64,000 nt of DNA from Antarctobacter albus. Its GTDB lineage: Bacteria > Pseudomonadota > Alphaproteobacteria > Rhodobacterales > Rhodobacteraceae. Positions within the stretch are counted from its first letter, which is position 1. The number at the start of each line of letters is the position of its first letter. Made by a program: the position numbers and the translations under genes. The stretch spans positions 1 to 64,000 of the forward strand of contig NZ_FMZI01000007.1 in the NCBI RefSeq assembly GCF_900101505.1, in the 5' to 3' direction. The notes beneath the pieces were generated by a model. It had not been told where the DNA came from and ran no database searches. It was given only the letters and a program-made list of their open reading frames with translations. Below are positions 1 to 64,000 of this stretch, piece after piece.

Positions 1-38
1 CCGTCGGTTCGGGCGTCGTGTCCAAGATCATCGAGTAA
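1..38 (+). CDS. tuf: Elongation factor Tu, C-terminal end (partial)
   Basis: The first 38 bases translate to [11 protein letters not shown] followed by TAA at 36-38. This is the conserved C-terminus of EF-Tu, the GTPase that delivers aminoacyl-tRNA to the ribosome. The rest of the gene lies upstream of the window. A tuf copy directly before rpsJ is the usual order at the start of the S10 cluster, which supports the call although very little of the protein is visible. Confidence 0.85.
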
Positions 39-71
39 GGCGCCCGCCGCCACTCGGCTGAAAGCATTGGA

Positions 72-95
72 AGGGCGCCCCGACCGGGGCGCCCT
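72..95 (+). terminator. Hairpin between tuf and rpsJ
   Basis: A perfect 10-bp stem (AGGGCGCCCC with GGGGCGCCCT) closes a GACC loop. It sits 33 bases after the tuf stop and 80 bases before the rpsJ start. No T-run follows, so this is either a weak or factor-dependent terminator for tuf or a leader structure of the S10 transcript. Function is inferred from position and symmetry only. Confidence 0.5.
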
Positions 96-174
96 GACAC
101 TTCCGGGTTCGACGAAGGTTTGCGGTGGTCGCAGATCCTCCTCTCAACCCCAACATCGTGAACAAGGCTGTTCA

Positions 175-480
175 ATGAACCAGAACATCCGTATCCGGCT
201 CAAGGCGTTCGATTACCGCGTGCTGGACGCCAGCACCCAGGAAATCGTCAACACCGCCAAGCGTACCGGCGCAACGGTCCGCGGTCCCATCCCGCTGCCG
301 AACAAGATCGAGAAATATACCGTTCTGCGCGGTCCGCACGTCAACAAGAAGTCGCGCGACCAGTTCGAGATCCGCACGCACAAGCGTCTGCTGGATATCG
401 TCGATCCGACCCCGCAGACCGTGGACGCCCTGATGAAACTCGACCTCGCCGCCGGCGTGGACGTCGAGATCAAGGTATAA
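175..480 (+). CDS. rpsJ: 30S ribosomal protein S10
   Basis: This 101-residue S10 starts [18 protein letters not shown], has the normal family length and spans the whole conserved domain to the end. S10 is a head protein of the 30S subunit and also takes part in NusB/NusG antitermination. An upstream extension of the same frame to position 67 runs through the tuf-rpsJ hairpin and has no S10 similarity, so the ATG at 175 is preferred; only a weak AAGG lies upstream. It is the first gene of the S10 block, nine bases before rplC. Confidence 0.97.
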
Positions 481-489
481 GGGAGGCCG

Positions 490-1335
490 ATGAACATGCG
501 CTCTGGAGTGATCGCAAAGAAGATCGGCATGACCCGGCTCTTCATGGAAGACGGCAAGCAGATCCCCGTCACCGTGCTGCAACTCGACAGCCTGCAGGTT
601 GTCGCGCAGCGCACCAATGACCAGCACGGCTACACCGCCGTCCAGCTGGGCGCAGGCACCGCAAAGGTCAAGCGCGTCAGCCAGGCGATGCGCGGCCATT
701 TCGCCGTTGCCAAGGTCGAGCCCAAGCGGAAAGTCGTGGAATTCCGCGTCGACCCCGAGAACCTGATCGAAGTGGGTGAGGAAATCATCGCCGACCACTA
801 CTTCGAGGGTCAGTTCGTGGACGTCAGCGGCATCACCATCGGTAAGGGTTTTGCCGGCGGCATGAAGCGCCACAACTTCGGCGGTCTGCGCGCCACGCAC
901 GGCGTGTCGATCTCGCACCGTTCGCACGGTTCGACCGGCCAGTGTCAGAACCCCGGCAAGGTGTTCAAGGGCAAGAAGATGGCCGGCCACATGGGTTCTG
1001 TCCGCGTGACCACGCAGAACCTGCAGGTTGTCCGCACCGACAGCGACCGCGGCATCATCATGATCAAGGGCGCCGTTCCGGGCCCCAAGGGATCCTGGGT
1101 GACTGTCAAAGACGCGGTCAAGAAGCCGACCCCGGAGAACGTCATTCTCCCCGCCGCGCTGATGAGCGCCAAGCGGGAAGCGATGAAAGCCGCCGAGGAA
1201 GCCGCAGCCGCCGCAGCCGCCGAAGCCGAAGCCGAAGCCAAGCGTCTTGCCGAAGAGCAGGCCGCCGCCGAAGCCGAAGCGCTGAAGGCCGCCGAGGCTG
1301 AAATCGAGGCCGAGAAGAAGGAAGGCGACGAATGA
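490..1335 (+). CDS. rplC: 50S ribosomal protein L3 with acidic Ala/Glu-rich tail
   Basis: The first ~215 residues are a typical bacterial L3, including the conserved central stretch around [21 protein letters not shown]3 is an early assembly protein near the peptidyl-transferase centre. The last ~55 residues are almost only Ala, Glu and Lys and should form a long charged helix that is absent from E. coli L3. Two starts are possible, ATG 490 and ATG 496. The GGAGG at 482-486 is only 3 bases from the first but 9 from the second, so the protein may begin MRSGVIAKK. The stop overlaps rplD by 4 bp (ATGA). Confidence 0.96.
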
Positions 1336-1949
1336 AACTCGACGTGATCAACCTCGACGGCGGTTCCGCTGGCGAAGTCGAGCTGGACGAGGCCCTGTTC
1401 GGGCTGGAGCCGCGCGCCGACATTCTCCACCGCGTCGTCCGCTGGCAGCGTAACAAGGCGCAGGCCGGCACGCACAAGGTCAAGACCCGCTCGGAAGTGT
1501 CCTACTCGACAAAGAAGATCTATCGCCAGAAGGGCACGGGCGGCGCACGCCACGGCTCGCGCAAGGCGCCGATCTTCCGCAAGGGTGGCATCTACAAGGG
1601 TCCGACCCCGCGGTCGCACGGCCACGAGCTGCCCAAGAAGGTCCGCAAGCTGGGCCTGATGCACGCGCTGTCGTCCAAGGTGAAGGACGGTTCGCTGGTG
1701 GTGATCGAAGCCGCTGCATGCGACGGCAAGACCAACACCCTTGCCAAGCAGGTCGCGAACCTGGGCTGGAAGCGCGCGCTGATCATCGACGGCGCCGAGG
1801 TCAACGAAAACTTCGCCCGTGCAGCGGCCAACATCGAGGGTCTCGATGTGCTGCCGAGCCAGGGCGCAAACGTCTATGACATCCTCAAGCGTGACACGCT
1901 GGTTCTGACCAAGGCGGGTGTCGAAGCACTGGAGGCTCGTCTGAAATGA
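1332..1949 (+). CDS. rplD: 50S ribosomal protein L4
   Basis: A 205-residue L4 of normal length with the conserved basic loop ([21 protein letters not shown]) that reaches into the exit tunnel. In E. coli L4 also represses the S10 operon; whether that holds here is not visible. It overlaps rplC and rplW by ATGA at both ends, which implies translational coupling of the three genes. Confidence 0.97.
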
Positions 1950-2242
1950 GCGCGAAGGCAGAACACTACGACGTGATCCGCAAGCCGATCATCACCGAGA
2001 AATCGACGATGGCGTCTGAGAACGGCGCCGTGGTCTTCGAGGTGGCGATCGACGCGGCCAAGCCGCAGATCAAGGAAGCGGTCGAGGCGCTGTTCGGTGT
2101 CAAGGTGAAGGCGGTCAACACCACCATCACCAAGGGCAAGCAAAAGCGTTTCCGCGGCACCCTGGGTCGCCGCAAGGACGTCAAGAAGGCCTATGTCACC
2201 CTCGAAGAGGGCAACACGATCGACGTGTCGACCGGGTTGTGA
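1946..2242 (+). CDS. rplW: 50S ribosomal protein L23
   Basis: A 98-residue L23, the protein at the tunnel exit that docks trigger factor and SRP. The family motif [14 protein letters not shown] is at the N-terminus and the basic loop [22 protein letters not shown] is in the second half. It is the last gene before the first break of the cluster: a repeat palindrome begins 5 bases after the stop and an intrinsic terminator lies at 2280-2307. Confidence 0.97.
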
Positions 2243-2246
2243 GGTC

Positions 2247-2269
2247 GGCGGGATGAACCCCGCCCTACG
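2247..2269. repeat. Post-stop palindromic repeat, copy 1
   Basis: GGCGGG-ATGAAC-CCCGCC followed by CTACG, five bases after the rplW stop. The right arm (CCCGCCCTACG) resembles those of the copies at 6010-6033 and 25598-25625, each also directly behind a stop codon in this gene cluster. It is a short, REP-like intergenic element; its function is unknown. Confidence 0.6.
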
Positions 2270-2279
2270 AATTCGGAGA

Positions 2280-2307
2280 GGCCCTCGCAGAGATGCGGGG
2301 GCCTTTT
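2280..2307 (+). terminator. Intrinsic terminator after rplW
   Basis: A 10-bp stem (GGCCCTCGCA with TGCGGGGGCC, one G-T pair) with a four-base loop, followed by TTTT at 2304-2307. It would end the rpsJ-rplC-rplD-rplW transcript before the inserted minus-strand gene. Confidence 0.85.
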
Positions 2308-2471
2308 CCTTTGAGGGATATCCGCGCTCGGACGGTCAGCGGTACAGAGAAGTCAGGGGTTTACCGGGGCGCTTAAAACGACTGTTCACGCTTGGGCCAA
2401 TCCGAGCCAGGGGACGATGTGCTGCATGTGGGGCCGCCTTGCGGTTGGTCGCCAGTATGGCTGCCCTCCGG

Positions 2472-2975
2472 TCATCCGCATTTGGCCATCGCGAAATCGA
2501 AGGCCCTGGAGAACCCGATCGCCGAAAAGGTGTAGAGTGGCTTTCCTTCCTGCGCCAGAAACAGACTAGAGCCGGGCGCGGTTTCCGCGGCTTTCATGGC
2601 TGCAACAGCCTTATTCGCATCGGATCGATATTGAATCCAGATTTCTTGCGCGCCGTTTCGGACCATGCTCGTCACCCGAAATGCGTTCTGACCGATCACC
2701 AGACGCAGCTTCCTGGCCGGTTGCAGGCGTTTCCCGGGCAGGAGATAGATCTCGGGGCGCGCATCGCCGCGATGTCTCCAAACATATAGCAGTGTGTTGC
2801 GGTCCTCCCGCGCAGGTGTAACCGCCCAACATACCCGGCGGCCATCGTGGGTTTCGACGAAAGTGGACCAGTCGCTTTCGGCAGCGCGGCCTGGGCCAGT
2901 TCCGCAGATTGCCGATACGCTCAGGGAAAGAAGAAAAACGAGAACCGTTCTGATGACGAGGTGTCTCTGCCTCAT
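2472..2975 (-). CDS. IalB-like secreted protein
   Basis: A 167-residue protein with a clear Sec signal peptide (basic start, hydrophobic VLVFLLSLSVSAI core, cleavage likely near GRAAES). The mature part has the layout of the invasion-associated locus B family: a CWAV motif just after the signal, a central beta-rich part, then an AAMKAAETA helix and a final FSxxGF...AKC segment, with two Cys that could pair. The biochemical role of these periplasmic proteins is not settled. It lies opposite to the ribosomal genes, filling most of the break between rplW and rplB. The family call rests on motif resemblance only. Confidence 0.7.
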   Translation of the reverse strand: MRQRHLVIRTVLVFLLSLSVSAICGTGPGRAAESDWSTFVETHDGRRVCWAVTPAREDRNTLLYVWRHRGDARPEIYLLPGKRLQPARKLRLVIGQNAFRVTSMVRNGAQEIWIQYRSDANKAVAAMKAAETAPGSSLFLAQEGKPLYTFSAIGFSRAFDFAMAKCG

Positions 2976-3188
2976 GAACCCAGCCTCCGAACCTCATTGC
3001 CCGGTATTTCGTGATGCGGACAATCCACGCGAGGCTTGCACGTCTGCCCCGCACCTTGCCAAATGTACCCAAGATTGGGTTCCGCGTCTTTGATGTACCG
3101 CAAAGGATCTGATCCGCTTTGTTCGGAAGACAGGACCCGGGGCACTTGACCCCACGCGCTTCCTCCCTTACCAGACCGCATCCGCAGC

Positions 3189-3210
3189 AGCCCCGGATTC
3201 GTCCGGGGCT
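3189..3210 (+). terminator. Terminator-like hairpin upstream of rplB
   Basis: AGCCCCGGA-TTCG-TCCGGGGCT is a perfect 9-bp stem with a stable TTCG tetraloop, followed by the T-rich TTGCTATTGT. No plus-strand gene ends just before it, so it may be an attenuator of the rplB transcript rather than a simple gene end. Confidence 0.5.
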
Positions 3211-3302
3211 TTGCTATTGTCTGCGGATGTTGAGATTCGGGCACCTTCGGGGGCCTATACCACCGGGCACCTGCGGACGTAAGTCGAGGGGCCTTTCACA
3301 TA

Positions 3303-3323
3303 GCCCCGGACACTTTCCGGGGC
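3303..3323 (+). promoter_or_regulatory. Leader hairpin 25 bases before rplB
   Basis: GCCCCGGA-CACTT-TCCGGGGC, a perfect 8-bp stem, ends 24 bases before the rplB start codon. Its arms repeat the CCCCGGA/TCCGGGG core of the hairpin at 3189-3210, so the two could exchange partners. A regulatory role is inferred. Confidence 0.4.
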
Positions 3324-3347
3324 GCTAGCTAACGGAAGACAGAAAGC

Positions 3348-4190
3348 ATGGCACTCAAGTCGTACAAGCCGACGACGCCGGGCCAGCGCGGGCTGGTGCT
3401 GATCGACCGTTCGGAGCTGTACAAAGGACGCCCCGTCAAGGCCCTCACCGAAGGTCTGACGAAGAAGGGTGGCCGGAACAACACCGGACGGATCACCGCT
3501 CGCCGCCGCGGCGGTGGCGCAAAACGCCTCTACCGGATCGTCGATTTCAAGCGCAACAAGTTCGATGTCAACGGCATCGTCGTGCGCATCGAATACGACC
3601 CCAACCGTACCGCCTTCATCGCGCTCGTCCAGTATGACGATGGCGAACAGGCCTACATCCTCGCCCCCCAGCGCCTGGGCGTGGGCGATAAGGTCGTCTC
3701 CTCGCAGAAAGCGGACATCAAGCCCGGCAACTGCATGCCCTTCAGCGGCATGCCGATCGGTACCATCGTCCACAACATCGAGCTGAAGCCCGGCAAGGGT
3801 GGCCAGATCGCACGCGCCGCGGGCACCTATGCCCAGTTCGTCGGCCGTGACGGTGGTTATGCCCAGATCCGCCTCAGCTCGGGCGAGCTGCGCATGGTCC
3901 GCCAGGAATGCCTGGCCACGGTTGGCGCGGTCTCGAACCCCGACAACTCGAACCAGAACCTCGGCAAGGCCGGTCGCGTCCGCCACATGGGCAAGCGTCC
4001 CTCCGTCCGCGGTGTCGTCATGAACCCGATCGACCACCCGCACGGCGGTGGTGAAGGCCGGACCTCGGGTGGTCGTCACCCGGTGACGCCCTGGGGCAAG
4101 CCGACCAAGGGCAAGCGCACCCGCAACACCAACAAGGCGTCGCAGAAGCTGATCATCCGCTCGCGCCACGCCAAGAAGAAGGGGCGGTAA
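3348..4190 (+). CDS. rplB: 50S ribosomal protein L2
   Basis: A 280-residue L2 of the usual length. The C-terminal [13 protein letters not shown] motif, whose His is important at the peptidyl-transferase centre and inter-subunit bridge, is intact, as is the basic tail SRHAKKKGR. It is the first gene of the second ribosomal block (rplB-rpsS-rplV-rpsC-rplP), which must have its own promoter. Confidence 0.98.
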
Positions 4191-4193
4191 TCC

Positions 4194-4472
4194 ATGTCGC
4201 GTTCCGTCTGGAAAGGTCCGTTCGTCGATTCCTACGTCCTGAAGAAGGCCGAGAAGTCGCGCGAGTCGGGCAAGAACGAAGTCATCAAGATCTGGTCGCG
4301 CCGCTCGACGATCCTGCCCCAGTTCGTGGGCCTGACGTTCGGCGTCTACAACGGCCAGAAGCATATCCCGGTCAACGTGACCGAGGACATGATCGGCCAG
4401 AAGTTCGGCGAATATGCACCGACCCGTACCTACTACGGTCACGCAGCCGACAAGAAAGCGAAGAGGAAGTAA
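4194..4472 (+). CDS. rpsS: 30S ribosomal protein S19
   Basis: A 92-residue S19, start [12 protein letters not shown], with the conserved [21 protein letters not shown] core. S19 pairs with S13 in the 30S head near the A-site. Three bases separate it from rplB and three from rplV. Confidence 0.98.
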
Positions 4473-4475
4473 GCC

Positions 4476-4856
4476 ATGGGCAAGGATAAGAATCCCCGCC
4501 GCGTGGCGGACAACGAAGCGATGGCAAAGCTGCGCATGCTGCGCACCAGCCCGCAGAAACTGAACCTCGTCGCACAGCTGATCCGCGGCAAGAAGGTGGA
4601 CAAGGCCCTCACGGACCTGACCTTCTCGAAGAAGCGGATCGCTGTTGACGTGAAGAAGTGCCTGCAGTCGGCCATCGCCAACGCCGAGAACAACCACGGT
4701 CTGGATGTCGACGAACTGGTCGTCGCCGAGGCCTACGTGGGCAAGAACCTGGTCATGAAGCGCGGACGCCCCCGGGCCCGTGGTCGTTTTGGCCGGATCA
4801 ACAAGCCGTTCTCGGAACTCACCATCAAGGTGCGCCAGGTTGAGGAGCAAGCCTAA
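4476..4856 (+). CDS. rplV: 50S ribosomal protein L22
   Basis: A 126-residue L22 including the beta-hairpin that lines the exit tunnel ([17 protein letters not shown]), where macrolide-resistance changes usually fall; the sequence looks wild type. The stop shares one base with the rpsC start (TAATG). Confidence 0.98.
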
Positions 4857-5590
4857 TGGGTAACAAGACCAATCCGATCGGCATGCGCCTGCAGGTGAAC
4901 CGCACCTGGGACAGCCGCTGGTACGCCGACACCAAGGACTATGGTGATCTGCTTCTCGAGGATCTGAAGATCCGCGAGTTCATCTTCAACGAGTACCGCA
5001 ACCCGCCGAAGCAGGCCGGCATCAGCCGCGTGATCATCGAGCGCCCGCACAAGAAGTGCCGCGTCACGGTGCATACCGCGCGCCCCGGCGTCATCATCGG
5101 CAAGAAGGGCGCGGACATCGAGGTGCTGCGCAAGAAGCTCTCGTCGATGACCGACTCGGAACTGCACCTCAATATCGTCGAGGTCCGCAAGCCCGAGCTG
5201 GACGCACAGCTGGTCGGCGAGTCGATCGCTCAGCAGCTGGAGCGCCGTGTCTCCTTCCGTCGCGCGATGAAGCGGGCCGTGCAGAACGCCATGCGCATGG
5301 GCGCCCTGGGTATCCGGGTGAACGTGGCTGGCCGTCTGGGTGGTGCAGAAATCGCACGGACCGAATGGTACCGTGAAGGCCGCGTGCCGCTGCACACGCT
5401 GCGCGCCGACATCGATTATGCCAACGTCGAGGCGACTACGCCTTACGGCATCATCGGCATCAAGGTCTGGATCTTCAAGGGCGAGATCATGGAACATGAT
5501 CCGCAGGCCCGCGACCGCAAGAACCAGGAACTCCAGGACGGTCCGGCCCCCCGTGGTGCCGGTGGCGGCCGCCGGGATGATCGGAGGTAA
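4856..5590 (+). CDS. rpsC: 30S ribosomal protein S3
   Basis: A 244-residue S3. The KH domain with the GxxG-type loop ([17 protein letters not shown]) lies at about residues 75-95 and the C-terminal domain at ~110-210. The last ~30 residues are a Gly/Arg-rich tail ([13 protein letters not shown]), common in alphaproteobacteria. S3 forms part of the mRNA entry channel. Confidence 0.98.
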
Positions 5591-5592
5591 CC

Positions 5593-6006
5593 ATGCTTCA
5601 GCCAAAGCGTACTAAATTCCGCAAGGTTCAGAAGGGCCGGATCAAGGGCCAAGCCAAGGGCGGTTCCGATCTGAACTTCGGCGGTTACGGTCTGAAGGCT
5701 CTTGAGCCTGAGCGCGTTACCGCGCGCCAAATCGAAGCAGCCCGTCGTGCCATGACGCGTCACATGAAGCGTCAGGGCCGCGTCTGGATCCGTATCTTCC
5801 CGGACACGCCCGTGACCGCCAAGCCCATCGAAGTGCGTATGGGTAAAGGTAAGGGCTCGGTCGACCGCTGGACCTGCAAGGTCAAGCCCGGCCGCGTGAT
5901 GTTCGAGATCGACGGCGTGAACGAGGAAATCGCTCGCGAGGCCCTGCGTCTGGCCGCGATGAAGCTGCCGATCAAGACCCGCGTCGTGGTCCGCGAGGAC
6001 TGGTGA
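5593..6006 (+). CDS. rplP: 50S ribosomal protein L16
   Basis: A 137-residue L16, start [16 protein letters not shown], complete to the usual C-terminus. L16 helps position the A-site tRNA in the 50S subunit. rpmC would normally follow directly; here a repeat palindrome and a strong terminator follow instead, and rpmC is found 4.3 kb further on. Confidence 0.98.
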
Positions 6007-6009
6007 CGT

Positions 6010-6033
6010 GATGGGTCGATGACCCATCCTACG
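6010..6033. repeat. Post-stop palindromic repeat, copy 2
   Basis: GATGGGT-CGATG-ACCCATC followed by CTACG, four bases after the rplP stop. It has the same layout and the same CCTACG end as the copies behind rplW and rpoA. Confidence 0.6.
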
Positions 6034-6041
6034 GAAATTGG

Positions 6042-6070
6042 CCCCCGGCGCGAAAGCGGCGGGGGTTTTT
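6042..6070 (+). terminator. Intrinsic terminator after rplP
   Basis: A 9-pair stem with one internal mismatch and a GAAA tetraloop, followed by five T (6066-6070). It ends the rplB-rplP transcript. The minus-strand lysozyme-like gene ends seven bases further on. Confidence 0.88.
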
Positions 6071-6076
6071 CTTTGC

Positions 6077-6808
6077 TCAGCCGGGAAAGATCGCGGCCAT
6101 CGCCCCGTCGAACCGTGCCCATGTCATCGTTGCCTTGTTGCCGGCGTAGCCCTCGTAATAGCTTTCGCCCGAGGGCAGGGGCAGCCCGGCCCAGACCTTG
6201 GCCAGACGGTACATGAAACTGCGGCGGGTGATCTCTCCACGCTGGAAGGCGAGGAACCCGGCGTCGGCCAGCAGTTGATCGGCCAGGCGATCCTGCAATT
6301 CAGGGGTAAAGCGCATCCGCTTGTCGATGTTCAGTTCGGCCACCAGAAAGCGCAGCGTGTCGGGGATGAACTGGTAACGCCCTATGGCATGCGGTTGTCC
6401 CGGTGTGGCGGCGATCCAGTCGAGGATTTCCTGAACGGTCAGCTCTGTCGGGCGTTTCGGGGGCTTTACGCGAGCACCGTGAATGATCGCGTCATAGCCG
6501 TCAGGCCCTGCCTCGGCCTCGGCGATCAGGCTGCGCAACCGGGCGACCGCGGACTTGTCGGTCAAAGGCCCGGGGGATGGAGCCGGGGCAGGACCCGCGT
6601 CCGACATGGGCGCGAGGAATCCCAGACGCCCTTCGTCGGCGAACAGGCTGGCGGGCCGGGCCGGTTTTGGCTGTGCCGCTGTGCGCAGGGCGATCAGCGG
6701 GGCGCGCGCGCTGCTTTCGCCGCGCGGAAAGAGCGAGGCGGATTGAGCCGACGCAATTCCGCCAAAGGCGAGCAGCGCCATCAGGATCAGGCAGCGGATC
6801 GGGAACAT
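6077..6808 (-). CDS. Secreted lysozyme-like (muramidase) protein
   Basis: A 243-residue protein with an N-terminal signal peptide (LILMALLAFGGIASA), a Pro/Ala-rich linker to about residue 85, and a lysozyme-superfamily domain. The domain shows IAEAEAGPDGYDAIIHGA, in which the first Glu is the likely catalytic acid, then the AIGRYQFIPDTLRFL motif typical of phage-endolysin-like and GH104-like muramidases. It probably acts on peptidoglycan in the periplasm. It is a single minus-strand gene in the second break of the ribosomal cluster; no other phage gene is near. The exact GH family is uncertain. Confidence 0.75.
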   Translation of the reverse strand: MFPIRCLILMALLAFGGIASAQSASLFPRGESSARAPLIALRTAAQPKPARPASLFADEGRLGFLAPMSDAGPAPAPSPGPLTDKSAVARLRSLIAEAEAGPDGYDAIIHGARVKPPKRPTELTVQEILDWIAATPGQPHAIGRYQFIPDTLRFLVAELNIDKRMRFTPELQDRLADQLLADAGFLAFQRGEITRRSFMYRLAKVWAGLPLPSGESYYEGYAGNKATMTWARFDGAMAAIFPG

Positions 6809-6899
6809 TCTGTTCTCACCTCTCGTTTGGCTGCGACCATGCCGCCGAGAGGTTGAGATTCCATTTCCCCCGGTGTCCGGCTTGGGCTAAAGCGCGGAC

Positions 6900-7517
6900 A
6901 TGACCAAGATCCGTTCGCTTTTTGCCACCCGTCTTTACCAGGCCCGGCTGTCCGAGCATGGCGCCATCGACACCGATGAACTGGAAGGTTCGTGCTATTC
7001 CATCGCCGAGGATGACGAGGCGGGGCAGGACTGGTGCGAGGAACAGGGCTATCCCGGCTACACCTCTTACGCATCGCTGACGGACCTGCCCTGGCGCTTT
7101 CCGATCTTTTCCGACCTGGTCAAGGTGCTTGACAAACACGTGGCGGGTTTTGCCGAGGACCTGGAATTCGATTTGGGAGACAAGAGCCTGGTGCTTGAGG
7201 ATATCTGGATCAACATCCTGCCGGAGGGCGGTACGCATTCCGGCCATATCCATCCGCATTCGGTGATTTCGGGGACGACCTATGTTGCCATGCCCGAAGG
7301 CGCCTCGGCGCTGAAGCTGGAGGATCCCCGGCTGGCGATGATGATGGCAGCACCCACCCGCAAGAAGGGCTGCCGCGAGGAACTGAAGTCTTTCGTCTAC
7401 GTCGCCCCCCAGGTGGGCGATGTGCTGCTTTGGGAAAGCTGGCTGCGGCACGAGGTGCCGCTGAACATGGCCGAGGAAAACCGCGTCTCTGTCAGCTTCA
7501 ACTACAAGTGGGAATGA
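6900..7517 (+). CDS. TIGR02466-type 2OG-Fe(II) oxygenase
   Basis: A 205-residue protein resembling the putative 2-oxoglutarate/iron oxygenases of the TIGR02466 family. Candidate metal ligands are in the GGTHSGHIHPHS motif (His at about 116, 118 and 120) and a distal His184 in WLRHEVP; Arg195 in NRVSVSFNYKW would hold the 2-oxoglutarate carboxylate. These features fit a cupin-fold dioxygenase. The substrate is unknown and the context does not suggest one. It stands alone on the plus strand between two minus-strand genes. Confidence 0.8.
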   Translation: MTKIRSLFATRLYQARLSEHGAIDTDELEGSCYSIAEDDEAGQDWCEEQGYPGYTSYASLTDLPWRFPIFSDLVKVLDKHVAGFAEDLEFDLGDKSLVLEDIWINILPEGGTHSGHIHPHSVISGTTYVAMPEGASALKLEDPRLAMMMAAPTRKKGCREELKSFVYVAPQVGDVLLWESWLRHEVPLNMAEENRVSVSFNYKWE

Positions 7518-7583
7518 GGCCCGGTTCGGGATTGCCTGAAGCTAATGCTGTCCGGAATTTGACTGCCGACCGAAAGGTCGCTG

Positions 7584-9176
7584 TCAGACCTCGGGGTTGA
7601 CGGTCCGTCGGCGCGCGGAGGTGGCTGTCTCCAACAGGGTCGTGATCGCGGCGCGCAGCTCCGGGGCGGGCACGGGTTTCGCCAGGACCAGGTCGATCCC
7701 TGACCCCTCGCCACCTGTCCCGGGCTTGGCAAGGCCCGTCAGAAGAATCGTCGGTGTCGCCGGGTGCCTGGCCTTGATTTGTGCCGCGATCTCGGCCCCT
7801 GTGACGGCGCCGGGAACATGGTTGTCCAGCAGGGCAAGGTCAAAGGTGGCGCCGTCGATGGCCAAAAGAGCCTCTTCGGCATTGGCGGTGGCCGTGACCG
7901 TGAAGCCCCAGCTGCGCAGGTTGCGCAGCAATACATTGCGGATCGATGCCTCGTCTTCCAGCAGCAGCAGGTGCAACTTGTCGAATTTCGTGGAGTCGCC
8001 GGCCGGCGCGGGGGCCGCGGCCGTGCATTTTCCCCGGTGCAAGGGAAAGAACAGACGCACGCACGTCCCGACATCGGGCTCTGACTCGATGGCGATCTCT
8101 CCCCCTAGTTGCCGCATGAAACCCGCCGCCATCGACAGGCCCAGGCCAGACCCCTTGGAGCGCGGCTTGGTCGTGAAGAAGGGTTCGGTGACACGGGCCA
8201 GGTTTTGGGCGGCTATGCCCTGACCATCGTCCCGGATCGACAGGCAGGCGTATTCGCCTATGGCGACCATCGGACTGGCCGCCGCTGTTTCCGCCCGGAC
8301 CCGGATCGTCCCGCCCTCGCGGATGGCATCCAGCGCGTTGATGAGAATGTTCAGGATCACCGATTGCAGGTTGTCCCGATCGGCAAAGATCGGAATGGCC
8401 GCCGGGGCGCGGTCGACGATCATGGTGGGCTTCTTGAGGGAGGTCCGCTCGAACATGGCGACGGCGCGGGCCGTTTCTTCGCCAAGGTCCAGCGCCACGG
8501 GCCGGATCGTTGCCTTCTGGGCAAAGTTCAGAAGGCTGCGGGTCAGGGTGCCCCCACGCTTGGAGGCGGTGACGATTTCCGTCAGCAGTTGGTCGGTCAG
8601 CTCGCCGCCGGCCTCTTGCTGCAACAGTTCGGCGTTGCCCATGACAACGGCAAGGATGTTGTTGACGTCATGCGCGACGCCCGCGGTCAGTTCCCCAAGG
8701 GCGGCGAGGCGGTTGGCCTGGGCGCGGCGTTCCTCGGCCCGCCGGGCATCGGTGACGTCCAGGCTGCTGCCGAGGCCGCGCACGATCTCACCGGTTGCGC
8801 TGACTTCGGGGGCAACGATCTCGCGGATATAGCCAAGGCTGCGATCAGGGCGGAAAAAGCGGTACTCCATCTCGATGGTCTCACCCTGCAGGAGGCGCTG
8901 ATAGGCCTCGCGCAGCAGGTTGCGATCCTCGGGGTGAATCATCTCCATCTCGCCTTCCAGGCCGCTGACCGAGGCGATGAATTCCTGCGGTGTCTGGCCA
9001 AAGATCGCCGCGTGGCGGACCGAGCAGACCTCGACGATGGATTGCCGTACATTGAAGACGAAATAGCCCAGCTGTGCGATGCGCGCGGCCTGTTCCAGCA
9101 TCAGGGCATGGGACTGTCCGTCGATCCCGATCCGGCTGTAAAGCGCGTCGTCGCCAGAGGTCGGCCGATCTGACAT
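7584..9176 (-). CDS. Hybrid sensor histidine kinase with PAS and receiver domains
   Basis: About 530 residues without a membrane segment, so probably cytoplasmic. Order: a PAS domain (~30-140), a HisKA domain with the H-box LGELTAGVAHDVNNILAV, an HATPase domain (DDGQGIA, EPFFTTKPRSKGSGLGL), and a C-terminal receiver whose phospho-acceptor Asp lies in FDLALLDNHVPG. The H-box type (HDVNN) is common in PAS kinases that feed back through an attached receiver. Start chosen at the ATG ending at 9176, because an AGGGGG lies nine bases before it; an ATG at 9185 would have no spacing. No partner regulator is adjacent. Confidence 0.88.
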   Translation of the reverse strand: MSDRPTSGDDALYSRIGIDGQSHALMLEQAARIAQLGYFVFNVRQSIVEVCSVRHAAIFGQTPQEFIASVSGLEGEMEMIHPEDRNLLREAYQRLLQGETIEMEYRFFRPDRSLGYIREIVAPEVSATGEIVRGLGSSLDVTDARRAEERRAQANRLAALGELTAGVAHDVNNILAVVMGNAELLQQEAGGELTDQLLTEIVTASKRGGTLTRSLLNFAQKATIRPVALDLGEETARAVAMFERTSLKKPTMIVDRAPAAIPIFADRDNLQSVILNILINALDAIREGGTIRVRAETAAASPMVAIGEYACLSIRDDGQGIAAQNLARVTEPFFTTKPRSKGSGLGLSMAAGFMRQLGGEIAIESEPDVGTCVRLFFPLHRGKCTAAAPAPAGDSTKFDKLHLLLLEDEASIRNVLLRNLRSWGFTVTATANAEEALLAIDGATFDLALLDNHVPGAVTGAEIAAQIKARHPATPTILLTGLAKPGTGGEGSGIDLVLAKPVPAPELRAAITTLLETATSARRRTVNPEV

Positions 9177-9443
9177 GCGCTGCATCCCCCTGCTCGTCAG
9201 GTGCAAGTATACCGAGGCCGCGAATACCCCTGCAAGCGGTCAGAACGGGGCGCGGGAAGAGGCCGCAGGCGCGGGTTGGGCATCAATCCCTTGTTTGGAT
9301 CATGAGTCCCACGCAAGCGTTGAGCATTGGTTAATTTTTCCGGGCATTGTCATCTCTAATCGCTGACAGTCTGCATTTCGCCGTAGACCAATGTTTCACC
9401 TTTGCCGTCGCATTCTGGCGACAGAGACACTTCGGGGGTTCAG

Positions 9444-9878
9444 ATGGATATTCAAGTTTCCGGGGGCGGGCGGCTGGCCGCGAAGCTGCATCAATGCCAA
9501 GCTTATTCGCAGCGGTCAGGTCCTAGCAAGTCAGCCTATTCCGTGGGCCATCGCGCCAAGGCGCTGGTGCAACAGGCCTGCGCAAACGGCGAGAGCTTGC
9601 GCCAGGGGCAGGTGGCGTCAGGGATCGCGCGCAGGGCAGAGGAGAGTGCGGTGATCGAGGCCAGTTTCGTCAACCTGACCTACAATGCGACGACGATCAT
9701 CGCGCATGACGATTCCGATTTGCCTGTCGACCCCGTACCGGCAGCGGCAGAGGGCGTGACCCCGGAGGGGTCGCAAGGCGCTACCGAGGGGGTCTCTGCC
9801 TACGATGCATCGGCCATCTTCGTCTCGGCTCAGATCACATATTCCGCCGCAAGCGTGGCCTTGGAATTGTTGCGTTAG
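9444..9878 (+). CDS. Hypothetical protein, no recognised family
   Basis: A 144-residue reading frame starting MDIQVSGGGRLAAKL, with a GGGGG tract 4-9 bases before the ATG and codon use mostly like the neighbouring genes (G or C in third position). It has no signal peptide, membrane segment or motif I know; the middle is helical and the region around residue 100 is acidic and Pro-rich. It lies between the divergent kinase and rpmC. It may be real or fortuitous. Confidence 0.45.
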   Translation: MDIQVSGGGRLAAKLHQCQAYSQRSGPSKSAYSVGHRAKALVQQACANGESLRQGQVASGIARRAEESAVIEASFVNLTYNATTIIAHDDSDLPVDPVPAAAEGVTPEGSQGATEGVSAYDASAIFVSAQITYSAASVALELLR

Positions 9879-10339
9879 CCGGTAGGTGACCGGTGTAATC
9901 TTTCCGACAATACCGGTTGGCGGGCGAAGGCAGCAGGGATACGTTGCCGGTCCAGAACTCGTTCGGTGACTGTGCGCCGATGTCCGACAAATGGGGCAAA
10001 CCAACAAGTGCTCAGGCGGCTCTCCTGCCCGAGCGCTTCAGGGATTTTCGCGCGGGCCTGATGACCGGGGAGAGTTTTGTTTTCGAGCTGACCGATTTTC
10101 GCGGATCGCGCTCGAACGCGCGTTTTCCGGAAACCACGCCGGGCGACAGGTTCGGCCATGTCATCGGCGGTCGCGGAGCAAGCTGAGCGCGCGGGTGGGC
10201 CTCATCGCAGATAGTCCTTGCATGGACAGGGATTCTGGCCTAATGGGGCCGCTCATCCACGGACTCCACCGGAATCAGGGTGACCCTGCATGCTCGCAGG
10301 CAGGGGCCTACCGGTGATGTTGCAACAAAGGAGAGGCGC
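9879..10339. other. Long leader upstream of rpmC (no gene seen)
   Basis: 461 bases without a convincing gene. A 69-codon frame from ATG 9980 lacks a ribosome-binding site and similarity. Because terminators and foreign genes lie upstream, the promoter of rpmC-rpsQ and the following spc genes should be here. I could not pick out reliable -35/-10 boxes. A weak stem (CCTGC with GCAGG) lies around 10284-10304. Confidence 0.4.
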
Positions 10340-10552
10340 ATGAACGCCCAGGAACTCCGTGACAAGTCCCCGGACGAACTCCGGGACCAGCTTGTCCAGC
10401 TGAAAAAGGAGGCTTTCAACCTCCGCTTCCAGGCGGCCACGAGCCAGCTGGAAAACACGGCGCGCATGCGCCAGGTGCGCCGCGACGTCGCGCGCATCAA
10501 CACCGTTCTGAACGAAAAAGCCGCTGCTGCGGCCTCGACTGCGGAGGCGTAA
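10340..10552 (+). CDS. rpmC: 50S ribosomal protein L29
   Basis: A 70-residue L29, start [31 protein letters not shown], two-helix fold, with a short Ala-rich end. A good AAAGGAG (10327-10333) precedes the ATG at 10340, which excludes the longer upstream frame. L29 sits beside L23 at the tunnel exit. It normally follows rplP directly; here it opens the third ribosomal block. Confidence 0.97.
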
Positions 10553-10555
10553 CGA

Positions 10556-10885
10556 ATGCCCAAGCGTATCCTGCAAGGCACCGTCACTTCGACCGCCAAC
10601 GCCCAGACCGTGACCGTTCAGGTTGTCCGTCGTTTCAAGCACCCCGTGCTTCAGAAGACGATCAAGAAATCCAAGAAGTACCGCGCCCATGACGAGGCCG
10701 GTGCTTTCAACGTCGGTGACGCGGTCTCGATCCGTGAATGCGCGCCGAAGTCCAAGACCAAGCGTTGGGAAGTGATGACCGACGCCATGCTGGAAGAGCA
10801 CAACAAGGCGCGCGCTGAAACCGCCGCAGCCGAACGTGCCCGTTTTGAGGCCCAGAAGGCCGCAGAGGCAGAAACCGCCCAGTAA
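10556..10885 (+). CDS. rpsQ: 30S ribosomal protein S17 with acidic Ala/Glu-rich tail
   Basis: Residues 1-80 are a normal S17 ([23 protein letters not shown]...), an early 16S-binding protein. The remaining ~29 residues ([23 protein letters not shown]) form an extra charged helix missing from E. coli S17 and similar in make-up to the tail of L3 in this window. A hairpin at 10895-10915 follows the stop. Confidence 0.96.
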
Positions 10886-10894
10886 GGGCAGAGT

Positions 10895-10915
10895 CGAGCC
10901 CCCTTGCGGGGCTCG
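10895..10915 (+). terminator. Hairpin between rpsQ and rplN
   Basis: CGAGCCCC-CTTGC-GGGGCTCG, an 8-bp perfect stem nine bases after the rpsQ stop. Only a short GTTGC follows, so full termination is doubtful; it may act as an attenuator or protect the upstream mRNA end. Confidence 0.5.
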
Positions 10916-10981
10916 GTTGCATACGAAACCCCCGGGTCAATGTCTCCTTGACGAGCGGCCCGGGACGTCGGGAGAAAACTT

Positions 10982-11350
10982 ATGATCCAGATGCAGACCA
11001 ATCTGGATGTTGCTGACAATTCCGGAGCCCGGAAAGTTCAGTGCATCAAGGTTCTGGGCGGTTCGCACCGCCGCTATGCCTCTGTCGGCGACATCATCGT
11101 GGTGTCGGTGAAGGAGGCCATTCCGCGTGGCCGCGTGAAAAAGGGTGACGTCCGCAAGGCCGTCGTCGTGCGCACCGCCAAGGAAGTTCGCCGCGAAGAC
11201 GGCACCTCGATCCGCTTTGACCGCAACGCCGCCGTGATCCTGAACAACGCAGGTGAGCCGGTCGGCACCCGTATCTTCGGACCGGTGGTGCGTGAGTTGC
11301 GCGCCAAGAACTTCATGAAGATCATCTCGCTCGCCCCGGAGGTGCTGTAA
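10982..11350 (+). CDS. rplN: 50S ribosomal protein L14
   Basis: A 122-residue L14, start [27 protein letters not shown], standard length. L14 forms inter-subunit bridges and binds the silencing factor RsfS. A 96-base leader with a hairpin separates it from rpsQ, so it could have its own promoter. One base separates it from rplX. Confidence 0.98.
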
Positions 11351-11351
11351 G

Positions 11352-11663
11352 ATGGCCGCGAAACTGAAAAAAGGTGACACCGTCATCGTCCTGACCGGCA
11401 AGGACAAGGGCAAGACCGGTGAGATCGTCAGCGTCGACCCCAAGGCCGGCAAGGCCGTCGTCGACGGGCTGAACATCGCCATCCGCCACACTCGCCAGAC
11501 CCAGACCAGCCAGGGCGGTCGTATGCCCAAGGCGCTGCCGATGGACCTGTCGAACCTGGCCTTCGTCGACGCCAACGGCAAACCGACCCGCGTCGGCTTC
11601 CGCATGGAAGGCGACAAGAAGGTCCGCTACGCCAAGACCACGGGGGACGTGATCGATGCTTGA
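11352..11663 (+). CDS. rplX: 50S ribosomal protein L24
   Basis: A 103-residue L24 with the N-terminal KOW motif ([25 protein letters not shown]). L24 starts 50S assembly by binding the 5' end of 23S rRNA. Its last eight bases overlap the rplE start. Confidence 0.98.
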
Positions 11664-12237
11664 TATGGAAAGCTACACCCCGCGCCTGAAGGCCCAGTAT
11701 CGTGAGACCATCAAGGCCGCGATGAAGGAGCAGTTCGGCTACACGAACTACATGCAGATCCCGAGCCTGCAGAAGATCGTGCTGAACATCGGCTGCGGCG
11801 CCGAGGCGGTCCGCGACTCGAAAAAGGCCAAGTCGGCCGTCGAGGACCTGACCAAGATCGCCGGCCAGCAGGCCGTCGGCACCAAGGCCAAGCACAGCCA
11901 CGCCCCGTTCCGCCTGCGTGAGGGCATGATCATCGGCGCCAAGGTCACCCTGCGTGACGTGCGCATGTATGAATTCCTCGACCGCCTGGTGACCGTTGCA
12001 ATGCCGCGTATCCGCGACTTCCGCGGTGTGAAGCCGTCCTTCGACGGTCGTGGCAACTTTGCGATGGGCCTGAAGGAACACATCGTGTTCCCCGAGATCG
12101 ATTTCGACAAGGTCGACGAGGTCTGGGGCATGGACGTGATCATCACGACCAATGCGAAGGAATATGGCGAGCACTCGGCCGACGCACAGGCCAAGGCCCT
12201 GCTGACCCATTTCAACATGCCGTTCACCAAGGCGTAA
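11656..12237 (+). CDS. rplE: 50S ribosomal protein L5
   Basis: A 193-residue L5, start [19 protein letters not shown]. The MLD start is favoured over the Met three codons later because related proteins begin MLD. The conserved [18 protein letters not shown] follows. L5 binds 5S rRNA with L18. It overlaps rplX by eight bases. Confidence 0.98.
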
Positions 12238-12250
12238 GAGGAGCGATATC

Positions 12251-12556
12251 ATGGCTAAAAAAGCAATGATCGAGCGCGAGAAGAAGCGCGAGCGCCTGGT
12301 GGCCCGGTATGCCGCCAAGCGCACTGAACTGAAAGAAATCGCAAACGACGAATCGAAGCCGATGGAAGAGCGCTTCAAGGCCCGCCTCAAGCTGGCCAAA
12401 CTGCCGCGCAATTCCTCGCCCACCCGGCTGCACAACCGCTGCCAGCTGACGGGCCGTCCGCACGCCTACTACCGCAAGCTCAAGATCAGCCGTATCGCCC
12501 TGCGCGACCTCGGTTCGAACGGCAAGCTGCCCGGCGTCGTGAAGTCGAGCTGGTAA
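12251..12556 (+). CDS. rpsN: 30S ribosomal protein S14 (zinc-free type)
   Basis: A 101-residue S14 of the long, zinc-independent form: the region that carries CxxC in the short form reads [21 protein letters not shown] with only one Cys. S14 contacts S3 and S10 in the 30S head. AGAGGAG at 12237-12243 is a good ribosome-binding site. Confidence 0.98.
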
Positions 12557-12568
12557 GGAGGGGATGAG

Positions 12569-12961
12569 ATGAACGATCCTATCGGCGATATGCTCACCCG
12601 TATCCGCAACGCACAACAGCGTGGCAAGTCCACGACGTCGACACCGGCGTCCAAGCTGCGCGGCTGGGTTCTGGATGTACTGGCTGACGAGGGCTATATC
12701 CGCGGCTACGAAAGCAGCACGGACGAGCGCGGCCACCCCGCGTTCGAGATCAGCCTCAAGTACTTCGACGGCACGCCTGTCATTCGCGAAGTGAAGCGGG
12801 TCTCCAAACCCGGTCGTCGCGTCTACATGAGTGTCAATGACATCCCGCAGGTCCGCCAGGGGCTGGGTGTGTCGATTGTCTCCACCCCCAAGGGTGTGAT
12901 GTCGGACGCAAACGCACGCGCAGCCAACGTCGGCGGCGAAGTGCTCTGCACCGTATTCTAA
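12569..12961 (+). CDS. rpsH: 30S ribosomal protein S8
   Basis: A 130-residue S8, start [16 protein letters not shown], with the C-terminal [23 protein letters not shown]-binding loop. In E. coli S8 represses the spc operon by binding near rplE; this was not examined here. AAGGAGG precedes the ATG. Confidence 0.98.
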
Positions 12962-12975
12962 GGAGGCCTGAACAC

Positions 12976-13509
12976 ATGTCTCGTATTGGTAAGAAGCCGG
13001 TCGAACTGCCCTCGGGCGTGTCGGCCAGCGTCTCCGGCCAGACCATCGAAGTGAAGGGCCCGAAAGGCACCCAGAGCTTTACGGCCACGGATGACGTGAC
13101 CCTCAAGGTCGAGGAAAATGCAATCTCGGTGGAACCGCGCGGCAAGTCCAAGCGTGCCCGCCAGCAGTGGGGCATGTCCCGCACTGTGGTTGCGAACCTC
13201 GTCCACGGCGTCCAGAACACCTTCAAGAAGGAACTGGAAATCCAGGGCGTGGGTTACCGGGCTCAGCTGGCAGGCAAGGTCCTGAAGCTGAACCTGGGCC
13301 TGTCGCATGACGTGGATTTCCAGATTCCCGACGGCATCACCATCACCTGCCCCAAGCCCACCGAGATCATCATCGAAGGGCATGACATTCAGCAGGTAGG
13401 CCAGGTTGCGGCGAACATCCGCGACTGGCGCCGGCCCGAGCCGTATAAGGGGAAGGGTATTCGCTACAAGGGCGAGTACATCTTCCAGAAGGAAGGCAAG
13501 AAGAAGTAA
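12976..13509 (+). CDS. rplF: 50S ribosomal protein L6
   Basis: A 177-residue L6 with both repeated domains and the C-terminal [16 protein letters not shown]-like motif (here [16 protein letters not shown]). L6 lies near the factor-binding site. AAGGAGG lies 14 bases upstream of the start. Confidence 0.98.
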
Positions 13510-13521
13510 GGACGCAAGGCA

Positions 13522-13881
13522 ATGGCAAACAGCAAACGTGTACTGTTCCAGAAGCGCCGCCTGCGCGTCCGGAACAAACTTCGCAAGGTCAACGCAGGTC
13601 GCGTTCGCCTTTCGGTTCATCGTTCGAACAAGAACATTTCTGTCCAGCTCATCGACGATGTGGCGGGCAAGACCCTGGCAGCAGCATCCTCGCTGGAGCC
13701 GTCGCTGGGTGTTGTCGGCAAGAACAACGTCGAAGCAGCAGCCAAGGTGGGCGCGGCAATCGCCGAGCGCGCCAAGGCAGCCGGTGTCGAAGAAGCATAC
13801 TTCGACCGTGGCGGCTTTCTCTTCCACGGCAAGGTGAAGGCCCTGGCCGACGCTGCGCGTGAGGGTGGCCTGAAGATCTGA
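13522..13881 (+). CDS. rplR: 50S ribosomal protein L18
   Basis: A 119-residue L18, start [23 protein letters not shown], ending [19 protein letters not shown] as usual. It binds 5S rRNA with L5. Two strong hairpins follow, before rpsE. Confidence 0.98.
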
Positions 13882-13887
13882 AGTTTC

Positions 13888-13908
13888 GGTGCGCAGTCTC
13901 TGCGCACC
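13888..13908 (+). promoter_or_regulatory. First hairpin between rplR and rpsE
   Basis: GGTGCGCAG-TCT-CTGCGCACC is a perfect 9-bp stem six bases after the rplR stop, without a T-run. With the next hairpin it could reduce the level of downstream mRNA or protect the 3' end of the upstream part. The role is inferred. Confidence 0.45.
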
Positions 13909-13914
13909 GTTCGC

Positions 13915-13943
13915 AAGCTGCGCCTCCGGGCGCAGCTTATTTT
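13915..13943 (+). terminator. Terminator-like hairpin between rplR and rpsE
   Basis: AAGCTGCGCC-TCCG-GGCGCAGCTT is a perfect 10-bp stem with tetraloop, followed by ATTTT. It looks like an intrinsic terminator or attenuator inside the spc block; rpsE begins 95 bases further on, enough room for a separate promoter. Confidence 0.6.
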
Positions 13944-14037
13944 GCAGGCGGGAACGCCTCGATGATCGAGGGGCCGGACGGCCCACTGCGATTGAACAAA
14001 CCGGTGCTCTTGGGCACCACGAGAAAAGGAATGCCTT

Positions 14038-14619
14038 ATGGCAGAACGTGAGAACAAGCGTGGCGGCGGCCGCGGTCGTCGTGACCGCGAGGAGCAGGCG
14101 CCCGAATTCGCCGATCGCCTGGTGGCGATCAACCGTGTGTCCAAGACCGTCAAGGGTGGTAAGCGCTTCGGCTTCGCCGCGCTCGTCGTCGTGGGCGATC
14201 AGAAAGGCCGCGTCGGCTTTGGCAAGGGCAAGGCCAAGGAGGTCCCCGAGGCCATCCGCAAGGCCACCGAGCAAGCCAAGCGCAAGATGATCCGCGTGCC
14301 GCTGAAAGAGGGCCGCACCCTGCACCACGACGCCAAGGGCCATCACGGCGCAGGCAAGATCACCATGCGGACCGCCCCCCAGGGTACCGGTATCATCGCA
14401 GGTGGTCCGATGCGTGCCGTCTTCGAGATGCTGGGTGTTCAGGACGTCGTTGCCAAGTCGACCGGCTCGCAGAACCCCTACGCGATGATCCACGCCACGC
14501 TGGACGCCCTGCGCAACCAGCAGTCGCCGCGCAACGTTGCGCAGCGTCGTGGCAAGAAGGTCGCCGACATCCTGCCCAAGCGTGATGACGCGCCCGCAGC
14601 CGAGACCGAGGAGGCCTGA
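14038..14619 (+). CDS. rpsE: 30S ribosomal protein S5
   Basis: A 193-residue S5. A basic N-terminal extension ([17 protein letters not shown]) precedes the S5 domain ([31 protein letters not shown]). The loop around VSKTVKGGK is where spectinomycin-resistance and ram changes occur elsewhere; nothing unusual is seen. AAAAGGA at 14024-14030 serves the ATG at 14038. Two bases separate it from rpmD. Confidence 0.98.
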
Positions 14620-14621
14620 TC

Positions 14622-14810
14622 ATGGCTAAGACCATTGTCGTCAAACAGGTCGGTTCGCCGATCCGCCGCCCTGCCATCCAGCGTCAGACCCTGGTCGGCC
14701 TGGGCCTGAACAAGATGCACCGCGTGCGCGAGCTGGAAGACACTCCGGCGGTTCGCGGCATGATCCGCAAGATCCCGCACCTGGTGGAAATCGTCGAAGA
14801 GCGCGACTGA
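14622..14810 (+). CDS. rpmD: 50S ribosomal protein L30
   Basis: A 62-residue L30, start [17 protein letters not shown], with the usual [23 protein letters not shown] core. rplO should follow directly but is displaced by 5.7 kb; a strong terminator follows the stop. Confidence 0.98.
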
Positions 14811-14836
14811 GCCTCTTTGCCGATGTGAACAAAAAG

Positions 14837-14865
14837 CGCCCTCCGGTTCGTCCGGGGGGCGTTTT
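14837..14865 (+). terminator. Intrinsic terminator after rpmD
   Basis: A 10-bp stem (CGCCCTCCGG with CCGGGGGGCG, one T-G pair), five-base loop and TTTT at 14862-14865. It ends the rpmC-rpmD part of the spc block. Confidence 0.88.
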
Positions 14866-14958
14866 CCGTTTTACGGGGGCTATCTCGGAAAGTTCAATTT
14901 GTCGCCGGGCGGGGTCGCACTACCGTCTCCCGGGAACAGAACACTGGGAGCGCTACAC

Positions 14959-15744
14959 ATGACCTTCACCCGACGCAATTTTCTTCATACCGCCGCTGCC
15001 GCCGGCAGTATCACGGTTCTGCCTTTCGCGGGTCGTGCCGGTGGCCACCTGCCGAACGAGTTCAAGACCTCGGAAGGCACGGTTCTGGTGCATCCCGTGC
15101 ACCATGCGTCCATCGTGCTGGAGACGCCGGTGGGCACGATCTACGTCGATCCGGTGGGCGAAGTCTCGGAATACGAGGGCTTTCCGGATGCCGATCTTAT
15201 CCTGATCACGCACCAGCACGGCGATCACTACAATGCCGATGTGTTGGCCGCGCTGAAGGGCGAAAACACCCAGATGCTGACCAATCCAGCGGTTTTCGAC
15301 ATGCTCTCGGACGAATTGAAGGTGAACACCAACGCACTGGCCAATGGCGCCAGCGCCAGCCTGACCGACCTTCAGGTGGACGCCATCCCGGCCTACAACA
15401 TGACCGAAGGGCGCGAGAACTTTCACCCCAAGGGGCGTGACAATGGCTATGTCCTGACGATGGGCGATTTCCGCATCTACGTCTCGGGTGATACCGAGGA
15501 CATCCCGGACATGCGCGCATTGGAAGGCATCGACCTCGCCTTTGTCTGCATGAACCTGCCGTTCACCATGACGGCCGAGGCCGCAGCGGACGCGGTCCGC
15601 GAATTCGCTCCGACCTATGTCTATCCCTACCATTATCGCGGCCGGGACGGCGGCACGCAGGACCCGGCGATGTTCGCAGAGATGGTCGGTGACGCGGCCA
15701 CGGTGAAGATGGGTGACTGGTATGCCCCGGGCGAGCTTGGCTGA
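14959..15744 (+). CDS. Exported metallo-beta-lactamase-fold hydrolase (UlaG-like)
   Basis: A 261-residue protein with a twin-arginine signal (TRRNFLHTAAAAGSITVLPFAGRA), so it is probably exported folded to the periplasm. The mature part has the metal motif THQHGDHYN, a further ligand Asp in VSGDTEDI, and a late His in YPYHYRG, the pattern of UlaG-like members of the metallo-beta-lactamase superfamily. The substrate is unknown. The ATG at 14959 has GGGAG eight bases upstream and begins the Tat motif, so an upstream in-frame start was not used. A terminator follows. Confidence 0.85.
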   Translation: MTFTRRNFLHTAAAAGSITVLPFAGRAGGHLPNEFKTSEGTVLVHPVHHASIVLETPVGTIYVDPVGEVSEYEGFPDADLILITHQHGDHYNADVLAALKGENTQMLTNPAVFDMLSDELKVNTNALANGASASLTDLQVDAIPAYNMTEGRENFHPKGRDNGYVLTMGDFRIYVSGDTEDIPDMRALEGIDLAFVCMNLPFTMTAEAAADAVREFAPTYVYPYHYRGRDGGTQDPAMFAEMVGDAATVKMGDWYAPGELG

Positions 15745-15768
15745 CAGCGCCTCTTGCCGAACCGAATG

Positions 15769-15800
15769 GCCTTCCGCAAAATCCTTGCGGGAGGCTTTTT
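15769..15800 (+). terminator. Terminator hairpin that contains the ribosome-binding site of the next gene
   Basis: GCCTTCCGCAA (15769-15779) pairs over 11 bp with TTGCGGGAGGC (15785-15795), one T-G pair, followed by five T. It has all marks of an intrinsic terminator for the preceding gene. The only good ribosome-binding sequence for the P450 at 15802, GGGAGG, is inside its 3' arm, and the ATG begins one base after the T-run. Confidence 0.8.
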
Positions 15801-15801
15801 C

Positions 15802-17010
15802 ATGGCACTGGATGTTTCGACCTTCGATCTCAACGCGATCGGCCCGGATTTCATCGAAAATCCGCACCCGGTCCTGCACCGGCTGCGGCAGCAAAGCCCG
15901 GTCCACCGCAACGCGGACGGCTCTGTCTTTCTGACCCGCTTCGACGATTGCATGGCCGTCTACCGAAGCCGCGACATGCTGTCCGACAAGACAGAGGCCT
16001 TTGGCGAGAAATTCGGCCAGTGCCCGCTGCAAAAACACCACACGACCAGCCTGATCTTCAACGATCCGCCTTATCACACGGTGGTGCGCAAGCTGATCTC
16101 CGGCGCCTTCACGCCGCGCAAACTCGCCGAGTTCGAACCGCTGATCGACAAGATCGTGGATCGTCTGCTGGACCGGGTCGAAGACCTGGGAGAGCTGGAC
16201 CTGATCGAGGACTTCGCCAAGGTTCTGCCGACCGAGATCATCAGCTTCATGCTGGGCATCCCTGAGGAATACCGAGCGCGGCTGCGCGGTTACTCGCTGG
16301 CGATTCTCGGTGCCCTGGACCCGGTGGTGCCGGAGGAGCGGCTGGCCGAAGGCAACCGCGCGGTCGAGGAGTTCGGAGAGATCCTTGGCGATCTCATCGA
16401 CCATCGCCGCCGCAACCGCGAGGGCGCGCATGAAGGCGAGGTGCTGGAATCGCTGATCTTTGGCGAACACGAAGGGCGGCGGCTGACGCAGGAAGAGCTG
16501 ATCCAGAACTGTATCTTCTTGCTGAACGCAGGCCATGAGACGACGACAAGTTTCGTCGGCAATTCTGTCGGCCTGTTGATGGACAACCCTGACCAGCACC
16601 GGATGCTGTTGGACGACCCGGACCTGATCGGTTCGGCGGTCGAGGAGTTCCTGCGGGTCGAAAGCCCGCTTCAGATCGGCAATCGGCTGGCTGGCGAGGA
16701 AATCGAGCTGTCGAGCGGGGTATTGCCCAAGGGCACATATATCCACACCTCCATCGCTGCGGCCAACCGCGATCCAGATGTCTTTCCCGATCCCGACCGG
16801 CTGGACATCACGCGCAAGCCCAACCGGCAGATCGCTTTCATCACCGGAATTCACGTCTGTCTTGGCGCCTCTCTGGCGCGGGTCGAGGGCAAGATCGCCC
16901 TTGGGAAATTCGTGCGGCGCTTTCCCAGGCTGGCGGCGAATGGCCCGCGCGCGCGGGTGCCGCTGGCCCGGTTCCGCGGGTATGCGACACTGCCGGTCCG
17001 CGTGCGATGA
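15802..17010 (+). CDS. Cytochrome P450 (first of a tandem pair)
   Basis: A 402-residue soluble class I-type bacterial P450. The I-helix has the oxygen-activation motif NAGHETTTSF, the K-helix ExxR is in VEEFLRVESP, and the haem-thiolate motif is FITGIHVCLGASLAR with the axial Cys. All catalytic features are intact. The substrate is unknown and no ferredoxin or reductase gene is adjacent. The ATG at 15802 was chosen for the GGGAGG upstream; an ATG at 15766 would add 12 residues. It overlaps the second P450 by ATGA. Confidence 0.9.
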   Translation: MALDVSTFDLNAIGPDFIENPHPVLHRLRQQSPVHRNADGSVFLTRFDDCMAVYRSRDMLSDKTEAFGEKFGQCPLQKHHTTSLIFNDPPYHTVVRKLISGAFTPRKLAEFEPLIDKIVDRLLDRVEDLGELDLIEDFAKVLPTEIISFMLGIPEEYRARLRGYSLAILGALDPVVPEERLAEGNRAVEEFGEILGDLIDHRRRNREGAHEGEVLESLIFGEHEGRRLTQEELIQNCIFLLNAGHETTTSFVGNSVGLLMDNPDQHRMLLDDPDLIGSAVEEFLRVESPLQIGNRLAGEEIELSSGVLPKGTYIHTSIAAANRDPDVFPDPDRLDITRKPNRQIAFITGIHVCLGASLARVEGKIALGKFVRRFPRLAANGPRARVPLARFRGYATLPVRVR

Positions 17011-18167
17011 GCGACGCGCCCCGGGTCGACCTGGACCCCGCAGAACTGGTTGCCGATCCCTATCCGTCGCTCGCCCGTCTGCAGACCGAGACGCCCATCG
17101 CCTTTGTCCCGCAACTGGGGGCCACACTGATCACCCGGCGGAACGTGATCTTTGAGCAGGAAAAGCGGATCGAGGTGTTTTCCTCGCGCCAGCCGCAGGG
17201 GCTGATGACCCGGCTGATGGGCGAGAACATGATGCGCAAGGATGGCGAGGAACACGGGGCCGAACGACGCGCCTGTTTCCCTGCCTATTCGCCCCGTACT
17301 GTGCGCGACCGCTGGTCCGACGCCTTTCGCAAAGCGGCACAGGATGCGCTGGAGGACATGGCCGGACAGGGGGCGTGCGATCTCGTGCGCGACTACGCCA
17401 TGCGCCTGTCGGGAGAGGCCTTGCGGGCAATCACCGGGCTGCACGGGCTGACCTGGCAAGAGATGGATGCCGTCAGCCAGGGGATGATCGACGGGATCGC
17501 TAATTACACCGGCGACCCGGAGGTCGAGGCCCGGTGCCACGCTGCGACGGCCCGGATCGATGCGGCCATCGACGCGCAGGCGGGCGATCCGCCGGAAATG
17601 TCCCTGTTGGATGTGCAGATGCGCGCCGGGCTGCCGATGGACAGCGTTCGGGCGAATATCAAGCTTGCGATCTCCGGAGGCCAGAACGAACCGCGTGACG
17701 CGATTGCGGGCTGTGCCTGGGCGCTCTTGGCCCATCCGGCAGAGCTGGCCCGGGTGCGGGCGGGCGAGGCAAGCTGGCAGGATGCTTTCGAGGAGTTTGC
17801 CCGCTGGATCGCCCCCATCGGCATGAGCCCACGTGAGGTTGCGCGGGAAGATGTGGTGGAAGGGGTGCGCTTCGATCCCGGCGACAGGGTGTTCCTGATG
17901 TACGGCATCGGAAACCGCGACCCGGAGGTTTTTGAGCGGCCAGAGGTCTTTGACGTGACGCGCGACACCCGGCCGAGCCTGGCGTTCGGCGCTGGTCCGC
18001 ATTTCTGCGCAGGGGCGGCGGCGTCGCGATCGCTGATCGCCGAGGTCGCGCTGCCGATGCTGCTCGAGAGGTTTCCGGGGATGGAACTGGCCGGGCCGGT
18101 GGCGTTCACCGGCTGGGCGTTCCGGGGGCCGAAATCGGTCCCCGTAAGGCTCGGGGGCGCCGTTTAG
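17007..18167 (+). CDS. Cytochrome P450 (second of the pair) with unusual I-helix
   Basis: A 386-residue P450, start coupled to the preceding P450 by ATGA. The haem motif LAFGAGPHFCAGAAASRSL and ExxR (FEEFARWI) are intact. The I-helix reads AISGGQNEPRDAIAG, so the normal acid-alcohol pair (Asp/Glu-Thr) is replaced by Asn-Glu-Pro. Such enzymes may handle oxygen or peroxide differently. No redox partner is close. It ends 15 bases before the convergent helicase. Confidence 0.87.
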   Translation: MSDAPRVDLDPAELVADPYPSLARLQTETPIAFVPQLGATLITRRNVIFEQEKRIEVFSSRQPQGLMTRLMGENMMRKDGEEHGAERRACFPAYSPRTVRDRWSDAFRKAAQDALEDMAGQGACDLVRDYAMRLSGEALRAITGLHGLTWQEMDAVSQGMIDGIANYTGDPEVEARCHAATARIDAAIDAQAGDPPEMSLLDVQMRAGLPMDSVRANIKLAISGGQNEPRDAIAGCAWALLAHPAELARVRAGEASWQDAFEEFARWIAPIGMSPREVAREDVVEGVRFDPGDRVFLMYGIGNRDPEVFERPEVFDVTRDTRPSLAFGAGPHFCAGAAASRSLIAEVALPMLLERFPGMELAGPVAFTGWAFRGPKSVPVRLGGAV

Positions 18168-18175
18168 CGCCCCCG
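18152..18175. terminator. Hairpin at the P450 / helicase convergent junction
   Basis: CGGGGGCGC (18152-18160) pairs with GCGCCCCCG (18167-18175) around a loop that ends in the P450 stop codon. It has no T-run on either strand, so it is at best a factor-dependent or two-way terminator. Confidence 0.4.
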
Positions 18176-18182
18176 GTCGAAC

Positions 18183-19475
18183 TCAGGCCGCCTTGGAGCG
18201 GCGGGTGCGGCTGCGGCGCGGGCGCCCGGGTTTCGCGGCGTTGCCACCGGGGCGATTGCCGGGGCGCCGGTTTCCGCCGCCGCCACCGCGAGAGGGCTTC
18301 TTGACCGGCTCCCACGGTTCACCGCCCGCCACTGCGATGTCGCGGCCCATGACCTTGAGGATCGCATGGAACTCACCCATCTCGGTGGGCGCACAATAGG
18401 CGATGGCCGTGCCGTCCAGGCCGGCGCGCGCGGTACGCCCGATGCGGTGGACATAGTTGTCGGCAACGTTCGGCAGATCAAAGTTGTAGACGTAGCGCAC
18501 CGAGGGAATATCGATGCCGCGCGCGGCCACATCCGTAGCGACCAGCACCTTCAGTTCGCCGTCACGGAACGCCTTGAGCGCGCGGTCGCGCTGGCCCTGG
18601 CTCTTGTTGCCGTGGATCGACCCGGCGGCAAAGCCCTTGGCTTCGAGGTGCTTCTTCAGCTTCTCGGCGCCATGCTTGGTGCGCGAAAAGACCAGCGCGG
18701 CCTCTGTGCGGTGTCCGTCCAGGTGGTTGACCAGCAGGGAGGCCTTGTGCGCCTGTTCGACGAAATGCACGCTCTGCTCGATGCGCTCGACGGGTTTGCC
18801 CGGAGGTGTCACCTCGATCCGTACGGGATTGGTCAGGTAGGCGGCCGCGATCTCTGCCATCTGCTTGGGCATGGTGGCCGAAAACAGCATGGTCTGACGT
18901 TCTGCGGGCAGATGCCTGGCGATCTGGCGCAGCGCGTGGATGAACCCGAGGTCCAGCATCTGGTCGGCCTCGTCCAGCACCAGGAACTCGGTCCCGTCAA
19001 GGCGCACCGACTTGCGTTCCATCAGGTCGATCAGGCGGCCCGGGGTGGCGACCAGCAGGTCGGTGCCCTTGGCCAGCCGCTGTGCCTGCGCGTTCAGCGA
19101 TGCGCCGCCGGTGACGATGCCGATCTTGACCGGGGTGCCGGCGGCGTAGATGCGCAGGTTGTCAACGATCTGCTTGGCCAGTTCGCGCGTCGGCGCAAGG
19201 ATCAGCCCGTGCACGGACTTGGCGGCGGGGCGCGCCTGCTTGCGCATCAGGGTCGAGATCAGCGGCAGGCCGAAGGCGGCGGTCTTGCCGGTGCCGGTCT
19301 GCGCCAGGCCCATGACATCGCGGCCGTTCATGGCGTGCGGAATGGCCTGGGTCTGGATCGGGGTGGGTTCGGTGATGTTCTGTTCGGCCAGGTTGGCCAG
19401 GAGGCGGGGCGGCAGCCCCAGCATGTCGAAATCCAAGAGTACGTCCTTTAGTGCGGGGGATGCCCGCGAAATCAT
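18183..19475 (-). CDS. DEAD-box ATP-dependent RNA helicase
   Basis: About 430 residues with all core motifs: Q motif (EPTPIQTQAIP), Walker A (AQTGTGKT), PTRELA, TPGRL, DEAD (VLDEADQML), SAT (LFSATMP), ARGIDIP and HRIGRTARAG. A basic Gly/Arg/Lys tail of ~45 residues follows, as in RhlE-type helicases that work in ribosome assembly or mRNA decay at low temperature. The ATG ending at 19475 (MISRASPALKD) was used; related proteins begin near DFDMLGLPP, so a TTG about 14 codons later, preceded by AAAGGA, is an alternative. Confidence 0.9.
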   Translation of the reverse strand: MISRASPALKDVLLDFDMLGLPPRLLANLAEQNITEPTPIQTQAIPHAMNGRDVMGLAQTGTGKTAAFGLPLISTLMRKQARPAAKSVHGLILAPTRELAKQIVDNLRIYAAGTPVKIGIVTGGASLNAQAQRLAKGTDLLVATPGRLIDLMERKSVRLDGTEFLVLDEADQMLDLGFIHALRQIARHLPAERQTMLFSATMPKQMAEIAAAYLTNPVRIEVTPPGKPVERIEQSVHFVEQAHKASLLVNHLDGHRTEAALVFSRTKHGAEKLKKHLEAKGFAAGSIHGNKSQGQRDRALKAFRDGELKVLVATDVAARGIDIPSVRYVYNFDLPNVADNYVHRIGRTARAGLDGTAIAYCAPTEMGEFHAILKVMGRDIAVAGGEPWEPVKKPSRGGGGGNRRPGNRPGGNAAKPGRPRRSRTRRSKAA

Positions 19476-19765
19476 GCGTTTCCCGCCACGACAGGTGTCG
19501 CGGCGCGCACGGGTGAGACCGCAGACCTGGGCGCGGGGCATCGTGCCATCGCGCCTGTTGCGGTTCTGGACCCCCGCGTGAAATGGGAACCATGTTGGAA
19601 AGAATGTGCCGAGAGGGCGCTTTCGCCCGTCAGCCCCGCTCACGCGGCGGGTGCGGCAACTGGAGCGTACATGCGGTGCTGCGGTGCAGAAGTCAAGGGT
19701 TTCGGTGTTCGCTCGGTTGTACGAGCAACTTGTACGCCGGAAGGACGCGACGACTAAGGCCAGTG
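19476..19765. other. Long leader upstream of the DEAD-box helicase (no gene seen)
   Basis: 290 bases between the helicase start and the end of the next minus-strand gene. It holds a small stem (GGGCG with CGCCC, near 19616-19630) and two TTGTACG words (from 19716 and 19729). A long 5' leader would fit cold-regulated helicases, but no clear motif supports this. Confidence 0.35.
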
Positions 19766-20389
19766 TCAGGAAGACTCTTGGCCGCCCAAGAAACAATCCT
19801 GCAGCGCTTCCGTCAACCAGATCAATGTTAGCGGGGTAGCAATTACGTTGTCGCCGTCCAATCGCACAACTGTGTGTTGCTCTATCCTGCTTTCAAAGTA
19901 TCTGAATACACTTCCTCCGCTGGAGTGACGGGCCGACAGCCACTCCAAGGCGGGTCTGGCCTCTGGCGCGAAACGACCAATCTCATCATTGCTCCATATC
20001 TCCAAACCAATATGAGAAGCTTGTCCTTCCAAGCCAAGGCTTCGGGCTTTTTCAAGCCTTTTGTCTCGTTCTTCCTTGAGTGTCTCTATCCACCTTCTCC
20101 TGACAATCTTGGCAAGATCCGCCGCTGAACCTGGAATGTTCCGACATACTTCATCGAAGAGGCTACGTAGGTCATGTCCGAATTTTTCGACTGCGGGTAT
20201 GGCATGCCCTAGGCGCAAGAGGTGAGACTTCAACGTTAACTCCAAGCCGTGGGCAATCAGCAGGTAGAGAGGGTCAGCGCTCCGCAGAGCCAAGGTTTCC
20301 TGAGCCTGCCAGATTGCATGCGCAGATTTCACATAGTCGACGGACCGAATGTGATATGCCAAATCCGTTCTGTCTGCTTTGCCAGCCAT
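19766..20389 (-). CDS. HEPN-like hypothetical protein, low GC
   Basis: A 207-residue protein starting [20 protein letters not shown] lies six bases before this ATG, which rules out a start five codons earlier. The segment [20 protein letters not shown] followed by [13 protein letters not shown] resembles the helical core of HEPN-type or nucleotide-binding-associated proteins, often linked with toxin or defence functions, but I cannot confirm this. The gene is visibly AT-richer than its neighbours (many AAT, ATA, TCT codons), suggesting recent acquisition into the gap between rpmD and rplO. Confidence 0.6.
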
Positions 20390-20523
20390 CAGTTCTCCTT
20401 GCACGCTTGTTCGCGATTTACTATACGCCCCCGGTGGTCCGAGGGGACCCGATTCACAACCAAGAAACGCCGTGGTCTGTCCATCATCGCTTCGCGGGCA
20501 GCATCCGGCATAGGAGAAGCGAC

Positions 20524-20994
20524 ATGAAACTCAATGAACTGCGCGACAATCCCGGCGCAACCAAGCGCAAGCAGCGCATCGGCCGTGGCCCCGGTTCGGG
20601 CCGTGGTAAAATGGGTGGCCGTGGTATCAAGGGTCAGAAATCGCGTTCGGGTGTGGCCATCAACGGTTACGAAGGCGGCCAGATGCCGCTCTACCAGCGT
20701 CTGCCCAAGCGTGGCTTCAACAAGCCGAACCGCAAGGCATATGCCGTCGTCAACCTGGGCCTAATCCAGAAATTCGTCGACGCGGGCAAGCTGGACGCCG
20801 GCAACATCACCGAAGAAACGCTGGTTTCCTCGGGTCTCGTCCGCCGTTCGCTGGACGGTATCCGCGTCCTCGCCAAGGGCGAAGTGACCGGTGCCCTGAC
20901 CATCAACGTCACCGGCGCGTCGAAATCGGCCGTCGCCGCCGTTGAAGGCAAGGGCGGTTCGCTGACCGTCACCACCGCGGCAGCGGCGGAATAA
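20524..20994 (+). CDS. rplO: 50S ribosomal protein L15
   Basis: A 156-residue L15, start [39 protein letters not shown], the Gly/Arg-rich N-terminus typical of the family. The ATG at 20524 has AGGAGAA upstream; the frame extends further upstream without L15 similarity. It opens the fourth ribosomal block and precedes secY by 108 bases. Confidence 0.97.
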
Positions 20995-21102
20995 CGACTT
21001 GTGAGCGGCGCGCCCGCCGCTTACATGTCCAACAGTTTTCCATTGCGCGCCGCCCGACGGAAAACCCGTCGTGGCGGCGTTTGACTGAAAAGAGAGATCC
21101 GC

Positions 21103-22466
<1,364 letters not shown>

Positions 22467-22470
<4 letters not shown>

Positions 22471-23111
22471 ACATAATTCTTTTGGGACCGCCGGGGGCGG
22501 GCAAGGGCACACAGGCACGTATTCTCGAAGAGAACCGTGGCATGGTCCAGCTGTCGACCGGCGACATGCTGCGCGAGGCCAAGGACAGCGGCACCGAGAT
22601 GGGCAAGATCGTCGCTGACGTCATGGCCCGCGGTGACCTGGTCACGGATGAGATCGTGATCGGCCTGATCCGCGAAAAGCTGGAAACGGTCTCGGCCAAC
22701 GGGTTCATCTTCGACGGCTTCCCGCGGACGCTGGCCCAGGCGGACGCACTGGGCAAACTGCTGGCCGATGAGGGTCAGACGCTGGACAAGGTGATCGAAC
22801 TGCGTGTGGACGACGATGTCCTGGTGCAGCGCATCACGGCGCGGTCGACCTGCGGCAGCTGTGGTGAGGTCTACAACGATCTCACCAAGCCGATCCCCGA
22901 GGACGGCAAATGCGTGAAATGCGGCGGAACAGAGTTCAAGCGCCGCGCCGATGACAACGAGGACAGCCTGCGGACGCGGCTGATGGCCTACTACAAGCAG
23001 ACCTCGCCGCTGATCGGCTATTACTACGCGCTGGGCAAGCACAGCAGCGTCGACGGGCTTGGCGAGATCGCCGATATCCAGTCGGCGATTGCCGGACAGC
23101 TCGACGCATGA
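22467..23111 (+). CDS. adk: Adenylate kinase
   Basis: A 214-residue long-form adenylate kinase (ATP + AMP to 2 ADP). The P-loop is [11 protein letters not shown] at residues 7-17, and the [10 protein letters not shown] motif is present. The lid carries four Cys (about 129, 132, 149, 152; CGSC...CVKC), so it should bind structural zinc, unlike E. coli Adk. It is coupled by 4-bp overlaps to secY and to the next gene. Confidence 0.98.
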
Positions 23112-23479
23112 GGATCGGACGGACGGCGGCGGCTCTGCTGATCGGCGGGCTGACTGCCGTCGCCCCCGCCCTCGCCGAAGAGATCCTCGACAATCCGGGC
23201 TACTGCGATCTGCCCTACGAGGATCGCGAACTGGCGGATATCGTGACGCTGACGCCCACCGGGATCGAAAGCCACGGCGCGCGCTGTTCTTGGTCCGGCG
23301 CGCGGTTTGTTTCGGGCCAGTCCCTGTCGGTCACGGCGACCTGTGACGACGGAGGCAGCCAGTGGCAGACTGGGCTCTGGATCAGCGAGACAAAGGGCGG
23401 CTACGTTCGGGTCGTGCCCGACGGAATCTTCCCTTTGCCAGAGATCTATTTCCCCTGTTCGCAATGGTCGCGAAAATAG
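23108..23479 (+). CDS. Small secreted protein coupled to adk
   Basis: A 123-residue protein with a clean signal peptide ([19 protein letters not shown], cut before EEI). The mature ~100 residues contain four Cys (in [26 protein letters not shown]), probably two disulphides, and a compact beta-rich composition. The family is not recognised. Its ATG overlaps the adk stop (ATGA), so it is translated with adk inside the alpha block. Function unknown. Confidence 0.75.
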
Positions 23480-23676
23480 CCTTGACAGGGGGTTGACCTT
23501 CTGGGCCCTGCCCAATAGGTAGCCCCATCCCGCAAGGGAGCCATTGCCCGAATCGTGGATCCAGGATTCGGGAAGATCACCTGAGTTATGACAGACGCCC
23601 GGCAGCCGCATGGCCCGGGCTTCCGTTGTGAAAAAAGGGCCTGGAGCTACGGGCTCGCAACGAAAGGAACAGAGAC

Positions 23677-24045
23677 TTGGCACGTATTGCCGGCGTCAAC
23701 ATCCCGACCCACAAGCGCGTCCCGATCGCGCTGACCTATATCCACGGCATTGGCCCCGCCACTGCCAAGGAAATCTGCGCAGCCACCAACATCGACGTGG
23801 CACGCCGCGTCAATGAGCTGAGCGACGCAGAAGTCCTGGCCGTCCGTGAATTCATCGACGCCAACCTGACCGTCGAAGGCGACCTGCGCCGCGAAGTTCA
23901 GATGAACGTCAAGCGCCTGATGGACCTCGGCTGCTACCGTGGCCTGCGCCATCGCCGCAACCTCCCCGTCCGCGGTCAGCGGACCCACACCAACGCACGC
24001 ACGCGCAAGGGCCCCGCAAAGCCCATCGCAGGCAAGAAGAAGTAA
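23677..24045 (+). CDS. rpsM: 30S ribosomal protein S13 (TTG start)
   Basis: A 122-residue S13 beginning (TTG)[25 protein letters not shown], with the helix-hairpin-helix region and the basic C-terminal tail ([21 protein letters not shown]) that reaches the P-site. The start codon is TTG; AAAGGA eight bases upstream and alignment with MARIAGVN of other S13 proteins fix it. A 197-base spacer separates it from the small secreted gene. Confidence 0.97.
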
Positions 24046-24060
24046 GGGGAGAACGGAACC

Positions 24061-24456
24061 ATGGCACGCGATACTCGCCGCGGTGGCGGCAAGAAGAAGG
24101 TCTCCAAGAACATTGCAGCCGGTGTGGCGCATGTTAACTCGTCCTTCAACAACACCAAGATCCTGATCTCGGACGTGCAGGGCAACGCGATCTCCTGGTC
24201 GTCGGCCGGCACGATGGGCTTCAAGGGTTCGCGCAAGTCGACCCCCTACGCCGCTCAGCTTGCTGCGGAAGATGCCGGCAAGAAGGCGCAGGAACACGGC
24301 GTGAAGACGCTGGAAGTCGAAGTGCAGGGCCCCGGTTCGGGCCGCGAATCCGCGCTGCGCGCGCTGGCTGCCGTCGGCTTCAACATCACGTCGATCCGCG
24401 ACGTGACGCCGATCGCACACAACGGTTGCCGCCCGCCGAAGCGCCGCCGCGTCTGA
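24061..24456 (+). CDS. rpsK: 30S ribosomal protein S11
   Basis: A 131-residue S11, start [21 protein letters not shown], ending [12 protein letters not shown] as usual. S11 lies on the platform near the mRNA exit. A 117-base spacer with a 13-bp hairpin separates it from rpoA. Confidence 0.98.
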
Positions 24457-24473
24457 TCCATCGGACAGTTTTT

Positions 24474-24504
24474 CGCGGGGCCGGGCCTTTTGCCCGGCCT
24501 CGCG
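24474..24504 (+). promoter_or_regulatory. 13-bp hairpin between rpsK and rpoA
   Basis: CGCGGGGCCGGGC (24474-24486) pairs with GCCCGGCCTCGCG (24492-24504), one G-T pair, with a five-base loop. No T-run follows. It is a very stable structure inside the rpsM-rpsK-rpoA-rplQ unit and could tune rpoA relative to ribosomal genes, by partial termination or mRNA processing. The role is inferred. Confidence 0.5.
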
Positions 24505-24573
24505 CCGTCGTTTTGAAACCTCGGGCGTCGGTGCCTTCGGACATGGGGCGCTGGCAGGTATGGAGGGAACTGC

Positions 24574-25590
24574 ATGATCCACAAGAACTGGGCTGAACTG
24601 ATCAAGCCGACGCAGCTTGAGATCAAGCCGGGCGCCGATCCGTCGCGCATGGCCACCGTCGTTGCCGAACCGCTGGAGCGCGGCTTTGGTCTGACTCTGG
24701 GCAACGCACTGCGCCGGGTCCTGCTGTCGTCGCTTCAGGGCGCGGCCATCACCAGCGTGCAGATCGACAACGTGCTGCACGAATTCTCCAGCGTGGCCGG
24801 TGTGCGCGAAGACGTCACCGACATTATCCTGAACCTCAAGGGTGTGTCGCTGCGCATGGAAGTCGAAGGCCCCAAGCGCCTGTCCGTGACCGGCAAGGGC
24901 CCGGGCGTCGTGACCGCTGGCGATATCGCCGAAAGCGCGGGCATCGAGGTGCTGAACCGCGAGCATGTGATCTGCCACGTCGACGAAGGCGCCGAAGTGT
25001 ACATGGAATTCACCGTGAACACCGGCAAGGGCTATGTCAGCGCGGACAAGAACAAGCCCGAGGATGCGCCGATCGGTCTGATCCCGATCGACGCGATCTA
25101 TTCGCCGGTCAAGAAGGTCGCCTATGACGTGCAGCCCACCCGTGAGGGCCAGGTGCTGGACTACGACAAGCTGACCATGAAGATCGAAACCGACGGCTCG
25201 ATCACGCCCGAGGACGCCGTGGCCTTTGCCGCGCGCATCCTGCAGGACCAGCTGTCGATCTTCGTCAACTTCGAGGAACCGGAGTCGGCGGGCCGCCAGG
25301 ACGAGGACGACGGGCTGGAATTCAACCCGCTGCTTCTCAAGAAGGTGGACGAGCTGGAACTGTCGGTGCGTTCGGCAAATTGCCTGAAGAACGACAACAT
25401 CGTCTATATCGGCGACCTGATCCAGAAAACCGAAGCCGAGATGCTGCGCACCCCGAACTTTGGCCGCAAGTCCTTGAACGAAATCAAGGAAGTGCTGTCG
25501 GGCATGGGGCTGCACCTGGGCATGGACGTCGAGGACTGGCCGCCGGACAACATCGAGGACCTGGCCAAGAAGCTGGAAGACTCGTTCTGA
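24574..25590 (+). CDS. rpoA: DNA-directed RNA polymerase subunit alpha
   Basis: A 338-residue alpha subunit. The N-terminal dimerisation and assembly domain (residues ~1-230; [25 protein letters not shown]) is joined by an acidic linker ([18 protein letters not shown]) to the C-terminal domain that binds UP elements and activators ([20 protein letters not shown]...[13 protein letters not shown]). Standard position before rplQ. Confidence 0.98.
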
Positions 25591-25597
25591 ACCAATC

Positions 25598-25625
25598 GTA
25601 GGATGGGTGGTATCACCCATCCTAC
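25598..25625. repeat. Post-stop palindromic repeat, copy 3
   Basis: GTAGGATGGGTG-GTAT-CACCCATCCTAC: a perfect 12-bp stem with a four-base loop, eight bases after the rpoA stop. It is the most complete of the three copies. No T-run follows, so it is unlikely to be a simple terminator. Confidence 0.65.
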
Positions 25626-25716
25626 CGGGCATCCGCCCCAAGGAGAGCCGGTGACACGCATCGCCGGCCGGACAAAGCAAAACCGCCCGTAGAGGGCAAA
25701 AATCGGAGTAAAAACA

Positions 25717-26136
25717 ATGCGTCACGCAAAAGGTTACCGCCGCCTGAACCGCACCCACGAGCACCGCAAGGCGCTGTGGGCAAACATGGCCGGCTCGCTC
25801 ATCGAGCATGAGCAGATCAAGACCACCCTGCCCAAGGCCAAGGAACTCAAGCGCGTCATGGACAAGCTGATCACCCTGGGCAAACGTGGTGACCTTCACG
25901 CCCGTCGCCAGGCGCGCGCGCAGCTGAAGGAAGACAAGGACGTCGCCAAGCTGTTCGAGATCCTGGGCCCGCGCTACGCCGAGCGTAACGGCGGCTATAC
26001 CCGTGTTCTCAAAGCAGGTTTCCGCTACGGTGACATGGCCCCGATGGCCATCATCGAGCTGGTGGACCGCGACGTGGACGCCAAGGGCGCAGCCGACAAG
26101 GCGCGCGTGGCAATGGCCGAGGCCGACGAAGAGTAA
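25717..26136 (+). CDS. rplQ: 50S ribosomal protein L17
   Basis: A 139-residue L17, start [24 protein letters not shown], with the conserved [19 protein letters not shown] region and an acidic end. It is the last gene of the ribosomal super-cluster; a strong terminator follows. Confidence 0.98.
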
Positions 26137-26162
26137 TCCTCTCTTCCACGGAATTCATGAAG

Positions 26163-26191
26163 GCCCTGCCGGTGACGGCGGGGCCTTTTTC
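26163..26191 (+). terminator. Intrinsic terminator after rplQ
   Basis: A 10-bp stem (GGCCCTGCCG with CGGCGGGGCC, one T-G pair), GTGA loop and five T at 26187-26191. It closes the alpha block. Confidence 0.9.
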
Positions 26192-26228
26192 ATGCCGTGC
26201 TTTTTCATGCCGGCTGGGCGTCCCGGAA

Positions 26229-26278
26229 TTTTGTACAAAACGTACGAAACGTACGGCGATTCCAGCATTTTGTACAAA
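26229..26278. promoter_or_regulatory. Cluster of four GTAC-centred palindromes
   Basis: TTTTGTACAAAA (26229-26240), CGTACG (26241-26246), CGTACG (26250-26255) and TTTTGTACAAA (26268-26278). The centres are 9, 9 and 21 bases apart, close to whole helical turns between the outer groups. The outer two share the same 11-base word. This looks like a multi-site operator, but it lies between the 3' ends of rplQ and the paiB-like gene, where no promoter is needed by known genes. Confidence 0.5.
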
Positions 26279-26352
26279 CGGGTAAGATCCGGTTCACCCA
26301 GGTAAACCGCTTTCGATTTTCCAAATCCGTGACGGTGCAGCTCCGGGGCCGA

Positions 26353-26976
26353 TCACTTGGCCGTGGGCAGGTCCCGCATGTCGCGGGCCAAGGCCTGCAA
26401 CTCGCTGCCGAAACCTTCGGTCAGCCTGTCGGCGGCGGCAAGCCGGACCTCTTCGGGTTTGTTCTGGCCCAGCTTGAAGGTGCTCTGGACCTCCGTGATC
26501 TCCAGCCGGAAGGGCAGGATCATCCGCAGGAACCGCGCCTTTGTCTCGGCGCTCATCTTGTCCATCGTCCAGGGCGCCTTGTCGGGCAGCCGGGTCTCGA
26601 AGGCGGCGCTCTGGGCGGCCAGCAGCGGCTCCAGTTCAGAGACCGGGCGCGGGTGCAGCGTGCCGATGAGGTGGACGGCGGTGTAGTTCCAGGTAGGCAC
26701 CTGGTCGTCGATCCCGTACCAGTCGGGTGAGACGTAGCCGTCCGGCCCGCTTACGACCAGCGTGACGGGTTGCGGCGTGGCGCAGGACCGCGCGATTGGG
26801 TTGGACCGGACAAGGTGCAGGTCGGCCTTTGTCCCGCTCTCAGACAGGAGGAAGGGGACATGCGCAAGCAGCGGCGCGCCCTCGGTCGAGAGAGTGAGCA
26901 CCCCGAAGGAGCGGGCGCGCACAAGCGTCAATGCGGTGTCCCTGTCGGTCTGCCGGAAGGTCGGGTTGGGATGCAT
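26353..26976 (-). CDS. PaiB-type FMN-binding regulator
   Basis: A 207-residue protein of the PaiB / FMN-binding negative transcriptional regulator family: MHPNPTFRQTDRDTALTLVR start, AHVPFLL, HLVRSNPIARS, the DGYVSPDWYG motif and VPTWNYTAVHLIGTL. The fold is a split-barrel FMN-binding type; the direct regulatory function known from Bacillus PaiB is not proven for relatives. It ends three bases before the start of the frame of mtaB on the same strand, so the two may be cotranscribed with dapF. Confidence 0.85.
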   Translation of the reverse strand: MHPNPTFRQTDRDTALTLVRARSFGVLTLSTEGAPLLAHVPFLLSESGTKADLHLVRSNPIARSCATPQPVTLVVSGPDGYVSPDWYGIDDQVPTWNYTAVHLIGTLHPRPVSELEPLLAAQSAAFETRLPDKAPWTMDKMSAETKARFLRMILPFRLEITEVQSTFKLGQNKPEEVRLAAADRLTEGFGSELQALARDMRDLPTAK

Positions 26977-26979
26977 GGC

Positions 26980-28233
26980 TCAGGCCGTGAGTTGCTGGCC
27001 GTCAAAGCCGGTGATCCGCGCCTGCACGATCTGGCCGACGGGCTGCGGGGCGGCAAAACGCACCTCTGTGAATTGTTCGGTCCGGCCCATGTCCGGCGCC
27101 TCCATCAGCACCGCGTGGTCGCGGCCGGCCTGGGCGGCAAGATGCGCCTGCACCTGCGATTCTCCGGCGGCACGCAGGCGGGCGGCGCGTTCCTTGATGA
27201 CGTTGCCGTTGATCTGCTGCGGGATGCGCGCGGCGGGGGTGCCGGGCCGGGCCGAGTAGGGGAAGACGTGCAGCCAGGTCAGGTCGCAGTCCGAGACCAG
27301 TTTCAGCGAGTTCTCGAAATGCGCCTCTGACTCGGTCGGGAAACCGGCGATGATGTCGGCGCCAAAGGTCATCTCGGGGCGCAGGCGCCGCGCCTCTTCG
27401 CAGAAACGGATCGCATCGTCGCGCAGGTGACGGCGCTTCATGCGCTTCAGGATCAGGTCGTCGCCGTGCTGCAGGCTGAGGTGCAGGTGGGGCATCAGGC
27501 GCGGCTCGGAGGCGATGGCCAGCATCAGGTTGTCATCGGCCTCGATCGAATCGATCGAGGAGATGCGCAGGCGCGGCACGTCGGTCAGCCGCAGGATGCG
27601 CATGACCAGATCGCCCAGGCGCGGTTCCCCGGGCAGGTCGGCGCCCCAGGAGGTCAGGTCGACCCCGGTCAGCACCACCTCGTTATAGCCTTGGTCCACG
27701 AGGCGCCTGATCTGGTCCACGACCACACCGGCGGGGACCGAGCGCGAATTGCCCCGGCCATAGGGAATGATGCAGAAGGTGCAGCGGTGATCACAGCCGT
27801 TCTGAACCTGCACATAGGCGCGCGACCGCGATCCGAAGCCGTCGATCAGGTGGCCGGCGGTTTCGGTCACCGACATGATGTCGTTGACCTGCACCTTTTC
27901 CGTCTCGCCGATGAAATCGCCCGCGAGGCCCTTCCAGGTGTCGGGGGCCATCTTTTCGGTGTTGCCGATGACGGCGTCGACCTCGTCCATCGCGGCAAAA
28001 CTCGCCGGGTCGATCTGGGCGGCGCAGCCGGTGACGATGACGCGGGCGTCCGGGTTTTCCCGGCGCAACCGGCGAATTTCCTGACGGGCCTTGCGCACGG
28101 CCTCCTGCGTGACGGCGCAGGTGTTGACGACCACGGCGTTGCCCATGCCCGCCGCCTCGGCGAGATCCTTCATCGCCTCGGTTTCATAGGCGTTCAGGCG
28201 GCAGCCCAGGGTGGTGAACTTGGGCGCGCTCAT
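26980..28233 (-). CDS. mtaB: tRNA t6A37 methylthiotransferase MtaB
   Basis: A 417-residue methylthiotransferase that converts t6A37 to ms2t6A37 in tRNA. It has the N-terminal UPF0004 domain with Cys ligands (TLGCRLN, NTCAVT, TGCAAQ), the radical-SAM motif CDHRCTFC at about residues 147-154, and a C-terminal TRAM-like part. [12 protein letters not shown] is characteristic of MtaB rather than MiaB or RimO. Its start overlaps the dapF stop by 4 bp. Confidence 0.92.
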
Positions 28234-29060
28234 GGGTTCGCGTCCAGCCAGTCTGCGGTGAACTGGCCGTCAAAGACATGCGCGGTGCCGCCGGTCATCC
28301 AGACGCCATCCTCGCGCCAGTCGACTTGCAGCGTGCCGCCGTCGAGGTCGATGCGGACGCTACGCCCGGTCAGGCCGCGCCGGGCGGCGGCGACGGCGGT
28401 GGCGCAGGAGGACGAGCCGGAGGCCAGTGTCACGCCCACGCCACGCTCCCAGACCCGCATTCGCAGGTGGTTTTCGCCCAGCAGGCTGGCCACCTGCACG
28501 TTGGTGCGCTGCGGGTACAGCGGGTGGTGTTCGTAGCGCGGGCCGAATTGTTCCAGCGGGATCGCCTCGGCATCCTCGACGAAGAAGGTGCAATGCGGGT
28601 TGCCCATGCCGGTGGCGGTCGGTCCGCCCTCGATGGGCAGTTCCAGCGTGTCCATTTCCTCGGCCAGCGGGATCTCGGCCCAGTCCAGTTGCGGCGGTCC
28701 CATGTTCACCGAGGTCAGCCCGTTGCCGGCATCGACGGCCTCGAGCGTGCCGCGATCGGTGGTCAGGCTCAGGCGGGTCTCTCCGGTCAGGTCCATCAGG
28801 TGCCGGGCGATGCAGCGGGTGGCATTGCCGCAGGCCGCCGAGGTGGAGCCGTCGGAGTTGTAGAAGGTCAGGTGCGGCTGGTTGGCGTTCTGGGTGATGA
28901 CGGCCAGCTGGTCAAAGCCCACGCCCCGGTGCCGGTCGGCGATGGCCGCGATTCGCGCAGGGGTCAGCGCCGCCTCGCGCTGCCGCGAGTCGATCACCAC
29001 GAAGTCATTGCCAAGCCCGTGCATTTTCATGAAGGGCAGTGCGCGCGCGTCCTGTGTCAT
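28230..29060 (-). CDS. dapF: Diaminopimelate epimerase
   Basis: A 276-residue DapF, converting LL- to meso-diaminopimelate for lysine and peptidoglycan synthesis. The [13 protein letters not shown] start motif and the two catalytic Cys regions ([12 protein letters not shown] and [15 protein letters not shown]) are present. The ATG ending at 29060 gives [15 protein letters not shown], like relatives; a start at the internal MKMHG is possible, since no clear ribosome-binding site is seen. Coupled to mtaB. The neighbouring tRNA-Lys is on the opposite strand. Confidence 0.95.
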
Positions 29061-29147
29061 GGCGCGCGATATACGCCTGTCGCGGGGTGGTTTCCAGTGT
29101 CCCGGCGAGCGATGAGAAAAAGCCTGCAAGATTCCTGATTTTTTGGC

Positions 29148-29176
29148 TTGACCCCGACCGGGCATATTCATAGTTA
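29148..29176 (+). promoter_or_regulatory. Sigma-70-type promoter of tRNA-Lys
   Basis: TTGACC (29148-29153) and TAGTTA (29171-29176) with a 17-base spacer. The tRNA begins 12 bases after the -10 box. Spacing and position fit a housekeeping promoter well. Confidence 0.7.
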
Positions 29177-29188
29177 GGCCGCCACAGT

Positions 29189-29264
29189 GGGCCGTTAGCT
29201 CAGTTGGTAGAGCAACTGACTTTTAATCAGTGGGTCGTAGGTTCGAATCCTACACGGCTCACCA
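29189..29264 (+). tRNA. trnK: tRNA-Lys (anticodon TTT)
   Basis: A complete 76-base cloverleaf: D-arm TAGCTCAGTTGGTAGAGCA, anticodon stem ACTGA/TCAGT with loop CTTTTAA (anticodon TTT at 29222-29224), T-arm with GGTTCGAATCC, and an encoded CCA at the end. The acceptor stem has one G-T pair. Confidence 0.97.
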
Positions 29265-29437
29265 CTGAATCAAGGGCTTGGTCAGAAATGGCCAAGCCCT
29301 TGTTCGTTTCCGGGGCACACTGCGCAGCTTCTTCGTGACCTTGATTGCCCGGGGATTGCCCGGTCTTGCGGGTTTGCACATTTCCACGGCAGCGCGCCGC
29401 GCTTTTTCCTTGTGATCGGGCAAGCGCCGCGCGGTTC

Positions 29438-29451
29438 TTGACGCCGATCAA
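29438..29451. promoter_or_regulatory. FNR-type box upstream of the phosphotransferase/kinase gene
   Basis: TTGACGCCGATCAA matches the FNR/FnrL/Dnr consensus TTGA-N6-TCAA exactly. It ends 67 bases before the ATG at 29519. Part of a set of four boxes in this region. Confidence 0.7.
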
Positions 29452-29518
29452 GGGGCTGCTTTTCCAGACGTGGGATGACGGGGCAGGGATCAGACCCGGG
29501 AACAGGAGCGCCGGACGG

Positions 29519-31063
29519 ATGGCGGATCAGGAAGAGGTCGTGACCTTGCTGCAGCAGCCCGCGCTGTACGCCGGCGCCGCGGACGTGGACGTGGTCCGGA
29601 CGCATGGGGCCTATGTCTTTCTCGGCGGGGACACGGCGCTCAAGATCAAGCGGGCGGTGCGCTACGACTACCTCGACTACTCGACGCCGGAGCTGCGCGC
29701 GGCGGCCCTGCGGCGCGAGCTGGAGCTGAACGCGCCCGCCGCGCCGATGATCTATCGCGACATGGTGGCGGTGACGCGGGGGGCGGACGGTGCGCTGGCG
29801 CTGGATGGCGCGGGCGAGGTGGTGGAATGGGCGCTGCGGATGTGGCGGTTTCCGGACGAGGATCAGCTGGACCGGGTGGCAGGGCGTGGCGCGCTGGACC
29901 GGCCCCTGGCCGAGACGCTGGGCGAGAGCATCGCGCAGTATCACGCGGCGGCCCCGGCGCTGGCCGCGCCCGATGGTGCGCGGCGGATCGGAGACATCCT
30001 GGACGAACTGGGGCGCGAATTCGCGGGGATGGAGGGCGCGTTGCCCGCCGAGGGCATCGCGCGTTTTCTGGACCGGGCCAGGGAGGCGCTGGCGCGACAG
30101 GCGGCCCTGCTGGACAGCCGGGCAGAGGCGGGCCACGTCCGGCGCTGTCACGGTGACCTGCACCTGCGCAACATCGTCCTGATCGAGGGCCGGCCCGTGC
30201 CCTTCGACGCGCTGGAATTCAGCGAGGAGCTGGGCACCTGCGACGTGCTCTACGACCTGGCCTTCCTGCTGATGGACCTGCGCCACCGGGGGCTGGCCTG
30301 GGCCGCGAACGAGGTGCTGAACCGTTACCTGTTCGCCGCCGCGACCGATGACCATTATCGCGGGCTGGCCGCCCTGCCGCTGTTCCAGGCGGTGCGCGCG
30401 GGCATCAGCGCGATGGTGGCGGTCCAGACGGCGCGGGCGCAGGGCGGCAGCGCGCCCCTGTTGCGGGACGCCGGGCGCTATCTTGACGACGCCATTGCCG
30501 TGCTGGAGCCGGCGGCACCGAGGCTGGTGGCCCTGGGCGGGTTGTCCGGCACCGGCAAGACCACGGTGGCGCGCGGGCTGGCGCCGGACCTGGGGGCGCC
30601 ACCGGGGGCGGTGCATCTGCGTAGCGACATGATCCGCAAGGCTCTGTGCGGGATCGATCCCCTGACGCCGCTGGATGCACGCGGCTATAGGCCGGAGGTC
30701 AGCGCGGCGGTCTATGACCGGATGGACGCGCTGGCGCGCGAGGTTCTGCAGGCGGGACAGACGGTGATCGCGGATGCGGTCTTTCTGAACCCGGACGAAC
30801 GCGCCGCCATCGCGCAGGTCGCCCAAGACCTTGGCGCGGGCTTTGCCGGGCTGTGGCTGGAGGCAGAGGGGGCGGCGCTGGTCGCCCGCGTGTCGGACCG
30901 CCGGGGCGATGCCTCGGACGCGGATGCAGAGGTGGTGCGGACCCAATTGGCACGCGATACCGGACCCATCGGCTGGGCCCGTGTCGATGCCTCCGGCGCG
31001 GCGGACGAGGTGCTTGTCGCCTGCCGTGCCGCGCTTGGGGGGACTGGGCAGACGCCCGCCTGA
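29519..31063 (+). CDS. Bifunctional phosphotransferase-like / P-loop kinase protein
   Basis: A 514-residue two-domain protein. The N-terminal part (~1-330) is an aminoglycoside-phosphotransferase-like kinase with the catalytic CHGDLHLRNIVL loop at about 210-218 and FDALEF as metal-binding Asp. The C-terminal part (~340-514) is a P-loop kinase (GGLSGTGKTTVARGL) of the Zeta-toxin/AAA_33 type. The substrate is unknown. The fusion is often found near universal-stress, PHA and PEP-synthase genes in low-oxygen regulons. ATG 29519 was chosen for the AGGAG ten bases before it; an FNR-type box lies upstream. Confidence 0.85.
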   Translation: MADQEEVVTLLQQPALYAGAADVDVVRTHGAYVFLGGDTALKIKRAVRYDYLDYSTPELRAAALRRELELNAPAAPMIYRDMVAVTRGADGALALDGAGEVVEWALRMWRFPDEDQLDRVAGRGALDRPLAETLGESIAQYHAAAPALAAPDGARRIGDILDELGREFAGMEGALPAEGIARFLDRAREALARQAALLDSRAEAGHVRRCHGDLHLRNIVLIEGRPVPFDALEFSEELGTCDVLYDLAFLLMDLRHRGLAWAANEVLNRYLFAAATDDHYRGLAALPLFQAVRAGISAMVAVQTARAQGGSAPLLRDAGRYLDDAIAVLEPAAPRLVALGGLSGTGKTTVARGLAPDLGAPPGAVHLRSDMIRKALCGIDPLTPLDARGYRPEVSAAVYDRMDALAREVLQAGQTVIADAVFLNPDERAAIAQVAQDLGAGFAGLWLEAEGAALVARVSDRRGDASDADAEVVRTQLARDTGPIGWARVDASGAADEVLVACRAALGGTGQTPA

Positions 31064-31070
31064 CGCGCGC

Positions 31071-32780
31071 TCAGGTCTGCAGAACGTAGCTGCCCGGCGC
31101 GGTCATCAGTGGCGGCAACCCGGCCTCTGCCCGGCCCATCGGCGGCGGGGCGCCCCTTTCGCCGGTGCTCTTGGCCTCCAGCCAGTCGAACCAGACCGGC
31201 CACCAGGACCCGTCCTGGGGATCGTGGCGGGTCAGCCAGGTGTCCGGGTCCATGTAGTTGCGGCCCGGCGGACGGTGCCCCCGGCGGAAATGGCGGTGGG
31301 GCTGTCCCGGCACGCTGAGCACGCCGCCATTGTGCCCGCCCGAGGTCAGGACAAAGGTCAGGTCGCCATCGGTGAACAGGGCCGTCTTGTAGACAGAGCG
31401 CCAGGGCGCGATGTGATCCTTTTCCGTGCCCAGCACAAAGAACGGGGCGGAAATGTCCTTGAGCGCGATCACCCGCCCCTCGACCGAGAACCGCCCGGCG
31501 GTCAGGCGGTTTTCGAGGAACAGCCCGCGCAGGTATTCCGAATGCATCCGGTAGGGCATCCGCGTGGCGTCCATGTTCCAGGCGGAGAGGTCGAACATCG
31601 GGTCCTCTTCGCCCAGCAGGTACCGGCGCAACAGGCGGCTCCAGACCAGGTCGCGCGCGCGCAGGATCTGGAAGGCGCCTGCCATCTGCGGCGCGTCCAG
31701 ATAGCCCTTGTCCCACATCATGTCCTCGAGAAAGGCGATCTGGCTTTCGTCGACGAAAAGCATCAGCTCGCCCGCCTCGGAGAAATCGGTCTGCCCGGCC
31801 AGCAGCGTGACCGAGGCCAGCCGGTCGTCGCCGTCGCGTGCCATTGCCGCCGCCGCGATGGCCAGGATGGTGCCGCCCAGGCAATAGCCGCAGGCATGGA
31901 CCCGGGGCGCCCTGGTGATCACCTGCACCGCCTCCAGCGCCTCCATCACGCCGCGGCGGCGGTAGTCTTCCAGCGACAGTTCGCTCTGCTCGGCGGTGGG
32001 ATTGCACCACGAGATCGCGAAAACGGTAAATCCCTGCGCGACCAGCTGCGCGATCAGCGATTTCGGCGGGCTGAGGTCGAGGATGTAGTATTTCATGATC
32101 CAGGCCGGGACGATCAGCAGCGGCTCGGCGTGGACGGTTTCGGTCTGCGGGGCGTACTGGATCAGTTCGAACAGGTCGTTGCGATAGACCACCTGACCGG
32201 GTGTGACGGCCAGGTCCTTGCCCACGTCGAACCCCTCGGGGCGCGGGGCGGGCTGTTGCGCGATCATCCGGGCGCTGTCTTCGGCGAGGTGCCTTGCGCC
32301 CTCGACGAAATTGCGGCCGCCGGTCTTCAGCGCGGCCTCGACCACCTCGGGGTTGGTCAGTGGAAAGTTCGAGGGCGAGACCATGTCGAGCCCCTGTCGC
32401 ACCATGAAATTCACCCTGTCGGCGCTGATCTTGCGCATGCCGCGAATTTCGGCGGTGGCCTCCGTCCACCAGGCCTCTTGCGCCAGGAAGGCGGTCTTCA
32501 TCGCGCGGAAGGGGGGCAGGGCCCAGCCCGGGTGGTCGAAGCGATGATCGCCGGGCGCGGGCTGCGGTCCCTCTGAGCGTCCGGCAAGGGCCAGCGCGGT
32601 TTCACCCGCGATGCGGGAGGCTTGCTGGGTCAGTGCGGTCATCCGGCCGGGGGCCGCGGCCAGGTGGGACAGCCAGTCCATCCAGGCCGAGGCGGCGGAA
32701 TGCGGCGAAAGGCCCCCGGTGGCCCGGGCGCTGGTGGCGCGCAATGCGCGGTCCAGCGTGTTGCTGTCGGTGTCGGTCAT
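31071..32780 (-). CDS. phaC: Polyhydroxyalkanoate synthase (PhaC-type)
   Basis: A 569-residue class I-like PHA synthase that polymerises (R)-3-hydroxyacyl-CoA. The N-terminal domain (~60-230) precedes an alpha/beta-hydrolase domain with the lipase-like box GYCLGG, whose Cys (about residue 300) is the nucleophile; later Asp and His regions (DMSAWN-like DLSAWNMD; TSGGHNGG) are also present. No phasin, phaA/B or phaR is adjacent. The start at 32780 has AGGA upstream. It is divergent from the P-type ATPase with FNR-type boxes between. Confidence 0.88.
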   Translation of the reverse strand: MTDTDSNTLDRALRATSARATGGLSPHSAASAWMDWLSHLAAAPGRMTALTQQASRIAGETALALAGRSEGPQPAPGDHRFDHPGWALPPFRAMKTAFLAQEAWWTEATAEIRGMRKISADRVNFMVRQGLDMVSPSNFPLTNPEVVEAALKTGGRNFVEGARHLAEDSARMIAQQPAPRPEGFDVGKDLAVTPGQVVYRNDLFELIQYAPQTETVHAEPLLIVPAWIMKYYILDLSPPKSLIAQLVAQGFTVFAISWCNPTAEQSELSLEDYRRRGVMEALEAVQVITRAPRVHACGYCLGGTILAIAAAAMARDGDDRLASVTLLAGQTDFSEAGELMLFVDESQIAFLEDMMWDKGYLDAPQMAGAFQILRARDLVWSRLLRRYLLGEEDPMFDLSAWNMDATRMPYRMHSEYLRGLFLENRLTAGRFSVEGRVIALKDISAPFFVLGTEKDHIAPWRSVYKTALFTDGDLTFVLTSGGHNGGVLSVPGQPHRHFRRGHRPPGRNYMDPDTWLTRHDPQDGSWWPVWFDWLEAKSTGERGAPPPMGRAEAGLPPLMTAPGSYVLQT

Positions 32781-32851
32781 GGCTGGGTCCTGCGGTCGCT
32801 TGCCGGAAAGGTGAGTCGGGGGCACCCTAGGGGAGGTCCTGCAAAACCCCG

Positions 32852-32865
32852 ATGACGTGGATCAA
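32852..32865. promoter_or_regulatory. FNR-type box proximal to phaC (one mismatch)
   Basis: ATGACGTGGATCAA matches TTGA-N6-TCAA except for the first base. On the minus strand a TAGGGT -10-like box (32829 to 32824) ends 34.5 bases from its centre, so the box would lie near -41.5 of a phaC transcript. Confidence 0.5.
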
Positions 32866-32894
32866 AGTTTCGGCGTGTCGCCGCGCGCGGCGGC

Positions 32895-32908
32895 TTGACG
32901 TGCGTCAA
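32895..32908. promoter_or_regulatory. FNR-type box proximal to the P-type ATPase
   Basis: TTGACGTGCGTCAA, a perfect TTGA-N6-TCAA match. TAGGTT (32931-32936) ends 34.5 bases from its centre, the spacing of a class II FNR-activated promoter; the ATG is 85 bases after the box. Confidence 0.72.
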
Positions 32909-32993
32909 ATCGTGCGGATCGCCCATGCCCTAGGTTGCCCGCGAACAGGACGCGCGTGATCCTGAAACCCTGAACAGACGGACGAGGTGCGGC

Positions 32994-35597
32994 ATGATGG
33001 CGGACACTGGCGGGGCAGCCTATGGGCTGACCTCCACGCAGGCGGCGGACCGGCTGGCCGAGGTCGGGCCGAACCAGCTGGCGGAACGCAAACCGGTCTC
33101 GCGCTGGGTGATCCTGGCGCGTCAGTTCACCAGCCCTCTGATCGTGATGCTGATTGCCGCCGCCGGGATCGCCGCCGCGCTGGGCGAGACGGTGGATGCC
33201 GTGGCCATCGTGCTGGTCGTACTGCTGAACGGAGTGCTGGGCTTCGTGCAGGAATGGCGCACGGAAACCGCGCTGGCGGCGCTGCGGAACATGCTGGCGA
33301 CAGAGGCGCGGGTGGTGCGCGACGGCGCCCAGGTGATGATCGACACGCGCCAGATCGTGCCGGGTGACCTGGTGATCCTGGACAGCGGCGACAAAGTGCC
33401 TGCCGACCTGGTGCTGACCTCCGGCATGCGGCTGAAGGTCGACGAGAGCGTGCTGACCGGGGAATCGGTGCCCGTGGACAAGCACCTGGGTGACGAGGAC
33501 GTGCCCCTGTTCATGGGGTCGAACGTGGTGGCGGGCCGGGCCGAGGGCGTGGTGCGCGCCACCGGGCCGCGCACGGAATTCGGCCATATCGCGGAGCTGA
33601 CCGCCTCGATCGACGTGGGCGAAACCCATTTGCAGGCGCAACTGGCGCGGCTGGCGCGGCTGCTGGGAGGTCTGGCGCTGGGGCTGGCGGGGCTGGTGCT
33701 GGTGGCCGGGCTGCTGTCGGGGCGCGAGTTGCACGAGATGTTCCTGACCGCGATTGCCCTGGCCGTCGCGATGGTGCCCGAGGGGCTGCCGGCGGTGGTT
33801 ACGATCACGCTGGCTCTGGGCGCCTCGGCGATGCTGCGGCGGCAGTCCTTGGTGCGGCGGTTGCAGGCGGTCGAGACGCTGGGTGCGGCGACGGTGATCT
33901 GCACCGACAAGACCGGAACGCTGACCGAAAACGCCATGACCGTGACGCGGATCTGGACGCCCGGGCGCAGCTACGAGGTCACGGGCACGGGCTATGACCC
34001 GGCGGGCCATATCGCGGCGGAGGGCGAGCGCCTGCGCGCGGCGGATGATCCCCGTCTGGCGGACCTGATCGACGTGGCCCTGTCCTGCAACCACGCCGAG
34101 CTGGGCCACCGCGACGGCGGCTGGCACATGGTCGGCGACCCGACCGAAGGGGCGCTGGTCACGCTGGGGTTCAAGGGTTGGTCCGATTTGCCGAACCCGG
34201 CGGACCGGCTGGCCGAGATCCCCTTTGACGCCGAGCGCAAGCGCATGAGCGTGGTGATGCGAAGGGGCACGGGGCTGGTGCAGATGGTCAAGGGCGCGCC
34301 GGAATCCGTTCTGGACGTCTGTACGCAGGTGCAGGGGGATGGGGGCGCTGTCGAGCCCCTGACCGCCGACCGCCGGGCCGGGATCGAGGCGGTCGCGGCA
34401 GAGATGGCCTCGGACGGGCGGCGGCTGTTGGGGCTGGCGATGCGCCCTGTCGAGGACCCGCTGGCGGGGGAAGAAGGTCTGATCTTCCTGGGACTGGTGG
34501 GCATGATCGACCCGCCGCGCGCCGAGGTGAAACAGGCGGTGTCCCTGTGTCGCCGTGCCGGTATCCGCGTGGTCATGATCACCGGGGATGCAGCCCCGAC
34601 AGGCGCCGCCATCGCGCGCGAGATCGGGTTGCGGGTGGATCGCATGCTGACCGGCGAGGATCTTGACCACCTGTCCGAGGATGAGTTGCACGAGCTGCTG
34701 AAGGGCGACGTGCATTTCGCCCGGACGGCCCCGGCGCACAAGATGCGGCTGGTCGGGGCCTTGCAGCAAAGCGGCAACCTGGTTGCGATGACCGGGGACG
34801 GCGTCAATGACGCGCCCGCCCTGCGGCAGGCCGATATCGGCATCGCGATGGGCAAGCGCGGCACGGACGTGGCCAAGGATGCCAGCGACCTGGTGCTGCT
34901 GGACGACAATTTCGCCACCATCGTCGGCGCCGTCGAAGAGGGGCGCCGCCAGTTTTCCAACATCCAGCGGTTCGTCCGCTACCTGCTGTCCTCGAACGCG
35001 GGCGAGGTGCTGGCCATCGTGGCCAACCTCTTCCTGGGCGGGCCGCTGATCTTCCTGGCGACGCAGATCCTGTGGATGAACCTTGTCACCGACGGGGTGA
35101 CGGCGGTGGCGCTGGGCATGGAGAAACCGGCGCCGGACCAGATGGACCAGCCGCCGGTGCCCGCGGATCATCCGATCCTCGATCTGCCGGGGCTGGCGAT
35201 GATCGCCTGTTTCGGCCTCTATACCGGGGGCGTCAGCCTGTGGCTGTTCTACGGCCACCTGGGACAGGGAGAGGACCTGGCGCGGACGATGGCCTTCGCG
35301 GGGATCGTGGTCTTTGAAAAGGCCAGCGTCTTTGCCTTCCGATCGTTCCGCCTGCCGATGTCGGGGATCGGCTACCTGTCGAACCGGCCCCTGTTGCTGG
35401 CCTTTGCGGTGACGATGGCGATGCAGGTGGCGGCGATCTACTGGCCGCCGCTGCAACACCTGCTGCACACCGTGCCGCTGAGCTGGGAGCAGCTGGGCCT
35501 GCTGGGGGCGCTGGCGCTGCCGCTGCTGTTGGTGCCGGAACTGGTGAAATACGCCCGCCGGTCGCGGGCGCGGGGGCTGACGGTGGCGGCGCGTTGA
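32994..35597 (+). CDS. P2-type cation-transporting ATPase
   Basis: An 867-residue P-type ATPase of the Ca2+/Na+-pump-like group. It has an N-terminal cation ATPase domain, TGES actuator motif (LTGESVPVDKH), TM4 motif VPEGLPAV, phosphorylated Asp305 in CTDKTGTLTEN, KGAPE nucleotide motif, and TGDGVNDAPALRQADIGIAMG. Around ten membrane segments are expected, the last six after residue ~660. PEGLPA in TM4 points to Ca2+/Mn2+ or Na+/K+-like transport rather than heavy metals. The stop codon lies inside the next FNR-type box. Confidence 0.9.
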   Translation: MMADTGGAAYGLTSTQAADRLAEVGPNQLAERKPVSRWVILARQFTSPLIVMLIAAAGIAAALGETVDAVAIVLVVLLNGVLGFVQEWRTETALAALRNMLATEARVVRDGAQVMIDTRQIVPGDLVILDSGDKVPADLVLTSGMRLKVDESVLTGESVPVDKHLGDEDVPLFMGSNVVAGRAEGVVRATGPRTEFGHIAELTASIDVGETHLQAQLARLARLLGGLALGLAGLVLVAGLLSGRELHEMFLTAIALAVAMVPEGLPAVVTITLALGASAMLRRQSLVRRLQAVETLGAATVICTDKTGTLTENAMTVTRIWTPGRSYEVTGTGYDPAGHIAAEGERLRAADDPRLADLIDVALSCNHAELGHRDGGWHMVGDPTEGALVTLGFKGWSDLPNPADRLAEIPFDAERKRMSVVMRRGTGLVQMVKGAPESVLDVCTQVQGDGGAVEPLTADRRAGIEAVAAEMASDGRRLLGLAMRPVEDPLAGEEGLIFLGLVGMIDPPRAEVKQAVSLCRRAGIRVVMITGDAAPTGAAIAREIGLRVDRMLTGEDLDHLSEDELHELLKGDVHFARTAPAHKMRLVGALQQSGNLVAMTGDGVNDAPALRQADIGIAMGKRGTDVAKDASDLVLLDDNFATIVGAVEEGRRQFSNIQRFVRYLLSSNAGEVLAIVANLFLGGPLIFLATQILWMNLVTDGVTAVALGMEKPAPDQMDQPPVPADHPILDLPGLAMIACFGLYTGGVSLWLFYGHLGQGEDLARTMAFAGIVVFEKASVFAFRSFRLPMSGIGYLSNRPLLLAFAVTMAMQVAAIYWPPLQHLLHTVPLSWEQLGLLGALALPLLLVPELVKYARRSRARGLTVAAR

Positions 35598-35607
35598 CCT
35601 GAATCAA
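35594..35607. promoter_or_regulatory. FNR-type box upstream of ppsA
   Basis: TTGACCTGAATCAA, a perfect TTGA-N6-TCAA match, ends 56 bases before the ppsA start. It contains the stop codon of the ATPase gene, so the site overlaps coding sequence. Confidence 0.7.
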
Positions 35608-35663
35608 CGAAGCCGGGCGCGTTTCTACTACCCTTCGGTCATTCCGAGGGGAGGGAGGACCCG

Positions 35664-38060
35664 ATGGCTGACATGGACACGGACGACAGGCGCACCCTGA
35701 TCTGGTTCGAGCATCTTCGGCGCGGGGACGTGGCGCTGGTGGGGGGCAAGAACGCCTCGCTGGGCGAGATGGTGCAATCGCTGGATGCCAGCCGCATCCG
35801 GGTGCCGCCGGGGTTTGCGACCACCTCCTCCGCCTATCGTGCCTTCATCGCGGCCAACGGGTTCGGCGCGGTGCTGCGGGAGGAACTGGCGGCGCTGGGC
35901 GAGGGGCGCAAGACATTGGCGCAGGCGGGCCGCGCGATCCGCGAGACGCTGGCGACAGGGGCCTTTCCGCCGCAGATCGAGGCTGACATTCTTGGTGCCT
36001 ACCGCGAGCTGGGGCGGCGCACGGGGCGGGAAAATCCCTCTGTCGCCGTGCGCTCCTCGGCCACGGCCGAGGACCTGCCCGACGCCAGTTTCGCGGGCCA
36101 GCAGGAAACCTTTCTGAACGTCGAGGGCGAGCGCGCGCTGCTGATGGCCTGCCGCCGCTGCTATGCCTCGCTGTTCACGGACCGGGCGATCACCTACCGC
36201 GAGATCAACGGGTTCGATCACCTCGACGTGGCGCTGTCCATCGGTGTGCAGTTGATGGTGCGATCGGATATCGCCGGGTCGGGGGTTATGTTTTCCATCG
36301 ACACCGAAAGCGGCTTTGACAGGACGGTGCTGATCAACGCGGCCTGGGGGCTGGGCGAGAACGTGGTGCAGGGCGCGGTCAGCCCGGATGAATACCAGGT
36401 CTACAAGCCCTTCCTGGCCCGGCCCGAACTGGTGCCGATCACGCACAAGGCGCTGGGCGCGAAAGAAATCAAGATGATCTACGGCACGGGAGACGGCGCG
36501 GCAACGCGCAACGTGCCGACCTCGAAGGCGGAGCGTGAGAGTTTCGTGCTGTCCGACGGCGAGATCCTGGAACTGGCCCGGGCGGCGGTCGAGATCGAGG
36601 CGCATTATGGCTGTCCGATGGACATGGAATGGGCGCGCGACGGGATCGACGGGCAGCTGTACATCGTGCAGGCGCGGCCCGAGACGGTGCAGTCGCGCCG
36701 GGGCGCGGGCGCGATGAAGACCTACAGCCTGGGCGCGCATGGCGAACGGCTATTGACCGGGCTCAGCGTCGGCGGGGCGGTGTCCTCTGGCGAGGTCATC
36801 ATCATCGAGAGCGCGGCGGACATCGACCGTTTCGTCGACGGGGCGGTGCTGGTGACATCGACCACGGACCCGGACTGGGTGCCGGTGATGAAACGGGCCG
36901 CCGCCATCGTGACGGATCACGGCGGGCGCACCTCTCATGCGGCCATCGTCAGCCGGGAACTGGGCGTTCCGGCGGTGGTCGGCACCGGCAATGCGACCCA
37001 TGTCCTGCACGATCAACAGCAGGTGACGGTCTCCTGCGCCGAGGGCGAGGAGGGGGTGATCTACGCCGGACGGGCCGAGGTGACGGTGGAGGAACTGGAC
37101 TTGGCCCATGTCCCTGAGACCTGCACGCAGGTCATGCTGAACCTCGCCAACCCCTCGACCGCGGCGCGCTGGTGGCGGCTGCCGGCGGATGGGGTCGGAC
37201 TGGCGCGGATGGAATTCGTGGTCTCGAACGAGGTCCGGGTGCATCCGCTGGCACTGACCCGCTACGAGCAGGTGGTGTCCGAGGAAGACCGGGCGGCGAT
37301 CGACGCGCTGACCAGGGGCCATGCGGACCGGACCGCCTATTTCGTCGAGACGCTGGCGCGGGGATTGGCGCGGATCGCGGCGGTCTGGCATCCGCGCCCG
37401 GTCATCGTACGGATGAGCGATTTCAAGACCAACGAATACGCCGACCTGCTGGGCGGGCGGGCCTTTGAACCGCAGGAAGAGAACCCGATGATCGGGTTCC
37501 GGGGCGCCTCTCGGTACTACTCGGAAGGGTATCGCGACGGGTTCGAGCTGGAATGCCGGGCGATCCGGCACCTGCGCGAGGGGATGGGCTTTGACAACGT
37601 GGTGGTCATGATCCCCTTTTGCCGCACGGTGGGCGAGGCGGACCGGGTGCTGGAGGTCATGGCGGCCCAGGGGCTGGAACGCGGCAAGGCGGGGCTGGAG
37701 GTCTACGTCATGTGCGAGATCCCCTCGAACGTGATCGAGGCCGAGCGGTTCGCCGAACGGTTCGACGGGTTTTCCATCGGGTCGAACGACCTGACCCAGC
37801 TGACGCTGGGCATCGACCGGGATTCCGAGGCGCTGGCCGAGCTGTTCTCGGAACGGGATCCGGCGGTCTTGTGGATGATCGAGACGGTGATTGCCAAGGC
37901 GCGCAAGGCGGGGCGCAAGATCGGGCTGTGCGGTCAGGCGCCCTCGAACGATCCGGGGTTTGCGCGGCTGCTGGTGCAGGCGGGGATCTCATCGATTTCC
38001 GTGACGCCGGACAGCTTCCTGGCGGTGAAGCGGAACGTGGCAGAGGCGGAGGCGGGCTGA
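35664..38060 (+). CDS. ppsA: Phosphoenolpyruvate synthase
   Basis: A 798-residue PEP synthase (pyruvate + ATP + water to PEP + AMP + phosphate). Domains in order: ATP-grasp PPDK_N (~20-335; NPSVAVRSSATAEDLPDASFAGQQETFLNV), swivelling phosphohistidine domain with catalytic His at about 425 in GGRTSHAAIVSRELG, and C-terminal PEP/pyruvate barrel with CEIPSNV and FSIGSNDLTQLTLGIDRD. It is usually gluconeogenic, but the FNR-type box upstream and the neighbours suggest use in low-oxygen carbon and energy balance. Confidence 0.94.
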   Translation: MADMDTDDRRTLIWFEHLRRGDVALVGGKNASLGEMVQSLDASRIRVPPGFATTSSAYRAFIAANGFGAVLREELAALGEGRKTLAQAGRAIRETLATGAFPPQIEADILGAYRELGRRTGRENPSVAVRSSATAEDLPDASFAGQQETFLNVEGERALLMACRRCYASLFTDRAITYREINGFDHLDVALSIGVQLMVRSDIAGSGVMFSIDTESGFDRTVLINAAWGLGENVVQGAVSPDEYQVYKPFLARPELVPITHKALGAKEIKMIYGTGDGAATRNVPTSKAERESFVLSDGEILELARAAVEIEAHYGCPMDMEWARDGIDGQLYIVQARPETVQSRRGAGAMKTYSLGAHGERLLTGLSVGGAVSSGEVIIIESAADIDRFVDGAVLVTSTTDPDWVPVMKRAAAIVTDHGGRTSHAAIVSRELGVPAVVGTGNATHVLHDQQQVTVSCAEGEEGVIYAGRAEVTVEELDLAHVPETCTQVMLNLANPSTAARWWRLPADGVGLARMEFVVSNEVRVHPLALTRYEQVVSEEDRAAIDALTRGHADRTAYFVETLARGLARIAAVWHPRPVIVRMSDFKTNEYADLLGGRAFEPQEENPMIGFRGASRYYSEGYRDGFELECRAIRHLREGMGFDNVVVMIPFCRTVGEADRVLEVMAAQGLERGKAGLEVYVMCEIPSNVIEAERFAERFDGFSIGSNDLTQLTLGIDRDSEALAELFSERDPAVLWMIETVIAKARKAGRKIGLCGQAPSNDPGFARLLVQAGISSISVTPDSFLAVKRNVAEAEAG

Positions 38061-38114
38061 GCGGCCGGTGGGCGGCGCTTGCGATGCGGCGTCCGCTTGC
38101 GGGGGCGACGGGTT

Positions 38115-38582
38115 TCAGGGGGAAAGGGGGACCTCCGTCCCCTGCTTGATCCGGCGCAGGACAAACATCGTGGCTGTGCCGGCGACGTTTTCATGTTCCA
38201 GAACCCGGCGCATCAGGATCGATTCTAGGTCCGCGATGTCGCGCACCACGAGGTGCAGCAGGTAATCCCATTCGCCGGAGATCGAGTAGACCTCGGTGAT
38301 GGCCGGTTCCGCCTCCATCGCGCGCTGGAATTCGGCGCGGGCGGCGGCGTCCTGGGATTTCATGCGCACCTGCACGAAGGCATCCATGCCGCGCCCCACG
38401 GCGGCGGGGTCGACGTGGCGCACCGGCGGGCCGATCACGCCGCGATCCTCCAGCGCGCGCAGGCGGCGCCAGCAGGTCGCCGGAGAGCTGTTCACCGCCT
38501 GTGCGAGCTCCTGCATGCTGCCCGAAGCGTCCTTTTGCAGGACGGCCAGGATGCGACGGTCGAGATCCGAGAGTTGAGGCAT
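38115..38582 (-). CDS. Lrp/AsnC-family transcriptional regulator
   Basis: A 155-residue protein with an N-terminal helix-turn-helix (LSDLDRRILAVLQKDASGSMQELAQAV, SPATCWRRLRALEDRGVI) and a C-terminal RAM/effector domain (VYSISGEWDYLLHLVVRDI). Such proteins sense amino acids. It is divergent from the indolepyruvate oxidoreductase, 124 bases away, and probably regulates it with an aromatic or branched amino acid as effector. The start MPQLSDLD was chosen to match the family; longer upstream frames add no domain. Confidence 0.9.
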   Translation of the reverse strand: MPQLSDLDRRILAVLQKDASGSMQELAQAVNSSPATCWRRLRALEDRGVIGPPVRHVDPAAVGRGMDAFVQVRMKSQDAAARAEFQRAMEAEPAITEVYSISGEWDYLLHLVVRDIADLESILMRRVLEHENVAGTATMFVLRRIKQGTEVPLSP

Positions 38583-38604
38583 TTCGTTCGCTTTTTGGCC
38601 TGAG

Positions 38605-38619
38605 AGTGAATGGTTCACT
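38605..38619. promoter_or_regulatory. Inverted repeat, candidate Lrp-type operator
   Basis: AGTGAA-TGG-TTCACT is a perfect 6-3-6 inverted repeat 22 bases from the regulator start and 87 bases from the oxidoreductase start. Length and placement fit an operator for the divergent Lrp-family protein; this is inferred. Confidence 0.5.
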
Positions 38620-38706
38620 GCAAGATGTGACCCAAGACTGAGAGATTGGAAGGTCTTTTTCAGCAGAACAGGTAAAAATCCCCCGATCCGCGACAGGGAG
38701 GATGCC

Positions 38707-41700
38707 ATGACGGACCAGACGCCGATTCTGACCGATTACGCATTGGAAGACCGTTATACCCGCACCGAGGGCCGGGTGTTCCTGACCGGGACGCAGGCGA
38801 TCCTGCGGATCGCGCTGGACCAGGCGCGGCGCGACCGGGCGCGGGGGCTGGACACGCGGGGCTATATCTCGGGCTATCGCGGCTCTCCGGTGGGCGGGGT
38901 CGACCTCGAGGTGTCGGGCCATGCCAAGCTGGTCGAAGAGGCCGGGATCACCTTTCTGCCCGCGATCAACGAGGAACTGGGCGCGACCCAGATGATCGGC
39001 ACGCAGCAGGTGGAGACCGACCCGGACAAGACCTGCGAGGGGGTCTTTGGCCTGTGGTACGGCAAGGGGCCGGGGGTGGACCGGGCGGCAGATGCGCTGA
39101 AACACGGCAATGCCTACGGATCTTCGCCGCATGGTGGCGTGCTGGTGGTGGCGGGGGATGACCACGGCTGTGTCTCTTCGTCGATGCCGCACCAGTCGGA
39201 CGTGGCCTTCATGAATTTCTTCATGCCGACGCTGAACCCGGCCAACGTGGCCGAGTTCCTGCCATTTGGCGAATGGGGCTATGCGCTGTCGCGGTTCTCG
39301 GGCATGTGGGTCGGCTTCAAGGCGATTTCCGAGACGGTGGAATCGGGCATGTCGGTGGAATTGCCCGCCGACCGGGCGTTTGTCGCACCGGACTACACGC
39401 CGCCCGAAACCGGGCTGCATTACCGCTGGCCCGACCTGCCGGGGATGCAGATCGAAGAGCGGATGGAGGCCAAGAAAAACGCCGTGCTGGCCTTTGCCCG
39501 CGCCAATCCCATCGACCGGGCGGAATGGGGGCACGAGGCCCGGTTCGGCATCGTGACCACCGGCAAGGCGCACTTGGACACCCTGGAGGCGCTGCGCCTG
39601 CTGGGGATCGATGAGGATCTGGCGCGCGAACTGGGCATCGACCTTTACAAGGTGGGCATGGTCTGGCCGCTGGAGGATCGCGGCGCGCTGGGCTTTGCGC
39701 ATGAAAAGCAGGAACTGCTGGTCATCGAGGAAAAGCGCGGGATCATCGAGAGCCAGCTCAAGGAATATTTCTACGATTTCCCCGGGCAAAAGCCCGAACG
39801 CATGGTCGGCAAGCGCGACGAGCACGGTGACCGGCTGATCCCCTGGACGCATGAACTGGGCGCCGTGATGCTGGCGCGGATCATCGCGAAACGACTGGAC
39901 CTGAATCTTGGCACATCACTCACGGAACGTGCCGAGGCGCTGGTGCCGCCCCCGAACCTGATCGAGGTGCCGGGGGCGGCCCGCACGCCCTATTTCTGCT
40001 CGGGCTGTCCGCACAATACGTCCACGAAAGTGCCCGAGGGCAGCCAGGCGCTGGCGGGGATCGGCTGTCACTTCATGGCAAGCTGGATGGACCGCAACAC
40101 GACCTCGCTTATCCAGATGGGGGGCGAGGGCGTCAACTGGGTCGCGCGGTCGAAGTTCAACGGCAACCGGCATGTGTTTCAGAACCTCGGCGAGGGGACG
40201 TACTATCACTCGGGCTCGCTGGCGGTGCGGCAGGCGATTGCGGCGGGGACCAACATCACCTTCAAGATCCTGTTCAACGATGCCGTGGCCATGACCGGCG
40301 GGCAGGTGGTGGACGGGCCGATTTCCGTGCAGGCGATTGCGCAGACGGTGCTGGCCGAGGGGGCGAAACGGGTGGTCGTCGTTTCGGACCAGCCTGAGAA
40401 TTTCCGCAAGGGCGACTTCCCGGCGGGGGTCGAGATCGAGCATCGGCGCGAGATGGACCGGGTGCAGCGCGAATTGCGCGAGATTCCCGGGACCACGGTG
40501 CTGATCTACCAGCAGACCTGCGCGACAGAGAAACGCCGCCTGCGCAAGCGCGGCAAGATGGAGGACCCCAAGCGGTTCGCCGTCATCAACCCGCTGGTCT
40601 GCGAGGGCTGCGGCGATTGCGGGGTGGAATCGAATTGCCTGAGCGTCGAGCCGCTGGAGACGGAATTTGGCCGCAAGCGGCAGATCAACCTGAACTCCTG
40701 CAACAAGGATTTCACCTGCCTCAACGGCTTCTGCCCCAGCTTCGTGACCGTCGAGGGGGCGACGCTGAAGAAGGGGCGCGGCGTGTCCGAAGCGCAGTTG
40801 AACGAGATGGTGGCCGGGTTGCCGGCGCCGATCGTGCCGTCGCTGGACACGCCCTGGGATATTCTTGTCACCGGCGTTGGCGGGACGGGGGTCGTGACCG
40901 TGGGCCAGTTGATCGCGATGGCGGCGAACCTCGAAGGGCGGGGCGCCAGCGTGCTGGACTTCATGGGGTTCGCGCAGAAATTCGGGCCGGTGCTCAGCTA
41001 CCTGCGGATGTCTTCGCGCCCCGAAGACGTGAACCAGGCGCGGATCGAGCCGTCCTCGGCGGATGCGCTGATCGGCTGTGACCTGGTGGTAAGCTCTTCG
41101 CCCAAGGCCTCGATGACCTACCGGGCGGGGCATACGCGGGCGGTGGTGAACACGGCCCTGATGCCGACCGGGGATTTCACGCGCAACCGCGATGCGGACC
41201 TGAAGGCGGGCGACCGGCTGGCGCGGATTTCCGGGGCGGTGGATGGCAAGGCGCTGCAATCGCTGGATGCCAATGCCCTGTCAGAGGCGCTGCTGGGCGA
41301 CACGGTCTTTGCCAACGTCCTGATGCTGGGCGCGGCCTGGCAGGCGGGGCTGGTGCCCCTCACCGAGGCGGCGCTGATGCGGGCGATCGAGCTGAACGGG
41401 GTCAAGCCGGAGCTGAACAAACAGGCCTTTGCCTGGGGACGGGTTGCCGTGACCGATCACGAGGGCGTCGAGCGGATCGCCGGGATCGAGGCGCGGCCCG
41501 TGCAGACGCTGGAGCAGATGATCGACCGGCGGGCGGATTTCCTGGGTGACTACCAGAGCCGGCGCTGGGCGCGGCGCTATCGCGATGACCTGCAAAAGGT
41601 GATCGAGGCCGAGACCCGCGTGGCGGGCGCGCCGGGCGCCCTGTCCGAGGCGGCGGCCAAGGGCCTGTTCAAGCTGATGTCCTACAAGGACGAATACGAG

Positions 41701-42138
41701 GTCGCGCGGCTGCACGCGCAGACAGGTTTCCTGGACGGGTTGAAGGACCGTTTCGAAGGCGAGTTCACCGTGCGCCACCACCTTGCGCCGCCAATTCTGT
41801 CCTCGGGCACGGATGCGCGCGGGCGGCCTCTGAAACGCAGCTTTGGCCCCTGGGTGCAGGTGGCCTTTCGCCAGCTTGCGCGGATGAAGCGGCTGCGGGG
41901 CACGGTGTTCGACCCCTTTGGGCGCACCGGGGAGCGGCGGATGGAACGGGCGCTGATCGGGGAATACCGCGCTCTGCTGGATCGGCTGGTCAACGGGCTG
42001 ACGTCGGACAACCGCGAGGAGGCGGCGCGGATCGCTGGGCTTGTCATGGAAATCCGCGGCTTTGGCCCGGTCAAGGAGGAGGCCACGGAAAAGACCCGCA
42101 AGGCGATTGCCGAGGCTATTACGCAGTATGCTGCCTAA
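38707..42138 (+). CDS. Indolepyruvate ferredoxin oxidoreductase (fused alpha-beta)
   Basis: A 1143-residue fused 2-oxoacid:ferredoxin oxidoreductase that decarboxylates aryl-pyruvates from aromatic amino acids to aryl-acetyl-CoA. Order: an N-terminal pyrimidine-binding-like domain (RGYISGYRGSPVGG), a TPP-binding domain (CSGCPHNTSTKVPEG...NDAVAMTGGQ), a Cys-rich segment (CEGCGDCGVESNC, CNKDFTCLNGFC) for an Fe-S cluster, and a C-terminal gamma domain (VTGVGGTGVVTVGQL). AGGGAGG five bases upstream fixes the start. Divergent Lrp regulator; beta-oxidation gene downstream. Confidence 0.92.
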   Translation: MTDQTPILTDYALEDRYTRTEGRVFLTGTQAILRIALDQARRDRARGLDTRGYISGYRGSPVGGVDLEVSGHAKLVEEAGITFLPAINEELGATQMIGTQQVETDPDKTCEGVFGLWYGKGPGVDRAADALKHGNAYGSSPHGGVLVVAGDDHGCVSSSMPHQSDVAFMNFFMPTLNPANVAEFLPFGEWGYALSRFSGMWVGFKAISETVESGMSVELPADRAFVAPDYTPPETGLHYRWPDLPGMQIEERMEAKKNAVLAFARANPIDRAEWGHEARFGIVTTGKAHLDTLEALRLLGIDEDLARELGIDLYKVGMVWPLEDRGALGFAHEKQELLVIEEKRGIIESQLKEYFYDFPGQKPERMVGKRDEHGDRLIPWTHELGAVMLARIIAKRLDLNLGTSLTERAEALVPPPNLIEVPGAARTPYFCSGCPHNTSTKVPEGSQALAGIGCHFMASWMDRNTTSLIQMGGEGVNWVARSKFNGNRHVFQNLGEGTYYHSGSLAVRQAIAAGTNITFKILFNDAVAMTGGQVVDGPISVQAIAQTVLAEGAKRVVVVSDQPENFRKGDFPAGVEIEHRREMDRVQRELREIPGTTVLIYQQTCATEKRRLRKRGKMEDPKRFAVINPLVCEGCGDCGVESNCLSVEPLETEFGRKRQINLNSCNKDFTCLNGFCPSFVTVEGATLKKGRGVSEAQLNEMVAGLPAPIVPSLDTPWDILVTGVGGTGVVTVGQLIAMAANLEGRGASVLDFMGFAQKFGPVLSYLRMSSRPEDVNQARIEPSSADALIGCDLVVSSSPKASMTYRAGHTRAVVNTALMPTGDFTRNRDADLKAGDRLARISGAVDGKALQSLDANALSEALLGDTVFANVLMLGAAWQAGLVPLTEAALMRAIELNGVKPELNKQAFAWGRVAVTDHEGVERIAGIEARPVQTLEQMIDRRADFLGDYQSRRWARRYRDDLQKVIEAETRVAGAPGALSEAAAKGLFKLMSYKDEYEVARLHAQTGFLDGLKDRFEGEFTVRHHLAPPILSSGTDARGRPLKRSFGPWVQVAFRQLARMKRLRGTVFDPFGRTGERRMERALIGEYRALLDRLVNGLTSDNREEAARIAGLVMEIRGFGPVKEEATEKTRKAIAEAITQYAA

Positions 42139-42217
42139 AATCCTTTAACCGACCGCGCGTTTGGGTTATCTCCGGTGCAGGACGCCCGTGGCAGGGGCGA
42201 GGAGAGGAGCCTTGACC

Positions 42218-44254
42218 ATGACTACCGACAGCCCCGTTACCGTCACCCGCGAAGGCGATCTGGCCTGGGTGACCATCGACAATCCGCCCGTCAACGCCAC
42301 CAGCACGGCGGTGCGCAAGGGTCTGGCCGAGGCCGTGAACGCGGTACAGGGCGCGCGTGTCGCAATCTTGACCGGCGCGGGGCGGACCTTTGTCGCCGGC
42401 GGGGATATGTCGGAGTTCGACGCGCCGCCCGTGGAACCGCATCTGCCCGATGTTGTGCAGATGATCGAGGACAGTGAAACGCCCTTTGTCGCGGTCCTGC
42501 ACGGCACGGTGCTGGGCGGCGGGTTCGAGATCGCGATGGCCTGCGCCTGGCGGCTTGCGCAGGCGGGAACCCGGTTCGGTCTGCCAGAGGTCAACGTGGG
42601 GCTGATCCCCGGCGCCGGCGGTACGCAGCGCGCGCCGCGACTGATCGGGATGGAGGCCTCCATCGACATGGCGGCCTCGGGGCAGATGCTGGATGCCGCG
42701 ACGCTCAAGGCGCTGGGCGGGCTTGATCTTGTGTTCGAAGGGGACTTGCAGGCGGCGGCGCGGGAGTTTGTGGCGGCTCTGCCGGAGCGGCCCTCCAAAG
42801 TGTCGGAACGGGTGACAGAGCCGCTGGCGGTCGACGCGCTGGAGGTCAAGCGCGAGGCGGTGATGAAACGCGCGCGCGGGCAGATGTCGCCGCTGTTGAA
42901 CATCGACGCGCTGCAATGGGCCTATCTGCCCTTCTCCGAAGGCCAGCCCAAGGAACGCGCCCTGCACCTGGAGTTGCGCCAGAGCGCCGAGAGCCGCGCC
43001 CTGCGGCATGCCTTTTTCGCCGAACGCGAGGTGGCCCGCCCCAAGGCGGCAGCGGGCGCCGCGCCGCGCGACTTGCAGCGCATCGCGGTTGTTGGCGGCG
43101 GGCTGATGGGCGCGGGCATCGCCACGGCGAGCCTGGGCGGTGGGCTTGAGGTTGTGCTGATCGAGCGTGACGCCGATGCGGCGGCAAGCGCCCGGGACCG
43201 CGTGGCCGGGCTGATCGACGGTGCCGTGAAACGCGGCAAGCTGAGCGAGGCCAAGGCGGCAGAGCAGAAGGCACGGTTCACCGCGACGGCGGACTACGCC
43301 GATGCGGCGGGTGTCGACCTGGCGGTCGAAGCGGTGTTCGAGGATCTCGAGGTCAAGCGCGCGGTGTTCCGGCAACTGGCCGAGGTGGTCTCGCCGGAGG
43401 CGATCCTTGGCACCAACACCTCCTACATCGACCCGCGCGAGATTTTCGAGGGCATCCCGAACCCCGCGCGCTGTATCGGGCTGCACTTCTTTTCGCCCGC
43501 GCATGTGATGAAACTGCTGGAGATCGTGGCGCTGCCCGAAACCTCGGCCGAGGTGCTGGCGACGGGGTTTGCCTTTGGCAAGCGGCTGCGCAAGGTCTCG
43601 GTCCTGGCGGGGATCTGCGACGGGTTCATCGGGAACCGGATGTTGGCGGAATACCGGCGCGCGGCGGAATACATGCTGGCCGATGGCGCGCTGCCGCAGG
43701 AAGTGGACGCCGCCGCGCGCGAGATAGGCTTTCCGATGGGACCGTTCGAGTTGCAGGATCTGACCGGCCTGCAGATCGCCTGGGCCAACCGCAAGCGGCA
43801 GGCGGCGACGCGCGACCCGGCGCAGCGTTACGTGACCATCGCCGACCAGCTGTGCGAGATGGACCGGCTGGGCCAGCGCAGCGGAAAGGGCTGGTACGAC
43901 TACGTCGAAGGAGATCGCAAGCCACGTCCCTCGGCCGAGGTCGAGACGGTGATCCTGGACTATGCGCAGGCCCAGGGGATCACACGCCGTGGTTTTGACC
44001 GCGAAGAGATCGTGACGCGTATCCTGTCCGTGCTGGCCAACGAGGGCGCGCGCATCGTCGAAGAGGGTATCGCCGAGAGTGACGCTGCCGTCGACATGGT
44101 GCAGATCCACGGCTACGCCTTTCCGCGCTGGCGCGGCGGGCCGATGCAAACGGCGGCCGAACGTGGCTGGACCGAGGTCGGCGACACCATGCGGCGTCTG
44201 GCCGGGGAAAGCCCGGACAGCTGGGTGCTGAGCGACCGTGCCACTGGCAGCTGA
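42218..44254 (+). CDS. Enoyl-CoA hydratase / 3-hydroxyacyl-CoA dehydrogenase (FadB/FadJ-like)
   Basis: A 678-residue bifunctional beta-oxidation enzyme. The N-terminal crotonase domain (~1-280) shows the oxyanion motifs (TFVAGGDMSEF, HGTVLGGGFEIAMAC) and LPEVNVGLIPGAGGTQR. The NAD-binding 3-hydroxyacyl-CoA dehydrogenase domain (IAVVGGGLMGAGIA, from about residue 288) is followed by the dimerisation domain with NRMLAEYRR. Start at 42218 follows AGGAG. It may continue the pathway from arylacetyl-CoA or act in general fatty-acid breakdown. Confidence 0.92.
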   Translation: MTTDSPVTVTREGDLAWVTIDNPPVNATSTAVRKGLAEAVNAVQGARVAILTGAGRTFVAGGDMSEFDAPPVEPHLPDVVQMIEDSETPFVAVLHGTVLGGGFEIAMACAWRLAQAGTRFGLPEVNVGLIPGAGGTQRAPRLIGMEASIDMAASGQMLDAATLKALGGLDLVFEGDLQAAAREFVAALPERPSKVSERVTEPLAVDALEVKREAVMKRARGQMSPLLNIDALQWAYLPFSEGQPKERALHLELRQSAESRALRHAFFAEREVARPKAAAGAAPRDLQRIAVVGGGLMGAGIATASLGGGLEVVLIERDADAAASARDRVAGLIDGAVKRGKLSEAKAAEQKARFTATADYADAAGVDLAVEAVFEDLEVKRAVFRQLAEVVSPEAILGTNTSYIDPREIFEGIPNPARCIGLHFFSPAHVMKLLEIVALPETSAEVLATGFAFGKRLRKVSVLAGICDGFIGNRMLAEYRRAAEYMLADGALPQEVDAAAREIGFPMGPFELQDLTGLQIAWANRKRQAATRDPAQRYVTIADQLCEMDRLGQRSGKGWYDYVEGDRKPRPSAEVETVILDYAQAQGITRRGFDREEIVTRILSVLANEGARIVEEGIAESDAAVDMVQIHGYAFPRWRGGPMQTAAERGWTEVGDTMRRLAGESPDSWVLSDRATGS

Positions 44255-44263
44255 CCGCCCCGG

Positions 44264-45013
44264 TCAGCCCTTTGGCGCGTCGTGGTGGCCGTGCAGGATG
44301 GCCCCATGTTCGCCCCGCACCGACCGGCCCGAGGAGTCCCAGCGGATGTCCCGGCTGGGAATCGTGCCGGGCGCGCTGAGCGAGAGTGGCCTTTGCTGTT
44401 GGCCGATGGCGGCGCGCCTTTGCGGGGCGCTCTCGATGAAACGGGACAGCAGGCCGATGTAGTCCGACAGTTCGTCCCGCTTGGCGCGCATGGTCTTGAT
44501 GCGGGCAGCCAGAACGCGGGAGTCCGCCTCTGTCAGGCCGTTTTCCAGGATGTGGTCGAAGATCTCGAGCGCCGGGTACAGCAGGTCGCACAGCACCGGC
44601 AGGGCGATGTCGTCAATGTTTGGCGGGGTCTCGTGTTCGCAGCGCAGTCCCGGCCCAAGGACGTGACAGAGATCCCCTTCGGCACGGACAAAACGCACGC
44701 TGGCGGTTCCGCTGCCGGTCGGGTCGATCCGGGTCAGGATGCGCAGGCCATGCAGTGTCAGCTGAGGCAGCTCCAGTTTGAAGCCGGACCGGCTGTTGAC
44801 CGCGGTGTCCTTGATCGCGGCAAGTTCGGCGTCGAGGATCCTGGCAAGTTCGGGCGCGAAGACATCCGCAAGCGGGCGCGGATCGTCGAGCAGCAAGCGT
44901 TGACTATGGTCGTGGTGCCGCAACCGGACGTTCACGACGCACCAGTCCTGCCCGTGGGCGGACTTGCTGAGCCAGGCTTCGATCGTGCTCGGCGACGATG
45001 TTGCTTCGGGCAC
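44264..45013 (-). CDS. Hypothetical protein, unknown family
   Basis: A ~249-residue protein without signal peptide or membrane segment. It has a mixed alpha/beta first half (WCVVNVRLRHHDHSQRLLL, a helical ILDAELAAI) and a helical part with heptad-like ARIKTMRAKRDELSDYIGLLSRF; the end is polar and His-rich. There is no early ATG: GTG ending at 45013 has CAGGAG six bases before it and is preferred over GTG at 45034. Convergent with the FadB-like gene and divergent from the CheB/CheR fusion. No function can be assigned. Confidence 0.65.
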   Translation of the reverse strand: MPEATSSPSTIEAWLSKSAHGQDWCVVNVRLRHHDHSQRLLLDDPRPLADVFAPELARILDAELAAIKDTAVNSRSGFKLELPQLTLHGLRILTRIDPTGSGTASVRFVRAEGDLCHVLGPGLRCEHETPPNIDDIALPVLCDLLYPALEIFDHILENGLTEADSRVLAARIKTMRAKRDELSDYIGLLSRFIESAPQRRAAIGQQQRPLSLSAPGTIPSRDIRWDSSGRSVRGEHGAILHGHHDAPKG

Positions 45014-45154
45014 GCACAGCTCCTGCAATTGCACCTAGGGGGTTCCTTGTTCACCTCTTGTAAAGCGTTTAACCCCAGATTTGGTTAACTATGGGTAAAG
45101 GAAGGCGCCGCTGAAGCCCTGGTGCCACAAGCCCGGCCTATTTCGGATCGAGTC

Positions 45155-47641
45155 ATGAGCATTTCCAGGGATGTTGAAACGGTTGTTGGCATTGCCGCCT
45201 CGGCAGGCGGCTTCGAAGCCATGTCCCTGCTTGCCCAGCATCTGCCGGCGGACGCGGGCTGTGCCTATGTCCTGGCCCAGCACCTGTCCCCCCACCACGA
45301 AAGCGTCCTGCCGACCCTGCTGTCGCGCGAGATCCGGCTGTCGGTGAAGGCGGTCGACCAGTCGATGCCGCTGGAGCCGGACACGATCTACGTTCCGATT
45401 CCCAAGTTCGACCTGGTGGTCGAGAACGGCGCCGTCCACCTGCGACCGCCCTCTGGCCGCGCGGCAGAGCCGAAACCCTCGGCGGACCGACTTTTTTCTT
45501 CGATTGCAGAGCATTACGGAGAGAGGAGCGTCGGGATTGTCCTGTCCGGCACGGGCAGCGACGGGAGCTATGGCGTACAGGCGATCCGCGAGGCGGGCGG
45601 TATCACCATCGCCCAGGACGCGGCCTCGTCCCGCTATGACACGATGCCCAATTCGGCGATCGAGACAGGCTGCGTGGACCTGATCCTGTCCCCCGGCGAG
45701 ATCGGCGATCAGCTGGATGCCATCCTGCGCCGCCCGCGCGACCTGTCGGGGCTGCAGGCGCAGATGGAACAGCCCACGGAATTCGATGATCTTTATCACC
45801 TGTTGCAGGTGCGCACCCGGGTGAATTTCCGCAACTACAAGGAAAAGACCGTGGGCCGGCGCATTCAGCGGCGCATGATCGCGCGCGGCTTCGAGGATTA
45901 CGGAGCATACGTACAGTTTTGTCGCGACAATCCCGAGGAGCTGGATTCGCTGTATCGCGACCTGCTGATTTCAGTCACCCGGTTCTTTCGGGACCGCGAT
46001 CAGTTCGACGCGCTGGCCGATGCCTTGCGGGCCTATGTCGAACAGACGGATCGCAGGCCGATCCGCATCTGGGTCCCCGGCTGCGCGACGGGCGAAGAGG
46101 CCTATTCCATCGCCTTCATCCTGTGTGACCTGCTGGGGTTCCCCAAGCGCGACGAGGCCCGCGCCTTTCAGGTCATCGCGACGGACCTGGATACGCAGGC
46201 GCTGGCCCGCGGGCGCGCCGGTGCCTACCCGATCAGCGCCGCGGCCGACATGCCGCAATCCATGACCGAGGCCTACTTCACCCAGCATGACGGTGTCCTT
46301 CGGGTGCGGCAGGAAGTGCGCAACCTGATCCTCTTCTCGCAGCACAACGTCTTTCAGGACCCGCCGTTCAGCGACATCGACCTTGTCAGCTTTCGCAACA
46401 CGCTGATCTATTTCAACACAACCCTGCAGGAAAAGGTGATGTCCCGCCTGCTGTATTCGATGCGTCCGGGCGGGCTGATGTTCATCGGAACCTCCGAACA
46501 TATCGGCGCGCTGGAACCCTATTTCGAACGGGTCGGCGAGGGCATTCGCCTGTTCCGCAAGCGCCGGGGCGGAACGCTGGACCGAAAGCCGCTGGAACGG
46601 TTCGGAATGGCGATCAGGGCTGACACCGGCAAGGGCGGTGACAGGTCGCATGTCGTCCCCAAGCCACTGGAGGACAACGAGGTCTTCGGCACCATCGCGG
46701 CATCTGTCGCGCCGATTGGGTTCCTGGCCAACGAACAGAAGGACCTGTTGCGCATCTTTGGCGACATCAGCCCCTTTACCACCGTGACCGACGACGTGCG
46801 CGGGCGGCTGACCACCCGGATGCTGAAGTCCGAGATCGCCTCGGAGGCGTCCAGCCTGATCCCGCTTTGCCTGAAGCACGGCAAGCCGCGCAACGGCGTC
46901 TGGCGAGAGATGCCGGGCCGTGGCTTCAACCGGGTCCGCCTGCGCGGGTATCCGATCAAGGCGGACCGTCCGGTGACGCAGGGGCGGCTGGTGCTGGTCT
47001 CGATCGAGACGGATTTCGTCGAAGAGACGGTGCTGCCGAACCAGGCGGATCGCGAGGCCTCGGACTACCTGGCCTATATCGAGCGGGAGCTGGCAGACGC
47101 GCGCGAGGCGCTGCAGATCACGATGGAGGAACTGCAGACCTCTAACGAGGAACTGCAGTCCACGAACGAGGAACTGCAATCGACCAACGAAGAACTGCAG
47201 TCGACCAACGAAGAGTTGGAAACCTCGAACGAAGAGCTGCAATCCACCAACGAGGAACTGATCACGGTCAACGAGGAACTGCTGATCAATTCAGAGGAGC
47301 TCAACCGTCTCGTGGCCGAACAGGCCGCGATCCAGGCTGCGCTGCCGATGCCCCTTTTGGTGCTGGACACGCGCCTGAACATCAAGAGCGCCTCGCGCAA
47401 CGCGATCCAGCTGTTCGCCCTGACGGAACACGGAACCCATATCGGTCACATCAGCCAAGTGAACCTGCCGGTCGACGGTTTTCCCCGGCTGGTCGAGATC
47501 TGCAACGAGGTGCTGACCCTGCAAAAGACGCGCAGCGAGACCTTTGATTTCGACGGGGTCGTGCAGGAACTGCGGGTGGCGCCCTATTTCCTGAAGGGCG
47601 CTGAACTGGCTGGCCTGACGATCACCTTGCAGAGGGCCTGA
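45155..47641 (+). CDS. CheB-CheR fusion with coiled coil and PAS domain
   Basis: An 828-residue signalling protein. The CheB methylesterase domain (~5-190) keeps its triad: Ser in AASAGGF, His in LAQHLSPHHES, Asp in GTGSDGSYG. The CheR methyltransferase domain (~215-480) has SAM motifs (VPGCATGEEAYSIAF, FRNTLIYF) and binding helices. Then come a spacer domain, eight EEL heptads (~658-713) that form a coiled coil, and a short PAS domain at the end. Related proteins often carry a histidine kinase after the PAS; none is present here. No chemoreceptors are near. ATG 45155 is preferred over an upstream GTG at 45122. Confidence 0.9.
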   Translation: MSISRDVETVVGIAASAGGFEAMSLLAQHLPADAGCAYVLAQHLSPHHESVLPTLLSREIRLSVKAVDQSMPLEPDTIYVPIPKFDLVVENGAVHLRPPSGRAAEPKPSADRLFSSIAEHYGERSVGIVLSGTGSDGSYGVQAIREAGGITIAQDAASSRYDTMPNSAIETGCVDLILSPGEIGDQLDAILRRPRDLSGLQAQMEQPTEFDDLYHLLQVRTRVNFRNYKEKTVGRRIQRRMIARGFEDYGAYVQFCRDNPEELDSLYRDLLISVTRFFRDRDQFDALADALRAYVEQTDRRPIRIWVPGCATGEEAYSIAFILCDLLGFPKRDEARAFQVIATDLDTQALARGRAGAYPISAAADMPQSMTEAYFTQHDGVLRVRQEVRNLILFSQHNVFQDPPFSDIDLVSFRNTLIYFNTTLQEKVMSRLLYSMRPGGLMFIGTSEHIGALEPYFERVGEGIRLFRKRRGGTLDRKPLERFGMAIRADTGKGGDRSHVVPKPLEDNEVFGTIAASVAPIGFLANEQKDLLRIFGDISPFTTVTDDVRGRLTTRMLKSEIASEASSLIPLCLKHGKPRNGVWREMPGRGFNRVRLRGYPIKADRPVTQGRLVLVSIETDFVEETVLPNQADREASDYLAYIERELADAREALQITMEELQTSNEELQSTNEELQSTNEELQSTNEELETSNEELQSTNEELITVNEELLINSEELNRLVAEQAAIQAALPMPLLVLDTRLNIKSASRNAIQLFALTEHGTHIGHISQVNLPVDGFPRLVEICNEVLTLQKTRSETFDFDGVVQELRVAPYFLKGAELAGLTITLQRA
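47126..47293 (+). repeat. Eight tandem 21-base units coding for a coiled coil
   Basis: GAGGAACTG-like words recur every 21 bases at 47126, 47147, 47168, 47189, 47210, 47231, 47252 and 47273. Each unit codes one heptad of the type EELQSTN. This is a coding repeat inside the CheB-CheR fusion, a signalling coiled coil that couples domains. Confidence 0.9.
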
Positions 47642-48065
47642 CCGGCGGCCCTTGGTCGGCGGTCAGCCGGGCGACAAGCTCCAGCAGGTGCGCCGGGGGA
47701 AAGGGCTTGGCCAGGATCTCTGTCGCGCCAAAGCTCTGCGCCGTGTTCAGCAGGTCCTTGGTCCAGTAGTTGTTCACGGCGCCGGACATGGCGATCGCGG
47801 GAATGTCCCTTGGCGTCTTGAAGGGGCGCGACGGCGATTGCTGGCGCAGCCGGGTCAGGAACAGCAACCCGCCGTCCGGCGACAGGGCGCCATCCACCAT
47901 GATCAGGATGTCGACGATGACCAGGTCGATTCGGCGGTTCATGACGATCTCGAGCGCGGCCTCGCCGGAGGGGGCGATGGTCACGCTATGCCCGGCCTCG
48001 GTCAAGCTTTGCCCGACGAGGTCTGCAAAATGCGCATCGTCCTCCATGATGACGATTTCGGCCAT
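47622..48065 (-). CDS. Single-domain response regulator
   Basis: A 147-residue receiver domain: acidic pocket EDD in IVIMEDDAHFADL, phospho-acceptor Asp in IDLVIVDILI, Ser in IAMSGAVNN and Lys in ILAKPFPP. No output domain, so it may act on a partner or as phosphate sink. An insertion between strand 3 and strand 4 (VDGALSPDGGLLFLTRLRQQSPSRPFKTPRD) is longer than usual. Its 3' end overlaps the CheB-CheR gene by 20 bp tail to tail. The start MAEIVIMEDD matches the fold; a longer start at 48119 has no ribosome-binding site. Confidence 0.85.
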   Translation of the reverse strand: MAEIVIMEDDAHFADLVGQSLTEAGHSVTIAPSGEAALEIVMNRRIDLVIVDILIMVDGALSPDGGLLFLTRLRQQSPSRPFKTPRDIPAIAMSGAVNNYWTKDLLNTAQSFGATEILAKPFPPAHLLELVARLTADQGPPVRPSAR

Positions 48066-48274
48066 GTCACTGAATTCCCTGTCCTGCACGTCTTTTTTGT
48101 ATCCGAGTTGGTCAAGCATTTGAATGCGAATGTTTATATGTGATCCGGGGTCGCGCCTTCGGCTTGGGGCATGGGGACTCTCGCCAGTGCCGAAATCCGC
48201 CGAGACCGCTTGCATCCGCAGCTGGAACCTGTAATTGACTAAAAGAGTAAGGATTTAATTCAAGGGAGAAACGT

Positions 48275-49300
48275 ATGACCCTCAAGACTGGACTCGGCGC
48301 CGCAGCGCTTGTTGCCCTGGCCGGGCTGACCCCGACGGCGGGCATCGCTCAAGGCGAGGTGAACATCTACTCGTCGCGCCACTACGACACCGACGAGCGC
48401 CTGTATTCGGACTTCGAGGATGCCACCGGCATCACCATCAACCGCATCGAGGGCAATGCCGACGAGCTGATCGCGCGAATGCAGGCCGAGGGCCGCAACT
48501 CGCCCGCCGATATCCTGCTGACGGTCGATACCTCGCGCCTGGAACGGGCCAAGGACGCCGGTGTCCTGCAGCCGATCGAAAGCGCCGTGCTGGAAGCACG
48601 CGTGCCCGGCTACCTGCAGGATGCGGAAAACGAATGGTTCGGCTTTTCGCAGCGTTCGCGCATCATCTTCTATGACAAGCAGGACGTGACAGAGCCGCCG
48701 GCCACCTACCAGGATCTCGCCGATCCCAAGTACAAGGGCCAGGTCTGCATCCGCTCGGGCACCAACGCCTACATGCAGACGCTGCTGGCCGCGCTGGTCG
48801 AGCACATGGGAGAAGAGGCCGCGCGTGACTGGGCCGCCGGTGTCGTGGCGAATTTCGCGCGTGATCCGCAAGGGGGCGACACCGACCAGCTGCGCGGCAT
48901 CGTCTCGGGCGAATGCGACGTGGTTCTGTCGAACACCTACTATTTTGCACGCGCGATCCGGACCGAGGTCGACGGCCTCAGCGACAGCCGTGACATGATC
49001 GGCTGGGTTTTCCCGAACCAGGATGGCACCGGTGCCCACATGAACCTGTCGGGTGGCGGCGTGGCCGCGCATGCGCCCAACAAAGAGAACGCGATCAAGT
49101 TCCTCGAGTACCTGGCCAGCGACCAGGCACAGAAATATTTCTCGGCGGGCAACGACGAATACCCGGCCGTCCCGGGCGTGGGCCTCAGCCCCTCCGTGGC
49201 CGAACTGGGTTTCTTCAAGCCCGATGACGTGAACCTCTCGGCCGTGGCCAAGCAGATCCCCACCGCCCAGAAAATCTTTAACGAGGTTGGCTGGAAGTAA
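48275..49300 (+). CDS. Ferric iron ABC transporter, substrate-binding protein
   Basis: A 341-residue periplasmic protein with signal peptide (LGAAALVALAGLTPTAGIAQ). The mature start GEVNIYSSRHYDTDERLYSDFEDATGI, the FSQRSRIIFYDKQ segment and the YYFAR Tyr motif (SNTYYFARA) are typical of FbpA/FutA-like Fe3+-binding proteins that hold iron by Tyr side chains. AAGGGAGAA precedes the start. The matching permease is 2.2 kb away on the other strand and no ATPase gene is in the window. A two-way terminator follows. Confidence 0.9.
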   Translation: MTLKTGLGAAALVALAGLTPTAGIAQGEVNIYSSRHYDTDERLYSDFEDATGITINRIEGNADELIARMQAEGRNSPADILLTVDTSRLERAKDAGVLQPIESAVLEARVPGYLQDAENEWFGFSQRSRIIFYDKQDVTEPPATYQDLADPKYKGQVCIRSGTNAYMQTLLAALVEHMGEEAARDWAAGVVANFARDPQGGDTDQLRGIVSGECDVVLSNTYYFARAIRTEVDGLSDSRDMIGWVFPNQDGTGAHMNLSGGGVAAHAPNKENAIKFLEYLASDQAQKYFSAGNDEYPAVPGVGLSPSVAELGFFKPDDVNLSAVAKQIPTAQKIFNEVGWK

Positions 49301-49322
49301 TTTCAGCCAGTGTACCGAGTGG

Positions 49323-49352
49323 AAAAGGCGGGGGAGACCCCGCCTTTTTTTC
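49323..49352. terminator. Two-way terminator between the iron-binding protein and cupin genes
   Basis: AAAAGGCGGGG pairs with the CCCCGCCTTTT arm around GAGA, an 11-bp stem with A-run on one side and T-run on the other. It can stop transcripts from both converging genes. Confidence 0.9.
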
Positions 49353-49362
49353 GCGCGCCCGC

Positions 49363-49836
49363 CTATTCCAGGGGTGGGCCGGTGAAGATCTGGCCGAACT
49401 CCTCTGAGATGCGGTTCAACTCATCCATGTCGTCGGGCAGTTTCAGGTGTTTCGTCGCTTCGAAAAAGCCTTCAAACCCGCCGGGTGCAACGATCACCAG
49501 GATCTTGCCACCTTCTTCGCCGGTCAGGCGGAAGGTGTGATCGACCCCCTTCTGGACAAAGGCGGCCTCGCCGGCCTTGACCAGCATCACGTCGCCGTCG
49601 GCAAGGAACTGTGCCTCGCCTTCGAGAACGTAGAACGCCTCTCCGGCGTCGTCGTGGATATGGCGCGGCGGACCGCCGGGGCCGACGAAATGCGTGGTGA
49701 ACATGCCCATGTCGCCACCTGTCATTTCCTTGTCGAGCAGGACGTGCACTGTCGATCCGTTCCATTCGATCGGGTCATGGGCCAGGGCGGGACAGGCCAG
49801 GGCCGCGACGGCGGCTGCAAAGAACGGTAATCTCAT
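49363..49836 (-). CDS. Secreted cupin-domain protein
   Basis: A 157-residue protein with signal peptide (FFAAAVAALACPALA) and one cupin barrel: motif 1 is PPRHIHDDAGEAFYVLEGEAQF (His, His, Glu ligands), motif 2 is FVQKGVDHTFRL (His). It should bind one metal in the periplasm; enzyme or binding function is unknown. GGAGGAAG directly before the ATG supports the start. It sits between iron-uptake genes, so an iron link is possible but unproven. Confidence 0.85.
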   Translation of the reverse strand: MRLPFFAAAVAALACPALAHDPIEWNGSTVHVLLDKEMTGGDMGMFTTHFVGPGGPPRHIHDDAGEAFYVLEGEAQFLADGDVMLVKAGEAAFVQKGVDHTFRLTGEEGGKILVIVAPGGFEGFFEATKHLKLPDDMDELNRISEEFGQIFTGPPLE

Positions 49837-49944
49837 CTCTTCCTCCAAATCATGTGGCGGCGCGCCCTTGTTTTGCGAAACGAGCCGAATTGACGTAGGG
49901 TAAGATTTAGCCAGCCAAGTGATCGAATTACCGAACGAAAACCG

Positions 49945-51543
49945 GTGAAAATTTACGAATTCGAAACGACGGACTGCACCCTGGACGGTACGGACGGGGC
50001 GCTGCGGACGCCAAACGGCGCTCTTGTGGATCTGCGCCCGCAAACACGCGAGGTTCTGCGCCTGCTGGCCATGTCGCCCAATCGGACCATCGAAAAGGCG
50101 GAATTTGCCGAGCAGGTCTGGGAGGGGCGGACCGTTGGGACGGACAGCCTCGTGCAATGTATTGCCGAGATCCGCGGCGCGCTGGGCGATACCGATCGCA
50201 AGGTGATCCAGACCGTCCCGCGCAAGGGTTATCGCTTTGTCCCGCCCAGTACCGCCGTGACCCCGACCGACACGCCGAAACGCATCCTGCCGCTGTTGCT
50301 GGCGGTTGTTTTGCTGTGTGCCGGTGTCCTGGGCATGGCCTTCTACCCCGAGGACAACAGCCACGCGCGGGCGCCGGTTCTGGCCGTCCTGCCACTGGAG
50401 GACCTGAGTCCCGAGCCGCTGCAGGGCTACCTGAGCGACGCGCTGGTCGAGGGCATCATCACCGAGCTGGCGCGCTTTCCGCAGTTCAGGGTGGTCGCGC
50501 GCAATTCCAGTTTCCAGTTCCGCGAGACGCCGACCGACGTGCGCGAGATCGGGCGGGTGCTGGGCGCGGGCTATGTTCTGGAAGGCAGCCAGCAATACGA
50601 CGGACAGCGGTTGCGGGTCACCATCCAGTTGATCGAGACGGGCACAGGCGCGCATATCCTGTCGGACCAGTACGAGCGTGACCTTGACGACCTCTTCGTG
50701 GTTCAGAACGAGATCGTGCGCCATGTGGCCTCTGTTGTCGGTGAAACGGTGATGATCGACCTGCCCGACCGGACCGGTGCGGGCGGCGTGGATTCGCTGT
50801 TGCGGGGGATGCAGGCACGCAAGCTGATGAGCCAGCTCAGCCGCGAGCACTGGGAGCAGGCGATTGCATTGGAGCGCACCTCGATCCGCGAGGAACCGGA
50901 GTCCGAATGGGGCTATATCGGCACGTCGCTGATGCTGGGCACGGCCAGCCACATGGGCTGGATGACGCCGATGGACGACGTTCTGGACGAAGCCGAGGAG
51001 CTGGCGGAAATCGCCATGCGCAAGAACCCCCGGAACTACATGTCCCACTACACGCTTGCGCGGGTGCTGTCCCGGCGCGGTCATCATGTCGAGGCCATCG
51101 AGCACTACAAGCGCGCGGCAGAGCTCAATCCATCGGATTCGCTGGTGCTGATCGCCATGTCCATCCCGCTGGTCTACGAGGGCCGGGCCGATGAGGGGAT
51201 CGAGGCGCTGGAACGGGCAAAGCGGGTGGACCCGCTGCACGGGGACTGGCTGCGCTGGCAGATGGGCTGGTCCTATTGGCAAAGCGGTGACTGCGAGGCG
51301 GGGCTGGAGGCGATGCTGAGCATGTCCTCGCCGCCGCCGCCGTCGAACAAGGCGCTCGCCGCCCTGTTGATCTGCCTGGGCAGGACCGATGAGGCGCGCG
51401 ACGCGATGGCGCGCTTTCTTGCGGTTGAACCGGGTCACACGCTGAAGGTCGAGGTGACGCGGATCGCCCCCAACTGGAAACCCGAGGGCACCGCGGAGCG
51501 CTGGCTGGACGTCATGCGGGAGGCGGGAATGCCCGAGGGCTAG
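49945..51543 (+). CDS. CadC/ToxR-like winged-helix regulator with TPR domain
   Basis: A 532-residue, probably membrane-bound regulator. Residues ~5-105 are an OmpR/PhoB-type winged helix (LRPQTREVLRLLA, VGTDSLVQCIAEIRGALGD, IQTVPRKGYRFV). One membrane segment (ILPLLLAVVLLCAGVLGMAFY) follows at ~112-133. Then comes a FlgO-like domain (VLAVLPLEDLSPE...ELARFPQFRVVARNSSF), then TPR repeats (~310-480). The start codon is GTG at 49945. It may control neighbouring iron or cupin genes, but no target site is seen. The 3' end overlaps the permease gene by 4 bp tail to tail. Confidence 0.87.
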   Translation: MKIYEFETTDCTLDGTDGALRTPNGALVDLRPQTREVLRLLAMSPNRTIEKAEFAEQVWEGRTVGTDSLVQCIAEIRGALGDTDRKVIQTVPRKGYRFVPPSTAVTPTDTPKRILPLLLAVVLLCAGVLGMAFYPEDNSHARAPVLAVLPLEDLSPEPLQGYLSDALVEGIITELARFPQFRVVARNSSFQFRETPTDVREIGRVLGAGYVLEGSQQYDGQRLRVTIQLIETGTGAHILSDQYERDLDDLFVVQNEIVRHVASVVGETVMIDLPDRTGAGGVDSLLRGMQARKLMSQLSREHWEQAIALERTSIREEPESEWGYIGTSLMLGTASHMGWMTPMDDVLDEAEELAEIAMRKNPRNYMSHYTLARVLSRRGHHVEAIEHYKRAAELNPSDSLVLIAMSIPLVYEGRADEGIEALERAKRVDPLHGDWLRWQMGWSYWQSGDCEAGLEAMLSMSSPPPPSNKALAALLICLGRTDEARDAMARFLAVEPGHTLKVEVTRIAPNWKPEGTAERWLDVMREAGMPEG

Positions 51544-53177
51544 TCTTCCTTGCGCATCCGATGGATCAGCAGGACGACCGGCAAGAGGCCCAGAACGGCG
51601 ATCACGAGGCTGGGCACGGCGGCGCCTTCCAGCCTTTCGTCGGCGGCCAGCCGGTGCGCCTGTACCGCCAGCGTGTCATAGTTGAATGGGCGCATGATCA
51701 GAGTCGCGGGCAGTTCCTTCATCACGTCGACAAAGACGATCAAACCGGCGGTCAGCAGGCTGGGCCTCAGCAGTGGCATGTGGATGCGGCGCACGGTGCC
51801 GACGGCGTTCTGGCCAAGCACCCGCGCGGCGGCGTCCATGTTGGGGCTGACGGTGGAAATCCCGCCCTCGTAGGCGCCGATGGCGGCAGCCAGGAAACGG
51901 ATCATGTAGGCGCCCACCAGGACCCAGATGGAGCCGGTGAACAAAAGGCCGGTGGAGATGTCGAAGGTGTCCCGCATCCAGCTGTCCAGCGCGTTGTCGA
52001 AGGCGGCGAAGGGCACCAGCAGGCCAACGGCGATCACCCCGCCGGGCACGGCATAGCCCAGCCGCCCGACATAAAGTGCGATGCCGGTGAGCCGGCCGGG
52101 CAGGATACGGCTGATGCTGCCCAGGATCACCGCGGCCCCGACGGTGACAATCGCGGCGACGGTGGCCAGGGTCAGCGAGTTCTCGATGAACCGGATGTAG
52201 CGGCGGCTGAGGATGTCCTGTTCCGATCCGATCGCCATCGTCAGCAGGGCCAGTGCCGGGATCAGCGCGCCCAGCAGCACCGGCAGGCTGCAAGCCACCA
52301 GCGCGGCGGCGTTCAGCCCGCCCTTGAGGGGGGCACGCGGCACCGGCTCTCTGCGCCGTCCCGAATGGTAGCGCGCCTGCCCCCGGCTCTTGCGTTCCAG
52401 CACCGCCAGCAGCAGGGCAAAGGCCAGCAGCCCCAGGGCCAGCTGCGCGGCGCCGGCCCGGTCGGCCAGGGAAAACCAGCTGGTGTAGATCCCGGTCGCA
52501 AAGGTCTGAACCCCGAAATAGGACACGGTGCCATAGTCTGCGATGGTCTCCATCGCGGCCAAAAGGACACCTGCGGCAATGGCGGGACGCGCCATCGGCA
52601 GTGTCACGGAAAAGAAGGCCCCCAGCGGCGTCCGGCCCAGGGAACGGGCGGCAAAGACCGTGGTTGCGCTCTGGCTGATGAAGGCGGCACGGGCCAGCAG
52701 GTAGACGTAGGGGTAAAGCACCAGCATCAGCATCGCCGCCGCGCCGCCGGTCGACCGGATTTCCGGGAACCAGTAGTCGCGCGGCCCCCAGCCGGTGATG
52801 TCGCGCAGGGTGGCCTGCACGATGCCGGGATGGTCCAGCAGATGCGTGTAGGCATAGGCGATGACATAGGCCGGAAAGGCGAGTGGCAGCACCAGCGCCA
52901 CCTCGAGGATGCGGCGTCCGGTGAATTCGGTCATGACCACCAGCCAGGCCGCCCCGGTGCCGATCAGCAGCGTCCCGACAGAGACAAGCGCCAGCAGGAT
53001 CAGCGTGGTCGCGGTGTAGCGGCCCAGCACGGTTTGCGCGAGATGGGCCAGCGTATCGCTTTCGGCAGAGACCGCGGCCAGCAGGACACCAAGATGGGGC
53101 AGGGCGCAGAACGCCGCGATCAGGATTGCGACGGCGTATAGTAGCCGCTCGGTCACTGTGCGGTGCCGTTGCTGCAT
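51540..53177 (-). CDS. Ferric iron ABC transporter, fused permease
   Basis: A 545-residue FbpB/SfuB-type permease made of two fused permease halves, with around twelve membrane segments. Each half has an ABC-binding EAA-like loop (ARSLGRTPLGAFFSVTLPMARPAI and ARVLGQNAVGTVRRIHMPLLRPSL). It imports Fe3+ delivered by a binding protein such as that at 48275. GAGGAGG before the ATG ending at 53177 supports the start. The ATPase is missing from the window. Confidence 0.9.
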   Translation of the reverse strand: MQQRHRTVTERLLYAVAILIAAFCALPHLGVLLAAVSAESDTLAHLAQTVLGRYTATTLILLALVSVGTLLIGTGAAWLVVMTEFTGRRILEVALVLPLAFPAYVIAYAYTHLLDHPGIVQATLRDITGWGPRDYWFPEIRSTGGAAAMLMLVLYPYVYLLARAAFISQSATTVFAARSLGRTPLGAFFSVTLPMARPAIAAGVLLAAMETIADYGTVSYFGVQTFATGIYTSWFSLADRAGAAQLALGLLAFALLLAVLERKSRGQARYHSGRRREPVPRAPLKGGLNAAALVACSLPVLLGALIPALALLTMAIGSEQDILSRRYIRFIENSLTLATVAAIVTVGAAVILGSISRILPGRLTGIALYVGRLGYAVPGGVIAVGLLVPFAAFDNALDSWMRDTFDISTGLLFTGSIWVLVGAYMIRFLAAAIGAYEGGISTVSPNMDAAARVLGQNAVGTVRRIHMPLLRPSLLTAGLIVFVDVMKELPATLIMRPFNYDTLAVQAHRLAADERLEGAAVPSLVIAVLGLLPVVLLIHRMRKED

Positions 53178-53300
53178 GGCTGCCTCCTCTGGGCGCGGGT
53201 CTTTCACCCGGCCGAGCGTTTTGATCGGGATTGGCGAGGATCGGCAGGAGAGTCAAGCGTCGCGGCCCCTGTCGGGGCGGGGACAGGGGGTGGCAGGCGG

Positions 53301-56300
53301 TCAGGCGTAAAAGATCATGTCACTGGTGATCTGGCCCAGTTGCTGGTCGTTGAAGACCACGGTCACGCCCTGGTCCTGAAAGATGACGTCATCGCCCTGC
53401 TGGCTCATCCGGGCCAGGGCCGCATCCGCATCGGCATAGCCGAAGTCGGACAGGTCCACCCGATCCCAGGGTTCCAGGTCGGTGACAAGATGGGTGCCAT
53501 CGTCGCTACGGTCAAAGACGAAGGTATCGCTGTATAGCCCGCCCGACAGGATGTTGTCGCCGGTTCCCGCCTCCAGCATATCGTCGGGGCCGAGGCTCAG
53601 CATGTAGGCGTGCACCGCCGCGTCGTTGGCCGTGATCGCGGCGGGGCTGCCGACAAGGTCGAGGATCACCTCCGACCGGGCAAGCCCGCCCTCCAGCGCC
53701 GCCGTCCAGCTGGCCAGTTCGGCGCCGTTGGGGCTGCGATCGAGGAGGTTGCGGTACAGCTGGGTGACGAACTGGGCATCGCCCACGGCCCCAAGGCCGG
53801 ACTGGTAGGCGGGCAGGGCCATGAGACCGGCCACCGCATCCTGCATCGTCGCCCCCCCTGTCAGCGCCTGCATCCAGTCCTGGAACGTCGCGGCGTCGGG
53901 GTCCGTGTTCAGCATGGCCTGGTAGAGGCGGAACAGGTCATCCGACCAGTTGGACGCATCCCACCGGCCATCGAAAGCGGCCTGCGCATCCTGGGTGCCT
54001 GCCCGGTTCTCGGGGCTTTCGGCGAAATGCCGGACCACCATCTGGCGCGACATGCCTCCGTCGAGATAGTCCAGCCATGCGGCCATCCCGGCGGCATCCG
54101 GCGCCCGGGACAGCACGTTCTGGTACAGCAGGGTGACGAATTCGGCGTCCGTGGTGGTGCCATAGGTCCGCTGGAACTCGGGCGAGGACATGAAATGTCC
54201 CGACACCTCTGCGTGGCTCATGGCCGAGGAGGCAAGCTGTGTCACCCAGTACTGGTGCCCGTTCACGTCCGGTTCACGGCCAAAGACCGCGTTGTAGATG
54301 CGAAAGACCTGTTCCGACATCTCTGTCCCGTAGAGCCCGCGCCCCTCGGCGATCAGCAGGTCGTCGCCCGCGCCCCCGATCAGCGTGTCCTGTCCGCCCT
54401 GACCCAGCAGGATGTCGCTGCCATCGCCGCCGCTGATGATCTCGCTGTCGGATGTGCCGGTCAGCTGGTCGTCGTTCGCGGTGCCGTAGAGGCCGGTGGG
54501 CGCGCCGCCGATCTCGTTGAGGTAGTCTGTGACGGACACGGTCCGGTTGTCGAAGTCCAGCACCTCGACCCCTTGCAGCCGGACATCGGCATCGGCGCTG
54601 ACCAGCCGCAGGACCCCGTTGCTGAAACTGGCCGAATAGCTGCCGCTGGCTCCGTCCAGCCGCACCGTGTCCTTGCCCGCGCCGCCCTGGATGATCTTGG
54701 TGCCGGTGCCGGCGACGATCAGATCGTCCCCGGCGCCGCCAAGCACGGTGTCATTGCCACTGCCCGCGACGATGTAATCGGCCCCCGACCCGGCATCCAG
54801 GTGGTCGTCCCCGAAACCGCCCTTGACCGTATCGTCCCCCTCGCCGGTCGTGATCGTGTCATTGCCCTCGCGTCCCAGGACGACATCCTGGCCGAGGCCG
54901 CCGGTCAGCCGGTCGCCCGCGGCACTGCCTTCCTGGACCCATTTCTTTTCGATCACGATCTGGACCACGTCGTAGGGCAGCATGGACAGTCCCACGCTGC
55001 CCCTGTTCAGGTGATCGCCCGTCACATCCACCAGCATCGGTGCCACATCGACCTCTGTGGCAAAGTAGTAGTCCGAGATGCCCTGCGGATTGGCGACCAG
55101 CGCCACGATGCCTGTCGCGGTCGGAAGGTAGGTGCGGTACTGGCCGCCTCCCAGGTCCTGAACATGGTTCTTGTTGGTCTCGTCGAAGAAGGCCAGTTGC
55201 GACAGGATCGCCAGTTCATCGGCGTCGATGTATCGGCGCCCGATCCGGTTGAGCCCGTTCTCGTCCGCGAGGTCGCTCAGCCCGTCCGAAGAGGCGGGAT
55301 CCATCGTCAGCCGCGTCACCGTCACGCCCGTGGCCTCGTCGAGGAAAGGCGCAAGGTCCAGCGTGACCGTCCCGGGATCGAGATCGCGCAGAGAGACATA
55401 GATCACGTCGTGGTAGGGGCTGGCGTAATAGTTGATCTCGACCTCGCCGCTGCTGCCGTTCCATTCAGTCTCGATGCTTTCAAAGCGTTCGACATGGCCC
55501 GTTTCCGCGCTGGTTTCCGGGCGCAGGCTGTCGGCCATCATCCGGAAGGCGCCGCCGCCGGCGGAAAGGTCCATGTCATCGGCGCTGCGGTTGCCGGCGA
55601 TGGTGTTCGAGGTGCGGTGCTGCAGCGGCCAGATAAAAGCATCGGCGGTTTCGGTCTGAACGATGAACTCGAACATCTCGACCAGGGTCGAGGCGGCGGC
55701 CATGCCCTGCTGGTTCGCGTTGGAATTCAGGACGTTCCATTCGGTGATGTAGACGGGCACATCGCGGCCGAGGTGCATGTTGAAGTTGTCGATGCGCAGG
55801 TCGATGCTGCGGCCCGTCTGGTTGCTGTCCTCGAAGACAACCGAGTCATCATGCTGGATGTTGTAGTAGTAATGCGCGACGGCACCGTCGATCGCGTCCA
55901 GCGCGCGCTGGTCCAGCCAGGACAGGATCGCCTCGTTCGCCTCGTCCCAGTTGCCGTTGCCCTTGTAGGCGCTGCCTGCGCCGCTGATGTCGCCCAGCTG
56001 GATCAGGATCGCCGGGTCGTGGCCCAGCTCGGGGTGATCGCGTTGCAGCCGGTCTATGGCATCCTGAGCTGCATTGATGACCCGGTTCGCGGCGATTCCG
56101 TATTCGGTCTCGTTCATGGACGAGACGAAATCGCTGTCTGGGTTGTCCTCCGGGTGGGTGCTGCGGTCAAAGCCGTCGACACGCTTGCCGATGGAATATT
56201 CGTTGCCGATCTCCAGGCCCGAGACATGGTCGCCGTATTCCTCCAGCAGGAGGTAGACGAAGGCCTCGATCTGCGCGGCGGGGATGTCCACCTTGGTCGG

Positions 56301-56615
56301 CAGCACGAAGGTGACCTGGATCATGTGGCCGGGCGAGCTGTTGGCAACCACCCAGTCCATGAAGGCCCGCACCTCTGCCCGCAGCTGGCCGTTGTCCAGG
56401 CGGGTGATGTCGATCGTGTTCTCGGCATGGCCGCCGGGATACCGCAGATGCGTCAGGTCCAGAGCGTCGACCGCCGCAACGAAGCCGTCATAGGGCAGCA
56501 TGTCCCCATCGGTGGCGATGTTGATTTCGTGCAGCGCGTTGGTGCCGAAATGATAGTCCTGAACAAACGTCCCAGTGGCCGTCGCCGATGCCAGGGACAT
56601 GCTGAATGCCGCCAT
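53301..56615 (-). CDS. Large secreted RTX protein with glycoside-hydrolase-like domain and DUF4214 repeats
   Basis: A 1104-residue modular protein. Residues ~15-560 resemble a clan GH-A glycosidase: acid/base Glu139 in LEIGNEY and nucleophile-like Glu292 in YITEWNVLN, the NE...E pattern, followed by a beta-rich domain. RTX Ca2+ repeats (GGxGxDxxx) lie at ~570-650 and ~710-750, two DUF4214 domains at ~770-1000, and an RTX-type end (DTFVFDRSDDG...FQDQGVTVVFNDQQLGQI) typical of type I secretion. It has no Sec signal. It lies next to the polysaccharide genes and probably acts on a matrix glycan; the substrate is unknown. Confidence 0.82.
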   Translation of the reverse strand: MAAFSMSLASATATGTFVQDYHFGTNALHEINIATDGDMLPYDGFVAAVDALDLTHLRYPGGHAENTIDITRLDNGQLRAEVRAFMDWVVANSSPGHMIQVTFVLPTKVDIPAAQIEAFVYLLLEEYGDHVSGLEIGNEYSIGKRVDGFDRSTHPEDNPDSDFVSSMNETEYGIAANRVINAAQDAIDRLQRDHPELGHDPAILIQLGDISGAGSAYKGNGNWDEANEAILSWLDQRALDAIDGAVAHYYYNIQHDDSVVFEDSNQTGRSIDLRIDNFNMHLGRDVPVYITEWNVLNSNANQQGMAAASTLVEMFEFIVQTETADAFIWPLQHRTSNTIAGNRSADDMDLSAGGGAFRMMADSLRPETSAETGHVERFESIETEWNGSSGEVEINYYASPYHDVIYVSLRDLDPGTVTLDLAPFLDEATGVTVTRLTMDPASSDGLSDLADENGLNRIGRRYIDADELAILSQLAFFDETNKNHVQDLGGGQYRTYLPTATGIVALVANPQGISDYYFATEVDVAPMLVDVTGDHLNRGSVGLSMLPYDVVQIVIEKKWVQEGSAAGDRLTGGLGQDVVLGREGNDTITTGEGDDTVKGGFGDDHLDAGSGADYIVAGSGNDTVLGGAGDDLIVAGTGTKIIQGGAGKDTVRLDGASGSYSASFSNGVLRLVSADADVRLQGVEVLDFDNRTVSVTDYLNEIGGAPTGLYGTANDDQLTGTSDSEIISGGDGSDILLGQGGQDTLIGGAGDDLLIAEGRGLYGTEMSEQVFRIYNAVFGREPDVNGHQYWVTQLASSAMSHAEVSGHFMSSPEFQRTYGTTTDAEFVTLLYQNVLSRAPDAAGMAAWLDYLDGGMSRQMVVRHFAESPENRAGTQDAQAAFDGRWDASNWSDDLFRLYQAMLNTDPDAATFQDWMQALTGGATMQDAVAGLMALPAYQSGLGAVGDAQFVTQLYRNLLDRSPNGAELASWTAALEGGLARSEVILDLVGSPAAITANDAAVHAYMLSLGPDDMLEAGTGDNILSGGLYSDTFVFDRSDDGTHLVTDLEPWDRVDLSDFGYADADAALARMSQQGDDVIFQDQGVTVVFNDQQLGQITSDMIFYA

Positions 56616-56753
56616 GACTCACCCCTCTTTCCGGGCGAGACTCGACCTGTTGCGCGCCTTGTCCGGGGCCGGGGTGTGGCAAAAAATTGGACTTAAGGCT
56701 CTATTTTAAATGATTTTTATGTGGTCGGATGATCGGCGGGTCGCACGGCCATG

Positions 56754-56782
56754 AAAAAAGGCCCGCGCAGGTGGCGCGGGCC
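56754..56782 (-). terminator. Intrinsic terminator of the short RTX gene
   Basis: Read on the minus strand, GGCCCGCGC-CACCT-GCGCGGGCC is a 9-bp perfect stem followed by six T. It lies 23 bases after the stop of the short RTX gene and separates it from the large RTX gene. Confidence 0.88.
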
Positions 56783-56805
56783 GAACCGGGCAAAAGATGG
56801 GGTCC

Positions 56806-57852
56806 TCAGCCTGCCTGCCGCACCTGGGCGATATCGGGCCCCATATCCAGCCCGAGGTCGGTCAGGGCGCTTTCCGCGATCAGGACGATCTGGTCCATGT
56901 CCGGAGCGTCTTCGGTGGGCAGGGTGGCCAGAACCTCGTCCCCCAGCAGGATTTCGGTCAGTGACGGATTCTCGGCATTGGGGCGCATGTCCAGGTCCGG
57001 CTCATCGCCGTGCAGGCTGTCGTTGTAGACGACCATCAACTGGTCTTCATCGTCATCGTAATCGAGGATGTCGGCGCCGCTCTCTGTCATCCATTCGCCA
57101 AGGACCAGCACATCTGCCCCGGCGCCCAGCGAGACAACGTCGCCTTCGCCCGCAATCACCGTATCGTCCCCGGTGCCGCCGTTGAGGAAATCGCCCGCGT
57201 CGTCATCCTCGCCCGTCTCGTCCAGGTGGACGCCGGACAACAGGTCATTGCCCGCGCCGCCGAACAGCGTGTCCTCTCCCTTGTCCCCCATCAGCGTGTC
57301 GTCGCCGTCGCGGCCATGCAGCGCGTCGTCATGCGCGCCGCCGCGCAGATAATCAGCGCCCTCGCCGCCATTCAGCCTGTCCTCGCCATTGCCGCCGGAC
57401 AGCAGGTCATCGCCGGCGCCACCGTACAGGTCGTCAGGCCCGGCCTGGCCTTCCAGGCTGTCGTCGCCATCACCGCCATCCAGCCGGTCAGCCCCGACGT
57501 CGCCGCGCAGGAGATCGTTACCCGCCGTGCCCGTGCGCAGGTCGAAGTCATCGGTTCCCTCGAAGTCAGACAGATCACCAGTTCCGTCCGGCGCGGTGTC
57601 TTCGGAAACGGGGCCGGCGGGGGCGGGTCCTTCGGCCGCCTCGGGGGCGGTATCGGCTGGGGCGGTATCGGGTGGAGACGTGTCCGGCAGGGGGAAGTCG
57701 TCCAGGGTATCGACAGGGGCGTCCCCGACGGCGTCTTCTTCGGGGACCCTGGCGAAATCGTCGTCTTCGTCGCCGTCGTCACCGGACCCGATGCCGAGGA
57801 AGGCCAGCGATCCGATCGCCATCATGCCCAGTAGGCCGGTCAGAAAGATCAT
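56806..57852 (-). CDS. Membrane-anchored RTX calcium-binding protein
   Basis: A 348-residue acidic protein. The N-terminus (MIFLTGLLGMMAIGSLAFLGIG) is a hydrophobic anchor or signal, followed by an Asp/Pro/Thr-rich linker to ~120. Then come about ten RTX nonapeptides (GNDLLRGDVGADRLDGGDGDD type) to ~250 and a C-terminal domain (DILDYDDDEDQLMVVYND...) common in marine Rhodobacteraceae RTX proteins. An N-terminal membrane segment on an RTX protein is unusual. The ATG ending at 57852 has GAGG upstream. Its role, perhaps binding Ca2+ or matrix at the surface, is inferred. Confidence 0.8.
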   Translation of the reverse strand: MIFLTGLLGMMAIGSLAFLGIGSGDDGDEDDDFARVPEEDAVGDAPVDTLDDFPLPDTSPPDTAPADTAPEAAEGPAPAGPVSEDTAPDGTGDLSDFEGTDDFDLRTGTAGNDLLRGDVGADRLDGGDGDDSLEGQAGPDDLYGGAGDDLLSGGNGEDRLNGGEGADYLRGGAHDDALHGRDGDDTLMGDKGEDTLFGGAGNDLLSGVHLDETGEDDDAGDFLNGGTGDDTVIAGEGDVVSLGAGADVLVLGEWMTESGADILDYDDDEDQLMVVYNDSLHGDEPDLDMRPNAENPSLTEILLGDEVLATLPTEDAPDMDQIVLIAESALTDLGLDMGPDIAQVRQAG

Positions 57853-58120
57853 GGCTCTGCCTCGTTTCTCTTGTCGTTTTGCGCAAGGAGTGTCGCGACC
57901 CTGGCCGTGCAAGGCAAATGTTCTTGTCTCCTGCGGTTAACGCCAGCTTTGAAGCACGGCGCCGCTACGATCATGCGGCGAACCGGCCTGTCGGGAAACC
58001 CGCTTGCCGGGAATAATCGCGCCAAACAGCGGCAAAGCGACGCCGAAAGGCTGCCAAAGGCATTTACCGTGGTTCGCTTCCTGCTTTGCCGTTCGGGTGG
58101 AAACACTTACATCTTGGAAC

Positions 58121-58879
58121 ATGATTCTGCGCAGCCGCAAACAGCCGTCCCAGGAACCGGACCTTCCCCAAGAGCCGCTTCGTCCCGAAACCCCGTTTTT
58201 CGCCATTGGCGATGTGCATGGGTGTGACCGACTTCTCGATCGCCTGCTGCATCGCCTGGACAAGCTGGGACATCCGGAGGCGCTGCTGGTCATGGTCGGC
58301 GACTACGTCGACCGGGGCGAGGAAACCGCGCGTGTCCTGCGCCGCATGACGGTGCTGAGCGAGGCGGCCGGCGACCTGATGCACTGCATCATGGGCAACC
58401 ATGAAAAGATGCTGCTGGACACCCTGGATGACCCGGTTGCCAACGGACCGCGCTGGCTGCGCTATGGCGGGTTGCAGACACTGGCCAGCTATCGTGTGCC
58501 GCCCGTCCTTGGCGAACGCCCCGAGGCCGAGTGGATCGAGATGCGGGACCGCCTGGCCGAGGCGCTGGGCGAGGCTACGATCGCCTGGCTGCGCGGGCTG
58601 CCGCTGACCTGGCAGACCGGCAACGTTGTGGTCGTCCATGCGGGCGCGGACCCGGCCCTGCCGATAGCCGGGCAGGAACGCGGGAATTTCCTTTGGGGGC
58701 ATCCCGATTTCCGCCGCAAGCCCCGGGCCGACGGCCTCTGGGTGGTGCATGGGCATACGATCACCGAGTCGCCGAAGGTTGAGCAGGGCCGTATCCCGAC
58801 CGACACCGGTGCCTATGCCACCGGCGTCCTGTCCGCCGCCCTGGTCGAGGCGGATGGCGTGACCTACATCCACGCCTAG
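58121..58879 (+). CDS. PPP-type metallophosphoesterase (Ser/Thr phosphatase-like)
   Basis: A 252-residue protein with the full PPP signature: GDVHGC (~residue 29), GDYVDRG (~61), GNHEKM (~94), a later VVHAG and VVHGHT as metal ligands. Such enzymes dephosphorylate Ser/Thr or Tyr residues or diadenosine tetraphosphate. Here it is the first plus-strand gene before the polysaccharide genes, so it could act on the tyrosine kinase system, although classical partners are low-molecular-weight phosphatases. The ribosome-binding site is weak. Confidence 0.85.
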   Translation: MILRSRKQPSQEPDLPQEPLRPETPFFAIGDVHGCDRLLDRLLHRLDKLGHPEALLVMVGDYVDRGEETARVLRRMTVLSEAAGDLMHCIMGNHEKMLLDTLDDPVANGPRWLRYGGLQTLASYRVPPVLGERPEAEWIEMRDRLAEALGEATIAWLRGLPLTWQTGNVVVVHAGADPALPIAGQERGNFLWGHPDFRRKPRADGLWVVHGHTITESPKVEQGRIPTDTGAYATGVLSAALVEADGVTYIHA

Positions 58880-59289
58880 TTTCGCGGCGAATCCGAGAGC
58901 GATTTCCGCGACGATCCTCCGGGGGTTGCCGGGGCGCTGACCAAGCATCTGACAGGGCTAGAGAAGTCGCGGATCAGGCTGGTTTTTCTGCAGGTGCAAA
59001 CACCCGGATAGCGGTTGAATTTCCCCCTGAGGTTGAAGATTGCCTGCGCTTTTTCCCGAATAGAATGATCACGAAAGCAGCAGGCCAAAACATGTCAAGC
59101 TGTTGAATCTTAGATGTCTTCCTTAGCTTGCTTCAAATTTTGGCGAAAACGTGCCGTTTGGGACTCAGCCCGGGACCTTTAAGGTTTTGTTAATTGACTT
59201 TGCGACTGACGCTACCCTACATCAGATATCAATAAGTGTGACTGTGCAGGTGCAGCGTTTAATCTGACATTATACCTCTTGGGGGCGAT
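58880..59289. other. AT-rich promoter region of the polysaccharide genes (no gene seen)
   Basis: 410 bases without a convincing gene, and noticeably AT-richer from 58970 on than the flanking genes. It should hold the promoter of the sugar transferase. TTGACT (59194-59199), a 17-base spacer and CTACAT (59217-59222) is a possible but imperfect sigma-70 promoter. The AT-rich stretch is a natural place for regulator binding. Confidence 0.4.
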
Positions 59290-59952
59290 ATGTTTGACGT
59301 CAGGACTCTGGATGAGACGGCAATTTCCGCCGGATTGTCCTACCAGGAAGGCGGCTTTGCCAGGGCCAGGGTTTTCCGGGCCACGAAGCGAAGCTTCGAC
59401 ATTTTCATGAGTATCCTCCTTCTGCCGGTTCTTGCCGTGCTTGCGGTGCTCATCCTCATCCTGAACCCGTTCTACAACAAGGGCTCGCTGTTTTTCGTGC
59501 AGCCCCGCATGGGCCGCGACTGCAAGCCGTTCCAGGCGATCAAGTTCCGCACCATGCGCGCTGTGCCCAAGGTCGAGCGCGGCGCGGACAGCCCGCTGGA
59601 ACATGACCGGATCACGACTCTGGGCCGCTTCATGCGCAAGTCGCGCATCGATGAGCTGCCGCAGATCATCAACGTGCTGCGCGGCCAGATGAGCCTGATC
59701 GGCCCGCGCCCGGACTATTTCGATCACGCGGTGGAATACCTCGAAAAGATCCCGGGCTACCGCGAACGCCACGCCGTCCGCCCCGGCATCAGCGGTCTGG
59801 CGCAGACCGAACTGGGATATATCGAGGGCATGGACGCCACCCGCCGCAAGGTGAAGGCGGACCTCTACTACATCTCGCACATGAGCTTTGCGCTCGAGAT
59901 GTGGATTTTCTGGCGGACGCTCAGCGTCGTCGCCAGGCGCGGCGGCGCCTGA
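59290..59952 (+). CDS. ExoY-like priming sugar transferase
   Basis: A 220-residue bacterial sugar transferase that moves a sugar-1-phosphate from a nucleotide sugar to undecaprenyl phosphate, the first step of exopolysaccharide synthesis. One hydrophobic segment (FMSILLLPVLAVLAVLILIL) precedes the catalytic part (KFRTMRAVPK, RKSRIDELPQIINVLRGQMSLIGPRPD, RPGISGLAQ). The short form without an N-terminal membrane bundle resembles ExoY. The sugar is probably galactose or glucose, which cannot be decided here. Confidence 0.9.
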   Translation: MFDVRTLDETAISAGLSYQEGGFARARVFRATKRSFDIFMSILLLPVLAVLAVLILILNPFYNKGSLFFVQPRMGRDCKPFQAIKFRTMRAVPKVERGADSPLEHDRITTLGRFMRKSRIDELPQIINVLRGQMSLIGPRPDYFDHAVEYLEKIPGYRERHAVRPGISGLAQTELGYIEGMDATRRKVKADLYYISHMSFALEMWIFWRTLSVVARRGGA

Positions 59953-59994
59953 CAGTCGCCCCGATCAGTCGGGCCTGCAACTGCAAAGCGAATG

Positions 59995-60029
59995 GGCGCA
60001 CCCACGGGTTGACCGGGGTGCGCCATACT
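59995..60029 (+). terminator. Terminator-like hairpin after the sugar transferase gene
   Basis: GGCGCACCC (59995-60003) pairs with GGGTGCGCC (60016-60024) around a 12-base loop, followed by ATACTTTT. It probably ends or attenuates the sugar transferase transcript; the next gene starts 218 bases later. Confidence 0.5.
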
Positions 60030-60242
60030 TTTCCACAGGCTGCCGTGGTTTTTCCGATCTTGTTGCAGAATTGCCGCTTTCGGTCCTGATAGCGCATGGC
60101 AGATCATGGGCCCAGTCGCATTCAAGGCCCCACCGGGGTACATCATATAGGGATTATTGCGGTTTAGGTTTTTGCCGTCCGCCGCCGGTGCCGGGTGTGG
60201 GAACGATACGGCGCAGGGGGGGGACGCACAAAGGGGGCGAAC

Positions 60243-61640
60243 TTGGCTACGGGTTTGAAAATGCATAATAGAATCGGGGGGCTGGCGCGTGTGGCCGTGC
60301 TAGCGATGGGCGGTCTCGCCGTCCTGTCCGGGTGCGGCGTCACCTATCACAGCCCGAAGGTGACCGAACGACAGGGCGAGCTGCCCGTTTCTGTCGTCGA
60401 ACTGACGCCCAAGGCCGTGGCCTATGCCAATGCCTCGCACTACACGCCCCGCGCGCTGCCGGATGTCTTCTACGCCTATGCCGGATCCTACGGCGGGGCG
60501 ACCGGTGCAGGGGCGCTGCCCGCGGCCCCTTACCTGCCGGATGAGTCGCGTCAGCGCCTGGAATACCGCCCGCTGCCCGACATCAACCCGCAGCCCTACC
60601 GCATCGGCGTGGGGGATGTGCTCTTGCTGGCGACCCGTGGCGCCGCCTCGACGGTTGAACAGCTTTCAGGCCTTCTGGCCGCGCAGAGCCAGCGTCAAGG
60701 CTATACGGTGCGCGACGATGGCTCTATCGCCATCCCGGACATCGGTGCTGTGCAACTGGCGGGCCTGACCCTGCAACAGGCCGAGGACCAGCTGTTCCAG
60801 GCGCTGGTGTCGAACCAGATCGACCCGTCCTTCAGCCTCGAAGTGGCCGAGTTCAACTCGCAGCAGGTTGCCGTCGGGGGCGCCGTGCGCACCGCCAAGC
60901 TGGTGCCGATCACGCCCAACAACCTGACCTTGGGCCAGGCGCTGATCACCGCCGGTGGTCTTGCCGTGCGCGACGAGGAATTCGCCTCGATCCGGATCTA
61001 CCGCGATGGCACCCTGTACCAGATCCCGGTGGAAACCTACCGCGCGCAGCCCGCGATCAAGGACAAGCTCCTGCAGGCGGGCGACGCGGTCTTTGTCGAT
61101 ACGACCTATGACCTCGACCGGGCCTTCGAGTTCTACAAGACCAAGATCGACGTGGTGAACCTGCGGTCCTCGGCCCGCAGTCAGGCATTGCAGGCGCTGA
61201 GCACAGAGATCGCAATTCGGCGCAGCGCGCTGGACGAACGCCGCCGCCTTTTCGAATCCCGCACCGAGCTGGACGCCGAAGGGCGCGACTATGTCTACCT
61301 CAGCGGCGAAGTCACCAAGCAGAACCGGTTCCCGCTGCCCTATGGCCGCCAGGCGACGCTGGCCGACGTCCTGTACAATGAAGGCGGGTTCGACAACACT
61401 ACCGGCGACCCGACCGAGATCTACGTCCTGCGTGGCAGCAGCGATCCTGCCAAGGTTGGCGAGATCGTGGCCTATCACCTGAACGCGGGCAATGCGGCCA
61501 ACATGATCATGGCCACCAAGTTCGAGATGCGCCCCAACGACGTGATCTTCATCGAGGAACAGCCCATCACCAAGTGGGGCCGTGCCCTGCAACAGGCCTT
61601 CCCGACGCTGCTGAATGCGGCCGGCCGGGCGGCGCTCTGA
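60243..61640 (+). CDS. Wza-like polysaccharide export lipoprotein
   Basis: A 465-residue outer-membrane export protein. Signal peptide with lipobox VLSGC (lipidated Cys), a polysaccharide-export domain (YRIGVGDVLLLATRG...YTVRDDGSIAIPDIGAVQLAGLT) and two SLBB domains (VGGAVRTAKLVPITPNNLTLGQAL; YLSGEVTKQNRFPLP). It forms the outer-membrane pore with the Wzc-like kinase. The start is taken as TTG 60243, because AAGGGGG lies five bases before it; ATG 60261 has no ribosome-binding site. Confidence 0.9.
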   Translation: MATGLKMHNRIGGLARVAVLAMGGLAVLSGCGVTYHSPKVTERQGELPVSVVELTPKAVAYANASHYTPRALPDVFYAYAGSYGGATGAGALPAAPYLPDESRQRLEYRPLPDINPQPYRIGVGDVLLLATRGAASTVEQLSGLLAAQSQRQGYTVRDDGSIAIPDIGAVQLAGLTLQQAEDQLFQALVSNQIDPSFSLEVAEFNSQQVAVGGAVRTAKLVPITPNNLTLGQALITAGGLAVRDEEFASIRIYRDGTLYQIPVETYRAQPAIKDKLLQAGDAVFVDTTYDLDRAFEFYKTKIDVVNLRSSARSQALQALSTEIAIRRSALDERRRLFESRTELDAEGRDYVYLSGEVTKQNRFPLPYGRQATLADVLYNEGGFDNTTGDPTEIYVLRGSSDPAKVGEIVAYHLNAGNAANMIMATKFEMRPNDVIFIEEQPITKWGRALQQAFPTLLNAAGRAAL

Positions 61641-61818
61641 CCTGAAAACCAGCATCCGGCGCGGCGACTGGTCCCTGACCGCCACCGCGCCGGATCGCGC
61701 GTTCCCAAGCGATTTCCAACGTGCTAAGGCGCGGTCGAGACGCCGGTACAGGCGGACCGATGACTGTCATTTGATCCGCCGGCCCGGGCCAGCGGTAAAT
61801 TTCGAAAGAGATCGAGAC

Positions 61819-62562
61819 GTGACCAGGATTTCCGTCGTCACCGCCGTCTACAACCGTGCGCGTACCCTTGGAGAGGCGCTCGACAGTGTCGCCGCCCAGA
61901 CCCATCCGGATGTCGAACACGTGATCCAGGACGGCGGGTCGACCGATGGCACGCTTGAACTGATCGAGGCGCGGAGCCAGTCCAACATCTCTCTGGTCAG
62001 CGAACCGGACGGCGGCATCTACGATGCGATCAACAAGGGCATCGCCCGCTGCACCGGCGACGTGATCGGGCTGATGCATTCGGATGATTTCTTTGCCAGC
62101 GACCGGGTTCTGGAGCAGGTGGCCCGGGCGATGGAAGACCCGGCGATAGAGGGCGTCTACGGCGACCTCGACTATGTTTCCGGCACGGACACCGGACGGA
62201 TCATCCGCAAGTGGCGCTCTGGCAGCTACACGATGGATTCGCTCAAAAGGGGCTGGATGCCGCCGCACCCCACGCTTTACCTGCGGCGTGAGGTTTTTGA
62301 TCGCTGGGGCGTCTACGACACCAGTTTTCGCATCGCCGCGGACTACGACGCCATGCTGCGCTACATGGTCAAGGGCTCTGTGCGCCTGGTCCATGTGCCC
62401 GAGGTCTTCGTCAAGATGCGGGTCGGCGGCGAAAGCAACAAGTCGATCGGAAAGATCCTGCGCAAGAGCCGCGAGGACTACCGGGCGCTGCGGGCCAACG
62501 GGGTCGGTGGCATGGGGGCGCTGGCGATGAAGAACCTCTCCAAGGTCAAGCAGTTCCTCTGA
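61819..62562 (+). CDS. Family 2 glycosyltransferase
   Basis: A 247-residue GT-A enzyme starting (GTG)TRISVVTAVYNRARTLGEALDSV. It shows the nucleotide-sugar motifs IQDGGSTDGT, EPDGGIYDAINKG and the metal-binding HSDDFF, and an IAADYDAMLRYM acceptor region like WcaA/WcaE-type transferases. It should add a sugar to the lipid-linked repeat unit. The start is GTG at 61819, the only one giving the standard N-terminus. A two-way terminator follows. Confidence 0.9.
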   Translation: MTRISVVTAVYNRARTLGEALDSVAAQTHPDVEHVIQDGGSTDGTLELIEARSQSNISLVSEPDGGIYDAINKGIARCTGDVIGLMHSDDFFASDRVLEQVARAMEDPAIEGVYGDLDYVSGTDTGRIIRKWRSGSYTMDSLKRGWMPPHPTLYLRREVFDRWGVYDTSFRIAADYDAMLRYMVKGSVRLVHVPEVFVKMRVGGESNKSIGKILRKSREDYRALRANGVGGMGALAMKNLSKVKQFL

Positions 62563-62581
62563 CGAGGTCCTCCCGACAATG

Positions 62582-62617
62582 AAAAGGCGCTGTCCCTTGC
62601 CGGGGACAGCGCCTTTT
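62582..62617. terminator. Two-way terminator between glycosyltransferase and Wzc-like genes
   Basis: AAAAGGCGCTGTCCC pairs perfectly over 15 bp with GGGACAGCGCCTTTT around a six-base loop, giving T-runs on both strands. It ends both converging transcripts. Confidence 0.92.
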
Positions 62618-62646
62618 GCGTTTTGTCGGGCCGCTTGGCCCAAGAG

Positions 62647-64000
62647 TCAGGAGTCGTAATAGCCCTTGGCGTATTTGCCATAGCTGCCGTAGCCATAGCC
62701 GTAGCGGCTCATGCCCTTGTGGTTGATCTGCGTCAGGATCAGGCCCGAGGGGCGCAGGTTGACCGTTTCCAGCAGGCGCAGGCCCTCGATCACCGTGGCA
62801 TTGGGCGTGCGGTTCCATGCAACGCACATCAGCAGGCAATCGGCCAGCTGGCCATAAAGACGCGCGTCAGGAACGATCAGGACCGGCGGCGTGTCGATGA
62901 TGATGTAGTCGAACTCCTGCCGCAGCATGGCGATCAGGTTGTGGAACTTCTCGGACGAGATGATGTCGGCGGCGTTCTTGGTCGCCTTCTCGGACCGCAG
63001 GACGTAGATGCCGTTCTGATCGTCGTAGTAGATGATCTCTTCCAGTGTGGCATCGCCGATGAGCGCGGTCATCAATCCGGGCTGTTCCTGCGGGAAGCCG
63101 AAGTAGTCGATGAAGTTGCGGCGCCGCATGTCGCCTTCGATGATCAGGACCTTCTTGTCGAGACCGGCAAAGTTCTGTGCCAGGGCAATGGCGGTCGTGG
63201 TCTTGCCTTCGCCGGGCAGGCAGGAGGTTGCCATGATGACCTGTGGCGGCGTGTCGATGTCGGAGAGCAGCACCGAGGTCCGCAGGTTCCGGATCGATTC
63301 CGCCCCTTCCGATGTCGGCTTGTCCCTCAGGTAGGGCAACAGCTGGTTGCGGCGCCGGATCGCCATCTTGGGGATCTGGCCCAGGATGGTGTGACCGGTG
63401 GCTGCCTCCAGCTCGTTCGTGGTGAGGAAACCCTTGCGGGTGAACTGGCCAATCAGGATCAGCACGGTGCCCGCGACAAAGCCCAGAATGGCCGAAACCA
63501 GCACCATCCGGAAACGGCGCGGCTCGACCTGCACACCGGGCACGGCGTTCGACAGCACGCGGCTGTCGGCCTGCTGCAGCCCGCGCTGGACAGAGGTTTC
63601 CTTGAGGCGGGTCAGGAACGTCTCATAAAGCGTCCGGGTCGCCTGGGTTTCGCGTTCCAGCTGCTGAAGCTCGATCAGCTTGGCGGATTCGGTTTCGATC
63701 TCCTGCTCGATCCGAGCCAGCGAGGCTTCCAGCGCATCGGCCTGGACCTGTGCGCGGTCCCGGTTGGACTGGACCTGCGAGATCAGCTGCTCGAACTGAG
63801 AGAGGATCAGGGCGCGTGCATTGGGGTCGTTGTTCTGCTGGAACTGGTTGTAGAGCCGGCGGATCGTGGGGCTGTCGGCCTCATCGACCATCCGGTCGAG
63901 ATCGCCGCTGTCGCGCAGGGTTTCCAGCTGGCTGATACGGGCCTGGGAGTCCACGACGGTCTGGCGGGTCTCGCTCAACCGCCCGCGCACCTCGCGGGCT
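62647..64000 (-). CDS. Wzc-like polysaccharide tyrosine autokinase (partial)
   Basis: The C-terminal ~450 residues; the N-terminus lies beyond the window. Visible in order: a long coiled coil, a second membrane segment (MVLVSAILGFVAGTVLILIGQF), and the BY-kinase domain with Walker A (CLPGEGKTTTAIALAQ), Walker A' (VLIIEGDMRRR) and Walker B (IIIDTPPVLI). A tyrosine cluster ends the protein (SRYGYGYGSYGKYAKGYYDS), the autophosphorylation tail. It controls polymer length and export with the Wza-like protein. Confidence 0.93.
   Translation of the reverse strand, partial: AREVRGRLSETRQTVVDSQARISQLETLRDSGDLDRMVDEADSPTIRRLYNQFQQNNDPNARALILSQFEQLISQVQSNRDRAQVQADALEASLARIEQEIETESAKLIELQQLERETQATRTLYETFLTRLKETSVQRGLQQADSRVLSNAVPGVQVEPRRFRMVLVSAILGFVAGTVLILIGQFTRKGFLTTNELEAATGHTILGQIPKMAIRRRNQLLPYLRDKPTSEGAESIRNLRTSVLLSDIDTPPQVIMATSCLPGEGKTTTAIALAQNFAGLDKKVLIIEGDMRRRNFIDYFGFPQEQPGLMTALIGDATLEEIIYYDDQNGIYVLRSEKATKNAADIISSEKFHNLIAMLRQEFDYIIIDTPPVLIVPDARLYGQLADCLLMCVAWNRTPNATVIEGLRLLETVNLRPSGLILTQINHKGMSRYGYGYGSYGKYAKGYYDS

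Follow-up and report, generated by a model that had tools for sequence, protein, structure and literature searches.

A probable local gathering of low-oxygen FNR-regulon genes in Antarctobacter albus: a second PHA synthase, a cation pump, phosphoenolpyruvate synthase and a double kinase

Control of the ppsA and phaC families from FNR-type boxes is a regulatory idea already known from the FixK2 regulon of Bradyrhizobium diazoefficiens and the FnrL regulon of Rhodobacter sphaeroides. According to the available parts of the B. diazoefficiens reports, FixK2 activates ppsA (blr4655) and phaC2 (bll6073), which is said to have been validated by in vitro transcription, and the boxes are listed at -47 for ppsA (TTGACCTGCCTCAA) and at -81 for phaC2 (TTGATGCAGCTCAA, whose letters recur in our loci L113 and L119). 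The table of PMC6515984 lists phaC2 among the FixK2 targets and leaves ppsA unmarked, and differs in this from PMC9104804 and PMC10888616. Published passages report that PhaC1 alone is required for PHB in this species, that PhaC2 is not needed and may damp PhaC1, and propose that PhaC1/PhaC2 heterodimers are less active. For R. sphaeroides, the accessible text states that FnrL binds at and raises phbC-fabI (RSP1257-4; site TTGAGcaagATCAA), and an R. capsulatus paper assigns FnrL no direct part in glycolysis regulation in Rhodobacter. Dinoroseobacter shibae employs FnrL together with three Dnr proteins.

The initial annotation of the window (the whole 64,000-nucleotide stretch of A. albus DNA analysed here) had proposed a compact low-oxygen module marked by three perfect TTGA-N6-TCAA sites and one with a single mismatch, and all four sites were found as described (Table 1). 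Perfect sites number four in the window versus 0.35 expected, a count reached by none of 100 shuffles; the fourth, at 25474 and absent from that annotation, lies within the coding sequence of rpoA and is therefore no sign of function, despite its presence in the two nearest relatives. The whole genome (5.26 Mb) holds 59 perfect sites versus 8 for a reversed control pattern. Sites with one mismatch are frequent (24 in the window versus 11.65 expected; shuffle maximum 20), so that a lone box of this kind says little; the case for the one at 32852 is strengthened by the distance to its -10 element and by its being conserved in two relatives. Clustering was rejected as stand-alone evidence and is weak by itself, because 12% of simulations that scatter 59 sites at random bring three of them together somewhere within 6.2 kb. 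The abundance of one-mismatch sites, the rpoA site and this clustering frequency would all suit an origin of the boxes as chance matches in GC-rich DNA; we nevertheless regard such an origin as extremely improbable, as it is contradicted by the spacer control, the -10 register and the paralogue control presented below.

Table 1. Features of the block and its left border (window coordinates)
Feature	Position	Strand	Remarks
tRNA-Lys (TTT), then terminator-like hairpin (29271-29302)	29189..29302	+	left border
Kinase-gene FNR-type box	29438..29451	+	perfect TTGA-N6-TCAA, TTGACGCCGATCAA
Double kinase	29519..31063	+	Pfam APH, AAA_33
phaC, second PHA synthase paralogue	31071..32780	-	PhaC_N and PHBC_N; Cys, Asp, His motifs
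-10-like element of phaC	32824..32829	-	TAGGGT, 22 bases past box
phaC box	32852..32865	-	single mismatch, TTGATCCACGTCAT on minus strand; identical letters in G152 and G153
Pump-gene box	32895..32908	+	perfect, TTGACGTGCGTCAA; footprint from 7 genomes
-10-like element of pump gene	32931..32936	+	TAGGTT, 22 bases past box
P2A-type (calcium-ATPase-like) cation pump	32994..35597	+	Pfam; best NCBIfam match TIGR01522, under model cut-off
ppsA box	35594..35607	+	perfect, TTGACCTGAATCAA; footprint from 6 genomes
-10-like element of ppsA	35629..35634	+	TACCCT, 21 bases past box
ppsA, phosphoenolpyruvate synthase	35664..38060	+	TIGR01418 and PRK06464 above cut-off

Three of the boxes are followed at 21 or 22 bases by a -10-like element, which would place their centres near -41.5. 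A TANNNT motif lies 21-23 bases past the box (start base 22-24) in 22 of 63 perfect boxes, whereas 2000 shuffles gave a mean of 1.3 and at most 7; among the boxes checked, none has such a motif starting at bases 1-21. This distance is, on the sequence, the class II FNR position, and the spacing would assign the 32852 box to phaC (start at 32780), the 32895 box to the pump gene and the 35594 box, which runs over the pump-gene stop codon (35595-35597), to ppsA. In the pump and ppsA footprints, the invariant columns fall mainly in the box halves, in the -10-like element and near the start codon. A scan of the block for sigma-70 consensus promoters returned none versus 0.3 expected, which agrees with activator-dependent promoters but is no proof of them. 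The terminator scan of the block found fewer such sites than shuffles give; the hairpin behind the tRNA gene thus marks the position of the left border and does not prove it.

Conservation was assessed by counting perfect boxes within 250 bp upstream of homologous genes at spacer 6 versus spacers 2-5 and 7-10. Such boxes precede 26 of 104 kinase genes versus 0-1 at each control spacer (the other 78 have no perfect box in this range), and 6 of 13 ppsA genes versus none, in counts where related sequences are not independent events. With one mismatch allowed, ppsA reaches 11 of 13, spacers 4, 5, 7 and 8 giving 0-2. The values for phaC of the window subfamily (13 of 29 versus 0-1) and for pump orthologues of at least 50% identity (6 of 9 versus 0) depend on identity cut-offs, 46% and 50%, respectively, chosen after the listing of relatives' boxes had been seen. 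Duplicates were dropped, as were matches that begin past query residue 60 and genes whose upstream DNA was too short, the last rule removing two kinases and one distant pump (L180) from the spacer control; of the 104 kinases, 103 entered the -10 register test and 97 the operon count. Alignments A1 and A2 (the latter comprising 39 of 80 loci plus the window) exclude loci L010 and L021, which have a stop in the kinase frame; the upstream counts include them, and also L025, which matches over the N-terminal half only. By the spacer control, the -10 register and the footprints, the boxes behave as FNR-type promoter elements, in support of the initial annotation.

Within the genus, all six genomes have the pump box, five of them in perfect form and one with a single mismatch, a perfect ppsA box stands in 5 of 5, and both are retained where the kinase or phaC is absent (six genomes compared); boxes are thus kept with their genes, where their loss would have spoken against the proposed regulation. 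The compactness of the module has a narrower scope. Three of the six genus genomes have the four-gene order. Beyond the genus it was absent from all 100 kinase loci compared, of which 98 are distinct and some do not extend far enough to hold all four genes, although pairs of the kinase, phaC, pump and ppsA families recur as neighbours. A conserved four-gene island beyond the genus was accordingly rejected, and since the order was seen in the genus only, the block is best described as known-regulon genes brought together locally. Among the neighbour clusters around the kinase, of which only those with a Pfam-scanned representative were used, the representative of the second-ranked one (48 loci) overlaps the kinase on the opposite strand, and several smaller ones resemble artefacts of this sort; the ABC transporter cluster stands for a broad family and may mix unrelated genes.

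The kinase box stands apart from the other three. The gene start was set at 29519 by homology and an ATG codon, leaving 67 bases behind the box, which sits within a longer, mechanically called ORF. No TANNNT follows 21-23 bases downstream of it, and of the kinase boxes in general, just 4 of the 31 perfect ones and 6 of the 25 with one mismatch have the motif at 22-24. The box might then be a remnant, or serve another start, with FNR control in this block confined to phaC, the pump and ppsA. We consider this somewhat doubtful: its half-sites are kept in 3 of 3 genus genomes with the kinase while the spacer changes, both same-genus relatives owning the kinase have a perfect box in the same place, and one-mismatch boxes occur at -86 in G025 and at -68 in Salipiger mucosus. 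Moreover, in 21 of 97 loci the box heads a same-strand gene preceding the kinase, and overall 46 of 97 kinase genes belong to operons headed by a box (spacers 4, 5, 7 and 8 give 1, 0, 1 and 0).

The kinase itself appears from its AlphaFold2 model (pLDDT 93.9; 513 residues modelled) to be composed of two intact kinase folds, an APH/choline-kinase-like domain (approximately residues 20-325) and a P-loop kinase domain (approximately 333-507). Both domains have intact catalytic and Walker residues: all 40 aligned sequences carry them, with either T or S at one of the Walker positions. The Pfam APH match is weak (E 1.4e-6), no NCBIfam model matched, and Foldseek pairs the protein with drug kinases by fold at 12-19% identity. 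Searched by sequence in the PDB, the N-terminal half yielded no meaningful match, and the whole profile matched over its P-loop half only. The initial annotation had called this protein undescribed, which stands as to its substrate (none found) and falls as to the family. That family is named and widespread: 11 of 30 listed plasmid records carry the name "bifunctional aminoglycoside phosphotransferase/ATP-binding protein", the listed records of this name match the window kinase over 84-100% of its length, and the actinobacterial plasmid relatives among the records listed are 29-32% identical to it. A part in an anti-phage system was considered and rejected (PADLOC E-values from 0.016 upward only).

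The window phaC product has a PhaC_N domain and the Cys-Asp-His motifs of a class I PHA synthase, and scores below the TIGR01838 cut-off (513.5 versus 622.65). It is 34% identical to the other copy in the genome (G000:C21:239302). No perfect box was found in the 20 housekeeping paralogue stretches examined (out of 51 full-size phaC matches below 46% identity; 1,001 bases each, two shorter). Sixteen of the 20 contain one-mismatch sites, which judging by position lie mostly in the coding part; four stretches have them also, or only, several hundred bases upstream. The oxygen-type switch is thus, as read from these comparisons, on just one of the two phaC paralogues, so that what the second PHA synthase does can be tested directly. 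The proposal that the block stores reductant was not borne out: the gene concerned is the second paralogue, and Bradyrhizobium PhaC2 is reported as dispensable for PHB in the sources at hand. The reported requirement for PhaC1 alone and the proposed heterodimers would even fit a product that modulates the main synthase, the block then lowering PHA formation or freeing carbon as oxygen falls. Such damping is possible but less likely than not, given that the window protein retains the catalytic motifs and that FnrL, by analogy and on the accessible part of that study, raises phbC in R. sphaeroides.

The ppsA product scores above the phosphoenolpyruvate synthase cut-offs (TIGR01418, 1068.8 with a cut-off of 739.75; PRK06464, 1099.4 with 598). 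The pump has the P2A-like motifs DKTGT, TGES, PEGL and NLVTDG and stays under the cut-offs for PMR1- and SERCA-type calcium ATPases (TIGR01522, 665.1 of 798.3; TIGR01116, 598.8 of 703.4). None of 16 pumps below 50% identity has a perfect box within 250 bp; perfect boxes do precede the distant pumps L180 (44%; outside that count for its short upstream DNA) at -140 and L123 (33%) at -266. Box control of the pump may, on these upstream regions, be confined to near relatives.

A candidate regulator is encoded elsewhere in the genome by an FnrL-type gene; a radical-SAM (hemN-like) gene is transcribed away from it, and a box lies between the two. The FnrL-type product has Cys 13, 16, 24, 27, 112 and 113 and the sequence ETVSR, which we take to be, by their roles, the cysteine cluster and the matching recognition helix of an FNR protein. 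The binder could be this FnrL, a second FnrL-like protein whose N-terminus has the pattern C-x2-C-x7-C and which contains FETVSR, or another CRP/FNR protein, candidates that look alike at the level of the boxes. With 15 CRP-type HTH matches in the genome (7 over cut-off), and with the FnrL-plus-Dnr precedent of D. shibae, the boxes might be read mainly by a protein other than FnrL, such as the second FnrL-like protein or a Dnr/NnrR-type sensor, the signal being nitric oxide, or nitric oxide and oxygen, rather than oxygen through FnrL alone. We judge this unlikely, as the boxes match published FnrL sites and as FnrL or FixK2 controls two of the gene families in related bacteria.

Overall, genome comparison has brought out the boxes, their spacing, their conservation and their paralogue specificity, and we hold with considerable confidence that the block is a local gathering of low-oxygen FNR-regulon genes, with class II promoters for phaC, the pump and ppsA and with the kinase expressed from the 29438 box. 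The identity of the binding protein and the low-oxygen induction of these genes here are what we infer. An FNR-type activator, most likely the genome's own FnrL, would under low oxygen bind the boxes centred near -41.5 and activate phaC, the pump gene and ppsA, each from its own box and -10 element; the kinase would be activated through a weaker or differently placed core promoter. Most likely, as respiration stalls, PpsA would turn pyruvate to phosphoenolpyruvate, the second synthase would adjust the PHA pool, the pump would export a divalent cation, probably calcium, and the double kinase would phosphorylate one or two small hydroxyl metabolites. These activities would belong to a low-energy survival state. 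In the window, box, spacing and -10 element are cleanly legible as one unit, and two little-studied genes, those of the double kinase and of the cation pump, are neighbours of known FNR/FixK2 targets.

Of the described systems, the FixK2 regulon of B. diazoefficiens shares with this block the ppsA and phaC2 families and the box type. It differs, in the parts of the reports available, in that the activator is FixK2 rather than an Fe-S FNR, that ppsA and phaC2 are far apart by locus numbers, and that those parts do not mention the kinase or the pump. The R. sphaeroides FnrL regulon resembles the window's genome in having boxes at fnrL/hemZ and usp; ppsA, the double kinase and the P2A pump go unmentioned in the accessible text, and a "putative kinase RSP0470", predicted there in the FixK set, is at most a candidate counterpart of the window kinase. 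The DosR dormancy regulon of Mycobacterium tuberculosis, under another regulator and in another phylum, is likewise a low-oxygen regulon with a P-type calcium pump (ctpF) and with Rv2004c. Mild phosphotransferase activity has been reported for Rv2004c, and its two-domain make-up is presumably that of the window kinase. As a tentative and rather unlikely extension, the kinase and the P2A pump may form a cross-phylum low-oxygen survival set, placed in each lineage under its own oxygen regulator (FnrL, FixK2, perhaps DosR), with the kinase acting on a metabolite specific to energy-starved, oxygen-limited cells.

The kinase, phaC, pump and ppsA block is, as judged from its sequence, a real and conserved set of predicted FNR-type promoters of a known kind, and two members of this promoter set are under-studied. 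A scan of the window sequence bore out the boxes (TTGA-N6-TCAA) located by the initial annotation, three of them perfect and one with a single mismatch (see table). The box of ppsA and the end of the pump gene overlap, the TGA stop codon of the latter lying within the TTGA half-site. By Pfam and NCBIfam, the ppsA product is a PEP synthase (over the cut-off), the phaC product is a PHA synthase (PhaC_N and PHBC_N domains; under the TIGR01838 cut-off), the pump is a P2-type ATPase closest to calcium pumps (under the curated cut-offs), and the kinase combines an APH domain with an AAA_33 P-loop domain.

Coordinates of genes, boxes and -10-like elements in the window
Feature	Position	Strand	Remark
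Box inside rpoA	25474-25487		perfect
Kinase box	29438		perfect
Kinase gene	29519..31063	+	
phaC gene	31071..32780	-	
phaC -10-like TAGGGT	32829-32824	-	after box 32852
phaC box	32852		one mismatch
Pump box	32895		perfect
Pump -10-like TAGGTT	32931-32936	+	after box 32895
Pump gene	32994..35597	+	
ppsA box	35594-35607		perfect
ppsA -10-like TACCCT	35629-35634	+	after box 35594
ppsA gene	35664..38060	+	
Lrp-type and oxidoreductase genes	38115-42138		divergent

Among six genomes of the genus, including the one under study (G000), the pump is present in all, orthologous ppsA (88% or more) in five, orthologous phaC (82% or more) in four and the kinase in three. The order kinase-phaC-pump-ppsA, next to Lrp and fused indolepyruvate oxidoreductase genes, is found in G000 and the relatives G152 and G153; the same Lrp and oxidoreductase genes adjoin phaC-pump-ppsA in G151, pump-ppsA in G149 and the pump only in G150. 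This Lrp-type gene, divergent from the fused indolepyruvate ferredoxin oxidoreductase gene, thus adjoins the block in 6/6 genomes, and the pair stays adjacent whichever of kinase, phaC and ppsA is present. The pump box is kept in all six genomes (the G152 copy with one mismatch), a perfect box precedes ppsA in 5/5 and the kinase in 3/3 of the genomes having these genes, and the one-mismatch phaC box recurs in 3/4; in G151 the phaC-pump intergenic space holds a single perfect box. In the alignments upstream of pump and ppsA, the invariant columns are mostly the box halves, a -10-like element and the vicinity of the start codon, with two half-site positions varying in the pump set, each in one genome.

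In a control using perfect half-sites with spacers of 2 to 10 in the 250 bp upstream, a spacer of 6 was found for 26/104 kinases, 13/29 phaC genes of this subfamily, 6/9 near pump orthologues and 6/13 ppsA genes; the other spacers gave 0 or 1 each in the same four gene sets. No perfect box was present in 20 housekeeping phaC stretches, nor in the phaC group under 46% identity of the spacer control set (0/7). Two counts speak against the FNR-type reading. Distant pumps have no perfect box within 250 bp (0/16), with L180, outside this count, having one at -140 and L123 one at -266. A perfect box within 250 bp upstream is also lacking for 78/104 kinases, in part because the box heads an operon further upstream: counting a box before the kinase or before a same-strand ORF preceding it gave 46/97 kinases (spacers 4, 5, 7 and 8 gave 1, 0, 1 and 0), the ORF rule being simple and the 21 operon cases perhaps including spurious ones. 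In L086, L087, L097, L099, L106, L108, L116, L118 and L122, a box is followed by a small cytochrome-c-like ORF (a Pfam assignment in L087) and then by the kinase, an arrangement suggestive of an operon.

Counted from the box end, a TANNNT element starts at base 22 in 12, base 23 in 8 and base 24 in 2 of 63 perfect boxes, at bases 1-21 in none and at bases 25-40 six times; shuffles (2000 runs) gave a mean of 1.3 and a maximum of 7 for bases 22-24 combined. By gene, this placement at 22-24 was seen after perfect boxes of ppsA (6/6), pump (5/6), phaC (7/20, at least two of these boxes, in L228 and L229, belonging to the divergent pump promoter) and kinase (4/31), and after one-mismatch boxes in 3/6, 2/5, 9/12 and 6/25 cases, respectively. 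In the window, such elements follow the phaC, pump and ppsA boxes, and no TANNNT occurs at the expected place after the kinase box, which argues for one box per promoter, that of the kinase being the least certain.

Genome-wide (5.26 Mb, 36 contigs), the perfect pattern occurs at 59 sites versus 8 for a reversed control pattern, and the motif is therefore used in this genome. The box in the rpoA interior is shared with the two nearest same-genus relatives, likely because of coding constraint. Within a fetched subset of sites with inspected gene surroundings, boxes lie between an FnrL-type gene and a divergent radical-SAM, hemN-like gene, and at a Usp gene, the gene for subunit II of cytochrome c oxidase and a block including cytochrome bd subunit II, all typical of FNR regulons. 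Another perfect box, 72 bases ahead of the ATP synthase delta subunit gene (L161:928-941), perhaps lies at the start of the whole ATP synthase operon. The FnrL-type protein has Cys at 13, 16, 24, 27, 112 and 113, presumably including the FNR ligands, and the sequence ETVSR, which we take to read TTGA. A second FnrL-like CRP/FNR protein (L137, G000:C12:7802-8026) has C-x2-C-x7-C near its N-terminus and an FETVSR sequence.

The kinase belongs to a widespread family, with at least 573 relatives confirmed in genome contigs and 92 plasmid records, the named genera being mostly alpha- or betaproteobacterial and some actinobacterial. In the family sample, 36/149 genomes have a match, which by the match listing is full-length or near-full-length in 24 of them, our own included. 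In all 40 sequences compared, the APH-type half keeps its lysine, glutamate, H-x-D, Asn and Asp unchanged, and the P-loop half its Walker and lid residues, except for one T/S position. The structure model is confident (mean pLDDT 93.9). Its best Foldseek matches (identities of 10-28% among the best 50) are, in one half, a choline/ethanolamine kinase-like protein and methylthioribose, homoserine and aminoglycoside kinases and, in the second half, gluconokinase and polynucleotide kinase, pointing to two joined small-molecule kinase folds. Within 7 kb of the kinase at 100 distinct loci (two from the genus), frequent neighbors are Usp (29), ABC transporter (23), GNAT (17), CRP/FNR regulator (16), P-type ATPase (15), PhaC (13), zinc alcohol dehydrogenase (13), cytochrome c (11), HSP20 (9) and DUF2267 (9). 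The database name of the kinase was absent from the titles and abstracts of the papers matched by a literature search for it, and a separate search found no paper that connects PEP synthase and universal stress protein with an FnrL regulon.

A putative energy and storage role of the block is plausible. In excerpts of published work, both ppsA and phaC2 have boxes and are activated by FixK2, as in vitro results support (PMC9104804, PMC10888616); both genes are listed as microoxia-induced, the FixK2-target mark being on phaC2 only (PMC6515984); and phbC is bound and increased by FnrL (PMC2908626). The excerpted R. capsulatus study states that glycolysis in Rhodobacter is not directly FnrL-regulated (PMC4634722), so FNR control of ppsA here would differ. 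Parallels with DosR, the Mycobacterium tuberculosis dormancy regulator, are found in similar excerpts (PMC9180918, PMC8701281, PMC5483032). Finally, the arrangement of fnrL/hemZ and usp, as listed for R. sphaeroides, resembles that of the genome studied here.
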